Source of the DNA: Candidatus Abyssobacteria bacterium SURF_5 | GTDB lineage: Bacteria > Abyssobacteria > SURF-5 | Assembly: GCA_003598085.1 (NCBI GenBank) | Contig: QZKU01000106.1 | Span: 1-37,088, forward strand | Length of the DNA: 37,088 bases | Direction of reading: 5' to 3' | Shown: piece by piece, positions 1 to 37,088 of the stretch | Numbering within the stretch: position 1 is the stretch's first letter | How the letters are laid out: every line of letters begins with the position of its first letter | Notes under the pieces: model-generated | The model's input: the letters and a program-made list of their open reading frames with translations, nothing else | Told to the model about the DNA's origin: nothing | Database searches by the model: none | Position numbers and translations under genes: made by a program

Positions 1-143
1 GCATTTCCAAACGCGCCTTCGGATTCCATGACAACCGATATTTTACTCTTAAAGTCATACAGGCATTCTCAGGCAACAACTAAATCGGAGAAGAACCATA
101 AATTATTTCGTAATAGCAGCCAGGTTCTTCAGGAGACAAGAAA

Positions 144-722
144 ATGCCGTCGAAAGAATCAGAGGAACTGCGGGCGGAAATTCAGAAATTGCGCAATCGA
201 ATAGCCGAACTCGAGGCGGAAAGAGAACGGCTCAAGGAAGCCGCCGGTTCCGTTGATGAGATTGAAATCGTGAAGCTGGCGCTCAGGAACACTCCGGTCG
301 TCGTCTTCACGCATGACAAACAGCTCCGGTACAACCGCGTCTATACTTTCCATCCGGATTTACCTCCGGAAGCGATGCTGGGGAAGACGGACGCTGATCT
401 GTTTCCGCCAGAGCAGGCGCGTCACATCATGGAGATCAAGCGCCGGGTCCTGGAGACGGGGATCGAAGCCCATGAGGAAACAAGCGTCACTATCGCGGGT
501 GCGAACTATTTCTATTACAAAGACGCTTTCCCTATTCGCGACCGTAACGGCGATATTACCGGCCTCGCCTGCGCCTGCCTGAATATCACCGAGCTCAGGC
601 GAGCGGAAGAGGCACTGCGCGAGAGCGAAGAACGATGCCGGCGCCTCTCTGAAAGGGTGGGGGAAGGGCCGGCGAAGACAGAGGAGATGCGAAGACGGGC
701 GGGACGAAACCGAAGAGGATAG
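144..722 (+). CDS. Orphan PAS-domain protein, possibly truncated sensor
   Basis: This 192-residue protein has an N-terminal coiled coil (about residues 4-35, rich in Glu, Arg and Leu) followed by one PAS fold (about 42-152). The PAS fold ends in the usual NITE-type strand and a linker helix. The next stretch begins like the entry to a second PAS domain (EERCRRLSE), then turns into a basic tail and stops. No histidine kinase, receiver or GGDEF domain follows, so it is either a small stand-alone PAS protein or the broken N-terminus of a longer sensor. The start has a good ribosome site (AGGAG near 131-135). It converges on the next gene with a gap of 37 nt. The ligand is unknown. Confidence 0.7.
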   Translation: MPSKESEELRAEIQKLRNRIAELEAERERLKEAAGSVDEIEIVKLALRNTPVVVFTHDKQLRYNRVYTFHPDLPPEAMLGKTDADLFPPEQARHIMEIKRRVLETGIEAHEETSVTIAGANYFYYKDAFPIRDRNGDITGLACACLNITELRRAEEALRESEERCRRLSERVGEGPAKTEEMRRRAGRNRRG

Positions 723-759
723 CTTGGCTGTTCGAATCGGGCGAGCTTCCGGCCCTGCG

Positions 760-1542
760 TCAGCGGCCCATCAATTCTCCCGCGGGACAGCTCCTCTGGC
801 ACTCGAAGCAGCAGTAGAACAGTCCCAGGCTTAGCGCCTGATAGAAATTCCAGAAATCCGGACTCTTGATGAATTTCTTCCAATCCTCCGGTGAGCCCTC
901 CATGGTGAGCCCCGACAGCCGCTTGATCAGATTCGATAATCCATACGGGAAATTATTGCGCATGCACGTCACCACGTCCACCGTTCCGTCTTCCTTGATG
1001 GCCGAAACCGGACATGCGCGCACGCACTCCATGCAGCCGTCGCACGGCGACTCGGTCAGCAGCGGATCGGGTGCAAGCTCGGCGTCGGTCACCAGCCCGG
1101 CCAATCTGAGCCTTGCGCCGAACCTGGGATTGATCAGCAGGCGATTCGGCCCCAGCTTCCCGAGGCCGGCCGCCTCGGCGGCATGCCTGAGGGAAACCGG
1201 CCCGATCAATCCTTTGCCTTTGTCGCTCATATCGATCGGCAGATGAGGCGGAATCGTCGAGGCGCGGTGGCCGGCTTTCTCCAGTTCTCTCGCCATTTTC
1301 AGGGCGATCCGGTTCATCTCGTCGTAAATGATCATCAGGTGCTGCGACTGAACAACCTCGCTCGGGCTCTCGATCGCGCCGTCTCCCATCCAGATCCCAA
1401 AAACAACAACCGATTTCGCACCCTTCACCAGGACATCCAGGTCGGCGTTCGGCTCGATCGCACTGTATGCCGCGCGGCTCGCGATGCCCGCGCAATCCGC
1501 ATCGAGCGAAAGCGCGAGTTCCTTTACGGCGTCTGCATTCAT
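760..1542 (-). CDS. QueG-like double [4Fe-4S] cluster protein
   Basis: The protein (260 aa) carries a ferredoxin-like motif CDGCMECVRACP in its C-terminal half and a second Cys cluster, CCFECQRSCP, near the C-terminus. This is the double [4Fe-4S] arrangement of epoxyqueuosine reductase (QueG) and reductive-dehalogenase-like iron-sulfur proteins. The N-terminal part resembles the QueG-family nucleotide/corrinoid-facing domain, but the protein is much shorter than QueG (about 380 aa) and has no HEAT-repeat tail. I therefore read it as a QueG paralogue of unknown substrate, probably cytoplasmic and oxygen-sensitive. The ATG is preceded by GAGGAA on the minus strand. It stands alone, convergent with the PAS gene. 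Confidence 0.75.
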   Translation of the reverse strand: MNADAVKELALSLDADCAGIASRAAYSAIEPNADLDVLVKGAKSVVVFGIWMGDGAIESPSEVVQSQHLMIIYDEMNRIALKMARELEKAGHRASTIPPHLPIDMSDKGKGLIGPVSLRHAAEAAGLGKLGPNRLLINPRFGARLRLAGLVTDAELAPDPLLTESPCDGCMECVRACPVSAIKEDGTVDVVTCMRNNFPYGLSNLIKRLSGLTMEGSPEDWKKFIKSPDFWNFYQALSLGLFYCCFECQRSCPAGELMGR

Positions 1543-2012
1543 GCTTCGTTCCTCTTCAATAATTTTCTTACTGGCGACATCTGTAAGGGAAATTATATGA
1601 AGACTCTCTTATGTCTGTCAATCAATCAAGAGTTCCGCGCGGCTCTCCGCCCGCCTCTCCGGTGACTTCAAAACACGAACAGGAGATCACAGCGCCGCAG
1701 CAAAGCCGCAACCAAAATTCTTGGAACACGAATTAGGTCAATGAAAAAAAGCAAGGAAAAACTTCCCCTGCTCCTCAAGAGCAACCGTTTAACGCCTTGA
1801 CTTTTGAAGACGCCCGCTGGTTCAGTGGGGGGTTCTCAAGAAGCTGAAAAAGAGCCTCAGGTGATTTCCCCAGCGGTTCCCCAGACACACTCATCCATCT
1901 TCGCCACTGGCCACGGAATTGTCTAGTGGCGCGACATAGGCAGGGAAGCTGTATAATGATCAGAAAGAAAGCTTGTATGGAAAGATGCTCTCGCAGGACT
2001 GGGGGGATGGGT
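1543..2012. other. Intergenic region, no gene recognised
   Basis: About 470 nt between two divergent genes. Reading frames here are short and have no recognisable domains. The only signal I can point to is a TATAAT hexamer near 1952. Promoters for both flanking genes must lie here. Confidence 0.5.
1952..1957 (+). promoter_or_regulatory. Possible -10 box (TATAAT)
   Basis: A consensus TATAAT lies 55 nt upstream of the preferred start of the hydrolase gene at 2013, but no convincing -35 hexamer sits 16-18 nt upstream. If it is a true -10, it excludes the far-upstream ATG at 1926 as a start. Confidence 0.25.
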
Positions 2013-3026
2013 ATGAACGAGAACCAGCCGGATGAAAGCGGGGAATTAACCCGGTCCAGTTCAAAGACTGAGGAATTTCTTCCACCGCCTCTTTTGAAGC
2101 ACCCTACTCTTCAGACCCTTTTAGGCGGCAGCAAGCTGCGCAAGCTGGGAAAAAATCCCATGCTTTCAGCCGCGCGGGAAGTAATACTCGAAACGGATGC
2201 CCATGTTCGCCTGCTCGGCCACTATTCCGCCCACCCCGAAGCCAAAGGCGTTGTCATCCTTCTGAGCGGCTGGCTGGGAGATTCGGATTCGCCCTATATG
2301 ATCAGTACAGGCAGGTACCTGTACGAGCATGGGTATAGCGTATTCCGGCTCAATTATCGCGATCACGGCGACAGCCATCATCTCAATGAGGGGCTTTTCT
2401 ACGCATCGCATCTGGATGAAGTCTTCGACTGCGTCAGTCAAGCGGCATGCAGCGAAAAGGGGTGCCCGGCTTTTCTGGCCGGTTTTTCCCTTGGGGGAAA
2501 CTTCGCTCTTCGCATCGCCCGCCGCTGCGCGACGGCCCGCATCGAAAATCTGCAGCACGTCATCTGCGTCAGCCCGCTGCTCAACCCGGACAAATCAACC
2601 GCTGCGGTTGATCGCAACAGATTGATCTGCGCCTATTTCCTGAAAAAATGGCGCAAATCCCTTCTGAGGAAACAGTCCCTCTTTTCCACGACCTACAATT
2701 TTGCGGGTATTATAAAGGATAGTATACGGGGCACCACAGAGGAACTGGTAAAACAGTATAGCATCTATAAAGATGCGCTCGAATATTTCGAGGGCTATAC
2801 CGTTACAGATGATATGCTCAGGAATATTTCCGTCCCGACCACCATTATCACAGCGGAAGACGATCCCATCATTCCGATCGAGGATTTTCATCGGCTCGAG
2901 CTGAATCACCTGACGAGACTGGTGATCCATCGGTATGGCGGACATAATGGCTTCATTGAAAGCTTCAGGCTTAACAGTTGGTATGAAAGAAGAATGGTGG
3001 TACTCTTCGACCAACTCGTCCTGTAA
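2013..3026 (+). CDS. YheT/ABHD-type alpha/beta hydrolase
   Basis: A serine hydrolase of the YheT-like alpha/beta-hydrolase family (337 aa from this start). The nucleophile elbow GFSLGG puts Ser at about residue 159. The acid is an Asp in the AEDDPIIP segment (about 283-284), and the base is His in GGHNGF (about 311). An early GWLGD segment matches the oxyanion-hole region. There is no signal peptide, so it is probably cytoplasmic or peripheral. Family members act on esters of lipids or short-chain acyl compounds; the substrate here cannot be read. In-frame starts exist at 1926, 2007 and 2013; 2013 is preferred because the G-rich run at 2001-2006 is well spaced for it and because the more upstream residues look non-conserved. 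Confidence 0.85.
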   Translation: MNENQPDESGELTRSSSKTEEFLPPPLLKHPTLQTLLGGSKLRKLGKNPMLSAAREVILETDAHVRLLGHYSAHPEAKGVVILLSGWLGDSDSPYMISTGRYLYEHGYSVFRLNYRDHGDSHHLNEGLFYASHLDEVFDCVSQAACSEKGCPAFLAGFSLGGNFALRIARRCATARIENLQHVICVSPLLNPDKSTAAVDRNRLICAYFLKKWRKSLLRKQSLFSTTYNFAGIIKDSIRGTTEELVKQYSIYKDALEYFEGYTVTDDMLRNISVPTTIITAEDDPIIPIEDFHRLELNHLTRLVIHRYGGHNGFIESFRLNSWYERRMVVLFDQLVL

Positions 3027-3414
3027 TCAGCTTTGGAATGTTTGTAGACCTGTTGGGATGGCGGTTACTTCCCCCAACTGTGGCCATGACATCGGTTATG
3101 ATCGACTCCAAGAAACAGCGTCGGCCGGAAATCCGTCAGTGGCCGGAAAGGCAGGCCTCCACTTTTGTAGCATGCAAATGGCGGGAAAGCCTTGCCCAGC
3201 TCCTCAACAGTAACAACCACAGAGGAATCTAATGGACCCTGACATGGTTGAGGGTTCTCAGGTTCTCTGACTCACAGTTGGCTTAAACTCTTTGTATGAT
3301 AGAATGAATGACACTGCAACGGCATGAGATTGCAGTTCTGTTGTTTTTGCGTACTGCATTACGTTGATATGATTTACCAGCTCCGCGTCCCATCAACCTT
3401 CAGGAGAAACCAGC
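3027..3414. other. Intergenic region with a candidate promoter
   Basis: 388 nt without a recognisable gene. It contains a possible sigma70 promoter near 3278-3305 and a short inverted repeat (CTGCAA/TTGCAG, near 3316-3337). Nothing else stands out. Confidence 0.45.
3278..3305 (+). promoter_or_regulatory. Candidate sigma70 promoter for the amidohydrolase
   Basis: TTGGCT, 16 nt spacer, TAGAAT. This is a moderate match to consensus about 110 nt upstream of the TTG start at 3415. Confidence 0.3.
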
Positions 3415-4647
3415 TTGAAGACTATCATCAGGAATGCAAATCTAATTGATGGCATTGCAAGAAAACCGGCTCTTGGTGTGGACCTGTTGATCGAAGACGA
3501 CGCCATTAAAGATATCGGGCCGGAATTAAAGACTGGAGACGTCGCGGTAAGCATCGACGCCGCGGGCAAGACCGTCATGCCCGGCCTTATCGACGCGCAT
3601 CTTCATCTGATGGGAATTCGCGGCTATAATCCGATTTTGGTCTATACGGATCCTCCATTTTTGAGAGCCACTCGAGGCGTCGCGGATGTGAGGAATCTCA
3701 TCGAGGCGGGTTTCACAGCGGTCCGTTGCGCAGGTTCGAATTTAAGCATCTCGCTGAACAGGGCGATAGAAGAAGGGACTATTCCCGGCCCAAGAATCGT
3801 CGCCTCCAACCTCGCCATTTCCCAAACGGCGGGCCACGGAGACCTCCATATGCTGCCGCGCGAATGGCTTGCCGGCCCGTACTTCTCTTCCCGGATCGCC
3901 GACGGTCCGGATGATTGTCGCAAAGCCGCTCGCGAGCAGATTCGCGAGGGGGCCGGAGTCATCAAGATCATGACGACCGGCGGTGTGCTCTCCGAAAAAG
4001 ATTCGCCCGCCCAGCCTCAATTCGTGGATGAGGAAGTCGCGGCCATCGTGGAAGAAGCTCACCGCGTCGGACTCAAAGTCATGTCACACGCGCAAAGCCC
4101 GGCGGGGATTCAGTTGGCTCTGAGAAATGGAGTCGATACGATTGAGCACGCTATTTATCTGGATGAAAAGACGATTGATCTGCTGCTCGAGAAAAACGCG
4201 GTCGTTGTGCCCACCTTCGCCATCGTCGATGCCATTGTGAAATATGGACGCGTTGCGGGAGTGCGGGAGTATGCAATGAGGAAAGCGGAAGAAAGCCATA
4301 AGGCTCACATAGAGTCCATCCGCAACGCTTTCGACGCCGGTGTCAAGATCGCCGCAGGCACTGATTTTCCCGGGTCTCCCGGGGTGGCTCACGGCGACAA
4401 CGCCGTGGAATTGGAGATATTCGTCGAACAATTGGGTTTGAGCCCGATGGATGCGATCATCAGTGCTACGCGCATCGGCGCCGAGGCCTTGGGCATGGAT
4501 GACAAGATCGGCACTCTCAGCCCGGGCAAGAAAGCGGACCTGCTAATTGTAGATGGAGACCCAACGCAGGACATCAAAATCCTGCAAGACAAATCCGCAA
4601 TCAAGCTGGTCATGCGATCGGGCCAGATCGCCGTCGACCGCCGCTAA
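3415..4647 (+). CDS. Metal-dependent amidohydrolase (imidazolonepropionase/prolidase-like)
   Basis: A 410-residue amidohydrolase-superfamily enzyme with a complete binuclear metal site. It has HxH at His62/His64, Lys184 in VIKIMTTGG (the usual carboxylated bridging Lys), His225, His245 in IEHA, and Asp317 in AGTDFPG. The N- and C-terminal strands form the composite beta-sandwich and the C-terminus has the DLLIVDGDP motif. The best-matching subgroup hydrolyses cyclic amides or Xaa-Pro type dipeptides; the exact substrate is open. There is no signal peptide. The start codon is TTG, chosen because AGGAG at 3402-3406 is 8 nt upstream and no ATG fits better. The gene appears monocistronic. Confidence 0.88.
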   Translation: MKTIIRNANLIDGIARKPALGVDLLIEDDAIKDIGPELKTGDVAVSIDAAGKTVMPGLIDAHLHLMGIRGYNPILVYTDPPFLRATRGVADVRNLIEAGFTAVRCAGSNLSISLNRAIEEGTIPGPRIVASNLAISQTAGHGDLHMLPREWLAGPYFSSRIADGPDDCRKAAREQIREGAGVIKIMTTGGVLSEKDSPAQPQFVDEEVAAIVEEAHRVGLKVMSHAQSPAGIQLALRNGVDTIEHAIYLDEKTIDLLLEKNAVVVPTFAIVDAIVKYGRVAGVREYAMRKAEESHKAHIESIRNAFDAGVKIAAGTDFPGSPGVAHGDNAVELEIFVEQLGLSPMDAIISATRIGAEALGMDDKIGTLSPGKKADLLIVDGDPTQDIKILQDKSAIKLVMRSGQIAVDRR

Positions 4648-4705
4648 GCAGCATCCACAGAACGAGAAAGCTTGAAGAGGGGACTCCCGACCGACGCGCT
4701 TCCTA

Positions 4706-5470
4706 TTATGCGCAGGTCACGCGCCGGACAAACTCATAGGTTCTTTCCTTCACCAGCTCCTTGTCGTAATCGACAGGGATCATATGGCAGGAATTCGGAA
4801 GCTCTACGACTATCTTGTCGTCGCACCCGAGAAGCCGATGAATAAGGTGAACGTTGGGAGGGTCAACAACATGGTCGATTACTCCCTGGAACAAAAGGAC
4901 GGGAACCGTTACGTCACGCAGGTCGTTCCTCACATGGTCGAGCAAATCCAGCAGGGACTCGATGCATCGCAGAGGAACGCGGTCGTAACTCAACACCTCC
5001 GGACGAGCCTCAAGATTCGCAACGTCGGGCGCCGGAGAATGCATATACTTAACGAACGGCTTTATCAAGGGAAGAAAAGGAAGGAGAGGATTCTTCATAT
5101 ATATCGGTGCGCCGTATGTAATGACTCCGGCCACCTTGTTCCCGCTTGCATGATGGGCCGCCAAATGCAGGCTGAGCGTGCCGCCCATCGACTGGCCGCA
5201 GACCACCACCTTTTCGCATTTCGAGCTTAATTCCACAAGACTCGCCACGCTCGCGCCGTACCAGTCGCGCCAGTCCGTCCGGCTCATCTCCTCAGGCGTA
5301 GTCCCGTGGCCCGGCAACTGCCTGCACAGAACCGTGACGTCCCTCTCGGCCAGATACTGCGCCAACTCGCGAAACATGAAAGGCGAGCCGGTGAAGCCGT
5401 GGATGAGCAAACATCCAACCGGTCCCCTGTCAAACTGAAAAGCTGCAGTTTTTTCCGGGTCGAGTCTCAC
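4706..5470 (-). CDS. Carboxylesterase, Est30/thermostable monoacylglycerol-lipase-like
   Basis: An alpha/beta hydrolase (254 aa). It has the oxyanion segment LIHGFTGSP (about 22-30), the nucleophile elbow CGQSMGG (Ser94), an Asp in GVIDHVVDP and a His in SCHMIPVDYDKE. These motifs and the length fit the Est30/YvaK family of small-acyl carboxylesterases and monoacylglycerol lipases. It has no export signal. The start is GTG at 5470, supported by an AGAAAGGA-like ribosome site upstream. It converges with the amidohydrolase gene and shares no obvious pathway with it. Confidence 0.87.
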   Translation of the reverse strand: MRLDPEKTAAFQFDRGPVGCLLIHGFTGSPFMFRELAQYLAERDVTVLCRQLPGHGTTPEEMSRTDWRDWYGASVASLVELSSKCEKVVVCGQSMGGTLSLHLAAHHASGNKVAGVITYGAPIYMKNPLLPFLPLIKPFVKYMHSPAPDVANLEARPEVLSYDRVPLRCIESLLDLLDHVRNDLRDVTVPVLLFQGVIDHVVDPPNVHLIHRLLGCDDKIVVELPNSCHMIPVDYDKELVKERTYEFVRRVTCA

Positions 5471-6214
5471 GAGAATTCCTTTCTTTCGGGAAATTGTTCT
5501 GCAAAATCCTGGGGACTCGAGGAGCTGGCTTCGGGGACAGACGCGATTCTATCCCGCGAGCCGCGGGACTTCCGACCCGAAACGTGGCCAGCGAGATCTT
5601 AAGGAAGTCGCTGACACTCATGAATTCCGTAAATGAAGTCAGTCCCCTTCGCCTGAAAAGAATCACATTCGCAGGGCGCGATCCCTCGCGCACGCGGGCG
5701 CAATGAATTCGCCCACAGAAAATTCCGAACCTTGATTTCTCCGACAGACCCCAGCGGTCGCGCTTCCGAGCCCGTACAACTGCGGCTATAGAGAAACTCT
5801 CCGATGGTCGCAATGACGTGTCCGACGACTGAGTGTATCCGACACGCGTCAAGCCTGCATATTTTACAAAAGATTAGGTACTAAAGTCGAGGAAAATGAC
5901 GCGTGATGGACAGCAACAGAAGCGCGCTGCGTTTTTCACACCTTCCCGGGACGGTTGTATAACTCTGCGAGTTACCCACATGCCATCACGCCAAAAGTCC
6001 CGCGTTTCGCGGGATTCACCCAGCTCAGTCGGCCATACAGGGAAAGGCGCACATAATACTTGCATACGAGGAGGGAGAATACTGCTTATACCTAATGTTT
6101 CCGATTCAAGAATTAGGGTAACTTCATAAGTGGAGGCATAATCCATCAAAGCGGCGCGTTCTGAAGCGCCTTCCGTATTGCATCGGATGCCGGATATAGA
6201 AAAGGCTTTGCACC
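5471..6214. other. Long intergenic region, no gene recognised
   Basis: 744 nt between divergent genes. Several open frames exist but none has a recognisable domain, ribosome site or plausible composition. The only structured element I see is the perfect GC hairpin at 5998-6014. The kinase promoter should lie in its right half. Confidence 0.5.
5998..6014. repeat. Perfect short hairpin, TCCCGCG-TTT-CGCGGGA
   Basis: Seven-base arms around a TTT loop. A real T-tract is absent on either side, so it is not a convincing terminator. It could be an operator or a remnant of a dispersed palindrome. Confidence 0.4.
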
Positions 6215-7945
6215 ATGGAAATTAAGAATTTCAACAATATTCGGAGGATGATCCTGATTCGGGTCCTCCTGGTTCCGTTTTTCACCATGATGCTTGTGTT
6301 TGGGACCCTCATATACTACTACGCGACCAACCTTCATAAACGTGTTCAGGAAAAACTCGCGTATATCGCCGAAGGGCATCGCGACCTGATCGAGCAATTC
6401 TTTCGAGAGCGCGCATTTGACCTTCAACAGGTTGCCTGCGCCAACAGCTTTGAGGAGCTCACATCTGAGGGACGGTTGACCGAGGTGTTCGATCAATTGC
6501 AGAAGCGTTCGCCGACCTTCTTCGATATCGGGGTCTTCGATGACGATGGTATCCACGTTGCTTATGTGGGGCCGTATTCCTTGGAGGGCAGGAATTACGC
6601 TCAGGCAGAGTGGTTCCCTCAGGCTCAGGAAAAGGACGTCTACATTTCAGACGTATTTCTCGGCAACCGCAATATCCCGCACTTCGTTATCGTCCACCGT
6701 CAGGAAGAGAACGATCGTGTATGGTACTTGCGGGCGACCATCGACACGTTCCTTTTCAACAACCTTGTTGAAAACATACGAATTGGGAAAACCGGAGAGG
6801 CATATCTTGTCAACGAGAATGGGCTGTTCCAGACGCGGCGACGTTCGGGGGGAGGTCTCATGGAGACCGATCCTGACCGAGCCACCTATCAAGTCGAAGC
6901 GAGCGACATCGTCTCGTTTACAGCCGAAGATCACGCGGGAGAGCGTTATGTGTACGCCACGGGACGATTACCCTCAACCGGTTGGCTCTGGGTAGTTCGT
7001 CAGGAGGTCGCAGACGCCCATGCGTCGCTCATACGAGCCGTGCTTATCGGACTCTATATTATCGTGGCCGGAGGGGCCATAGTGGTGACGACCGCCTTTC
7101 TTCTCGCCTCCAAAGTAGCCAATCAACTGACGGTCTGCGACCTTGAAAGACGCCGGATGGGCTGCCAGTTGATCATGGCGGGCAAGTTGGCTGAGGTGGG
7201 AGAGATGAGCGCGGGCGTGGCTCACGAAATCAACAATCCGCTTCAGGTGATGAAGTCGGAAGAGACCTTGATAAAAGACATTCTGGACGAGCTTGAAGCG
7301 GATGGAAAACTTGATAATACCGAAAATATTCAAACGCTTCGCGAATCGATTGATCAGATAGGACTTCAAATTGATCGATGCAAACAGATAATTCAGGGTC
7401 TTCTGGGATTCGCGCGAAAAGACCAGGCAACGATACAACCCACTGACTTGCGGTCATTGATACCGAGCGTGGTCGGCATGATCGAGCACCGCGCACAGAT
7501 GGAAAACATCCGGATCATCCAGGAATTCGAGTCCGATTTGCCACTGCTCCAAAGCGACGCAGCCCACCTTGAGCAGGTCTTGCTCAATCTGCTGAATAAT
7601 GCAATCGACGCACTCAAACAAAAGAACGGGGGGGAAATTCGCGTCACCGCGCGGTCGAGTGGGGATGACATCATGATGACGGTGGCCGACAATGGCTGCG
7701 GCATCGCTCCCGAGCATATCGAGAAAATCTTTCTCCCGTTCTTTACCACTAAACCTGTGGGGCAGGGAACGGGTCTTGGCCTGAGCACCTGCTACGGCAT
7801 TGTGGAAAACCTGGGCGGACAGATAACGGTTATGAGTGAATTGGATGCGGGCACCGCCTTCACTGTCCGCCTCCCAGTGGCTGGCCCACCCAGAAAGGCC
7901 AAAGACTGGCAAACGATTCACAAACAAGGGGGGGTGGCAAGATGA
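6215..7945 (+). CDS. Membrane sensor histidine kinase with extracytoplasmic Cache-like domain
   Basis: A 576-residue kinase. TM1 spans about residues 10-34 and is followed by a large extracytoplasmic region (about 35-265) of double-Cache type, with a motif typical of its membrane-distal fold ([12 protein letters not shown]). TM2 is about 268-297. The HisKA dimerisation helix has His337 in [12 protein letters not shown]. The HATPase domain shows the N box ([11 protein letters not shown]), G1 (DNGCGI), F box (FLPFFTTKP) and G2 ([11 protein letters not shown]). This is the NtrB/ZraS-like class, and Cache domains usually bind small organic acids or amino acids. The stop codon overlaps the ATG of the next gene by four bases, so kinase and first receiver are translationally coupled. 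The signal is unknown. Confidence 0.92.
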
Positions 7946-8397
7946 ATTCCATAAACTTGTTGATAGTCGATGACGAAAAACGGTTCTTGTCCACAGCCAA
8001 GAGACTCTTGGACAAGCGCGGAATGGACACAACGATTTGTAGCAACGGGCCGGACGCGCTGAAGATACTGGAAGAGTGTTCCATTGATGTGGTGCTCCTG
8101 GACATCAAGATGCCCGGCGGGATTGACGGGATGGAGTTGTTGCGAAGGATCAGACAGGAGCGCCCGGACATTGAGGTAATCCTGCTCACCGGTCATGTTT
8201 CCGTGGAATCAGCAGTGGAGGGATTGAAGTTGGGCGCGTTTGACTACTTATTGAAACCGCTGACGATCTCCGAAATACAAGCGAAGGTGGAGGAGGCATT
8301 TGCAAGGAAACAAACAAAAAAAGAGGTGGCCCGCCGTGAGGAGGTCGACGAGGGCACGGATCGTCCCTTGACCGCAGGCACGAGAAGCACCGGCTAA
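7942..8397 (+). CDS. Receiver-only response regulator, coupled to the kinase
   Basis: A CheY-like receiver (151 aa) with acidic cluster DDE at 10-12, phospho-acceptor Asp54 in LLDIKMP, Thr in LLTGH and Lys in LLKPL. The receiver ends near residue 120 and is followed by a short charged tail with no output domain. It overlaps the kinase stop by four bases (ATGA). It is the first of three similar receivers and probably takes the phosphoryl group from the upstream kinase, acting through protein contacts rather than DNA binding. Confidence 0.92.
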   Translation: MNSINLLIVDDEKRFLSTAKRLLDKRGMDTTICSNGPDALKILEECSIDVVLLDIKMPGGIDGMELLRRIRQERPDIEVILLTGHVSVESAVEGLKLGAFDYLLKPLTISEIQAKVEEAFARKQTKKEVARREEVDEGTDRPLTAGTRSTG

Positions 8398-8454
8398 GAC
8401 GTTGCCTGTGAGGCCTCCGGGCGGATGGGAACACGCTGAAAGGAGCATTCAGTC

Positions 8455-8904
8455 ATGAAGAAGAAGGGTATAATCCAGGTTTTGATCGTGGACGACGAGG
8501 ATCGATTTCGATCCACAACCAAAACCAATCTTGAGAAACGCGGATTCGAAGTAAGAGCCGCGGCCACGGGAGCCGAGGCCATCGAAGAGATAAGAAGGGA
8601 CGAGGTTGACGTAGTCGTTCTCGATGTGAAAATGCCAGGCATGGACGGTAACGAGGTTCTCCACAGAATGAAGGCCCTCAAGCCGGACCTCGAAGTGATC
8701 ATGCTCACCGGACACGGGACGATGCGGTCGGCGCTCATAGCCTTTCGCGATGAAGTGTTTGAATACCTGAGCAAGCCGTGCGACACCGATACTCTGGCCG
8801 ATACCATCCGGAATGCCGCCGCCCACAAAACGGGTTCGATACATGGCGCCGAATGGTATTCAATTTGGTCGAAGGCTGAACCGGGCAGCGTAGAGGAAGA
8901 TTAA
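8455..8904 (+). CDS. Receiver-only response regulator, second in tandem
   Basis: A CheY-like receiver (149 aa): DDE at 13-15, phospho-acceptor Asp57 in LDVKMPGMDG, Thr in LTGHG and Lys in LSKPC. No output domain follows. It shares the IVDDE-RF and LxKRGF pattern with its two neighbours, so the three look like products of tandem duplication. It starts 57 nt after the first receiver, with AAGGAG just upstream of the ATG. Confidence 0.92.
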   Translation: MKKKGIIQVLIVDDEDRFRSTTKTNLEKRGFEVRAAATGAEAIEEIRRDEVDVVVLDVKMPGMDGNEVLHRMKALKPDLEVIMLTGHGTMRSALIAFRDEVFEYLSKPCDTDTLADTIRNAAAHKTGSIHGAEWYSIWSKAEPGSVEED

Positions 8905-9001
8905 CCGGATACATCACATCCGGCGTGGGAGCCATTCACCGATGTTTGTTCCCGGCGCGCAGGCCGACGGGTCGCGGGGATTCCAGAATGGGGGATCGAG
9001 C

Positions 9002-9943
9002 ATGGGACAGAGCAAGCCAATCACAGTCTTAATCGTCGATGATGAGGATCGCTTCCGAATCACCACAACAGCCTCTCTCAAGAAGCGCGGCTTCGAAGTT
9101 ATCGCTGCATCAAGCGGAGACGAGGCGGTAGAGCACGTAAGACAGCACCGGGTCGACGTAGTGGTCATCGACATAAAGATGCCGGGAATGGATGGACACG
9201 AAACGCTTCGCAGGATAAAGAAGCTTACCCCCGAGGTCGAGGCTATTATACTTACTGGATACGGATCGCTTGACTCCGCACTCGAGGGATGGCGTGAGGG
9301 GGTGTTTGCGTTTCTGACCAAGCCTTCCAGCATTGACTTTCTTGCACAAAGAATCCGCGAAGCCTTTGATAAGAAGAACGGGACATCCATCCGGGAATGT
9401 CGGGTAAAAGATTTTATGGAGCCGCTATCAGCATTCATTCGAACCATCCATGAGGATCAATCCGTGGCCGAGGCAGTCGAGGCGATGCGCCGTTTCTTTG
9501 CAAGTACAATAAACGCGACGAAGCGCAGGGAAACCTTGCTCCGTTCCCTGCTGGTCACGGATAGACGCAACAAGATCGTCGGCGTTATCGGACTTTTCGA
9601 TCTCCTGCGCGGATTGCAGCCTCCTTGCCTGCGGTTATCCGATGACCGCTCGAGCACTGCCGATTCGATATATCTTGAGCCTTCCGTCTGCCTGGGCAGT
9701 TTCGTCATGATGGTTCGCGAGATGGCGTCACGAAAAGTCCGCGACCTGATGCCGGAACGGACTCCGACTATCGCCGCGGACGCAGACCTCATAGAAGCTG
9801 CGAACAGGCTTTTGTCTCTCAGGGTTCAAAGTCTGTTGGTTATGGACAAAGGGGAGCCCGTTGGAGTGCTTCGCGACAGCGACCTTTTCTTTGCGATGGC
9901 GGACACCATGAGGAAGCGTCCCGCTGATGTCATGTCTCATTGA
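9002..9943 (+). CDS. Response regulator with receiver and paired CBS motifs
   Basis: From this start the protein is 313 aa. Residues about 1-125 form a receiver with DDE at 13-15, Asp57 in VIDIKMPGMDG, Thr in LTGYG and Lys in LTKPS. Two CBS motifs follow: one beginning VKDFMEPLSAFI (about 138-210) and one beginning VRDLMPERTPTI (about 240-305) with a clear LLVMDKGEPVGVLRDSDL core. CBS pairs usually bind adenine nucleotides or S-adenosylmethionine, so this protein may combine phosphorylation with energy or nucleotide status. An in-frame ATG at 8942 exists, but the G-rich site at 8990-8995 is placed for 9002. It is the last gene of the kinase cluster. Confidence 0.9.
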   Translation: MGQSKPITVLIVDDEDRFRITTTASLKKRGFEVIAASSGDEAVEHVRQHRVDVVVIDIKMPGMDGHETLRRIKKLTPEVEAIILTGYGSLDSALEGWREGVFAFLTKPSSIDFLAQRIREAFDKKNGTSIRECRVKDFMEPLSAFIRTIHEDQSVAEAVEAMRRFFASTINATKRRETLLRSLLVTDRRNKIVGVIGLFDLLRGLQPPCLRLSDDRSSTADSIYLEPSVCLGSFVMMVREMASRKVRDLMPERTPTIAADADLIEAANRLLSLRVQSLLVMDKGEPVGVLRDSDLFFAMADTMRKRPADVMSH

Positions 9944-10097
9944 ATCGCCGAGTTGGTCGCGAATAACACCGAAATGGCATACTGAGGAAAAAGACGGAGT
10001 CGGACATGATCGCTTGCATGTCTTGTTTCTCAGAAAAGGGGATCAGGCAAAATCGTTTCATGGTAGAAAGACCTGAATGGTCGCATAAGGAACGCGT

Positions 10098-12278
10098 ATG
10101 GCTAAAGACATCGATTTCATTATGAACCCGAAGGCGATCGCAGTAGTCGGAGCGACAAATCGTCCGGGAAGCGTGGGGTTAGCCGTTTTCTCGAATATCC
10201 TTAACGCGGGATATCAGGGGGTGCTCTATCCCGTTCATCCTACGGCCAGATCCGTGTACGGGGTAAGAGCTTATCCGCGTCTCATGGATGTCCCCGATGA
10301 AATCGATTTGGCCGTCATTGTCGTGCCTGCAGAGGTTGTTCCCTCCGTTGTCGAAGACGCTGCGCAGAAAAAAGCGAAAGGACTCATTGTCATTAGCGCT
10401 GGTTTCAGAGAAATCAGGGGTCGCGGCGCCGAACTGGAGGCTCAGCTGAAGAGAACAATCAAGGAGCACGGGATGCGACTGATCGGCCCCAACTGCCTCG
10501 GCGTCATTAACACGAACGACGACGTCCGGATGAATGCCAGTTTTGTCCGCAAGATGCCGAAAGCAGGAAATATAGCTTTCATATCACAGTCAGGCGCACT
10601 CTGCGCGGCTGTGCTCGATTTTGCCGAGGGCGAGGAAATCGGATTCTCCAAGTTTGTCAGTTTTGGCAATAAGGCCGATGTGAATGAAACCGACCTCCTC
10701 CGCTATCTCAAGGACGACCCCCACACCGATGTGATTCTGATGTATTTGGAAGACATCACCAACGGCCGCGAATTCATCGAAACGGCCCAGGAAATCACAT
10801 GGGGAGCGCACAAACCCATTCTTGCAATCAAGTCCGGACGCTCGCCGGAGGGTGTCCGCGCGGCCGCTTCCCATACGGGTTCGCTGGCCGGGTCCGATCT
10901 GGCCTACGATGCCATATTTCTTCAGTCCGGCATTCAGCGGGTTGAAGGAACCGAAGAGCTGTTCAACTGCGCCATCGCCTTCGCCAATCAACCGGTGCCG
11001 AAGGGAAATCGAATCGCCGTAGTCACCAATGCCGGCGGACCGGGCATTATGGCCACAGACGCGGCAATTCGTCATGGGCTGGCGCTCGCCTCGTTCACGG
11101 AAGAAACGCGAAAGAAACTCAAGAAGCATTTGCCGAAAACCGCAAGCATAGAGAATCCCGTGGACATAATCGGGGATGCCACACACGAGCGGTATGAAGA
11201 TGCCATCCGGGATATCCTCAAGGACGAAGGAGTAGACGGGGCAATTGTAATCCTCACACCGCAGGCCATGTCCGACATTATGGAAACAGCGCGAATCGTG
11301 CCGCGAGTGGGGCAAGGGATTGACAAACCGCTTCTGTGCTCATTCATGGGGGTCGTCGATGTCTCGGAGGGAGTGAGATACCTGGAAAAGAATGGAATAC
11401 CCAATTACGCCTTTCCCGAGGAAGCCGTGAGGGCAATGTCCTCGATGGAGCGTTTTGGAAATCGCCTCAGACTCGAGAAAAGGGGAGTCCGCCGCGTGGC
11501 TGCAGACTTTGAAGCGGCCTCAGAATTGATCAGAGATAAACTCGGCGAGAGGGATCAGTATCTGATGCCGGAGAATGAGGCAAATGAGATTCTTCAGTGC
11601 TACGGATTTCCGGTTCTCAAGAGTGTCCTCATCGAAGAGGAATCGGAGGTCGAAAGTGCAGCAAAGGAGATCGGCCTGCCGGTTGCCATGAAAATCTGTT
11701 CCCCCGATATCGTTCACAAGTTCGACGCGGGTGGAGTTCGCCTGAAAATCAAGACCGTGGATGAGGCGCTGCGGGCCTTCCGGGAAATAATTACAAATGC
11801 CAGGAAACATAATCCCTCGGCGACAATCAAAGGAATCCTCGTCGAAAGAATGGCGCCGGGAGGCGTAGAGGTTATCCTGGGCGCCAGTAGGGACCCCAAA
11901 TTCGGACCCATTTGCATGTTTGGTCTGGGCGGCACTTTTGTTGAAACGATAAAGGATGTTACATTTCGCGTGGCCCCCATGTGGGAAATTACCGCAGAGA
12001 GGATGATAAGTTCAATCAAAGCTTACGGCGTTCTCAAGGGGATTCGCGGCAATCCGCCGTCGGACATCGATGCCATAAAGGATTGTATCCTCCGGCTGTC
12101 CCAGTTAGTTACCGATCACCCGGAAATCGTCGAACTGGATATCAATCCCCTGATCGTCTATCCCGAGGGCAGGGGGTGTGTCGTGGCCGATAGTCGAATC
12201 CTGTTGTCGCGTGTGCAGCGGATTCCGGCAAACCCAAGCCGGGAACTTGTAGCGCGGACGATGGCGGCCAAGGCGTAA
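10098..12278 (+). CDS. ADP-forming acyl-CoA (acetyl-CoA) synthetase, fused alpha-beta form
   Basis: A 726-residue acyl-CoA synthetase (NDP-forming). The CoA-binding domain is about residues 5-130 (VVGATNRPGSVG and IGPNCLGVINT). Succinyl-CoA-ligase-like domains follow, with the phospho-histidine His259 in ASHTGSLAGSD. An ATP-grasp beta domain begins near 500 and contains GLPVAMKICSPDIVHKFDAGG and a VELDINPL metal-binding segment near the end. It interconverts acyl-CoA plus ADP and phosphate with free acid plus CoA and ATP, giving substrate-level phosphorylation in fermenters and archaea. There is no GNAT domain, so it is not a Pat-type acetyltransferase. The acyl specificity cannot be told. 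Cytoplasmic, apparently a single-gene unit. Confidence 0.93.
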   Translation: MAKDIDFIMNPKAIAVVGATNRPGSVGLAVFSNILNAGYQGVLYPVHPTARSVYGVRAYPRLMDVPDEIDLAVIVVPAEVVPSVVEDAAQKKAKGLIVISAGFREIRGRGAELEAQLKRTIKEHGMRLIGPNCLGVINTNDDVRMNASFVRKMPKAGNIAFISQSGALCAAVLDFAEGEEIGFSKFVSFGNKADVNETDLLRYLKDDPHTDVILMYLEDITNGREFIETAQEITWGAHKPILAIKSGRSPEGVRAAASHTGSLAGSDLAYDAIFLQSGIQRVEGTEELFNCAIAFANQPVPKGNRIAVVTNAGGPGIMATDAAIRHGLALASFTEETRKKLKKHLPKTASIENPVDIIGDATHERYEDAIRDILKDEGVDGAIVILTPQAMSDIMETARIVPRVGQGIDKPLLCSFMGVVDVSEGVRYLEKNGIPNYAFPEEAVRAMSSMERFGNRLRLEKRGVRRVAADFEAASELIRDKLGERDQYLMPENEANEILQCYGFPVLKSVLIEEESEVESAAKEIGLPVAMKICSPDIVHKFDAGGVRLKIKTVDEALRAFREIITNARKHNPSATIKGILVERMAPGGVEVILGASRDPKFGPICMFGLGGTFVETIKDVTFRVAPMWEITAERMISSIKAYGVLKGIRGNPPSDIDAIKDCILRLSQLVTDHPEIVELDINPLIVYPEGRGCVVADSRILLSRVQRIPANPSRELVARTMAAKA

Positions 12279-12346
12279 GGGTTCGCGGCGTTATGTCTTC
12301 AGTCAAGATTCGGGCGAGTTCCATGAATTCAATGAGGGGCTGAACA

Positions 12347-13096
12347 ATGGCACCGGTTTTGGAAATTGAACACATGAGGGTTGTTTTCAAGGGGGCTCGC
12401 AAGCAGAAGGCGATTGTTGCCGTCGATGACCTCACGTTGAATGTTCATGAGGGCGAGATAGTCGGTTTCATCGGTCCGAACGGGGCCGGCAAGACCACAA
12501 CGATCAAGGCGCTCATGGGTTTCATTTTCCCCACGAGCGGGGTGGCTAGAGTGTTGGGATACGAAGCCGGCTCCAAGATCGCGAGGTCTCGGACAGGATA
12601 CTTGCCGGAGGTGGCCCTCTATTATCCCTTCATGACGGCGAGGGAAATCCTGCGGCTTTATGGCAAACTTCAGGGAATCGGCAAGAAAGAAATGGCGGAA
12701 CTCATTCCCCGTTTGATCTGCCAGGTCGGACTCGCAGGATTCGAGAGATTGCGGCTTAACAATTATTCCAGGGGCATGTTGCAGCGCGTTGGGCTGGCTC
12801 AGGCAGTCATGGGCGACCCTGACCTGCTCATACTCGACGAGGTGACTTCCGGACTTGACCCCCTTGGCCGCCGGGATTTGCGCAACATCCTGAGAGATTT
12901 CAAAAGGAGGGGGAAAACGGTATTCTTCTCTTCGCATGAGCTTTCCGAAGTTGCCAAGCTGTGTGATCGGGTCATACTGATTGTTGATGGAAAGGTGATC
13001 CAGGAAAAGTCAACGAGGGAGATACTGGAGATGGAGGGCAAGCAGGACTCCCTCGAGGATTATTTCATGGAAATTGTTGGACACAAAGTCACATGA
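12347..13096 (+). CDS. ABC-2 type transporter ATP-binding protein
   Basis: A 249-residue ABC ATPase. Walker A is GPNGAGKTT (43-51), followed by a Q-loop region. The signature is NYSRGMLQRVGLAQ, the SRGM variant common in ABC-2 exporters. Walker B is LLILDEVTSGLDPLG with a D-loop, and the switch His is in FFSSHELSEV. The closest general match is the CcmA/NosF class. It begins the transport block: the permease follows at once, with either a 23-nt overlap or a 37-nt gap depending on the start used. Confidence 0.93.
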   Translation: MAPVLEIEHMRVVFKGARKQKAIVAVDDLTLNVHEGEIVGFIGPNGAGKTTTIKALMGFIFPTSGVARVLGYEAGSKIARSRTGYLPEVALYYPFMTAREILRLYGKLQGIGKKEMAELIPRLICQVGLAGFERLRLNNYSRGMLQRVGLAQAVMGDPDLLILDEVTSGLDPLGRRDLRNILRDFKRRGKTVFFSSHELSEVAKLCDRVILIVDGKVIQEKSTREILEMEGKQDSLEDYFMEIVGHKVT

Positions 13097-13133
13097 CAGC
13101 CCTTCTGCTCAAAAATCGTATGGAGTTGACACC

Positions 13134-13913
13134 ATGGCTGCCGTCGGTTCTACCGAACTCGCCATTGGCCGGGCAGTGCTGCTTGAGGCCATCCGGCGTA
13201 AAGACATTTATGTGATCCTGATCCTTTCGAGCATCATCATTGCGGTAACGGGCGTCTTTAATGCTTTCGACGTGCCCGAGCTCCGCAAATTTATGATTGA
13301 TGTGAGCCTATCAAGCATCAATGTCTTTATCGTCATTATTGCGGTTCTCGTGAGTGCGAGGCAGTTGCCTTACGAGCTTGAGCATCGCACGCTGTATCCG
13401 ATGCTTGCGAAACCGGTTGGCAGATTCCAGTTCCTGGTGGGAAAGTTTTTAGGAGCCGTGGAACTGTCGTCTGCAACCCTGGCCATGTTTTTGACTGTGG
13501 CCGCAATTGTTTTCATCGGATTTGGCATTCCGCTAAGCGGCATGTTCTTCCAATACATGTATCTCAAATGGATCTCGTTATTTTTGATTTGCTCGATGAC
13601 GCTTTGCCTTTCCCTCGTTCTCACTCATGCCGCTAATGTGACGATTTCTCTGCTCCTCTGCATGGGCGCATCGATGTTCACGCGGACCGCGACCATCGTC
13701 CATGATTCCCTGAATCCATGGCAACAAAAGCTGATTACCGCAGCGTACTGGATATTTCCTCACCTCGACCTTTTTGACGTATCGAAGAGGGTGATCCATG
13801 GTTGGCCGCCGGCGCCGGCATGGGCACTGGCAGCCATGACTCTTTATGCACTGAGTTACACCGTTATCTTTCTTGTCCTGGGCCATCTGCGTTTTCGCCG
13901 ACTACCGCTGTAG
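13134..13913 (+). CDS. ABC-2 type transporter permease
   Basis: A hydrophobic protein with about six membrane helices (first helix near residues 23-41, last near 235-253) and the SARQLPYELEHRTLYPMLAKP segment typical of NosY-like ABC-2 permeases. It partners the ATPase just upstream. I prefer the ATG at 13134 (259 aa), because the residues encoded from the in-frame start at 13074 look like read-through of the junction. The cargo is not evident; linkage to metal-transport-like genes suggests a role in metal handling or envelope assembly. Confidence 0.87.
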   Translation: MAAVGSTELAIGRAVLLEAIRRKDIYVILILSSIIIAVTGVFNAFDVPELRKFMIDVSLSSINVFIVIIAVLVSARQLPYELEHRTLYPMLAKPVGRFQFLVGKFLGAVELSSATLAMFLTVAAIVFIGFGIPLSGMFFQYMYLKWISLFLICSMTLCLSLVLTHAANVTISLLLCMGASMFTRTATIVHDSLNPWQQKLITAAYWIFPHLDLFDVSKRVIHGWPPAPAWALAAMTLYALSYTVIFLVLGHLRFRRLPL

Positions 13914-13928
13914 GAGGAGGGATTGGGG

Positions 13929-14855
13929 ATGCTTCTTTGGAAGAAACTGTCAGTCGGTGCGGCGTGTTTGGCACTGACCTGCGTAGCCGGGTTGCTCGCG
14001 AAGAAGGCGGAACCGGCTTTGGAAATAACGGAAGCATTTGGAAGCGAAGAACTCCACCATGTGAGCCATTCAATGCCGATGACGTTGCTGGGACAATTCC
14101 GTATTAACCTGGGCGCCTATTTGTGGTTGAAGACAATAGATTACCTGCACAATGGCATTACCTATCGTCCCTTCACCACGACTGAAAGGGCGGGGGGCAT
14201 GCATGAGCACGAACATGATCTTGGAGGCTTCGCACAGCACCAATGCGGTGGTCCCACACTGATTCCATCTAAAGAAAAAGACTGGAGAGGAGTTTTCGGA
14301 GATCTGGAGCGGAACCTCCAACCCTATCGACCCGGACCCGCCCGTCACAGCGACCCTCAAGAACTCATCCCATGGTACCGCATCCAAACCATCATAAACC
14401 CCCTCGATGTGGATGCGTATGCCACATGTGCCTTCTTCCTGGCTGACTTTGCCCGAGAGCCTGAGAAGGCCCTTGCTTTCCTTAAGAGAGGCGTTGAGAA
14501 TAACCCGCACAGTCCCGTCTTGTATCAATCCATCGGACAGCTCTATTTTGACAAATGGAAGAGATATGACGAAGCAATACCGTATCTTCAAAAAGCAATT
14601 GCTGTAGGCCAAGAGATACAAGACCGCGACACAAAACAAGAAAAGGCTTTCGGCGATGCATATCTTTTTCTTGCCAGGGCATATCGGGAAAAACGAGAAC
14701 TTGATGCGGCGCTGCGAATTGCCGAGAAGGGAATGACCGAATGTCCAGCCAATAACTTCATCCGCATCATTCACCGGGTTATCAAAAAGGAAATGAAGGA
14801 GAACGCCCCCTCAGGGATCGAGGAGCGGCATGACACGTGTGAGGACGAAAAGTGA
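13929..14855 (+). CDS. Membrane-anchored TPR protein with His-rich loop
   Basis: About 308 aa. A single N-terminal hydrophobic helix (residues about 6-24) would anchor it with the rest outside the cytoplasm. Residues about 85-105 hold a His/Cys-rich loop (MHEHEHDLGG, AQHQCGG) that could bind metal ions. The C-terminal half (about 155-290) has three or more TPR-like helix pairs, including NPHSPVLYQSIGQLYFDKWKRYDEAI. The ATG at 13929 is favoured over TTG at 13923 because AGGAGG at 13915-13920 is correctly spaced for it. It sits between an ABC-2 permease and a 10-TM exporter and ends one base before that gene, so it is probably an accessory or scaffolding subunit. No precise family name can be given. 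Confidence 0.75.
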   Translation: MLLWKKLSVGAACLALTCVAGLLAKKAEPALEITEAFGSEELHHVSHSMPMTLLGQFRINLGAYLWLKTIDYLHNGITYRPFTTTERAGGMHEHEHDLGGFAQHQCGGPTLIPSKEKDWRGVFGDLERNLQPYRPGPARHSDPQELIPWYRIQTIINPLDVDAYATCAFFLADFAREPEKALAFLKRGVENNPHSPVLYQSIGQLYFDKWKRYDEAIPYLQKAIAVGQEIQDRDTKQEKAFGDAYLFLARAYREKRELDAALRIAEKGMTECPANNFIRIIHRVIKKEMKENAPSGIEERHDTCEDEK

Positions 14856-15902
14856 ATGGAAATCATTTCAATCTTCAGACAGGCGCTGCTAGTCAGTTTT
14901 TTCGTGTTTGTGATGATGCTTCTGGTGGATTTTGTTGATATCGCCACCAACAGAAGGATATCAGAGATGATGGAGGGTGGCCGGTGGCGCCAGTACGTAT
15001 TGACCTCCTTCCTCGGTTCCACCCCCGGTTGCCTGGGCGCTTTCATGAACGTGACGCTTTACGTTCACGGAATGATCTCTTTTGGCGCTGTCGTCGGCGG
15101 CATGATAGCTACTTCCGGGGACGAGGCATTTGTGATGCTTGCCCAGTTCCCGGGCGCCGCCATGGTGCTTTTCGGGTTGCTCTTTGTTTTCGGAGTCGTT
15201 TTTGCTTGGATAACCGACAAGGTTGTGCCTATTCTTCGGATCGTTCCCCGTGAGGCATGCCTTCAAGCAGAGTGCGAACGCTGCGTGTCCGATAGAAACG
15301 CCGAAGACTTTGCCGGAATTTTTGCCACTGAAAACCTGTCAAAAAATCTGCGTTCGCTTTCCTTTACCCGGTTTCTCTTACTTATCCTATTGACTTCCTA
15401 CCTGGTGCTAGTCACATTTGGAATAATCGGCGCTCCTGATTGGAACTGGAAGCGCGTCACCTTCATAATATTGTCGCTGTGTTCTCTGTATGTTGCGGCC
15501 GGCGCTTCTGAACATTATCTGCACGACCATATCTGGGAGCACATAATCAAGAGGCACCTGTTCCGGGTTTTCTTCTGGACCTTCGGCGCTCTGCTTTTCG
15601 TGCACTGGGGTCTGGCCTATTTGAACCTGGAGTCGTTCATTCGGGGACACATGATGTGGGTGCTCTTGATCGGCGCCCTGATAGGGGTAATTCCGGAGTC
15701 AGGGCCTCACATGATATTTGTGATGATGTATGCGCAAGGATTGATACCCTTTTCCGTACTTCTGACGAGTTCGTTTGTTCAGGACGGCCACGGGATGCTC
15801 CCGCTGCTTTCTTACAGTGTCAGGGATTCGGCCCTTATCAAAGTCTTTAATCTTGTCTTCGGGCTTTCGATAGGAGCAGTTCTTTTCGCATTAGGCATGT
15901 AG
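14856..15902 (+). CDS. Putative 10-TM heavy-metal exporter (ArsP_2-like)
   Basis: A 348-residue polytopic protein with about ten membrane helices in two similar halves. Each half has a G-x-x-P motif followed by G or C: STPGCLGAF near residue 55 and VIPESGPHM near 275. This duplicated pattern fits the putative 10-TM heavy-metal exporter family (ArsP_2, also annotated as arsenic or manganese transporter). The central cytoplasmic loop (about 125-170) is Cys-containing (REACLQAECERC) and may bind metal. The ATG follows the TPR stop codon directly, so the two are translationally coupled. The exported ion is not known. Confidence 0.72.
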   Translation: MEIISIFRQALLVSFFVFVMMLLVDFVDIATNRRISEMMEGGRWRQYVLTSFLGSTPGCLGAFMNVTLYVHGMISFGAVVGGMIATSGDEAFVMLAQFPGAAMVLFGLLFVFGVVFAWITDKVVPILRIVPREACLQAECERCVSDRNAEDFAGIFATENLSKNLRSLSFTRFLLLILLTSYLVLVTFGIIGAPDWNWKRVTFIILSLCSLYVAAGASEHYLHDHIWEHIIKRHLFRVFFWTFGALLFVHWGLAYLNLESFIRGHMMWVLLIGALIGVIPESGPHMIFVMMYAQGLIPFSVLLTSSFVQDGHGMLPLLSYSVRDSALIKVFNLVFGLSIGAVLFALGM

Positions 15903-16099
15903 TGGGGTCGGGGTGACGCGGAGATGCGAAGAGTGATATAGTCGGAAAGAAACGCGAGATGGGTGACAAATTGAAGAATGCGATATGCGAATGCTGAGCC
16001 ATATCGACCACCGTTGTGAATAATCTATTTTAGATGTCAATGCCGGGTTACGGTATCGCTTCGCAGCACCGGATAAGACGGCGCCAAAAGAGAATCGAT

Positions 16100-16873
16100 A
16101 TGGCGGGAAACATTGGCCAAGCTCTATTGCTGACAACCGTTGCAGGACTTGCCACAGGCGTGGGAAGCATCATCGCCTTTTTCATCAAGAAACCGAAAAC
16201 ATCCTATCTCTCCTTCTCTCTGGGTTTTTCAGCAGGTGTGATGATTTTCATATCGTTTGCCGAACTGCTGTCTGAAGCGGTGGCCGGCGCGGGCAAGATA
16301 TGGGGTTTCGGCGGCTTCTTCATCGGAATCGTGTTCATTGGCATCATCGACAGGCTTGTTCCGGAGGTGGTAAATCCTCACCATGTGGATGTAGCTTCAT
16401 ACGTTTCGGAAGCCGGAACAGACGAAGCAATTATGAAGACCGGTATTCCCACGGCGCTCGCAATTGCCATTCACAACTTCCCCGAGGGATTGGTCACATT
16501 CGGAACGGCTCTCACTGACGTAAAGCTTGGCGCGATCACAGCTTTTGCCATCGCTATCCATAACATCCCGGAAGGCGTCTCTGTCTCGGTCCCAATCTTT
16601 TATGCGACGGGTAACAGGAAAAAAGCATTCTTATGGTCCTTTCTGTCGGGAGCAACGGAACCTGTCGGAGCTCTTGTGGGGTTTTTGTTATTAATGCCTT
16701 TTCTGACAGAAAAACTACTGGCGCCCCTTCTCGCAGTCATCGCGGGAATTATGGTCTATATTTCATTGGATGAACTCATTCCCATGGCGCATCGTTATGG
16801 CCATGGCCACATCGCTATGTTCGGAGTAGTCCTCGGCATGTTCATCATGGCTCTGGGTTTACTGATGTTTTAG
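16100..16873 (+). CDS. ZIP-family divalent metal transporter (ZupT-like)
   Basis: From the ATG at 16100 the protein is 257 aa, the length of E. coli ZupT. It has eight predicted membrane helices and both metal-site signatures, HNFPEGLVTF in helix 4 and HNIPEGVSVS in helix 5, plus the ATEPVGA motif in the next helix. ZIP proteins import Zn(II), Fe(II) or Mn(II) into the cytoplasm. An in-frame ATG at 16034 would add a basic N-terminus unlike the family. It lies about 200 nt after the putative exporter, so it may be a separate transcription unit within a metal-transport neighbourhood. Confidence 0.9.
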   Translation: MAGNIGQALLLTTVAGLATGVGSIIAFFIKKPKTSYLSFSLGFSAGVMIFISFAELLSEAVAGAGKIWGFGGFFIGIVFIGIIDRLVPEVVNPHHVDVASYVSEAGTDEAIMKTGIPTALAIAIHNFPEGLVTFGTALTDVKLGAITAFAIAIHNIPEGVSVSVPIFYATGNRKKAFLWSFLSGATEPVGALVGFLLLMPFLTEKLLAPLLAVIAGIMVYISLDELIPMAHRYGHGHIAMFGVVLGMFIMALGLLMF

Positions 16874-16899
16874 GAATCTCCCAGAACCAGAGACATTCC

Positions 16900-16916
16900 A
16901 CGCCTTTTGCAGGCGT
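16900..16916. terminator. Weak hairpin after the ZIP gene
   Basis: ACGCCT and AGGCGT arms around a 5-nt loop, 27 nt after the stop. No T-run follows, so an intrinsic terminator is doubtful. Confidence 0.25.
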
Positions 16917-17005
16917 CGCATTCGGGTCGTTTCGCGGAATTTTTCATTTCACGCACCATATGATACGATGAAAAACGAGACCGTCCGGATTCGGCTGGAG
17001 CATTT

Positions 17006-18940
17006 ATGAAGAAATCCGCAAGAACGAAGAACCAGCTTTTGGAAGAAATACACTCCCTCAAAGCTCGTCTGGCGCATCTGGAGCAAACGCAGAGCGAATG
17101 TCAGGATGCCGCCAAGGGGCTTCGAGAGGAAAGCGAAAAGGCCCAGAGGTATATTGGCATAGCAGAAGTCATGTTTCTGGCTCTCGATGCTGAGGGAACG
17201 GTGACGTTTGCGAACAGAAAGACGTGTGAAGTCTTGGGATATGAGAAAGAGGAGATCCTGGGCAAGAATTGGTTTGACCATTTTCTACCGGAAAGCATCA
17301 GAGAGGACGCGAAGACGGCCTTTCAAAAGTTACTTGTGCGAGATACAAGGCAGGTTGAGTATCATGAGAATAGCGTCTTGAGCAAGAACGGCGAGGAGCG
17401 CGTTGTCGCGTGGCATAATGTAATCCTTACGGATGAAGCAGGCGCCGTTACTGGAATCCTTTGTTCGGGACAAGATGTCACTGAGCACAAACGAGTCGAG
17501 AAGTTGCTGGAGAAACGGACGAGGGAATTAGTAGCCCATAGCAAGCAGATTCAATGCCTGTTCGGCATTTCTCGGCTTGTTGAGCAGCCAGATAGCTCGT
17601 TGGCGACAATATTGCAGGGCACAGTCGAGCTTATTCCTGCAGGCCTGCGGTATTCAGAACTTGCCTGCGCGCGAGTGATACTGGATGACAAGGAATACAG
17701 GACCCCCAATTTCGCAAAGAGCAAATGGAAACAGGCGCGAGACATCATGGCGCATGGCGACCGAATCGGCTCATTAGAGATTTATTATCCGGAGGACGAG
17801 CTGAAAGAGACCGAAAAGCCGTTCGCCAATGAAGAGAGAGATCTCGTCAATGCCATAGCCGAACGGTTGGGAAGTATTATTGAGCGCGCGCGAATCGAGG
17901 AAGCGCTTGAGGCCGAGCGAAGGCAACTCATTTCAATGTTCGACAGCCTGGATGAGGTGGTTTACGTCGCCGATCCGGCTACGCACGAAATTCTCTATAT
18001 GAACTCTCCGGCAAGAGAGCAATGGGGGGTGGGCGTCGGAGAAAAATGTTATCGCGTGCTACAAAACCTCGATTCCCCCTGCCCGTTCTGCACGAATGAT
18101 CGCATTTTTGGCGAGAACATCGGCCAGCCATACGTATGGGAGTTCCAAAACCCGGTCAATCGGCACTGGTACCACTGCATCGACAGGGCCATCCGCTGGC
18201 CCGATGGGCGCATGGTCCGCTTCGAAATGGCCATAGACATCACCGAACACAAACTTGCGGACTTGCAGATTCAGGCCCTCTCTTCGAAAGTGATACAAGC
18301 CCACGAGATGGAACGGAAGCTGGTTGCGCAGGATATCCATGACAGCGTTGGGGCCGGCCTGGCCACCATCAAATACAGCCTCGAGCGGCAGGTCATGAGC
18401 ATGGATGAAGGCGCTGTTCCTGACCAGGCGTCCTTCAAACAAATCATTGCGACCCTCCAGCGAACTATCGAGGAATCCCGCAGAATTTCTACAAACCTGA
18501 GGCCGTCCATACTGGATGATTTAGGACTTTTGCCGACGATAAGCTGGCTGTGTCGGGAATTTCAGGCGGTTTACTCTACCATCCATATTGATAGACAAAC
18601 CGACGTGCAGGAGAACGAAATCGGCGAGCCTTTAAAGATAGTGATCTTAAGAATCCTGCAAGAGGCGCTGAATAACATTGCCAAGCACAGCGGAGCAAGC
18701 TTGGCTCATCTTTCTCTCTCAAAAACCCCCGGCGGAATTGAGCTGACTATCCGGGACAACGGTATCGGATTCGACCCTCAGGCAGTGAAGAAGGATATCA
18801 CCTTGAGCAGCGGCCTGGGGCTTGCCAGCATGAAGGAACGCGCCGAACTCTCGGGGGGAGCATTTCGCGTCGAGTCGGTCGTAGGCTCGGGAACCCGCAT
18901 CAGAGCGATCTGGCCAAACGAAGAAGGAGCTATTTCGTAA
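17006..18940 (+). CDS. Soluble NarL-type sensor histidine kinase (PAS-GAF-PAS-HisKA_3)
   Basis: A 644-residue kinase without membrane helices. The order is coiled coil (about 5-45), PAS (about 48-165, ending GQDVTEHK), GAF-like domain (about 185-300), second PAS (about 310-422), HisKA_3 and HATPase (about 535-640). The second PAS contains CPFC (in SPCPFCTNDR), a Cys pair that could bind metal or respond to redox. The phospho-accepting His is His445 in AQDIHDSVGAGL; the HATPase shows EALNNIAKHSGA, DNGIGFD and GLGLASMKERAE. Kinases of this class pair with LuxR-type regulators, and one is encoded tail-to-tail just downstream, overlapping by 11 bp. The start has GGAG upstream. Confidence 0.92.
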   Translation: MKKSARTKNQLLEEIHSLKARLAHLEQTQSECQDAAKGLREESEKAQRYIGIAEVMFLALDAEGTVTFANRKTCEVLGYEKEEILGKNWFDHFLPESIREDAKTAFQKLLVRDTRQVEYHENSVLSKNGEERVVAWHNVILTDEAGAVTGILCSGQDVTEHKRVEKLLEKRTRELVAHSKQIQCLFGISRLVEQPDSSLATILQGTVELIPAGLRYSELACARVILDDKEYRTPNFAKSKWKQARDIMAHGDRIGSLEIYYPEDELKETEKPFANEERDLVNAIAERLGSIIERARIEEALEAERRQLISMFDSLDEVVYVADPATHEILYMNSPAREQWGVGVGEKCYRVLQNLDSPCPFCTNDRIFGENIGQPYVWEFQNPVNRHWYHCIDRAIRWPDGRMVRFEMAIDITEHKLADLQIQALSSKVIQAHEMERKLVAQDIHDSVGAGLATIKYSLERQVMSMDEGAVPDQASFKQIIATLQRTIEESRRISTNLRPSILDDLGLLPTISWLCREFQAVYSTIHIDRQTDVQENEIGEPLKIVILRILQEALNNIAKHSGASLAHLSLSKTPGGIELTIRDNGIGFDPQAVKKDITLSSGLGLASMKERAELSGGAFRVESVVGSGTRIRAIWPNEEGAIS

Positions 18941-19586
18941 CAAGCCCTTTGTCTATCGCAAGTTTAGTCAAGGCCGACGAATTGTGGAGATCGAGCTTTT
19001 TCATAATGTTAGCCCGATGTTTTTCCACAGTTTTCACACTGATACAAAGATAATCGGCAATCTCCTTGTTTTTATAGCCTTCCCCGATCAGCTTGAGCAC
19101 TTCTCTTTCTCGATGCGTTACGGTTTCCCATGAAGAGCCGGTCTTTAGCGGTTTTTTCCCTTCCAGATATCCTTCCAGAACCTTGTCCGCGATACCCGGA
19201 CTGATATAACGCTTCCCAGACAAAACACCTCTTATGGCCGTCAATAGTTCAGCGTGATTGGCATCCTTCAGGCAATATCCGTCTGCGCCCGCCTGGAATA
19301 CCTCGAGCACGTACTCCTCGTATTTGTGAACGGTTAACACAAGGATTTTCGTTTCGGGAGATTGCCGCTTGATATCCCGGATGGCTGCGATCCCGTTCAT
19401 TTTGGGCATCGCGATGTCGAGCAGAATGAGGTCCGGAACGGACTCTTCCACGCATTTGATGGCTCCGAAACCGTCTTCCGCCTCTCCGACCACCTCGAGA
19501 TCATCGCTCTTCTCCAGAAGGGCGCGCAATCCTTCCCGCAGTATCGTCTGGTCTTCAGCAATGACAATCTGTCTCTTTTCTGTCAT
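18930..19586 (-). CDS. NarL/FixJ-family response regulator
   Basis: A 218-residue regulator. The receiver (1-120) has Asp57 in LLDIAMPKMNG, acidic pair ED near 11-12, Thr in VLTVHK and Lys in CLKDA. The LuxR/GerE helix-turn-helix (about 150-212) shows THREREVLKLIGEGYKNKEIADYL and VSVKTVEKHRANIMKKL-type helices. It should bind DNA as a phosphorylated dimer. It is convergent with, and overlaps by 11 bp, the gene of the HisKA_3 kinase that is its likely partner, an unusual arrangement compared with the common head-to-tail operon. Confidence 0.94.
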   Translation of the reverse strand: MTEKRQIVIAEDQTILREGLRALLEKSDDLEVVGEAEDGFGAIKCVEESVPDLILLDIAMPKMNGIAAIRDIKRQSPETKILVLTVHKYEEYVLEVFQAGADGYCLKDANHAELLTAIRGVLSGKRYISPGIADKVLEGYLEGKKPLKTGSSWETVTHREREVLKLIGEGYKNKEIADYLCISVKTVEKHRANIMKKLDLHNSSALTKLAIDKGLVTK

Positions 19587-19763
19587 CGCGCGATCCCGCT
19601 AAAGACAAATCTTCCACCCACCACACCGGGTCCCAAATAAATATTCATCCCGCCGGCTGAAAAGTACTTCGGTATGTACAGCGAAATAATGTTTTCACCT
19701 ACTATATCATGCTTTCAGAGGTCTGGTAAAGTTTATCTTGGAATTGCGAAAGGAATCCCGACG

Positions 19764-20132
19764 ATGAAAGCTCTGATTGTTGAGGACAGCGCGGCATTTC
19801 GCGAAATGACACGGAACATGTTGATGGCGAGGTTCCCATTCATGCGTATTTCCGATGCGGCAAATGCGGTGGAGGCCCTGAGAGAGCTGGCAAGGGACTG
19901 CCCCGATTTCATCCTCATGGACATCAGACTACCCGGAAAAAACGGGCTCGAACTGACAAGGGAAATCAAAGCGCTATATCCCCGTGTCGCTGTCATCATC
20001 CTCACCAGTTACGATTTTCCCGAATATCGAGAGGCCGCAAAAAGGTTCGGCGCCGATTACTTTCTTGTAAAAGGCACGGCGAGAACAAATGAAATCCTTT
20101 CGTCCATCGATTCCATAGTATCGCCTGAATGA
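19764..20132 (+). CDS. Stand-alone receiver domain protein
   Basis: Using the ATG at 19764 (AAAGGA upstream), this is a 122-residue CheY-like protein with ED at 7-8, phospho-acceptor Asp53 in LMDIRLPGKNG, Thr in ILTSYD and Lys in LVKGT. The Pro that usually follows this Lys is Gly. There is no output domain. It is divergent from the NarL-type regulator and 31 nt upstream of glgC, so it may be co-transcribed with glgC or take part in the neighbouring phosphorelay. An in-frame start at 19674 would add 30 poorly conserved residues. Confidence 0.85.
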   Translation: MKALIVEDSAAFREMTRNMLMARFPFMRISDAANAVEALRELARDCPDFILMDIRLPGKNGLELTREIKALYPRVAVIILTSYDFPEYREAAKRFGADYFLVKGTARTNEILSSIDSIVSPE

Positions 20133-20163
20133 AGATTTCGACTCAATAGGGGGAGGTTCCATC

Positions 20164-21483
20164 ATGAATTCGAGGGAGGTTTTGGGCGTGATTCTTGCCG
20201 GCGGCGCTGGACAACGTTTGTACCCTCTGACCAAAGAGCAAGCCAAGCCGGCCGTTGTGTTCGGCGGGACATATCGCCTCATTGATTTCACGTTGAGCAA
20301 CGCAGTGAACTCGAATATCCGGCACATATTCATCCTCTCTCAGTACAAATCCGATTCGCTGCACCGACATATCCATTCCGGCTGGAATTTATTTGCTTCG
20401 GAATTGGACGAATTCATCACGATACTCCCCCCGCAGCAGCGGATCAACGACCAATGGTACTCCGGGACCGCCTCGGCCGTTAGACAAAACCTGTATTCAA
20501 TCAATGGATTCAGGCCGAAATATGTCCTCATCCTCTCGGCCGATCACGTGTATAAAATGGACTACGCGAAGATGCTCGACTACCACAAGAAAATGGGCGC
20601 CGAGATCACGGTCGGCGCCATCGAGGTGCGCCCGGAGGACACCCACCGATTTGGCATTTTGCAGGTGGACGCAGATCAAAGGATCACCGACTTTGTCGAG
20701 AAGCCCAAAAATTTGACGGCATGCCGAAACGGAGGTTGTCCCGTGGCCTCCATGGGAATCTACCTGTTTAACATCGACGCGCTGAACGATGTTCTCGCCC
20801 GGGATATAAAGGAAGAACTTGAGAACGATTTCGGAAAGGATATCATTCCGTCCGCCCTGCGCACACGCCGCATTCATGCATATCAGTTTATCGATGAAAA
20901 CAAGAAAAGGGCGAAGTATTGGAGGGACGTGGGGACGATCGACTCCTACTGGGAAGCCAACATGGACCTGGTCGCAGTCGACCCGGAATTCAACCTGTAT
21001 GATTCGGACTGGCCCATAAGAACGTATCACCCGCAATATCCTCCCGCGAAAACCGTGTTTGCGGGAGGAAAAGATGGAAGGCGTGTCGGACTTGTCCTGG
21101 ATTCGATTATTTCAAACGGATGCATCATCAGTGGCGGACGCGTGCAAAACTCCGTGCTTTCATTTGGAGTAAGGGTAAACAGCTATGCAGACATCTCCCA
21201 GTCGATCTTGATGGAAGGAGTAAGAGTAGGTCGCTCTGCCAAGATCCGGCGTGCAATTATTGGGAAGAATGTCATCATTCCTCCCGGCGCACTGATCGGA
21301 TATGATTGGGCTGAGGATCGGAAACGGTTTACTGTTTCGGAGAACGGGGTTGTGGTCGTCCCGGAGGAAACGATTATTCGTCCAGCCTCGCTGGCAGCCG
21401 AACTGGGAAGGAGTTCGGGCTTGTCACATGTTGTCTCGGCGCCTTTCAAGAAACGGGAAATTGCCTCTATCCTTCCCTCTTAA
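20164..21483 (+). CDS. glgC: Glucose-1-phosphate adenylyltransferase (ADP-glucose pyrophosphorylase)
   Basis: A full-length GlgC (439 aa) that makes ADP-glucose from glucose-1-phosphate and ATP, the committed step of bacterial glycogen synthesis. The N-terminal nucleotidyltransferase motif is LAGGAGQRLYPLT, followed by AKPAVVFGGTYRLIDF. A glucose-1-phosphate-binding FVEKPK is present, and the C-terminal left-handed beta helix begins near residue 300. A GGGGAGG ribosome site stands 8 nt before the ATG. No other glycogen gene is in the window; instead, glgC is flanked by two receiver-only proteins, suggesting a link between storage and a signalling cascade. Confidence 0.96.
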   Translation: MNSREVLGVILAGGAGQRLYPLTKEQAKPAVVFGGTYRLIDFTLSNAVNSNIRHIFILSQYKSDSLHRHIHSGWNLFASELDEFITILPPQQRINDQWYSGTASAVRQNLYSINGFRPKYVLILSADHVYKMDYAKMLDYHKKMGAEITVGAIEVRPEDTHRFGILQVDADQRITDFVEKPKNLTACRNGGCPVASMGIYLFNIDALNDVLARDIKEELENDFGKDIIPSALRTRRIHAYQFIDENKKRAKYWRDVGTIDSYWEANMDLVAVDPEFNLYDSDWPIRTYHPQYPPAKTVFAGGKDGRRVGLVLDSIISNGCIISGGRVQNSVLSFGVRVNSYADISQSILMEGVRVGRSAKIRRAIIGKNVIIPPGALIGYDWAEDRKRFTVSENGVVVVPEETIIRPASLAAELGRSSGLSHVVSAPFKKREIASILPS

Positions 21484-21609
21484 AGCTTTGCTGCAAATCG
21501 AAAAGTGCATCGATCCCGGAAGGGTTCCAAAGAGATATTAATCAGCAGCGCGCGCATGATGACGCATGGGAAAAGACGAGGGATGCCGGTGTCGGCGAAG
21601 GGGGAAAAA

Positions 21610-22044
21610 GTGAGAATTATGGAGGCAGCGCACAGCGTACTTCTTGTGGACGATGACAGGAAGTTTCGCGAAGCAATGAAAAAGACCTTTCAGAACGCCG
21701 GTTATGCAGTGACCTCTGCCAATGATGCTCAGAAGGCCCTGGATCTTCTCTCCGAGGATGCTTTTGACCTTATCATTTCCGAGGTGAAAACGCCAAGTCT
21801 TGATGGAATGGAACTCATGAGAGAAATCGTTAGAAAAAGAATCAAGGTTTCCGTCATTTTCGTCACGGCCTATGGCGAGGTCGAATCATACTTGGACCTG
21901 ATGAATATGGGTGCTTTTGAATATCTTCATAAGCCGGTCAATGAACCGGAAATTTTACATCTCGCCAAATCCGCTGTGGAGAGGAGCGGCATTAGCCGGA
22001 TGGATACCCATGGTTCCATAAAAGGAGCTGCCACTTCTTCATGA
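21610..22044 (+). CDS. Receiver-like protein with Glu in place of the phospho-acceptor Asp
   Basis: A CheY-like fold with acidic cluster DDD, conserved Thr in FVTAYG and Lys-Pro in LHKPV, so it is a real receiver. At the phosphorylation site the sequence is LIISEVKTP: Glu (codon 21781-21783) replaces Asp. Glu often mimics the phosphorylated state, so the protein may be constitutively active or signal by binding alone. There is no output domain. The start is uncertain: GTG 21610 has a close G-rich site, and ATG 21583 and ATG 21619 are alternatives. It follows glgC by about 125 nt. Confidence 0.82.
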   Translation: MRIMEAAHSVLLVDDDRKFREAMKKTFQNAGYAVTSANDAQKALDLLSEDAFDLIISEVKTPSLDGMELMREIVRKRIKVSVIFVTAYGEVESYLDLMNMGAFEYLHKPVNEPEILHLAKSAVERSGISRMDTHGSIKGAATSS

Positions 22045-22332
22045 TGAGCGGATAAAGAATGTCACCAGGCTTATGAAGAAGTCGCGACGAGCCCAGTTAG
22101 GGAAAAGAGAGATGCGAATTCGATGAGCTGTTTCTCACGCTCACAGAGCGCATACCAATCGGCGAAAACATCTATCCATTTTCGCTCGAGTTTCAAAAAA
22201 TCAGGCAGCCAACACGGCCCACCAATAGAATCACCCGAAAGACCACGCGGGGAATGGAGCCTGCCTTCGAAAACCTTGTTGTGTTTCTTTGCGCCTTGTC
22301 GATATGGGTCTGCGCTTCTTTGCGCGAATCTG

Positions 22333-23553
22333 CTACAGCAGCGACGCTCCCTTCAATGCCAGCACGCCGTTTTCGCCGTCCTCGATCATCGAGGCGCGCG
22401 CGTCGCGGAACATTTTCTCGATCACGTATTCCTTGCTCAATCCGTTCCCGCCGAAGATCGTGATCGCTTCGCTCGCGACGTGGAAGGCGGTCTCGGTGCA
22501 CAATACTTTTCCCGCAATCGCATGCTGGAGCGAGCCCGGCGGGTTAAGCACGTTGTAGCGCGACAAGCGCCGCACGTAAGCGCGCGCGGCCTCGCACTTC
22601 ACGAACATATCGAACAACTTCAGCTTGACGTTCTTGTGCTCGAAGATGGGGACTCCGCCCTGCACGCGCTCCTTGGCGTACTTGAGCGATTCATCGTAGG
22701 CCGCCTGCGCAAGTCCAGCAAACAACGCCGCCATCCCGCTGTTGGCGCCGGTGAGAATGCTCTGCCCCATGTAGGTCCCCATGTCCGGGTCCGCTACGAA
22801 CATGAATTTCTTCGGCAGCCTCACTTCTTCAAAAAAGATTTCGCCCTGATTCAGCGCGCGCTGCCCGATCTTGTTCAGGGGCTTGCCCTTCGTTATCCCC
22901 GGCAGATCGAGCGGAACGATCGCGATGCCGGTGCCGCCCATCCCCCTCTTGGAATCCAATCCCAGATGCAGAACGGCATGCGTCGCAATCGTGCCATTGC
23001 TCACCCAGGCCGCCTTCTGGCCGTTCAAGATGTATTCGTCGCCCTTGAGAACCGCTTTCACCGATGGCCCGCATTTTGGGTCTTCCGAACCGGCAAGAAT
23101 CCAGTCCGACCCGTGCTCGGGCTCGGTCAACGCCCAGCAGCCGATCATTTCCGCCTTCGAGTCCTCGCAGTAGTCACGCGCCAACTGCTGCAGTTCCGGC
23201 TCCTGCGACATTGCGGCGAACCGAAACGGGAAATTGCTGACGCCGAACGAGATCGCGAGCCCGGGATCGCCATAACCCATCTGCTCCGCGATCAGAACGC
23301 CGGTCAGCGGATCACGCTCCCCTTGCAGGCCGCCGAGTTCCTTCGGGATCGACGCCTTGTGCAGCTCCAACTCGCGCACCTTCCGGTAAACGTCCCACAG
23401 AACCGAATCCTCGGCGATCACGTCGGCCGGATCGGAAAGCTTGTCCAATTCGATTCCGGCCGGCCGCATGACTTCCATCGCGAACCGCCGCGACATCTCC
23501 TGGACCGCCCGCTGCTCCTCGTCAATCCTGTCGTCCAGTTCCAGATAGCCCAT
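22333..23553 (-). CDS. Acyl-CoA dehydrogenase, Asp at the usual catalytic Glu position
   Basis: A 406-residue flavin acyl-CoA dehydrogenase: N-terminal helical domain, middle beta domain with CWALTEPEHGSD (about 149-160), and C-terminal helical domain with the ITIFGGNGLSKEY motif. It oxidises an acyl-CoA to enoyl-CoA and passes electrons to an electron-transfer flavoprotein, which is not encoded here. In the C-terminal motif the family's usual IYEGT reads IEDGE, placing Asp392 (codon 22378-22380) where the catalytic base Glu normally is. AAGGAG precedes the ATG. The substrate chain is unknown. A long open frame on the opposite strand over this gene is a shadow. Confidence 0.92.
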   Translation of the reverse strand: MGYLELDDRIDEEQRAVQEMSRRFAMEVMRPAGIELDKLSDPADVIAEDSVLWDVYRKVRELELHKASIPKELGGLQGERDPLTGVLIAEQMGYGDPGLAISFGVSNFPFRFAAMSQEPELQQLARDYCEDSKAEMIGCWALTEPEHGSDWILAGSEDPKCGPSVKAVLKGDEYILNGQKAAWVSNGTIATHAVLHLGLDSKRGMGGTGIAIVPLDLPGITKGKPLNKIGQRALNQGEIFFEEVRLPKKFMFVADPDMGTYMGQSILTGANSGMAALFAGLAQAAYDESLKYAKERVQGGVPIFEHKNVKLKLFDMFVKCEAARAYVRRLSRYNVLNPPGSLQHAIAGKVLCTETAFHVASEAITIFGGNGLSKEYVIEKMFRDARASMIEDGENGVLALKGASLL

Positions 23554-23894
23554 TTTCTCAACTCCTTTTTGAGGGTCTCAAGGGCTGCCCCTGTTCCACC
23601 ATGATCATCCGTCGCGATCAAAAGGGACACGCCCGCCCCGCCGCCCTTGCTGGGTTTACAAGCTGGTCAGGTGCGCCTAATCATATATCGATTCGACCGA
23701 AAAAGACAAATCCTTCCACACAAAGAAATCAGCATCGCCAGATGCGGGCTCTTACTTAACTGATGTAAGGGCGGGTTTCAAACCCGCCCCTACGATCCGG
23801 GTTATCCGTTAACTGCCGTACGATTCGGATGAGACGCTGTCGTGTGCCGAGGACACATTTGTCCGCAGCTTGCGCCCCTGCAAATGAAATTCTC
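23554..23894. other. Intergenic region containing a 27-bp palindrome
   Basis: 341 nt without a gene, between the acyl-CoA dehydrogenase start and the stop of the dehalogenase-like hydrolase. It contains one copy of the GGGCGGGTTT palindrome (23766-23792). I see no strong promoter. Confidence 0.5.
23766..23792. repeat. 27-bp dispersed palindrome, copy 1
   Basis: Arms of 13 bases around one central base, with core GGGCGGGTTT and its complement; one arm position is mismatched. A nearly identical palindrome lies at 28673-28699. It is intergenic and can form a strong hairpin, like REP elements. Confidence 0.75.
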
Positions 23895-24731
23895 TCAATA
23901 GCTGAGCAAAAACTCCCTGACCAGCCGAACCGTCGCCGCCGGAGCATCCTCCCACAGAAAATGGCCGGCGTCAGGCAACACATGGAGTTCGGAATTCGCA
24001 ATCTGCTGGTTGAAAAGGTGCGCTGCGGCTGCGGGAATGAATATGTCGTTCTCGCCCCAAATGATCAGCGCCGGACATTTGAGCGCTTGTAGTCTGCCCT
24101 CGTACGGCCTGATCTTGTCAAAATCGCCCGAGCGGTACAGCGCCAGCTTCGAGTATCTGCGTTCCTTCGTAGAAAATGTTTTCCAGTATTCAGCCACCGC
24201 CTCATCCGAGAGCGAGGCATTCGCCGCTCTCATAACCTCGCGAAAATCATCGAACGTAAGCGCATCCATCCATGCTTCGCCCTCACCATCGGTCCGCCAT
24301 ATCTTCGCGAGAGAATGCCACGCGTCATTACCTACGGGAAAGAAGCCGGTATCGCTTATTATCAGCCGCCGCAGATTTTTCTCGCGATGCGGATGATCGA
24401 ACAGCCAGCGGAACCCGATGAGTCCGCCCCAGTCGTGCAGCGCGAGGCTGAATGGCCCCAACCCGAGCGCCGCGGCAAAATCCTCGACGAACTGCTCCAA
24501 ATCCTCCCACGTGCCCGCGCGCGGGCCGAGTTCCGAATGGCCCTGCCCGGGCAAGTCGGGCGCAATCACTGTGCAAATATCTCTCAGACCTTCGCCAACA
24601 TGACGCCACAGATAGGACGATGTGGGATTGCCGTGCAGGCACAAGAGCGCGTCTCCCGTTTTTTCTCCCCAGATTCGATACGAAACTCTCGCTCCGAGAA
24701 TCTCGATCGACCGCATGTCAGATAGTGTCAT
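23895..24731 (-). CDS. Haloalkane-dehalogenase-like alpha/beta hydrolase
   Basis: A 278-residue hydrolase with the haloalkane dehalogenase hallmarks. HGNPTSSYLWRHV is near residues 33-45, and Asn35 and Trp101 could serve as halide-stabilising residues. The nucleophile is Asp100 in LHDWGG, an acid Asp lies in IWGENDIFIP, and the base is His257 in DAGHFLWED. An Asp nucleophile separates it from esterases; epoxide hydrolase remains possible, but the SYLWR and HDWGG pair favours dehalogenase. No signal peptide. GAAGGAG precedes the ATG. It is the last gene of the anSME-sulfatase cluster (50-nt gap), so the three may act on one type of exogenous compound. Confidence 0.85.
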   Translation of the reverse strand: MTLSDMRSIEILGARVSYRIWGEKTGDALLCLHGNPTSSYLWRHVGEGLRDICTVIAPDLPGQGHSELGPRAGTWEDLEQFVEDFAAALGLGPFSLALHDWGGLIGFRWLFDHPHREKNLRRLIISDTGFFPVGNDAWHSLAKIWRTDGEGEAWMDALTFDDFREVMRAANASLSDEAVAEYWKTFSTKERRYSKLALYRSGDFDKIRPYEGRLQALKCPALIIWGENDIFIPAAAAHLFNQQIANSELHVLPDAGHFLWEDAPAATVRLVREFLLSY

Positions 24732-24781
24732 CGCTCGCTCCTTCGCAACCTACTTTCTCATGATCGGGACCGCCAAATCCT

Positions 24782-26143
24782 TTAGCTGTACGCGTTCTTC
24801 GGCGTGTAATCGAGCGGAGCGCCCGGCGGAATGGGCGGCTCTTTCTGCACGCTCTCGTTGAACTGGATGAGCAGCAGCCCCATGTGGAAAGCCACCCACG
24901 AATGCAGGTGCGGATAGTTCAGCGGCTTGCGCTCCTTCGGGTCCACGATCAGATTCACCAGGTTCGGATTCGGTATCGGCATCGCCGGGTCGGTGTAGTA
25001 GCGCTGCTCCATCAATTTCACCTTGAAGTTCTGCCATTTCGCGCCGTACAGCGTGGGACCGTTCCAGAAGAGGAAGCCTTCGCGGTTCGAATTCTCCTGT
25101 TTGCCTTCGAAGAACGCGCGCTGGTCGATGCCGTCGATGATGCGGTCGGACGGTACCTGGCAGCCGGCCCAGTTGAGCAGCGTGGTGAACATATCGGTGA
25201 TGTGAACGATCTCGTTGCTCTGACCGCCCGCGGGCACCTTCCCCGGATATCGGATCAGGCACGGCGTCCGTAATGAGCCCTCCATGCCGGTGAAATACGA
25301 GCCGTCGAAAAAGCCCGCCGTGCCGCGCCAGGGCTCAAGCTCTTCGGGGCCGTTGTCGCCGGAGAATACGATTATGGTGTCATCGGTGATCCCGAGCGCA
25401 TCCAGGTAATCCAGCAGGTCGCCGAAATCGGAATCGAGTTCGAGCATCGAATCGGCATAATCGTCGTTGCCGGTCTTCCCCTCGAATTCACGCCGCGGGA
25501 CCGTCGGCAGATGCATCATCGAATGATTGAAATAGAGGAAGAACGGCTTTTGGGCTTCGACGCTCTGCCTCAGGAACGCCTTCGCGCGGCTCATGTATTC
25601 GAGGTCGATATCCCGGCGCGCCTCGAGCGTCAGTTGCCGGACCGCCTCGATATCGCCGCCTTTCTTGCCTTCGAGAATATACGACATGGGGTCGCGCCTC
25701 GGGTCGTACCACGGGTCGTCCGGCCACAGGCACTCGTCGTAACTGCGCGGAATGCCGTACCACTCGTCGAATCCGTGATCGATCGGCCAGCGCCCCTTTT
25801 CGGCGCCGATGTGCCATTTGCCGTAACATGCGGTCGCATAGCCGGCCTCCGAGAGAATATCGCCCATCGTGCGCTCCCAAGCGACTATGCCGGTTCCCGT
25901 TCCCGCCAGCGCGACGGTATGCGTGCCGGAGCGGATCGAGTAGCGGCCGGTCATCAGAGCCGAGCGGGTGGGCGTGCATTGGGCCTCGGGCGCAAAATTG
26001 AGCAGCTTCAGGCCTTCGGAAGCAAATCGGTCGAGTCGGCGGGTCTCGGCGCCGCGAAGTATGCCGCCGCCGTAGCATCCGAGCTCGCCGAAGCCCAAAT
26101 TATCACACAAGACGTAAACAATGTTGGGGCGCATTTGATCCAT
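24782..26143 (-). CDS. Cys-type arylsulfatase-family sulfatase
   Basis: A 453-residue sulfatase with the formylglycine site C-T-P-T-R at Cys56, in EAQCTPTRSALMTGRYSIRSG. In the Cys-type consensus this Cys must be oxidised to formylglycine, here by the upstream anSME. A second metal-site region is FSGDNGPEE. The first metal motif is CDNLGFGELG: the usual Asp-Asp is Asp14-Asn15, seen in one known sulfatase subgroup. There is no signal peptide, so hydrolysis of a sulfate ester would take place in the cytoplasm after uptake. The start follows a purine-rich site in the 15-nt gap after the maturase. The substrate is not predictable. Confidence 0.92.
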   Translation of the reverse strand: MDQMRPNIVYVLCDNLGFGELGCYGGGILRGAETRRLDRFASEGLKLLNFAPEAQCTPTRSALMTGRYSIRSGTHTVALAGTGTGIVAWERTMGDILSEAGYATACYGKWHIGAEKGRWPIDHGFDEWYGIPRSYDECLWPDDPWYDPRRDPMSYILEGKKGGDIEAVRQLTLEARRDIDLEYMSRAKAFLRQSVEAQKPFFLYFNHSMMHLPTVPRREFEGKTGNDDYADSMLELDSDFGDLLDYLDALGITDDTIIVFSGDNGPEELEPWRGTAGFFDGSYFTGMEGSLRTPCLIRYPGKVPAGGQSNEIVHITDMFTTLLNWAGCQVPSDRIIDGIDQRAFFEGKQENSNREGFLFWNGPTLYGAKWQNFKVKLMEQRYYTDPAMPIPNPNLVNLIVDPKERKPLNYPHLHSWVAFHMGLLLIQFNESVQKEPPIPPGAPLDYTPKNAYS

Positions 26144-26158
26144 TCTCTCTCCTCTCCT

Positions 26159-27508
26159 CTATTCTCTCCCGTGGCACCGCTTGAATTTGAGGCCGCTCCC
26201 GCACGGACAGGGGTCGTTTCTGCCGGGCGCCGCAACTTTGATGTTTGCGCCCCCCTTTTCATATTGCAGAAGCTGAACGATCTCCGACGCCGGCCGGCGC
26301 CGGCGCAGAAGTTCCGCCATGATCTGCATCGGGCGATCAACATGCGCGAAGAACGATTTCAGGCCGGAGCAAAGATAATTCAACCCCGGCTCTCCGTTTG
26401 CTGTTTCAGAAAACCTGTTCTTTGGACATTCGCCGTGGCAGGCGAACAAAACATCGCACTCGCGGCATTGCTTCGGGAGCTTATCACGCTTACTTCGTCC
26501 AAATTCCCTCTGCTTTTCACAAACGGCGAGTTCAATGAGAGGCGTCTCCATGATGTTGCCGAGGTAGGACGCAGGTTCGACAAAATGATCGCATGAGTAA
26601 AGGTCGCCGCCATGTTCGAGCGCCATCGCAAACCCGCACTCCGGCGCCGTCGTGCACATCGCCGGCGGTGCTCCGACCCACGACGCCAGGGCCGCATCGA
26701 AATGGTTCACGAAAATTCTGCCCACGTCGCGCCTGACCCATTCATCGAAAATGGAACTCAGAAACCGGCCATATTGCTGAGGTTTCACCGATTCGGCGGT
26801 CACCGAATTTCCCGTTACGGCCGCAGAAGATCGAGACGAGTCAAGGCAGCCTTGCCCAGGGATTGAGCCGCCGCGGCGCATTTCCTCGCGCCGGTCGCGC
26901 TCGACAATCGGGATAAACTGGATGAACTGAATCCCGGCATTATCCCTCAAGAAGCGGTACACCTCGAGCGGGTGGTCCGCGTTTGCCGCGTTGACCGTGG
27001 TCAGGACGTTAACATCAACCTGATGCTGCTTCAGCAGCCCGAGAGCGCGCATCACTTTCTCGAATACCGATCGGCCGGCCTTATCCCTTCGGTAAGCGTC
27101 ATGCATCTCCTTCGGACCGTCAAGGCTCAGGCCGACAAGAAACTTGTGCTCGCGCAGAAATTCACACCAGCGGTCGTCAAGCAAGATGCCGTTCGTCTGG
27201 ATAGTGTTCTGGACGAATTGGCCCGGCTTCAGATATTTCCGCTCATATTCAATGGACTTATGGAAGAAATCGAGCCCCATCAGCGTTGGCTCGCCGCCTT
27301 GCCAGGCAACTGTCACCTGCGGGCTCTGATGCGCCTCGAGAACCTGCCGGATATATGCCTCGAGAACGTCTTCCGGCATCCGAAAACTGCTGCCGGCATA
27401 CAAGTTCTGCTTCTGAAGATAAAAGCAGTAGGCGCATTGCAGATTACAGGCGGCGCCGCTTGGCTTCGCCATCACGTGAATGGCAGGAGGACGAGTCTGT
27501 GAGGTCAT
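26159..27508 (-). CDS. Anaerobic sulfatase-maturating enzyme (radical SAM/SPASM) with SEC-C tail
   Basis: A 449-residue radical SAM enzyme. CxxxCxxC is Cys21-Cys25-Cys28 (ACNLQCAYCFY), followed by AWQGGEPTLMG, which fits SAM binding. The SPASM region has Cys clusters for two auxiliary [4Fe-4S] clusters, including the CRECDVLFACHGECPKNRF segment. This family converts the target Cys or Ser of sulfatases to formylglycine without oxygen, and the 15-nt distance to a CTPTR sulfatase makes that role almost certain. The last 30 residues add a SEC-C zinc motif (NDPCPCGSGLKFKRCHG) that is not part of ordinary anSMEs. The ATG lies 182 nt from the divergent arsR start. Confidence 0.93.
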   Translation of the reverse strand: MTSQTRPPAIHVMAKPSGAACNLQCAYCFYLQKQNLYAGSSFRMPEDVLEAYIRQVLEAHQSPQVTVAWQGGEPTLMGLDFFHKSIEYERKYLKPGQFVQNTIQTNGILLDDRWCEFLREHKFLVGLSLDGPKEMHDAYRRDKAGRSVFEKVMRALGLLKQHQVDVNVLTTVNAANADHPLEVYRFLRDNAGIQFIQFIPIVERDRREEMRRGGSIPGQGCLDSSRSSAAVTGNSVTAESVKPQQYGRFLSSIFDEWVRRDVGRIFVNHFDAALASWVGAPPAMCTTAPECGFAMALEHGGDLYSCDHFVEPASYLGNIMETPLIELAVCEKQREFGRSKRDKLPKQCRECDVLFACHGECPKNRFSETANGEPGLNYLCSGLKSFFAHVDRPMQIMAELLRRRRPASEIVQLLQYEKGGANIKVAAPGRNDPCPCGSGLKFKRCHGRE

Positions 27509-27620
27509 TGGATCTTCTTAACCTGTTTCCGGGAGAACACCCATGACTATATCATATTGAATACGCTTTCTGAAACCGAGCGAAGCATGACAGATTTTTT
27601 TGAATTCGCTGAAAATGGTA

Positions 27621-27649
27621 TTGACAGGAGTTCGATTGGGTGCTATAAT
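27621..27649 (+). promoter_or_regulatory. Consensus sigma70 promoter of the arsR-type gene
   Basis: TTGACA at 27621-27626, a 17-nt spacer and TATAAT at 27644-27649: a perfect consensus. Its -10 box overlaps the start of the operator-like repeat at 27648, which fits auto-repression. Confidence 0.85.
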
Positions 27650-27675
27650 TTCGGCAAATGGCGATATAGCGAAAT
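27648..27675. promoter_or_regulatory. Candidate ArsR operator, copy 1
   Basis: A 28-bp imperfect inverted repeat bounded by ATTTCG and CGAAAT, starting in the -10 box and covering the expected transcription start. A related 28-bp repeat at 28055-28082 matches it at 20 of 28 positions, so both are probably bound by the same repressor. Confidence 0.65.
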
Positions 27676-27690
27676 AAGGCATCTCCCCCG

Positions 27691-28038
27691 ATGAAACAGG
27701 ATGAACTCGTCAAAATCTTCAAGGCGCTCGGGAACGAGAACCGCCTGAAACTGCTCGAGGCAATCAGAAAATACCAGTCCCGGTACGCCTGCTGCCCGAA
27801 AGACTTCGAATCGATCGAGCTCAAACCCGGCTCGATTTGCTGCGTCGATGAAATTACCGGCCAATTCGATATGGCGCAGTCAACGATATCCCAGCACTTG
27901 AAAGAGCTGCACAATGCCGGTCTCCTCGAACGAAACAAGCGGGCCCAGTGGGTTTATTACACGATCAATCAGAAGAAGCTCGAGGAGCTGGCTGACTATT
28001 TGAATGCTCTTGTTGTTGATCTGGCTCGGAAGGCGTAA
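27691..28038 (+). CDS. ArsR-family transcriptional repressor
   Basis: A 115-residue winged helix protein: KIFKALGNENRLKLLEAI opens the DNA-binding domain, and DMAQSTISQHLKELHNAGLLE is the recognition helix and wing, with YYTIN at the wing. It has Cys pairs Cys34-Cys35 and Cys50-Cys51 (ACCPKD and ICCVDE); the second lies where ArsR proteins carry their metalloid Cys. It may therefore sense a metalloid, metal or thiol-reactive compound. Perfect promoter and operator lie just upstream and a related operator lies before the next gene, so it probably represses both itself and that gene. Confidence 0.88.
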   Translation: MKQDELVKIFKALGNENRLKLLEAIRKYQSRYACCPKDFESIELKPGSICCVDEITGQFDMAQSTISQHLKELHNAGLLERNKRAQWVYYTINQKKLEELADYLNALVVDLARKA

Positions 28039-28054
28039 ATTTTTTTCGCGAGAT

Positions 28055-28082
28055 ATTTCGTTACATTTCGATATTACGAAGT
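28055..28082. promoter_or_regulatory. Candidate ArsR operator, copy 2
   Basis: A 28-bp imperfect inverted repeat (ATTTCG ... CGAAGT) in the 99-nt gap before the CMD-like gene. It aligns without gaps to copy 1 with 20 of 28 identical bases, including both outer half-sites and CGATAT near the centre. Confidence 0.65.
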
Positions 28083-28137
28083 AGTGAGGCCTCGGTGCCT
28101 CGAAATCAGGATGCCACACAAAATAAAGGAGGATACT

Positions 28138-28497
28138 ATGACAAGCGATGGATGCGGGTGCGCAGGAACGGTCGCAAATGTCCAACCCGAGAGTGGCGGA
28201 AAACAGAAGGCGGAAAAGGAGCGGCTGGTCGATCACAAGGTCACACTGCTGATCGCCGCCGGTGCGGCGATGGCGGCTAATTGCGAGCCGTGCCTCAATA
28301 AGATCGTGCCCGATCTGATCGAGGCGGGCGTCCATGAGGCTGATATTCGCAGGGCGGTGGAGATCGGGCAGTTCGTAAAGGATAAGCCCGCCGAACACAT
28401 GAAGGAGGTGGCCGACATCCTGACCGGGACGCGCATGTTCAAACACGCAGCGGCCGATGAGGGTTGTCCAGCGGACAAAATGAAGACGGCAGGTTGA
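28138..28497 (+). CDS. Carboxymuconolactone-decarboxylase/AhpD-like protein
   Basis: A 119-residue protein with the single CMD/AhpD helical fold. The CxxC is in ANCEPCLNKIVP (about residues 43-54), with the following helix EAGVHEADIRRAVEIG. Such proteins with CxxC act as peroxidase or disulfide reductant partners rather than decarboxylases. Extra Cys residues are at the N-terminus (DGCGCAG) and C-terminus (DEGCPAD). AGGAGG 6-8 nt before 28138 settles the start, against an in-frame ATG at 28084 that would overlap the operator. It follows the ArsR gene and is probably in its regulon. A 14-bp tandem duplication spans its stop codon. Confidence 0.85.
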   Translation: MTSDGCGCAGTVANVQPESGGKQKAEKERLVDHKVTLLIAAGAAMAANCEPCLNKIVPDLIEAGVHEADIRRAVEIGQFVKDKPAEHMKEVADILTGTRMFKHAAADEGCPADKMKTAG

Positions 28498-28514
28498 ATG
28501 CGGCAGGTTGAATG
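28487..28514. repeat. Tandem 14-bp duplication across the CMD stop codon
   Basis: The unit CGGCAGGTTGAATG occurs twice in direct succession. The stop codon TGA at 28495-28497 lies in the first copy, so the duplication leaves the protein intact. Confidence 0.75.
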
Positions 28515-28672
28515 CGCCAGGCTGGAACATCGGGCAAGCACCTTTGGGAGTCAAGCCCCATACAATTTTAAAGGCGCCATTTCGTAAATATGGTTTGTCC
28601 CTTTCGAATCACAATTCCGGGAGTCAATGACTATCTCCCAGAATTATTCCAGCTTGTCCCGCAACATACGTG

Positions 28673-28699
28673 TAGGGGCGGGTTTGAAACCCGCCCCTA
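28673..28699. repeat. 27-bp dispersed palindrome, copy 2
   Basis: Perfect 13-base arms around one base, with core GGGGCGGGTTT. It is nearly the same as the copy at 23766-23792. It is intergenic and can form a strong hairpin. Confidence 0.8.
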
Positions 28700-29260
28700 T
28701 CGGCGACCAGTTGAAGACATCCTCACTACGATTCGTCAGAATTGCAGTTCCAAGATTCTTGCCTCGAGGAGACGTGTCATGGTGTTACCTGCCGCGGGCA
28801 GTCTCTAATTTCAGTTGCTTATGACGTGGCGAAAGTCCGAAGACGAAGAAGTGATTAGATCTGCGGAGTGCGTGGATCAAAATCCTCGGCCCGAGTCTTT
28901 GCCATTGGGGATCTGAGACGACTGAAAGTCCCCCTGTATCTTTCCCCATGGTGAACAACCGAGATTAATTTCTTCAATACTTCTTATACCCCTCTTTGCA
29001 TGCCGCGGGCGGCCTCTTAAAAACGCCTGAAAAGTTTTTTATCGCCCGAAGCCGTGACCGCCATGCCGCCGGAATCTGAAAAGGCGAGCGTCCTCCTTTG
29101 CCGCTTGCTTACCTGTCTCCCCTGCAGCAAGTCGAAGGCTAAGTTCAATAAGCTCAAATAGTTTTAAGGAAACATCAGCCGGATTTCAGCGGGTTTTATT
29201 GTGTTGAAAATATTCGCGTCTCAAAATCCCGCGTGGTTCCGCCTTTTTTCTACGCAGATG

Positions 29261-29273
29261 CAACTTTTAGTTG
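29261..29273. promoter_or_regulatory. Possible operator, CAACT-TTT-AGTTG
   Basis: A perfect 5-bp-arm palindrome overlapping the first bases of the -35 box. It could be an operator for one of the XRE-cupin proteins downstream, though such short repeats also arise by chance. Confidence 0.3.
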
Positions 29274-29299
29274 ACAAAAGATTTTTTCTATGCTAGGAT
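29271..29299 (+). promoter_or_regulatory. Strong sigma70 promoter of the XRE-cupin array
   Basis: TTGACA at 29271-29276, 17-nt spacer, TAGGAT at 29294-29299, with the extended -10 TGC just before it. The spacing is ideal. It lies about 300 nt upstream of the first regulator gene, so the mRNA would carry a long leader. Confidence 0.75.
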
Positions 29300-29540
29300 T
29301 ACTGAAGACCAAGTTGCGTGGTTATGATGCTTATTTTCAGTGAATGAATGCGCTGGGAGCCGCTGCACGCTGTGAAGCGGGTTCATATTTGTTCATCTCG
29401 AAAACACCTATGCCGGTAGAAGAAGACGCTCCCTAACCCATTCCCAGTTCGTACGATCTGAGCGTTTCACGGCATTCACGCCGTCTCCGTCACTGAATTT
29501 CAGCCGCGCCGGAAATTGTGCAGGATACGTAGAGGTGCTT

Positions 29541-29562
29541 TCCGCTTATGGGTTCAAGCGGA
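29541..29562 (+). other. Leader hairpin before the first XRE-cupin gene
   Basis: TCCGCTT and AAGCGGA arms, 7 bp, around an 8-nt loop, ending 32 nt before the ATG and 20 nt before the ribosome site. It could affect translation or stability of the leader. No terminator T-run follows. Confidence 0.4.
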
Positions 29563-29594
29563 GGTAATAAACAGAAACCAAAAGGGAGAAGGAA

Positions 29595-30146
29595 ATGGAA
29601 GTAAACATCGGAGAACGTCTGAAGAAAGTGCGGCTTGAAAAGGGATACACCCTAAAAGATGTAGCCGCCAAGTCAGGGTACTCAAAGGCCCTTATTTCCC
29701 GCATCGAGAACGGGAACGTGTCACCATCAATCAATTCCCTCCTGAAGATCGCATCAGCGCTTGAAGTGAAACCTCATGACCTGTTCTTACCGGCAAAAGA
29801 TGCCGAGCCTACAGTGGTTCATAAGGCGGAACGCAAGAAAGTGAAGATGAATGGAGGAAAGGCGGAGGTCGAATTCCTGACGGTCCAGAGCGGCGACAAG
29901 AAAATTGAGCCGCTGCTGATCACAGTCGAGCGAGGCGCGTCCACCGGCGGCGAACTCGGCGGTCACAACGGCGAAATCTGGACGATGCAACTGAAGGGAC
30001 GGATGGAGCTTGTGCTTGGTGAGAAGAAGCACACGCTTGAAGAAGGCGACTGCGCTTACTTCAAGAGTTCGGTTCCGCACAGCTTCAAGAACGTCGGAAA
30101 GAGCAAGTCGGTGGCTTTCTGTGTTATCACCCCTCCGCGCAATTAG
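29595..30146 (+). CDS. XRE-cupin transcriptional regulator, copy 1 of 4
   Basis: A 183-residue regulator. The helix-turn-helix of the Cro/C1 type (about 5-60) has GYSKALISRIENGNVSPS as recognition helix and following loop. The C-terminal cupin-2 domain (about 105-178) keeps His and Glu in GGHNGEIW and a second His in SSVPHSF, so a metal ion could still bind. This family usually represses or activates catabolic, polyamine or sulfur genes in response to a small ligand. GGGAGAAGG precedes the ATG. It is the first of four tandem paralogues and follows the strong promoter at 29271. The target genes are unknown. Confidence 0.93.
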   Translation: MEVNIGERLKKVRLEKGYTLKDVAAKSGYSKALISRIENGNVSPSINSLLKIASALEVKPHDLFLPAKDAEPTVVHKAERKKVKMNGGKAEVEFLTVQSGDKKIEPLLITVERGASTGGELGGHNGEIWTMQLKGRMELVLGEKKHTLEEGDCAYFKSSVPHSFKNVGKSKSVAFCVITPPRN

Positions 30147-30265
30147 CTAAAATCAGGCGCGCGTGCAAGCATGAGCTGGAGCGGCGGCGTTTGGGGAGGA
30201 AACGCGGCATAGCGATGCGGATTCGAAAGCGTGCGACGCAGTTGAGATAACATGAGGAGGAGACC

Positions 30266-30808
30266 ATGACACTGGGCGAGAAGTTGAAGAAGCTGCGTCT
30301 CGAAAAGAAGATGACCCTTCAGGATGTGGCGGATCAGACCGGTTACTCGAAGGCCCTCATCTCGCGCATCGAAAACGATTCCGTTTCGCCGTCGGTCGGT
30401 TCGCTCATGAAGGTGTCGGCCGCTTTGCAGATCAAACTGCATGAGCTGTTCGCCTCGATCGAGGGCAGCAAGATCTCGGTCGTCAAGAAGGGAGGCCGCG
30501 AATCCTTCCTTACCCGTGACGGAATCAAAATCGAAAATCTCTGCTTCCTCTCGGGCGGGCGCAAGATGGACGCCGTGATCAAGACGTTCGATTCCGGCGC
30601 CGCAACGGAGCGTGTAGCTGAAGAAAAAGCAGCCGAGGAGTGGTGGTATGTGTTGAAGGGCAAATTGGCGGTTTCCTTCGACGAGCGAACGGCGCAATTG
30701 AACGAAGGAGACAGCTTGTACGTCGTTTCGGCAAACATACGCAAATGGCGCAATCCCGGAAAGGGAAAAACATCGGCTCTCGTGGTGACGACGCCGCCGC
30801 TGAGCTGA
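30266..30808 (+). CDS. XRE-cupin transcriptional regulator, copy 2 of 4
   Basis: A 180-residue paralogue of copy 1 with the same domains. The HTH core GYSKALISRIEN is identical and VSPSVGSL follows. The cupin domain (about 100-175) has lost every usual metal ligand: the first motif reads EEKAAEEWWYVLKGK and the second reads ANIRKWRN, with no His. It therefore probably binds an organic ligand, or none. GAGGAGGAG precedes the ATG. It lies 119 nt after copy 1 with no obvious promoter in the gap. Confidence 0.92.
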   Translation: MTLGEKLKKLRLEKKMTLQDVADQTGYSKALISRIENDSVSPSVGSLMKVSAALQIKLHELFASIEGSKISVVKKGGRESFLTRDGIKIENLCFLSGGRKMDAVIKTFDSGAATERVAEEKAAEEWWYVLKGKLAVSFDERTAQLNEGDSLYVVSANIRKWRNPGKGKTSALVVTTPPLS

Positions 30809-30933
30809 GTGGACACATGGAGGTGGTGAGACAGGCGCCGAAGCAACACCGACATTACGGGCGGCGATAGAGACAGTGGAAGCACGACCAGATCGCGGCA
30901 GTTCATGTTCGAGTCCAAGCGGAGAACGATCAG

Positions 30934-31479
30934 ATGCAGAAGCTGGGGGATTTCCTCAAGCAAGCCCGCCTCTCACGAGAAATGACTCTGGAGGAGTTAT
31001 CTGAAAAGTGCGGGTATTCAAAGGCCCTTATCTCGAGGGTTGAAAATAACAATGTTTCGCCTTCGATCACGTCGCTGGCGCAAATGGCGGCCGCCCTGGA
31101 GTTGAAGCTCTATGACGTATTCGCCTCATGCGATGGTGACGAGCCGGTTATTGTGAGGAAGGACGAACGGAGAAGGTTCTCGCAAATGGATGGCAGGCAG
31201 GATATAGAATTCCTTACGAATGGTGCATACGCGAAGAAGATGCAGCCTCTTTTGATCTCCTTGAACAACGGACTGAATGACAACACATGCACCGGACATA
31301 AGGGAGAAGAATTCCTTCACATCCTGCAGGGAAAGGCCGAGGTTGTCGTCAATGGCGCGCGCTTCATTCTCGGCGCTGGTGACAGCATCCATTTCAGGTC
31401 GTCGTCCCCTCATTGTTATAGGGGGATTGGAAAAGGTAAAACCATTTCGCTCAAGGTCGTCAGTCCCCCATTTTACTGA
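30934..31479 (+). CDS. XRE-cupin transcriptional regulator, copy 3 of 4
   Basis: A 181-residue paralogue. The HTH core CGYSKALISRVENNNVSPS matches the other copies, and its MTLEELSEKCGYSKAL stretch is closest to copy 4. The cupin keeps His and Glu in GHKGEEFLH and a His in SSPHCYRG, so like copy 1 it may bind metal. A Cys precedes the first motif (TCTGHKG). GCGGAGAA lies upstream of the ATG. The 125-nt gap from copy 2 holds no recognised feature. Confidence 0.92.
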   Translation: MQKLGDFLKQARLSREMTLEELSEKCGYSKALISRVENNNVSPSITSLAQMAAALELKLYDVFASCDGDEPVIVRKDERRRFSQMDGRQDIEFLTNGAYAKKMQPLLISLNNGLNDNTCTGHKGEEFLHILQGKAEVVVNGARFILGAGDSIHFRSSSPHCYRGIGKGKTISLKVVSPPFY

Positions 31480-31526
31480 CATGGTTTCTACATGGTTTCA
31501 GCATGCAAAAGGAGAAACAAGGTAAC

Positions 31527-32069
31527 ATGAACATTGGAAAAGAACTCAAACGCATCAGGGTTTCGCAGGGGATGACGCTTGAGGAACTGTCGAACAAGTG
31601 CGGTTACTCAAAAGCGCTGATCTCGCGCGTCGAAACCGGATCCGTATCGCCCTCTCTCACATCCCTGATGAAGATGGTAACCTCGCTGGGATTGCAGTTG
31701 CACGATCTGTTCACCTCAATCGAGCAAAGTCAGGCCTCGGTGGTTCGAAAGGGCGAAGGCCGGAAATTCTACACCGAAAGCGAGTCCGCCACCGAATATC
31801 TGGCTAACAACATCGCCAATAAAAAGATGGAGCCGCTGAAAATAACGGCGCCGTCCGACTATTCCTCCGGCGACGAGCCGATTTCGCACTACGGCGAACA
31901 GTTCCTGTTCGTGCTCGACGGGAAGATCGAGATTACGACCGGCGAACAAACGCACAAGCTGAGCGCGGGCGACAGCGTCTATCTCGCAGCGGGGACCCCG
32001 TATTCCTGGCGCAACAGCGGCAAGGAAACCGCGGAAGTTATCAGCGTTATCACGCCGCCGCAAATTTAG
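31527..32069 (+). CDS. XRE-cupin transcriptional regulator, copy 4 of 4
   Basis: From the ATG at 31527 the protein is 180 aa, matching its paralogues; an in-frame ATG at 31503 would add eight residues and lies upstream of the ribosome site (AGGAGA 31510-31515). The HTH core CGYSKALISRVETGSVSPS is conserved. The cupin has His and Glu in SHYGEQFLF, but the second-motif His is replaced by Tyr (GTPYSWRN), so metal binding is doubtful. It follows copy 3 by 47 nt and is the nearest regulator to the sulfur-transfer island, from which a bidirectional terminator separates it. Confidence 0.92.
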   Translation: MNIGKELKRIRVSQGMTLEELSNKCGYSKALISRVETGSVSPSLTSLMKMVTSLGLQLHDLFTSIEQSQASVVRKGEGRKFYTESESATEYLANNIANKKMEPLKITAPSDYSSGDEPISHYGEQFLFVLDGKIEITTGEQTHKLSAGDSVYLAAGTPYSWRNSGKETAEVISVITPPQI

Positions 32070-32125
32070 CGTCGAACTCGATCTGGAATTCAAGACCACA
32101 TCGAGCATTGGTTTGAAGAAAAAAA

Positions 32126-32174
32126 CCCGATCCGATATCCTGCGGGCGCGGGGATCGGATCGGGATTTTCTTTT
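32126..32174. terminator. Bidirectional intrinsic terminator
   Basis: Arms CCCGATCCGAT (32126-32136) and ATCGGATCGGG (32154-32164) form an 11-bp stem with a GC-rich loop, followed on the plus strand by ATTTTCTTTT. On the other strand an A-run before the left arm gives a T-run. It closes both the XRE-cupin array and the convergent sulfur operon. Confidence 0.85.
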
Positions 32175-32179
32175 CGCTT

Positions 32180-33205
32180 CTACTCAATCCGCCATGGCGA
32201 CAGCCGTTCGTCGCTGATCGGCTGCACCTCGAGCAGTTCTTCCTCCCCATTCATCCGGCTGCGGATTACGAGACTGGCTTCATTCCGTCCTTTGCTGTAA
32301 CGCGCTGTGATTGAGGCCGCCACCAGCTTGGATTCTCCCGATATGTCTGCGGGCGCCAGCGTCACCGGCCCCAGGCCGTCGACAACCTGCATCTGCAGGA
32401 GACGTTGTCCCAGGCGCTCGAGCTTTTCGTTTTCCTTTTCATCGCGGCCGACGATTATCTTTGAGCCATCCGCCAAACGGAAATGCCGGCCATACTTCAA
32501 AAGCCGCATGTCGGCGAACGTGGCATCAGGCTTGTGCTCCAGCAGCTCACGCAATTTCCGCCCGTATATCTTGTCCGCCAGAAGACAGCCGCCCGCAGGG
32601 CAGGCGTAGTCATGGATTCCCTTCTCCGCCGCCAGCCGAATCTGTGGTTTGCGGCTTCTGCCCCTGATAGAAAGCATCTTCTCGCGGTCGATAAGCCCTT
32701 CTTGCTCCGGCTTGCTTGGCGGCAACAGCTTCGCGCAGAGCGGGCGAACCACCAGCCCATCTAAACCGCTCTCGCGCTCGATCGTTCTGATGGCATGCAT
32801 ATGCTGCGACATCGGTCTCTGGCCGAGCACTTCGCCCGTCACAATGAAATCCGCGCCGGTTCTTTCCATGTATTCTTTTGCTTTGCGAAACATGAAAATA
32901 CGGCAATCGATGCAGGGATTCATGCTCGAGCCCCAGCCGTGCGGGGGATGCTTGATGATGTCCAGATAGTCGTCGGTCACGCTGAACACCGAGAGCTTCA
33001 GGCCGAGCGCCTCACTCATGCGGCGCGCCTCGCTGCCGCACCCTTCGCGCCTGCGCTCGCTCGTGCACTGGCAGAAAATCGTCTTGAAATTGACCGCCTC
33101 GACTTCGACCCCCATATCAAGGAGGATACTGACCGCCAAAGTGCTGTCCAGCCCCCCTGAAAGAAGGGCTATCGCTCTTGGTTTTCTCCTGGTTTCTTTT
33201 TCCAT
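32180..33205 (-). CDS. PP-loop tRNA-thiolase-like protein with NFACT-R-like tail
   Basis: A 341-residue protein. The ATP-pyrophosphatase PP-loop is SGGLDS at 16-21. Cys-rich motifs follow: CQC and GCG (Cys45, 47, 56), NPCIDC (Cys98 and 101) and ACPAGGC (Cys202 and 207). Residues about 225-265 resemble the NFACT-R RNA-binding domain (YGRHFRLADGSKIIVGRDEKENEKL). Known PP-loop enzymes of the MnmA/ThiI/TtuA group adenylate tRNA and insert sulfur from a persulfide or thiocarboxylate donor, so I infer an RNA thiolase. The NPCxxC pair may form a redox-active site or bind a cluster. It is the last gene of the TusA-MoeB unit, 44 nt after the second MoeB-like gene. Confidence 0.8.
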   Translation of the reverse strand: MEKETRRKPRAIALLSGGLDSTLAVSILLDMGVEVEAVNFKTIFCQCTSERRREGCGSEARRMSEALGLKLSVFSVTDDYLDIIKHPPHGWGSSMNPCIDCRIFMFRKAKEYMERTGADFIVTGEVLGQRPMSQHMHAIRTIERESGLDGLVVRPLCAKLLPPSKPEQEGLIDREKMLSIRGRSRKPQIRLAAEKGIHDYACPAGGCLLADKIYGRKLRELLEHKPDATFADMRLLKYGRHFRLADGSKIIVGRDEKENEKLERLGQRLLQMQVVDGLGPVTLAPADISGESKLVAASITARYSKGRNEASLVIRSRMNGEEELLEVQPISDERLSPWRIE

Positions 33206-33249
33206 GTCCTCTTATTCCGTTCCCTCCGGAGTATGCGGAGCCTGCGTGC

Positions 33250-34050
33250 TCAGGTTTCACATTCCAGCGGGTATTCAATCAGCTCTTTGATTGTGGGGCT
33301 ATCGCCGCACAGGGGGCATCTTGGATTGCGCCTGAAAGCAACTTCCCTGAACGTCCCCGACAGCGCTTCGTAAATGATCAGCCTTCCGTTCAACGGCTTT
33401 CCTATATTCAGAATCAGCTTGATCGCCTCGGTCGCCTGCAGAATGCCCAAGACCCCGGCGACCGCCCCCAGTATGCCGGCCTCCTGACAACTCGGAACCG
33501 CGCCGACGGGCGGCGGCTCGGGAAAAAGACAGCGGTAACACGGGCCTTTCGCCGGCAGGATTGTCATTACCTGCCCGAGAAACTGAAGCACCCCCGCCTC
33601 GACCAGCGGTTTTTCCCGGAGGTAACATGCGTCGTGGAGCAGATAGCGCGAAGCGAAATTATCGACACCGTCTACTATGACATCGTACGACTCGATCGTC
33701 TTTTCGACGTTCGATCTGGCGAGCCGCAGGGAGTGCCGCTCAACCTCGACACCCGGGTTCAGCGAGTAAAGCTTATCGGCCGCAGAATCAACCTTCGGCC
33801 TGCCGATATCGGACGTCCGATGCAGGATCTGGCGCTGCAAGTTGCTGATCTCGACCACGTCGCTGTCAACTATTCCCAGCACACCGACGCCTGCCGCCGC
33901 AAGATAATATGCGGCCGGCGAGCCTAGTCCGCCCGTTCCCACCAGAAGCACCCGCGCATTCCGAAGCTTCTTCTGGCCGACTCCCCCGATTTCCTTCAAA
34001 ACGATGTGGCGGCTGTAGCGTTTTATTTCCTGTTCGCTCAGTTCGCTCAT
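33250..34050 (-). CDS. MoeB/ThiF-family E1-like adenylyltransferase, second copy
   Basis: A 266-residue Rossmann-fold adenylyltransferase with the nucleotide motif GTGGLGSPAAYYLAAAG (about 37-53) and RHSLRLARSN-type region after it. Zn ligands are CYRC (in GPCYRCLFPEPPP) and CPLC near the C-terminus. Enzymes of this class activate the C-terminal Gly of a sulfur carrier (MoaD, ThiS) as an acyl-adenylate. It is similar in length and motifs to the other MoeB/ThiF in this island at 35779-36603, but their neighbours differ: this one lies between TusA and the PP-loop protein. It has no rhodanese domain, so sulfur must come from elsewhere. Confidence 0.92.
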   Translation of the reverse strand: MSELSEQEIKRYSRHIVLKEIGGVGQKKLRNARVLLVGTGGLGSPAAYYLAAAGVGVLGIVDSDVVEISNLQRQILHRTSDIGRPKVDSAADKLYSLNPGVEVERHSLRLARSNVEKTIESYDVIVDGVDNFASRYLLHDACYLREKPLVEAGVLQFLGQVMTILPAKGPCYRCLFPEPPPVGAVPSCQEAGILGAVAGVLGILQATEAIKLILNIGKPLNGRLIIYEALSGTFREVAFRRNPRCPLCGDSPTIKELIEYPLECET

Positions 34051-34062
34051 CTCTTCACGTAC

Positions 34063-34311
34063 CTATGCATTTGCTTTCAGAATCAGGATTTGCCAGTCGG
34101 AATCGTTCACCTTGCTGACGCCAAGAATTTCGTTGCCCTCGTTTTCCATGCTTCTCGGCACGTTCCTTGTCGCCGGTTCATAATCCACGATCACCCGCAG
34201 GATCTGGCCCGGTCTCATTTCCTCGATCGCCAGCTTCGACCTGACGAAAGTGTACGGGCATATCTCACCCTTCAGATTCAGTTCCTTATCCGGAGTATGC
34301 TCAGTGCCCAC
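34063..34311 (-). CDS. TusA/SirA-family sulfur carrier
   Basis: A small TusA-like protein (82 aa from the GTG at 34311) with the persulfide-carrying Cys18 in KGEICPYTFVRSKLAIEEM, the typical CPxP-like helix start of the family, although Pro after the second position is Tyr-Thr here. TusA accepts sulfane sulfur from a desulfurase and hands it to TusBCD or to other acceptors. GTG at 34311 is preferred because GGAGGA lies 8 nt upstream; a GTG at 34329 would include the ribosome site. It starts the second transcription unit of the island, 12 nt before the second MoeB. Confidence 0.88.
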   Translation of the reverse strand: MGTEHTPDKELNLKGEICPYTFVRSKLAIEEMRPGQILRVIVDYEPATRNVPRSMENEGNEILGVSKVNDSDWQILILKANA

Positions 34312-34337
34312 AACAATGATCCTCCACACCGTTTTTC

Positions 34338-34346
34338 ATTATAGCA
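34338..34346 (-). promoter_or_regulatory. Extended -10 promoter before tusA
   Basis: Minus-strand TGCTATAAT, a perfect extended -10, 26 nt upstream of the GTG start. There is no good -35, which an extended -10 does not need. Confidence 0.55.
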
Positions 34347-34434
34347 GAATTTTCGCCGGGTCATCCGGCTTTCAGAGACGCCCGAAAAGGATAATTGCCG
34401 GAATGAGGAATGCTCGAGACGGAACTGACGCGAA

Positions 34435-34692
34435 CTACCAGGTTATCACGCGGTCGTACTCGAAAATCATGTCGGCGATGCGGTCATAATCGACAAGCTC
34501 GTGATCGGTTTGCACGCCGCGCGCCTGCACGTCTTCAGAACAGGCGTAGGTCTTCAGGCCAAATGAATCGGCATACACGCCGTCCTGTATCATGAGAAGC
34601 GCCTGCTCGACTCCATCGAGCCGATTGATCGCCTCGACAAGCCGAAGCGCCAGCCCGTCATCGTGATTCCTGATTATGTGCAGCACTTTCAT
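34435..34692 (-). CDS. DsrH/TusB-family protein
   Basis: An 85-residue protein of the DsrE/F/H fold, with the short length and C-terminal YDRVITW of the TusB/DsrH group. It has a Cys51 in TYACSEDVQARG, where DsrE-like members have a sulfur-binding Cys. It follows the DsrF-like gene by 6 nt, and the order DsrE-DsrF-DsrH matches E. coli tusD-tusC-tusB. It is probably a subunit of a hetero-hexameric sulfur-relay complex. The symbol tusB is not assigned, because the partner TusE is absent here. Confidence 0.78.
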   Translation of the reverse strand: MKVLHIIRNHDDGLALRLVEAINRLDGVEQALLMIQDGVYADSFGLKTYACSEDVQARGVQTDHELVDYDRIADMIFEYDRVITW

Positions 34693-34698
34693 ATTTTC

Positions 34699-35043
34699 TC
34701 AGTACCGGATAACCGAATCGCTTTCGAGCAACATGCGGGCGGCATCATCCCGCGATATGAGCTCCACCGCAACGGAAACGTCTCCTCGATATCTCTCGGT
34801 AATTGATTCCCGCTCCGCAAAGAGCCGGTGGCCGAGCTGGCGCAGCGTCTCGATGTGGCGTATGTATTCCGCCATGCCCAATCTCCCGGGCTCGGTCTTG
34901 AGGAGCGAATAGACGCCGTCGCCGATAAAAAGAACCTGTACCGAGTCGCCGCACAGGGTCAAGCCCACCCCCATCCGGAGGGCTTCCGTCGCGCGCACGG
35001 TTTTCAGCGGTGATTGTGAAATGAGAATCGTGGTGGTCTTCAT
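34699..35043 (-). CDS. DsrF/TusC-family protein
   Basis: A 114-residue DsrE/F-like protein, with a first strand TTTILISQSPLKTVRATEALRMGVGL and a GDSVQVLFIGDGVYSLLK segment, the usual middle of TusC/DsrF. It lacks a clear catalytic Cys at the DsrE position; TusC subunits are typically structural. It sits 3 nt after the DsrE-like gene and 6 nt before the DsrH-like gene and ends in DSVIRY, as in other members. Confidence 0.8.
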   Translation of the reverse strand: MKTTTILISQSPLKTVRATEALRMGVGLTLCGDSVQVLFIGDGVYSLLKTEPGRLGMAEYIRHIETLRQLGHRLFAERESITERYRGDVSVAVELISRDDAARMLLESDSVIRY

Positions 35044-35046
35044 GGC

Positions 35047-35358
35047 TCAGCAGAAAGCGATTACTCTATCAGAATCGCGGATATTACATGCGAAATCGTA
35101 CTGGCTCCCCAGCATGACGCCGTTCGTTTCGTCCTGAAAGCGCTCGTTCAAGTTCTGCTGGCAAAGGCAGATGTTGGCGCCTTTGTCGAGCAGCGAAAGG
35201 AACGGGACGTGGTTGACGTTGAGGACGCCGTCGCACATCAGAAAAATGCGCACCTCGATCCCGCGTCGCAGAGCGGCTTCGGCGACCCTGATGACGCTAT
35301 GCGTATTGGCGTGCTCGGGACTCGTCGTCAAAAGGATTCCCAACCTCTTTGCGGTCAT
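35047..35358 (-). CDS. DsrE/TusD-family protein
   Basis: A 103-residue DsrE-like protein with an early GILLTTSPEHANTHSVIRVAEAA helix region, a CDGVLNVNH segment, and Cys64 and Cys66 in ICLCQQNLNERF; one of these occupies the catalytic Cys position of TusD/DsrE. The ATG overlaps the stop of the JAMM gene by four bases, and the longer open frame reaching 35490 is merely shadowing it. It would accept sulfur from TusA and pass it to a downstream acceptor. Confidence 0.85.
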   Translation of the reverse strand: MTAKRLGILLTTSPEHANTHSVIRVAEAALRRGIEVRIFLMCDGVLNVNHVPFLSLLDKGANICLCQQNLNERFQDETNGVMLGSQYDFACNIRDSDRVIAFC

Positions 35359-35801
35359 ACCGGCTGATCCTCCCTCAAGCTCAGCGCCTGCTCCAGAAAC
35401 GAACCGTTCTCCTGGGGCATGATCCACGACTGCGCCGAGACCGCCCGCGCCTTTTCGACCGATACGATCAGGTACGAATAGCCCGGCCATGCGGCATGCT
35501 CGGTATCATATTGAGATGGCGTGCTCGGATAGTCGGGATGAGAATGATAGAAACCAATCACATCTTCCGCTTTGCCGCGGGTGGATTTAATCACCTCGAT
35601 GAGTTTCCTCTCGTCCACCAGGTAGCGATCATGCCGCCGCTCGGTGCTTACGTTCTTTGCGCGATGAGCTTTAGTTACAATGCGCTCGTCGCCGTTGTCG
35701 AACCCGACAAGGATGCCGCAGCATTCGTCCGGATACTCATCGAGAGCATGCCGGTAAATGTCATCGAGGATTTTGCGCTCAATCATCAACATGATCGCCA
35801 T
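35355..35801 (-). CDS. JAMM/MPN+ metalloprotease
   Basis: A 148-residue MPN+ peptidase with all catalytic ligands: Glu26 in DECCGIL, His86 and His88 in HSHP, Ser96 and Asp99, exactly fitting E-Xn-H-X-H-X7-S-X2-D. Bacterial JAMM enzymes process ubiquitin-like sulfur carriers, either by removing C-terminal residues after Gly-Gly (as QbsD does on QbsE) or by releasing an amino acid (as Mec does on CysO). Here it lies between a MoeB/ThiF gene (23-nt overlap) and DsrE (4-nt overlap). The carrier upstream ends in Gly-Gly-Arg, so removal of Arg is its likely job. Confidence 0.92.
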   Translation of the reverse strand: MAIMLMIERKILDDIYRHALDEYPDECCGILVGFDNGDERIVTKAHRAKNVSTERRHDRYLVDERKLIEVIKSTRGKAEDVIGFYHSHPDYPSTPSQYDTEHAAWPGYSYLIVSVEKARAVSAQSWIMPQENGSFLEQALSLREDQPV

Positions 35802-36603
35802 TCCCGCTCAACCCGCAAAATTCGTCGTAGTCGATCAGTTCCTTGATCGTGGCGTTCTTCCCGCAAACCGGACACTGCGGGTCCTTGCGCAGCTTGAACT
35901 CGCGGAATTTCATGCCGAGCGCATCAAACTGCAGCAGTCGCCCCACCAGCGGTTTCCCGACCCCGAGAATAAGCTTTTGCGTCTCGACCGCCTGTAGAGT
36001 TCCGATGATGCCCGGCAGCACCCCCAATACACCCGCCTCCTGACAACTCGGAACCATGCCCGGAGGAGGCGGCTGCGGGTATTGACAGCGATAGCACGGC
36101 CCCTGGGCGGCATCGAAAACGGTGACATGCCCCTCAAATAACAGCACACTGCCGTGCACGTTCTTCTTCCCGAGGAGCACGCAGGCGTCGTTGATCAGAT
36201 AACGCGTCGCAAAGTTGTCGCAGCCGTCGATAATGATGTCGTACTCCCTGAACAGGTCCAAGGCGTTTTGTGAAGTCAGCCGCTCCTTGTAAGCCCTCAC
36301 GCGAACATCCGGATTCAGCGCCTCAATCGTCCTTCGAGCCGATTGCACTTTCGGCAGGTCCAAATCCTGCACCGTGTGCAGAATCTGCCTCTGAAGATTG
36401 CTCAGATCGACTGTATCGAAGTCAAGAACCCCGAGTTCGCCTACGCCCGCGGCGGCAAGATACAGCGCGCACGGCGATCCCAGCCCGCCGGCGCCGATGA
36501 TAAGCACTTTCGATTCGAGCAGTTTCTTCTGCCCTTTTCCGCCGACTTCCTTCAATATGATGTGGCGGCTATAGCGCTTGATCTGTTCGTCGGTTAGGTT
36601 CAT
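35779..36603 (-). CDS. MoeB/ThiF-family E1-like adenylyltransferase, first copy
   Basis: A 274-residue E1-like enzyme with RYSRHIILKEVGGKGQKKL at the N-terminus, GAGGLGSPCALYLAAAG nucleotide loop (about 37-53), and Zn ligands CYRC (in GPCYRCQYPQPPP) and CPVC near 250. It would adenylate the C-terminus of the MoaD/ThiS-like carrier encoded 8 nt upstream, preparing it for thiocarboxylation. The downstream JAMM gene overlaps it by 23 nt, so the three are translationally linked. It has no rhodanese domain, so sulfur should come from the Dsr/Tus proteins or a desulfurase elsewhere. Confidence 0.93.
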   Translation of the reverse strand: MNLTDEQIKRYSRHIILKEVGGKGQKKLLESKVLIIGAGGLGSPCALYLAAAGVGELGVLDFDTVDLSNLQRQILHTVQDLDLPKVQSARRTIEALNPDVRVRAYKERLTSQNALDLFREYDIIIDGCDNFATRYLINDACVLLGKKNVHGSVLLFEGHVTVFDAAQGPCYRCQYPQPPPPGMVPSCQEAGVLGVLPGIIGTLQAVETQKLILGVGKPLVGRLLQFDALGMKFREFKLRKDPQCPVCGKNATIKELIDYDEFCGLSGNGDHVDD

Positions 36604-36611
36604 CTTCCCCT

Positions 36612-36884
36612 CTACCGCCCTCCCGCAATGGCGGGAACTATCGAAAGCTCGTCCTCCTCATTCACCGGCGTATCAAGACTCTGTAGAAAGCGGATGTCCT
36701 CATCGTTTACATAAATATTGACGAACCGGCGAAGGCCCCCGTTCTCCAGCAGCCGGTGCTTCATCCCCGAATAGCTGCGGTCCAGGTCCTCGATAATCTC
36801 AGCCACCGTCGCGCCGGCGGCCGTCACTTCCTCCGCTCCGCCGCTGAACCTTCTCAAAGGTACTGGAATACGAACTACTGCCAT
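36612..36884 (-). CDS. MoaD/ThiS-like ubiquitin-fold sulfur carrier with C-terminal Gly-Gly-Arg
   Basis: A 90-residue beta-grasp sulfur carrier. It has the MoaD-type arrangement, with NGGLRRFVNIYVNDEDIRFL in the middle and the family end PAIAGG near the C-terminus. One residue, Arg, follows Gly-Gly, so the precursor cannot be adenylated until a protease trims it. The ATG at 36884 lies 6 nt after GGAGGAG, whereas TTG at 36890 is too close. It begins the island's first operon: carrier, E1, JAMM and DsrE/F/H. It probably becomes a thiocarboxylate donor for cysteine, methionine, cofactor or RNA thiolation; which one is unknown. Confidence 0.9.
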   Translation of the reverse strand: MAVVRIPVPLRRFSGGAEEVTAAGATVAEIIEDLDRSYSGMKHRLLENGGLRRFVNIYVNDEDIRFLQSLDTPVNEEDELSIVPAIAGGR

Positions 36885-37088
36885 AACCAACTCCTCCTAC
36901 CCAAAATTCGAGAACACAATACTGATTTCACTCTGACGAACATGAATTTCGATTTATCAGCGGAAATCGCCGAACCGCGGATCTCCTTCTAACTCATTTT
37001 CGACAGTTTGAAAAATTAAGCTATTTTGTATCAAGAACTTACAGAGACAGAAAAAGCTCTAGGCACTACATTTTCTCTGGCTCTCTCT

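Follow-up and report, generated by a model that had tools for sequence, protein, structure and literature searches.

In Pseudomonas, the XRE-cupin transcription factors ErfA, PsdR, PauR and others are repressors of adjacent genes; they bind palindromes as dimers, at consensus sites that are quite different from one another (PMC7901475). In Caulobacter, the XRE paralogs RtrA, RtrB, CdxA and CdxB share a common motif, have overlapping sites and form heteromers (PMC10688885). E. coli SutR (YdcN) is, as cited in PMC8464067, an XRE-cupin regulator of sulfur utilisation. Here we analyse XC1 to XC4, four XRE-cupin genes of an Abyssubacteria-like genome, from a poorly known group of subsurface bacteria without cultured members. 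In the open-licence literature we found no description of a conserved tandem XRE-cupin array with one recognition helix.

Like the Pseudomonas proteins, those of the array combine an N-terminal XRE helix-turn-helix (HTH) with a C-terminal cupin, are of similar length and are encoded beside metabolic genes (PMC7901475). The former are local regulators with differing consensus sites, whereas here four genes stand in one row and encode an identical recognition helix. The Caulobacter paralogs are likewise a radiation with similar DNA-binding domains, and their heteromers and overlapping sites provide a mechanistic precedent. However, they have been described neither as cupin proteins nor as a single tandem array, and their DNA-binding domains are 64-80% alike, against 52-63% here. 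SutR shares the architecture, the length and a connection to sulfur, and its helix (GVSKAMLGQIE) is partly similar, but it is a single gene with a different helix core. Orthology to SutR was rejected on the basis of 24-26% identity and a separate long branch in the tree, and assignment to the PuuR equivalog (NF007408) on scores of 50-76 bits against a curated cut-off of 211. The top structural and best full-length sequence match is a Vibrio cholerae HTH_3/cupin regulator (PDB 1y9q), with 22-28% identity to the array proteins. Its whole-chain TM of about 0.5 indicates that the relative placement of the domains differs from that in our models. Also new at this locus is one predicted promoter block before XC1, conserved in all three genera compared.

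The window, by which we mean the whole stretch of DNA analysed, is an entire 37-kb contig of a 5.1-Mb genome. Within it, XC1 to XC4 are intact ORFs on the same strand (Table 1). All four exceed the Pfam cut-offs for an N-terminal HTH_3 domain (41.9-55.9 bits; cut-off 23) and a C-terminal Cupin_2 domain (37.8-57.4 bits; cut-off 27.2), both AlphaFold models contain a beta-barrel cupin, and both have XRE-cupin 1y9q as their best PDB match. The HTH-cupin architecture proposed for all four genes in an earlier note on this DNA is thus confirmed, and they are members of the known XRE-cupin transcription factor family. The paralogs are about 40% identical to one another, with 40 invariant alignment columns. 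From the alignment, XC4 probably starts at ATG 31527. Elsewhere in the window (6215-9943), three separate receiver-domain genes come after a histidine kinase gene, and the third of them has a C-terminal part resembling CBS repeats.

Table 1. Coordinates of the array, its predicted control elements and the neighbouring operon in the window.
Feature	Position	Strand	Remarks
Promoter block TCTAC-N6-GCAAC-N6-TTGACA, with dyad CAAC-N5-GTTG at 29261-29273 over -35	29249..29276	+	Candidate autoregulatory operator
Presumed array promoter	29271..29299	+	TTGACA, 17-nt spacer, TG-extended TAGGAT; conserved in three genera
XC1, XRE-cupin regulator	29595..30146	+	HTH core GYSKALISR at 29676-29702; orthologs 82-83% in two other genera
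XC2, XRE-cupin regulator, most degenerate cupin ligand set	30266..30808	+	Core 30341-30367; orthologs 57-58%
XC3, XRE-cupin regulator	30934..31479	+	Core 31012-31038; ortholog 53% in G002, absent in G001
XC4, XRE-cupin regulator	31503..32069	+	Core 31602-31628; orthologs 77-79%
Terminator-like hairpin, boundary of array and sulfur operon	32126..32164	.	z -5.5; hairpins at same place in G001, G002
Convergent sulfur-transfer operon	32180..36896	-	CysO-like, MoeB, JAMM, DsrE, DsrF, DsrH, TusA, MoeB, ThiI-like with NFACT-R_2; possible target

The central observation concerns the peptide GYSKALISR, which is invariant in XC1 to XC4. In the AlphaFold2 model of XC1 (mean pLDDT 88.6; helix 2 at residues 20-27, helix 3 at residues 31-38), it is predicted to form the turn and most of recognition helix 3. 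Across 13 family sequences, 20 of 64 HTH columns are invariant compared to 7 of 111 cupin columns, and a run of nine consecutive invariant HTH columns was reached in only 0.025% of column permutations (p = 0.00025). When 386 genomes were searched with a degenerate DNA pattern encoding the peptide, 13 matches were obtained, five in the genome of the window and four apiece in two members of its family. All are XRE-cupin genes of the Abyssubacteria-like family; the other 383 genomes gave none, and neither did a reversed-pattern control in the 386. The fifth match in the window's genome is a dispersed gene, XC5 (G000:C42:71106-71645). XRE-cupins of other lineages read, for example, VSASFLSQIE, FSSALLSQIE or VSxSFLSQIE at this helix and, given the absence from 383 genomes, a generic family motif is ruled out. 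The invariant core claimed in the earlier note therefore stands and proves to be family-specific; it is present in all four tandem genes as stated, and also in a fifth copy elsewhere in the genome.

Recent gene conversion is ruled out as the source of this identity by the motif codons: between window paralogs, 4-6 of the 9 are different, every difference being synonymous. We interpret these synonymous differences to indicate that purifying selection on the protein holds the helix. The "shared DNA-reading head" of the earlier note applies to the recognition helix, which is identical, but not to the complete HTH, which is merely 52-63% identical between the window paralogs; the loop after helix 3 reads ENG, END, ENN or ETG. 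Since HTH residues outside helix 3 differ, the half-sites could differ too. Alternatively, then, the genes may encode four independent local regulators, in which the helix is a frozen clade trait, each protein finds its own operators by means of its other HTH residues and its dimer geometry, and the row marks a site of duplication. The divergence of the HTHs, every one of which has its own pattern of conservation across genera, fits such a history, as do the differing consensus sites of Pseudomonas XRE-cupins (PMC7901475). Counter to this, the nine residues of turn and helix 3 have stayed constant across 13 genes in five paralog groups, in contrast to the drift of the remaining sequence, and we regard independence as rather unlikely.

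Our comparison set consisted of three metagenome-assembled genomes (MAGs), that of the window and two relatives, both 91-92% complete: G002, named Abyssobacteria SURF_17, and G001, a groundwater MAG that is labelled Poribacteria and falls in the same family. Contigs JACRIR010000161.1 and JACRIR010000156.1, titled Candidatus Poribacteria, are Abyssubacteria-like by array and kinship, and the title looks misassigned. Searching related genomes thus recovered the array in two other genera. XC1 to XC4 stand in the same order in G002, and XC1, XC2 and XC4 do so in G001; XC3 was not found in the array of that 91-92% complete MAG, and we read it as lost there. In a maximum-likelihood tree, the XC1, XC2 and XC4 groups each have bootstrap support of 100 and the XC3 group 99, and dispersed XC5 is sister to XC3 (99/95). 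These orthologous groups place the duplications before the three genera; judged from gene order and tree, the array is ancient and lineage-specific. Four adjacent copies, called unusual in the earlier note, are so in our sample: two XRE-cupins together are fairly common, occurring at 5 of 38 inspected loci outside the Abyssubacteria-like family, and three or more were seen at none of these. In a wider search of 386 genomes, none of the matches listed outside the family had at least three in one stretch. A further XRE-cupin of different helix (GFSSALLSQIE; L080, 8148-12512) adjoins genes for apparent 2-oxoacid:ferredoxin oxidoreductase subunits, and a similar arrangement occurs in G001 (L081).

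Identity to the window orthologs is 82-83% for XC1, 77-79% for XC4, 57-58% for XC2 and 53% for XC3, and the HTHs of XC1 and XC4 are 92-100% identical between genera. The faster evolution of XC2 and XC3 (53-58% versus 77-83%) could mean that only XC1 and XC4 are functional, and that the other two are relaxed copies on their way to being lost. The loss of XC3 in G001 and of most cupin ligand residues in window XC2 are compatible with such decay. However, all copies are intact ORFs, the exact core is kept in every genome and XC2 is retained in all three genera, and we find decay very unlikely. By the same token, an intact array kept in three genera argues against silent copies, which the earlier note had allowed for.

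The cupin parts differ widely, as had been claimed, with 30-36% identity between window paralogs. The conserved His/His/Glu/His set of metal-binding cupins was not found: the first His is absent in all, the second and last His are not constant even among orthologs, and window XC2 retains the Glu alone. Metal sensing therefore lacks support and is improbable; these domains more likely form small-molecule pockets. Together with the identical helix, their divergence suggests that several signals may act through the same DNA sites.

Where such sites might lie is best indicated by the DNA before XC1, which holds the best sigma-70-like promoter of our scan (Table 1). The scan as a whole returned no more sites than shuffles, and thus the case for this promoter rests on conservation. 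When aligned on TTGACAAAA, the three genera have in common TCTAC-N6-GCAAC-N6-TTGACAAAA followed by a TG-extended -10, and the remaining upstream DNA differs between them, as does the spacing from the start codon (104-324 nt). Random placement yielded a shared 5-nt run once in 20,000 trials; the real promoters contain two. GCAAC and the -35 together form an imperfect dyad, CAAC-N5-RTTG, that is conserved at the array promoter in three genera. We consider it a candidate shared autoregulatory operator, because a repressor bound at a -35 dyad would block RNA polymerase. Dyads of single promoters were within shuffle expectation, and no dyad common to the promoters of the array and the sulfur operon and to the gaps between the array genes convincingly exceeded shuffles. 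The want of a shared dyad in these places favours independent regulators, whereas recognition of a single conserved promoter in the array, that before XC1, counts against them.

TCTAC-N6-GCAAC occurs once in the genome of the window, at the array promoter, and this search found it before no other regulator. Other matches to GCAAC-N5-RTTGAC lie mostly inside ORFs, and on these two grounds a genome-wide regulon defined by the promoter element was rejected. The presumed 5' leader of XC1 (window 29300-29594) is about 290 nt long in the window and G001 and about 75 nt in G002. It has no Rfam match, on which basis a riboswitch or known RNA was rejected, and its first 150 nt fold no better than shuffles. 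At XC5, the copy in the window's genome carries CAAC-N4-GTTG at -48, and in that of G001 (L078, about 9207-9300) the presumed promoter contains TTGACTTTTCTGCATTTAG duplicated in tandem.

The array lies tail-to-tail with the same sulfur-transfer operon in each of the three genera; the carrier protein of this operon is ThiS/SAMP1-like (CysO-like). In G001 and G002 this operon includes a CysM-like cysteine synthase gene between MoeB and the JAMM gene. The window operon has no CysM-like gene, and the MoeB and JAMM ORFs overlap there (35355-36603). Going by its protein families, the operon resembles a thiocarboxylate route of the CysO-CysM-Mec type joined to a Tus/Dsr relay. No other window gene is syntenic in the compared stretches of G001 and G002; orthologs of window GlgC and anSME are on other contigs in the relatives. 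The anaerobic sulfatase-maturase-like radical SAM protein (orthologs 69-70% in both relatives; SEC-C-like C-terminus) adjoins a Cys-type sulfatase (CTPTRSA) in the window at 24782-27508, a natural pair.

The array and the sulfur operon are separate units: they converge, and strong hairpins lie between the two in each of the three genomes (z -5.5, -7.0 and -6.1). The earlier note had inferred from position that the sulfur island was the target. That idea gains from the finding that this block alone is syntenic in three genera, which goes beyond position only, and loses from the convergent layout, the hairpins and our dyad and promoter-element searches, which revealed no array-type operator ahead of the sulfur operon. 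Accordingly, the sulfur genes are a possible target by virtue of conserved position, and the convergent layout leaves this role open to doubt. The array may instead control itself and unrelated distant genes, with the sulfur operon a bystander that has remained next to it through chance or an absence of rearrangement. The same layout, hairpins and missing element would be expected of a bystander, and the widespread ThiI-like gene is common without an XRE-cupin beside it; no general association of the two was seen in the roughly 1.5-kb flanks of 27 outside loci. Set against this are the shared synteny of array and sulfur block, the sole such stretch found in two other genera, and the tendency of XRE-cupins to regulate their neighbours (PMC7901475). 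Control restricted in this manner seems to us possible, if somewhat doubtful.

Looking across the entire analysis, we give about an even chance to the reading that XC1 to XC4 form one ancient operon, an autoregulated multi-input module of local repressors on a shared operator, with the sulfur genes as its likeliest outside target. To a similar degree, we read the proteins as co-transcribed, sub-functionalised local XRE-cupin repressors with a common DNA specificity. The comparisons above support a selection-held helix joined to divergent, orthologously maintained cupins. Under this best reading, XC1 to XC4 would be transcribed together from the conserved promoter. The half-sites of all four would most likely be identical or very similar, because all carry the same recognition helix. 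They would bind at least their own promoter, where the -35 dyad CAAC-N5-GTTG is the best candidate site, and act there as local repressors of their own operon. A different cupin sensor on each protein would bring several inputs to the shared operator, and subunits may perhaps be mixed into hetero-oligomers. The sulfur-transfer genes (CysO/Mec/DsrEFH/TusA) would be the most likely outside target, since Pseudomonas XRE-cupins usually regulate adjacent genes (PMC7901475). Counting against the best reading, XC3 is dispensable, having been lost in G001, and the sulfur operon is convergent, not divergent as in the classical shared-operator pair. A more specific scheme, in which the four co-transcribed proteins with their frozen helix form homo- and heterodimers on one set of operators and integrate signals by subunit exchange, is in our judgement unlikely.

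The candidate promoter block, about 50 bp long, lends itself to direct tests with purified proteins. Should the shared-helix reading prove right, the array would represent a natural design for bringing several metabolite signals to one operator, in which the sensor is changed and the reader frozen, and such a design would have been kept over genus-level divergence. It would extend the scheme of the Caulobacter XRE paralogs to ligand-sensing cupin regulators. It would also link XRE-cupins to the control of a CysO/Mec/DsrEFH sulfur-relay operon in a phylum without cultured members.

Follow-up and report, generated by a model that had tools for sequence, protein, structure and literature searches.

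Which function is served by nine adjacent genes that combine a ubiquitin-like carrier system, a Dsr/Tus relay and a PP-loop protein? These genes are found in the window (i.e., the whole stretch of 37,088 nucleotides that was analysed, from Candidatus Abyssobacteria bacterium SURF_5) as nine minus-strand ORFs running from 36884 to 32180, in the order carrier, E1a, JAMM, DsrE, DsrF, DsrH, TusA, E1b and PP-loop. The preliminary description had given these genes, their order, families and strand, and all are present: the nine ORFs score above the curated Pfam cut-offs (ThiS, ThiF, Prok-JAB/JAB, DsrE, DsrE for the F-type subunit, DsrH, TusA, ThiF, and NFACT-R_2 plus ThiI, respectively). The answer retained here, with a probability of about 0.6, is that the island is a sulfur hub of two modules: (i) thiocarboxylate cysteine synthesis; (ii) a TusA/E1b/PP-loop module with an s4U-type tRNA thiolase. 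The features are the following.

36612..36884, minus strand: ThiS/MoaD/SAMP-like carrier (Pfam ThiS, 62 bits)
35779..36603, minus strand: E1a, MoeB/ThiF/UbaA-type adenylyltransferase without rhodanese domain (Pfam and NCBIfam profiles, alignment, tree)
35355..35801, minus strand: JAMM/JAB metalloprotease, desampylase/Mec+-like (Pfam Prok-JAB, 78 bits)
35047..35358, minus strand: DsrE/TusD-like persulfide protein (Pfam DsrE)
34699..35043, minus strand: DsrF/TusC-like subunit (TIGR03010, 40 bits; alignments)
34435..34692, minus strand: DsrH/TusB-like subunit (Pfam DsrH, TIGR03011)
34338..34346, minus strand: TGCTATAAT, weak candidate for an extended -10 element 5' of TusA (sequence)
34063..34311, minus strand: TusA-like sulfur carrier (Pfam TusA, 72 bits)
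33250..34050, minus strand: E1b, second MoeB/ThiF-type adenylyltransferase, outside the E1a group in the tree (profiles, alignment)
32180..33205, minus strand: PP-loop ATPase with a ThiI-like catalytic domain and a C-terminal NFACT-R RNA-binding domain (Pfam NFACT-R_2, ThiI)
32119..32164, minus strand: strong hairpin followed by seven T, 3' of the last gene (sequence, RNA fold)

The carrier and E1a genes are separated by 8 nt, E1a and JAMM overlap by about 14-23 nt (the JAMM start is probably at 35792), and JAMM and DsrE overlap in ATGA. The DsrE start is 35358; a longer listed ORF from 35490 overlaps JAMM. The next spacers are 3 nt (DsrE-DsrF) and 6 nt (DsrF-DsrH). TusA, most likely starting at the GTG at 34311, lies 12 nt before E1b, itself 44 nt before the PP-loop gene. 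The DsrH-TusA spacer is about 120 nt in the window and about 365-375 nt in the relatives described below; this gap suggests that TusA, E1b and PP-loop form a second transcription unit. The candidate -10 element was not flagged by the consensus scan, and its conservation across relatives is unclear in the alignment. Since promoter and terminator hits of that scan are no more numerous than in shuffles, and since the spacers of the relatives align poorly with each other, a second promoter 5' of TusA stays a suggestion. The hairpin and its T-run are likely the terminator of the island.

The conservation that the preliminary description had asked to be checked is found: all nine genes recur in identical order in two further genera of the family (protein identity 52-78%), thus the island is not due to chance. 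Synteny with the relatives' region extends to downstream XRE-cupin genes. In both relatives, a CymR/IscR-like Rrf2 regulator and a CysM-type cysteine synthase are encoded between the first E1 and JAMM, and this PLP enzyme matches CysM with 357-365 bits. The window island has neither a cysteine synthase nor an Rrf2 gene, E1a and JAMM being directly overlapping. Given this clean overlap, misassembly is rejected as the origin of the missing CysM.

Clusters with E1 and DsrE are also found in ten genomes of other families, usually with a carrier, TusA, DsrF/H, cysteine synthase, JAMM or Rrf2. Cysteine synthase is present in most related clusters, among which DsrE Cys66, the TusA CPYT cysteine and the carrier GG are conserved. 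A second E1 or a PP-loop gene adjoins the E1/DsrE cluster in none of these ten genomes; six encode a PP-loop protein, always elsewhere in the genome, and two have ThiI instead. The cysteine synthase in the relatives' operon and the lack of a PP-loop or second E1 gene beside the ten other clusters lead to a reading of the core as cysteine synthesis, not as a tRNA route. The preliminary description had proposed a hybrid route, i.e., persulfide from TusA/DsrEFH loaded on the E1-activated carrier and delivered to RNA by the PP-loop protein. The association of carrier, E1 and JAMM with DsrEFH/TusA holds, as it recurs in other families; RNA delivery as the purpose of the island is not supported, on these same two grounds and in view of the distribution of the PP-loop family given below.

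The carrier ends in AIAGGR, i.e., a single residue (Arg) beyond the GG, which is invariant among relatives in the alignment. The closest NCBIfam model is SAMP1, with a score under its cut-off. The genome encodes five or six ThiS/MoaD carriers, of which one adjoins thiG/thiE/thiC and others adjoin AOR-like genes. The island carrier is not the genome's own ThiS or MoaD, since dedicated ones adjoin thiG/thiC and AOR-like genes. The E1 of the island is of MoeB/MoeZ type, with an intact ATP site and the CQEAG cysteine. In the tree, a group including E1a and excluding E1b is supported by 98/94, and E1a groups with most E1s of the carrier/DsrE clusters from other families. E1a and E1b are the only clear ThiF-family genes of the genome; with five or six carriers, at least one of them must thus also serve thiamine and molybdenum/tungsten cofactor synthesis. 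The JAMM motif HSHP...SxxD is intact in alignments, and the score against the desampylase model NF041370 is 103 bits, under the cut-off.

Three adjacent DsrE-fold subunits are present, with the DsrE/TusD cysteine (Cys66), conserved in every DsrE sequence of the cluster alignment (13 cluster members). No cysteine of DsrH is kept across the aligned clusters. The three subunits are above the Pfam thresholds but under the cut-offs of the TusB/C/D equivalog models of NCBIfam; DsrE and DsrH had no more than marginal matches in PDB profile searches. The TusA motif is CPYT, not CPxP, and is common to related clusters (10/11 aligned TusA sequences).

In the first module (carrier, E1a, JAMM, DsrE, DsrF and DsrH, plus TusA), cysteine would be made from a protein thiocarboxylate. 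JAMM would trim the carrier tail (Arg after GG) and/or free the product from the carrier, and E1a would adenylate the C-terminal Gly. Persulfide on DsrE Cys66 and TusA would replace the rhodanese and be passed on to give carrier-COSH; E1s without rhodanese plausibly take persulfide from TusA/DsrEFH. Carrier-COSH would then be consumed by cysteine synthase, encoded in the operon and placed under the Rrf2 regulator in the relatives. As this enzyme is absent from the window operon, a synthase encoded elsewhere would have to act, and with both it and Rrf2 missing the cysteine role rests here on homology. The second module (TusA, E1b, PP-loop) is probably a source of sulfur for other users, and E1b and/or E1a would also have to activate the genome's ThiS and MoaD carriers.

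The core is best read as a variation on an operon type already described. Types 4c/4e of Iyer et al. 2006 (PMC1779556) combine ThiS/MoaD, E1 and JAB, to which either cysteine synthase or SirA/TusA together with genes of sulfur assimilation is added; that paper makes no mention of DsrE or PP-loop. Type 4e and the island share carrier, rhodanese-less E1, JAB and a TusA-like protein, and the cysteine synthase of type 4c is matched in the relatives' islands. The DsrE-F-H set, the second E1 and the PP-loop/NFACT-R gene go beyond both types. The CysO/MoeZR/CysM/Mec+ cysteine pathway of Mycobacterium tuberculosis (PMC3227635; Burns et al. 2005 as cited in PMC6225789) has in common with the proposed one a carrier thiocarboxylate (predicted here), an E1, a CysM-type synthase and JAMM, although the window copy has no CysM. 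In M. tuberculosis one E1 is known to serve both CysO and MoaD. MoeZR has its own rhodanese, whose work would fall to TusA/DsrEFH in the island. The TusA-TusBCD-MnmA system of E. coli and the DsrEFH-TusA system of sulfur oxidisers likewise have a three-subunit set, a conserved DsrE Cys and a TusA-like carrier; the island differs from them by the TusA CPYT, the lack of a conserved DsrH Cys and the E1/carrier linkage.

The PP-loop protein had been labelled MnmA-type, a label that is not retained. Its scores against the MnmA equivalog models are 34-38 bits (cut-offs 237-284) and a separate MnmA-like ORF exists in the same genome (G000:C63); MnmA is rejected on both counts. By its catalytic domain, the protein is nearest to ThiI (Pfam ThiI 62 bits; best match among solved sequences, ThiI 2c5s), with fold matches to MnmA, ThiI, LarE and NFACT-R proteins. 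No THUMP domain was found by Pfam, and TIGR00342 gives 54 bits for a cut-off of 264.5. The protein differs from ThiI/TtuI by a C-terminal NFACT-R in place of THUMP. PP-loop/NFACT-R fusions are reportedly discussed in the Burroughs/Aravind NFACT paper, and TtuI is said to be treated in He et al. 2022. Residues C98, C101 and C207 (CxxC+C, as in the Fe-S type) are invariant in 34/34 sequences, and this site probably holds an Fe-S cluster. No other conserved Cys sets were found, hence no TtuA-like N- and C-terminal Zn fingers.

ThiI was not found in the genome of the window. Among 386 sampled genomes, the PP-loop family is present in 163 (about 42%), ThiI in 70 and both in one, for about 30 co-occurrences expected, the hypergeometric values being without ancestry correction. 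This phyletic pattern points to replacement of ThiI, but the complementarity can stem from lineage effects as well. In the neighbourhoods examined, PP-loop genes are mostly far from any carrier gene; PP-loop/NFACT-R is an independent, widespread family. The enzyme would be a tRNA thiolase, most likely making 4-thiouridine. There is about an even chance that the family is an unrecognised Fe-S-dependent, THUMP-less s4U8 synthase that has taken the place of ThiI in a large fraction of bacteria and some DPANN archaea.

Direct feeding of this enzyme by the carrier is possible. It is nevertheless doubtful that, in this bacterial family, the PP-loop protein is also wired to the E1-activated carrier thiocarboxylate, and a hybrid TtuA/TtuB/TtuC-like tRNA thiolation is likewise unlikely. 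Persulfide of DsrEFH/TusA would there reach the carrier via E1b and the thiocarboxylate the PP-loop protein, much as TtuA receives sulfur from TtuB-COSH at a [4Fe-4S] cluster (PMC6225789). As in TtuA/Ncs6-TtuB-TtuC, a PP-loop enzyme with three Fe-S type cysteines (predicted here) has carrier and E1 close by; unlike TtuA/Ncs6, it has no conserved Zn-finger cysteines and its family usually has no adjacent carrier or E1. The TusA-E1b-PP-loop adjacency is maintained in three genera; PP-loop, cysteine desulfurase and E1 genes are consecutive in an unrelated family, and archaeal E1-like genes adjoin PP-loop arCOG00037 genes (PMC2948915). However, carrier, E1, TusA and Dsr genes are missing from almost all the other PP-loop neighbourhoods examined, E1b may be required for ThiS/MoaD, and adjacency alone is weak because the regional synteny also spans the XRE-cupin genes.

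For the core, the cysteine reading was weighed against two others. Synthesis of homocysteine/methionine from a protein thiocarboxylate, as in Wolinella succinogenes, has a precedent for the carrier (Krishnamoorthy and Begley 2011 as cited in PMC6225789), and threonine-synthase-like and NIL-like genes adjoin the cluster in other families; it is improbable, the relatives' PLP enzyme being cysteine synthase-like and no MetY-like gene (O-acetylhomoserine sulfhydrylase) being recognised in the cluster. A SAMPylation-like conjugation and deconjugation of proteins, with JAMM as desampylase and sulfur transfer as secondary, is very improbable: the closest NCBIfam models are SAMP1, SAMP-activating E1 and desampylase, but all score under cut-off, and linkage with DsrE, TusA, cysteine synthase and the Rrf2 regulator is consistent.

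In the two-module reading, three sulfur systems usually handled separately are joined, i.e., ubiquitin-like carriers, the Dsr/Tus persulfide relay and tRNA thiolation. Carrier-dependent cysteine synthesis is repeatedly partnered by the DsrEFH/TusA relay in different bacterial families. The PP-loop protein offers the many ThiI-less genomes a concrete candidate for the s4U synthase. According to the RudS study (PMC11417400), ThiI is missing from two groups of genomes with RudS, which may encode homologues of different architecture. If true, a PP-loop s4U synthase would close this gap in organisms with the s4U desulfidase RudS but without ThiI.

The nine minus-strand genes of the preliminary description are all present, with Pfam matches above curated cut-offs, i.e., in gene order, ThiS, ThiF, Prok-JAB, DsrE, DsrE(F), DsrH, TusA, ThiF and NFACT-R_2 plus ThiI. 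The positions referred to below are:

36884 to 32180, minus strand: island, from ThiS/MoaD-like carrier to PP-loop gene
35779-36603, minus strand: first E1 (E1a)
33250-34050, minus strand: second E1 (E1b)
32180-33205, minus strand: PP-loop/NFACT-R ATPase
29595-32069, plus strand: four tandem XRE-cupin regulator genes (~180 aa each), convergent with the island
24782-27508, minus strand: sulfatase-like gene, then a radical-SAM gene resembling anaerobic sulfatase maturase (sequences read)

The nearest named NCBIfam relatives are SAMP1, MoeB/SAMP-E1, desampylase, TusD, TusC, TusB and YedF/TusA, and for the PP-loop protein ThiI ahead of MnmA. Since these matches are below curated cut-offs, except the general MoeB subfamily model for E1a and E1b, the protein names are approximate. 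The tight spacing holds for most genes (short gaps or overlaps) but not ahead of TusA, where ~120 nt intervene. The island ends in a strong hairpin with a T-run.

All nine genes are retained in the same order in both same-family relatives, Candidatus Abyssobacteria SURF_17 and a Poribacteria-labelled groundwater genome; their PP-loop proteins are the nearest named ones (74% and 68% identity). Relatives of the tandem XRE-cupin genes also lie at the same position in both (best pairs 53-79% identical). Both contain two extra genes. Immediately upstream of the carrier lies an Rrf2 regulator gene, whose best specific matches among NCBIfam models, CymR and IscR, are below cut-off; a gene for a CysM-like cysteine synthase separates E1a from JAMM. 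The window copy has neither, and E1a and JAMM overlap at the synthase position. The preliminary description was thus based on a copy missing the most telling gene. In this genome (5.1 Mb, 98% complete; contig C106), the best cysteine synthase elsewhere has only 45% identity to the SURF_17 cluster enzyme; the nearest Rrf2 gene elsewhere is 40% identical. The absence of Rrf2 applies to the contig only, since this ends ~200 nt upstream of the carrier; an Rrf2 gene may lie farther upstream.

A DsrE profile matched 35 of 386 genomes, and 20 neighbourhoods were fetched. An E1 adjoins DsrE in ten (L119 to L127 and L131), usually with carrier, DsrF, DsrH, TusA, cysteine synthase, JAMM or Rrf2 genes. 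None of the ten has a PP-loop gene or second E1 beside E1/DsrE. The PP-loop protein occurs in six of these genomes, but on another contig or at a distance, and ThiI takes its place in two (G033, G185). In the E1 tree, E1a falls within a supported group (98/94) with most E1s of these clusters, E1b outside. From these clusters and tree positions, the Dsr/Tus relay belongs to the carrier/cysteine module, with TusA-E1b-PP-loop as a family-specific neighbour. The proposal of a joint system is supported for carrier/E1/JAMM and relay, whose core recurs; sulfur delivery to RNA as the island's purpose is not supported in the form proposed. The genes next to clusters L121, L122, L124, L125 and L131 include threonine-synthase-like ones whose N-terminus has a CxxC stretch resembling a zinc finger, as well as NIL-like genes (read by eye); a link to homocysteine synthesis is possible.

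GG is conserved in the carrier. In the window it is followed by one extra Arg (AIAGGR); the SURF_17 carrier (L032:3527-3868) has a tail after AIAGG, ending again in AVAGG; that of L033 ends in AIAGG. A trimming protease is thus needed. JAMM has kept its motif intact. In DsrE, Cys66 is found in 13/13 cluster sequences (contexts CLCQQN, LCAHN, VCEHN and others); no cysteine is conserved across clusters in DsrF or DsrH. The TusA motif, usually CPxP, is CPYT in 10/11 aligned sequences. E1a and E1b keep the ATP-site residues, CQEAG and the CxxC pairs; neither has a rhodanese domain. The genome encodes NifS-type desulfurases and, as read by eye at L082, genes resembling PAPS reductase and sulfite reductase, thus both persulfide and sulfide sources are available.

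Family knowledge and the conserved cysteines suggest that desulfurase persulfide or sulfane sulfur would pass to DsrE Cys66 and TusA. E1a, linked to them, would adenylate the trimmed carrier and receive this sulfur; the carrier thiocarboxylate would be consumed by cysteine synthase, judging from the relatives. A whole-genome ThiF-family search gave E1a, E1b and one partial match (28 bits), versus five or six ThiS/MoaD carriers, so that the two E1s must between them also serve thiamine and Mo/W cofactor; E1b and TusA would serve MoaD/ThiS. One carrier sits with thiG/thiE/thiC; others (read by eye) adjoin aldehyde ferredoxin oxidoreductase-like genes, MoaD-like genes lying beside them on contigs C89, C92, C121 and C126. 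Such sharing has a precedent in mycobacterial MoeZR, which sulfurates CysO and MoaD, MoeBR serving MoaD only (PMC3227635).

Operons combining carrier, E1 and JAB were described in 2006, the additional genes being cysteine synthase in some and SirA/TusA plus sulfur assimilation genes in others (PMC1779556). The core therefore belongs to a known kind of operon; in the literature searched, neither DsrE-F-H as an addition nor the E1/PP-loop attachment turned up. A direct link from the carrier to the PP-loop protein, as proposed for sulfur delivery to RNA, is a less likely possibility; its support is adjacency in three genera and one row in an unrelated family (L035:9072-12420: PP-loop gene, cysteine desulfurase, E1 with C-terminus YLGG).

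The PP-loop protein was called MnmA-type; ThiI is ahead in both NCBIfam and solved sequences (ThiI 2c5s, E 2e-13; MnmA behind), and the genome has a separate MnmA-like ORF. C98, C101 and C207 are invariant in 34/34 sequences and match the CxxC+C layout of Fe-S tRNA thiolases (PMC6225789, PMC8584467). The predicted fold (pLDDT 87) has two sets of matches, MnmA, ThiI and LarE on the one hand and NFACT-R proteins (FbpS C-terminus, RqcH) on the other. Global TM-scores are low (0.27-0.41 on query), which would be expected were the two parts never combined in a solved protein. The protein would be an Fe-S tRNA thiolase, probably an s4U synthase, using sulfide or perhaps carrier sulfur.

No ThiI was found in the window genome. 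In a set of 59 other genomes, 25 from many families encode a close relative of the PP-loop protein (by name, relatives also occur in archaea and other bacterial phyla); ThiI occurs in 14, and none has both (chance 1e-4, ancestry ignored). Among 386 genomes, 163 (164 by tally) have the PP-loop protein, 70 ThiI and one both, versus 29.6 expected (hypergeometric 6e-18, ancestry ignored); in that one (G316), the ThiI match is below the family cut-off. In the one-genome-per-family part (151), the values are 70, 26 and 0 versus 12 expected (1e-8, ancestry ignored). Two families switch internally, f29 (PP-loop in G030, G312; ThiI in G177) and f7 (PP-loop in G156; ThiI in G008, G295), which favours functional replacement. 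ThiI genes of two small single-contig genomes (G244:C1:728268-729374, G371:C1:723149-724255) have two in-frame TGA codons each, probably reflecting a code reading TGA as an amino acid. ThiI complementarity and ThiI-likeness would point to s4U8 rather than other thionucleosides.

Bacterial groups with the s4U desulfidase RudS and without ThiI have been reported, and a homologue of other architecture suggested (PMC11417400). The PP-loop family, which appears to replace ThiI, is a good candidate for it and the broader lead.
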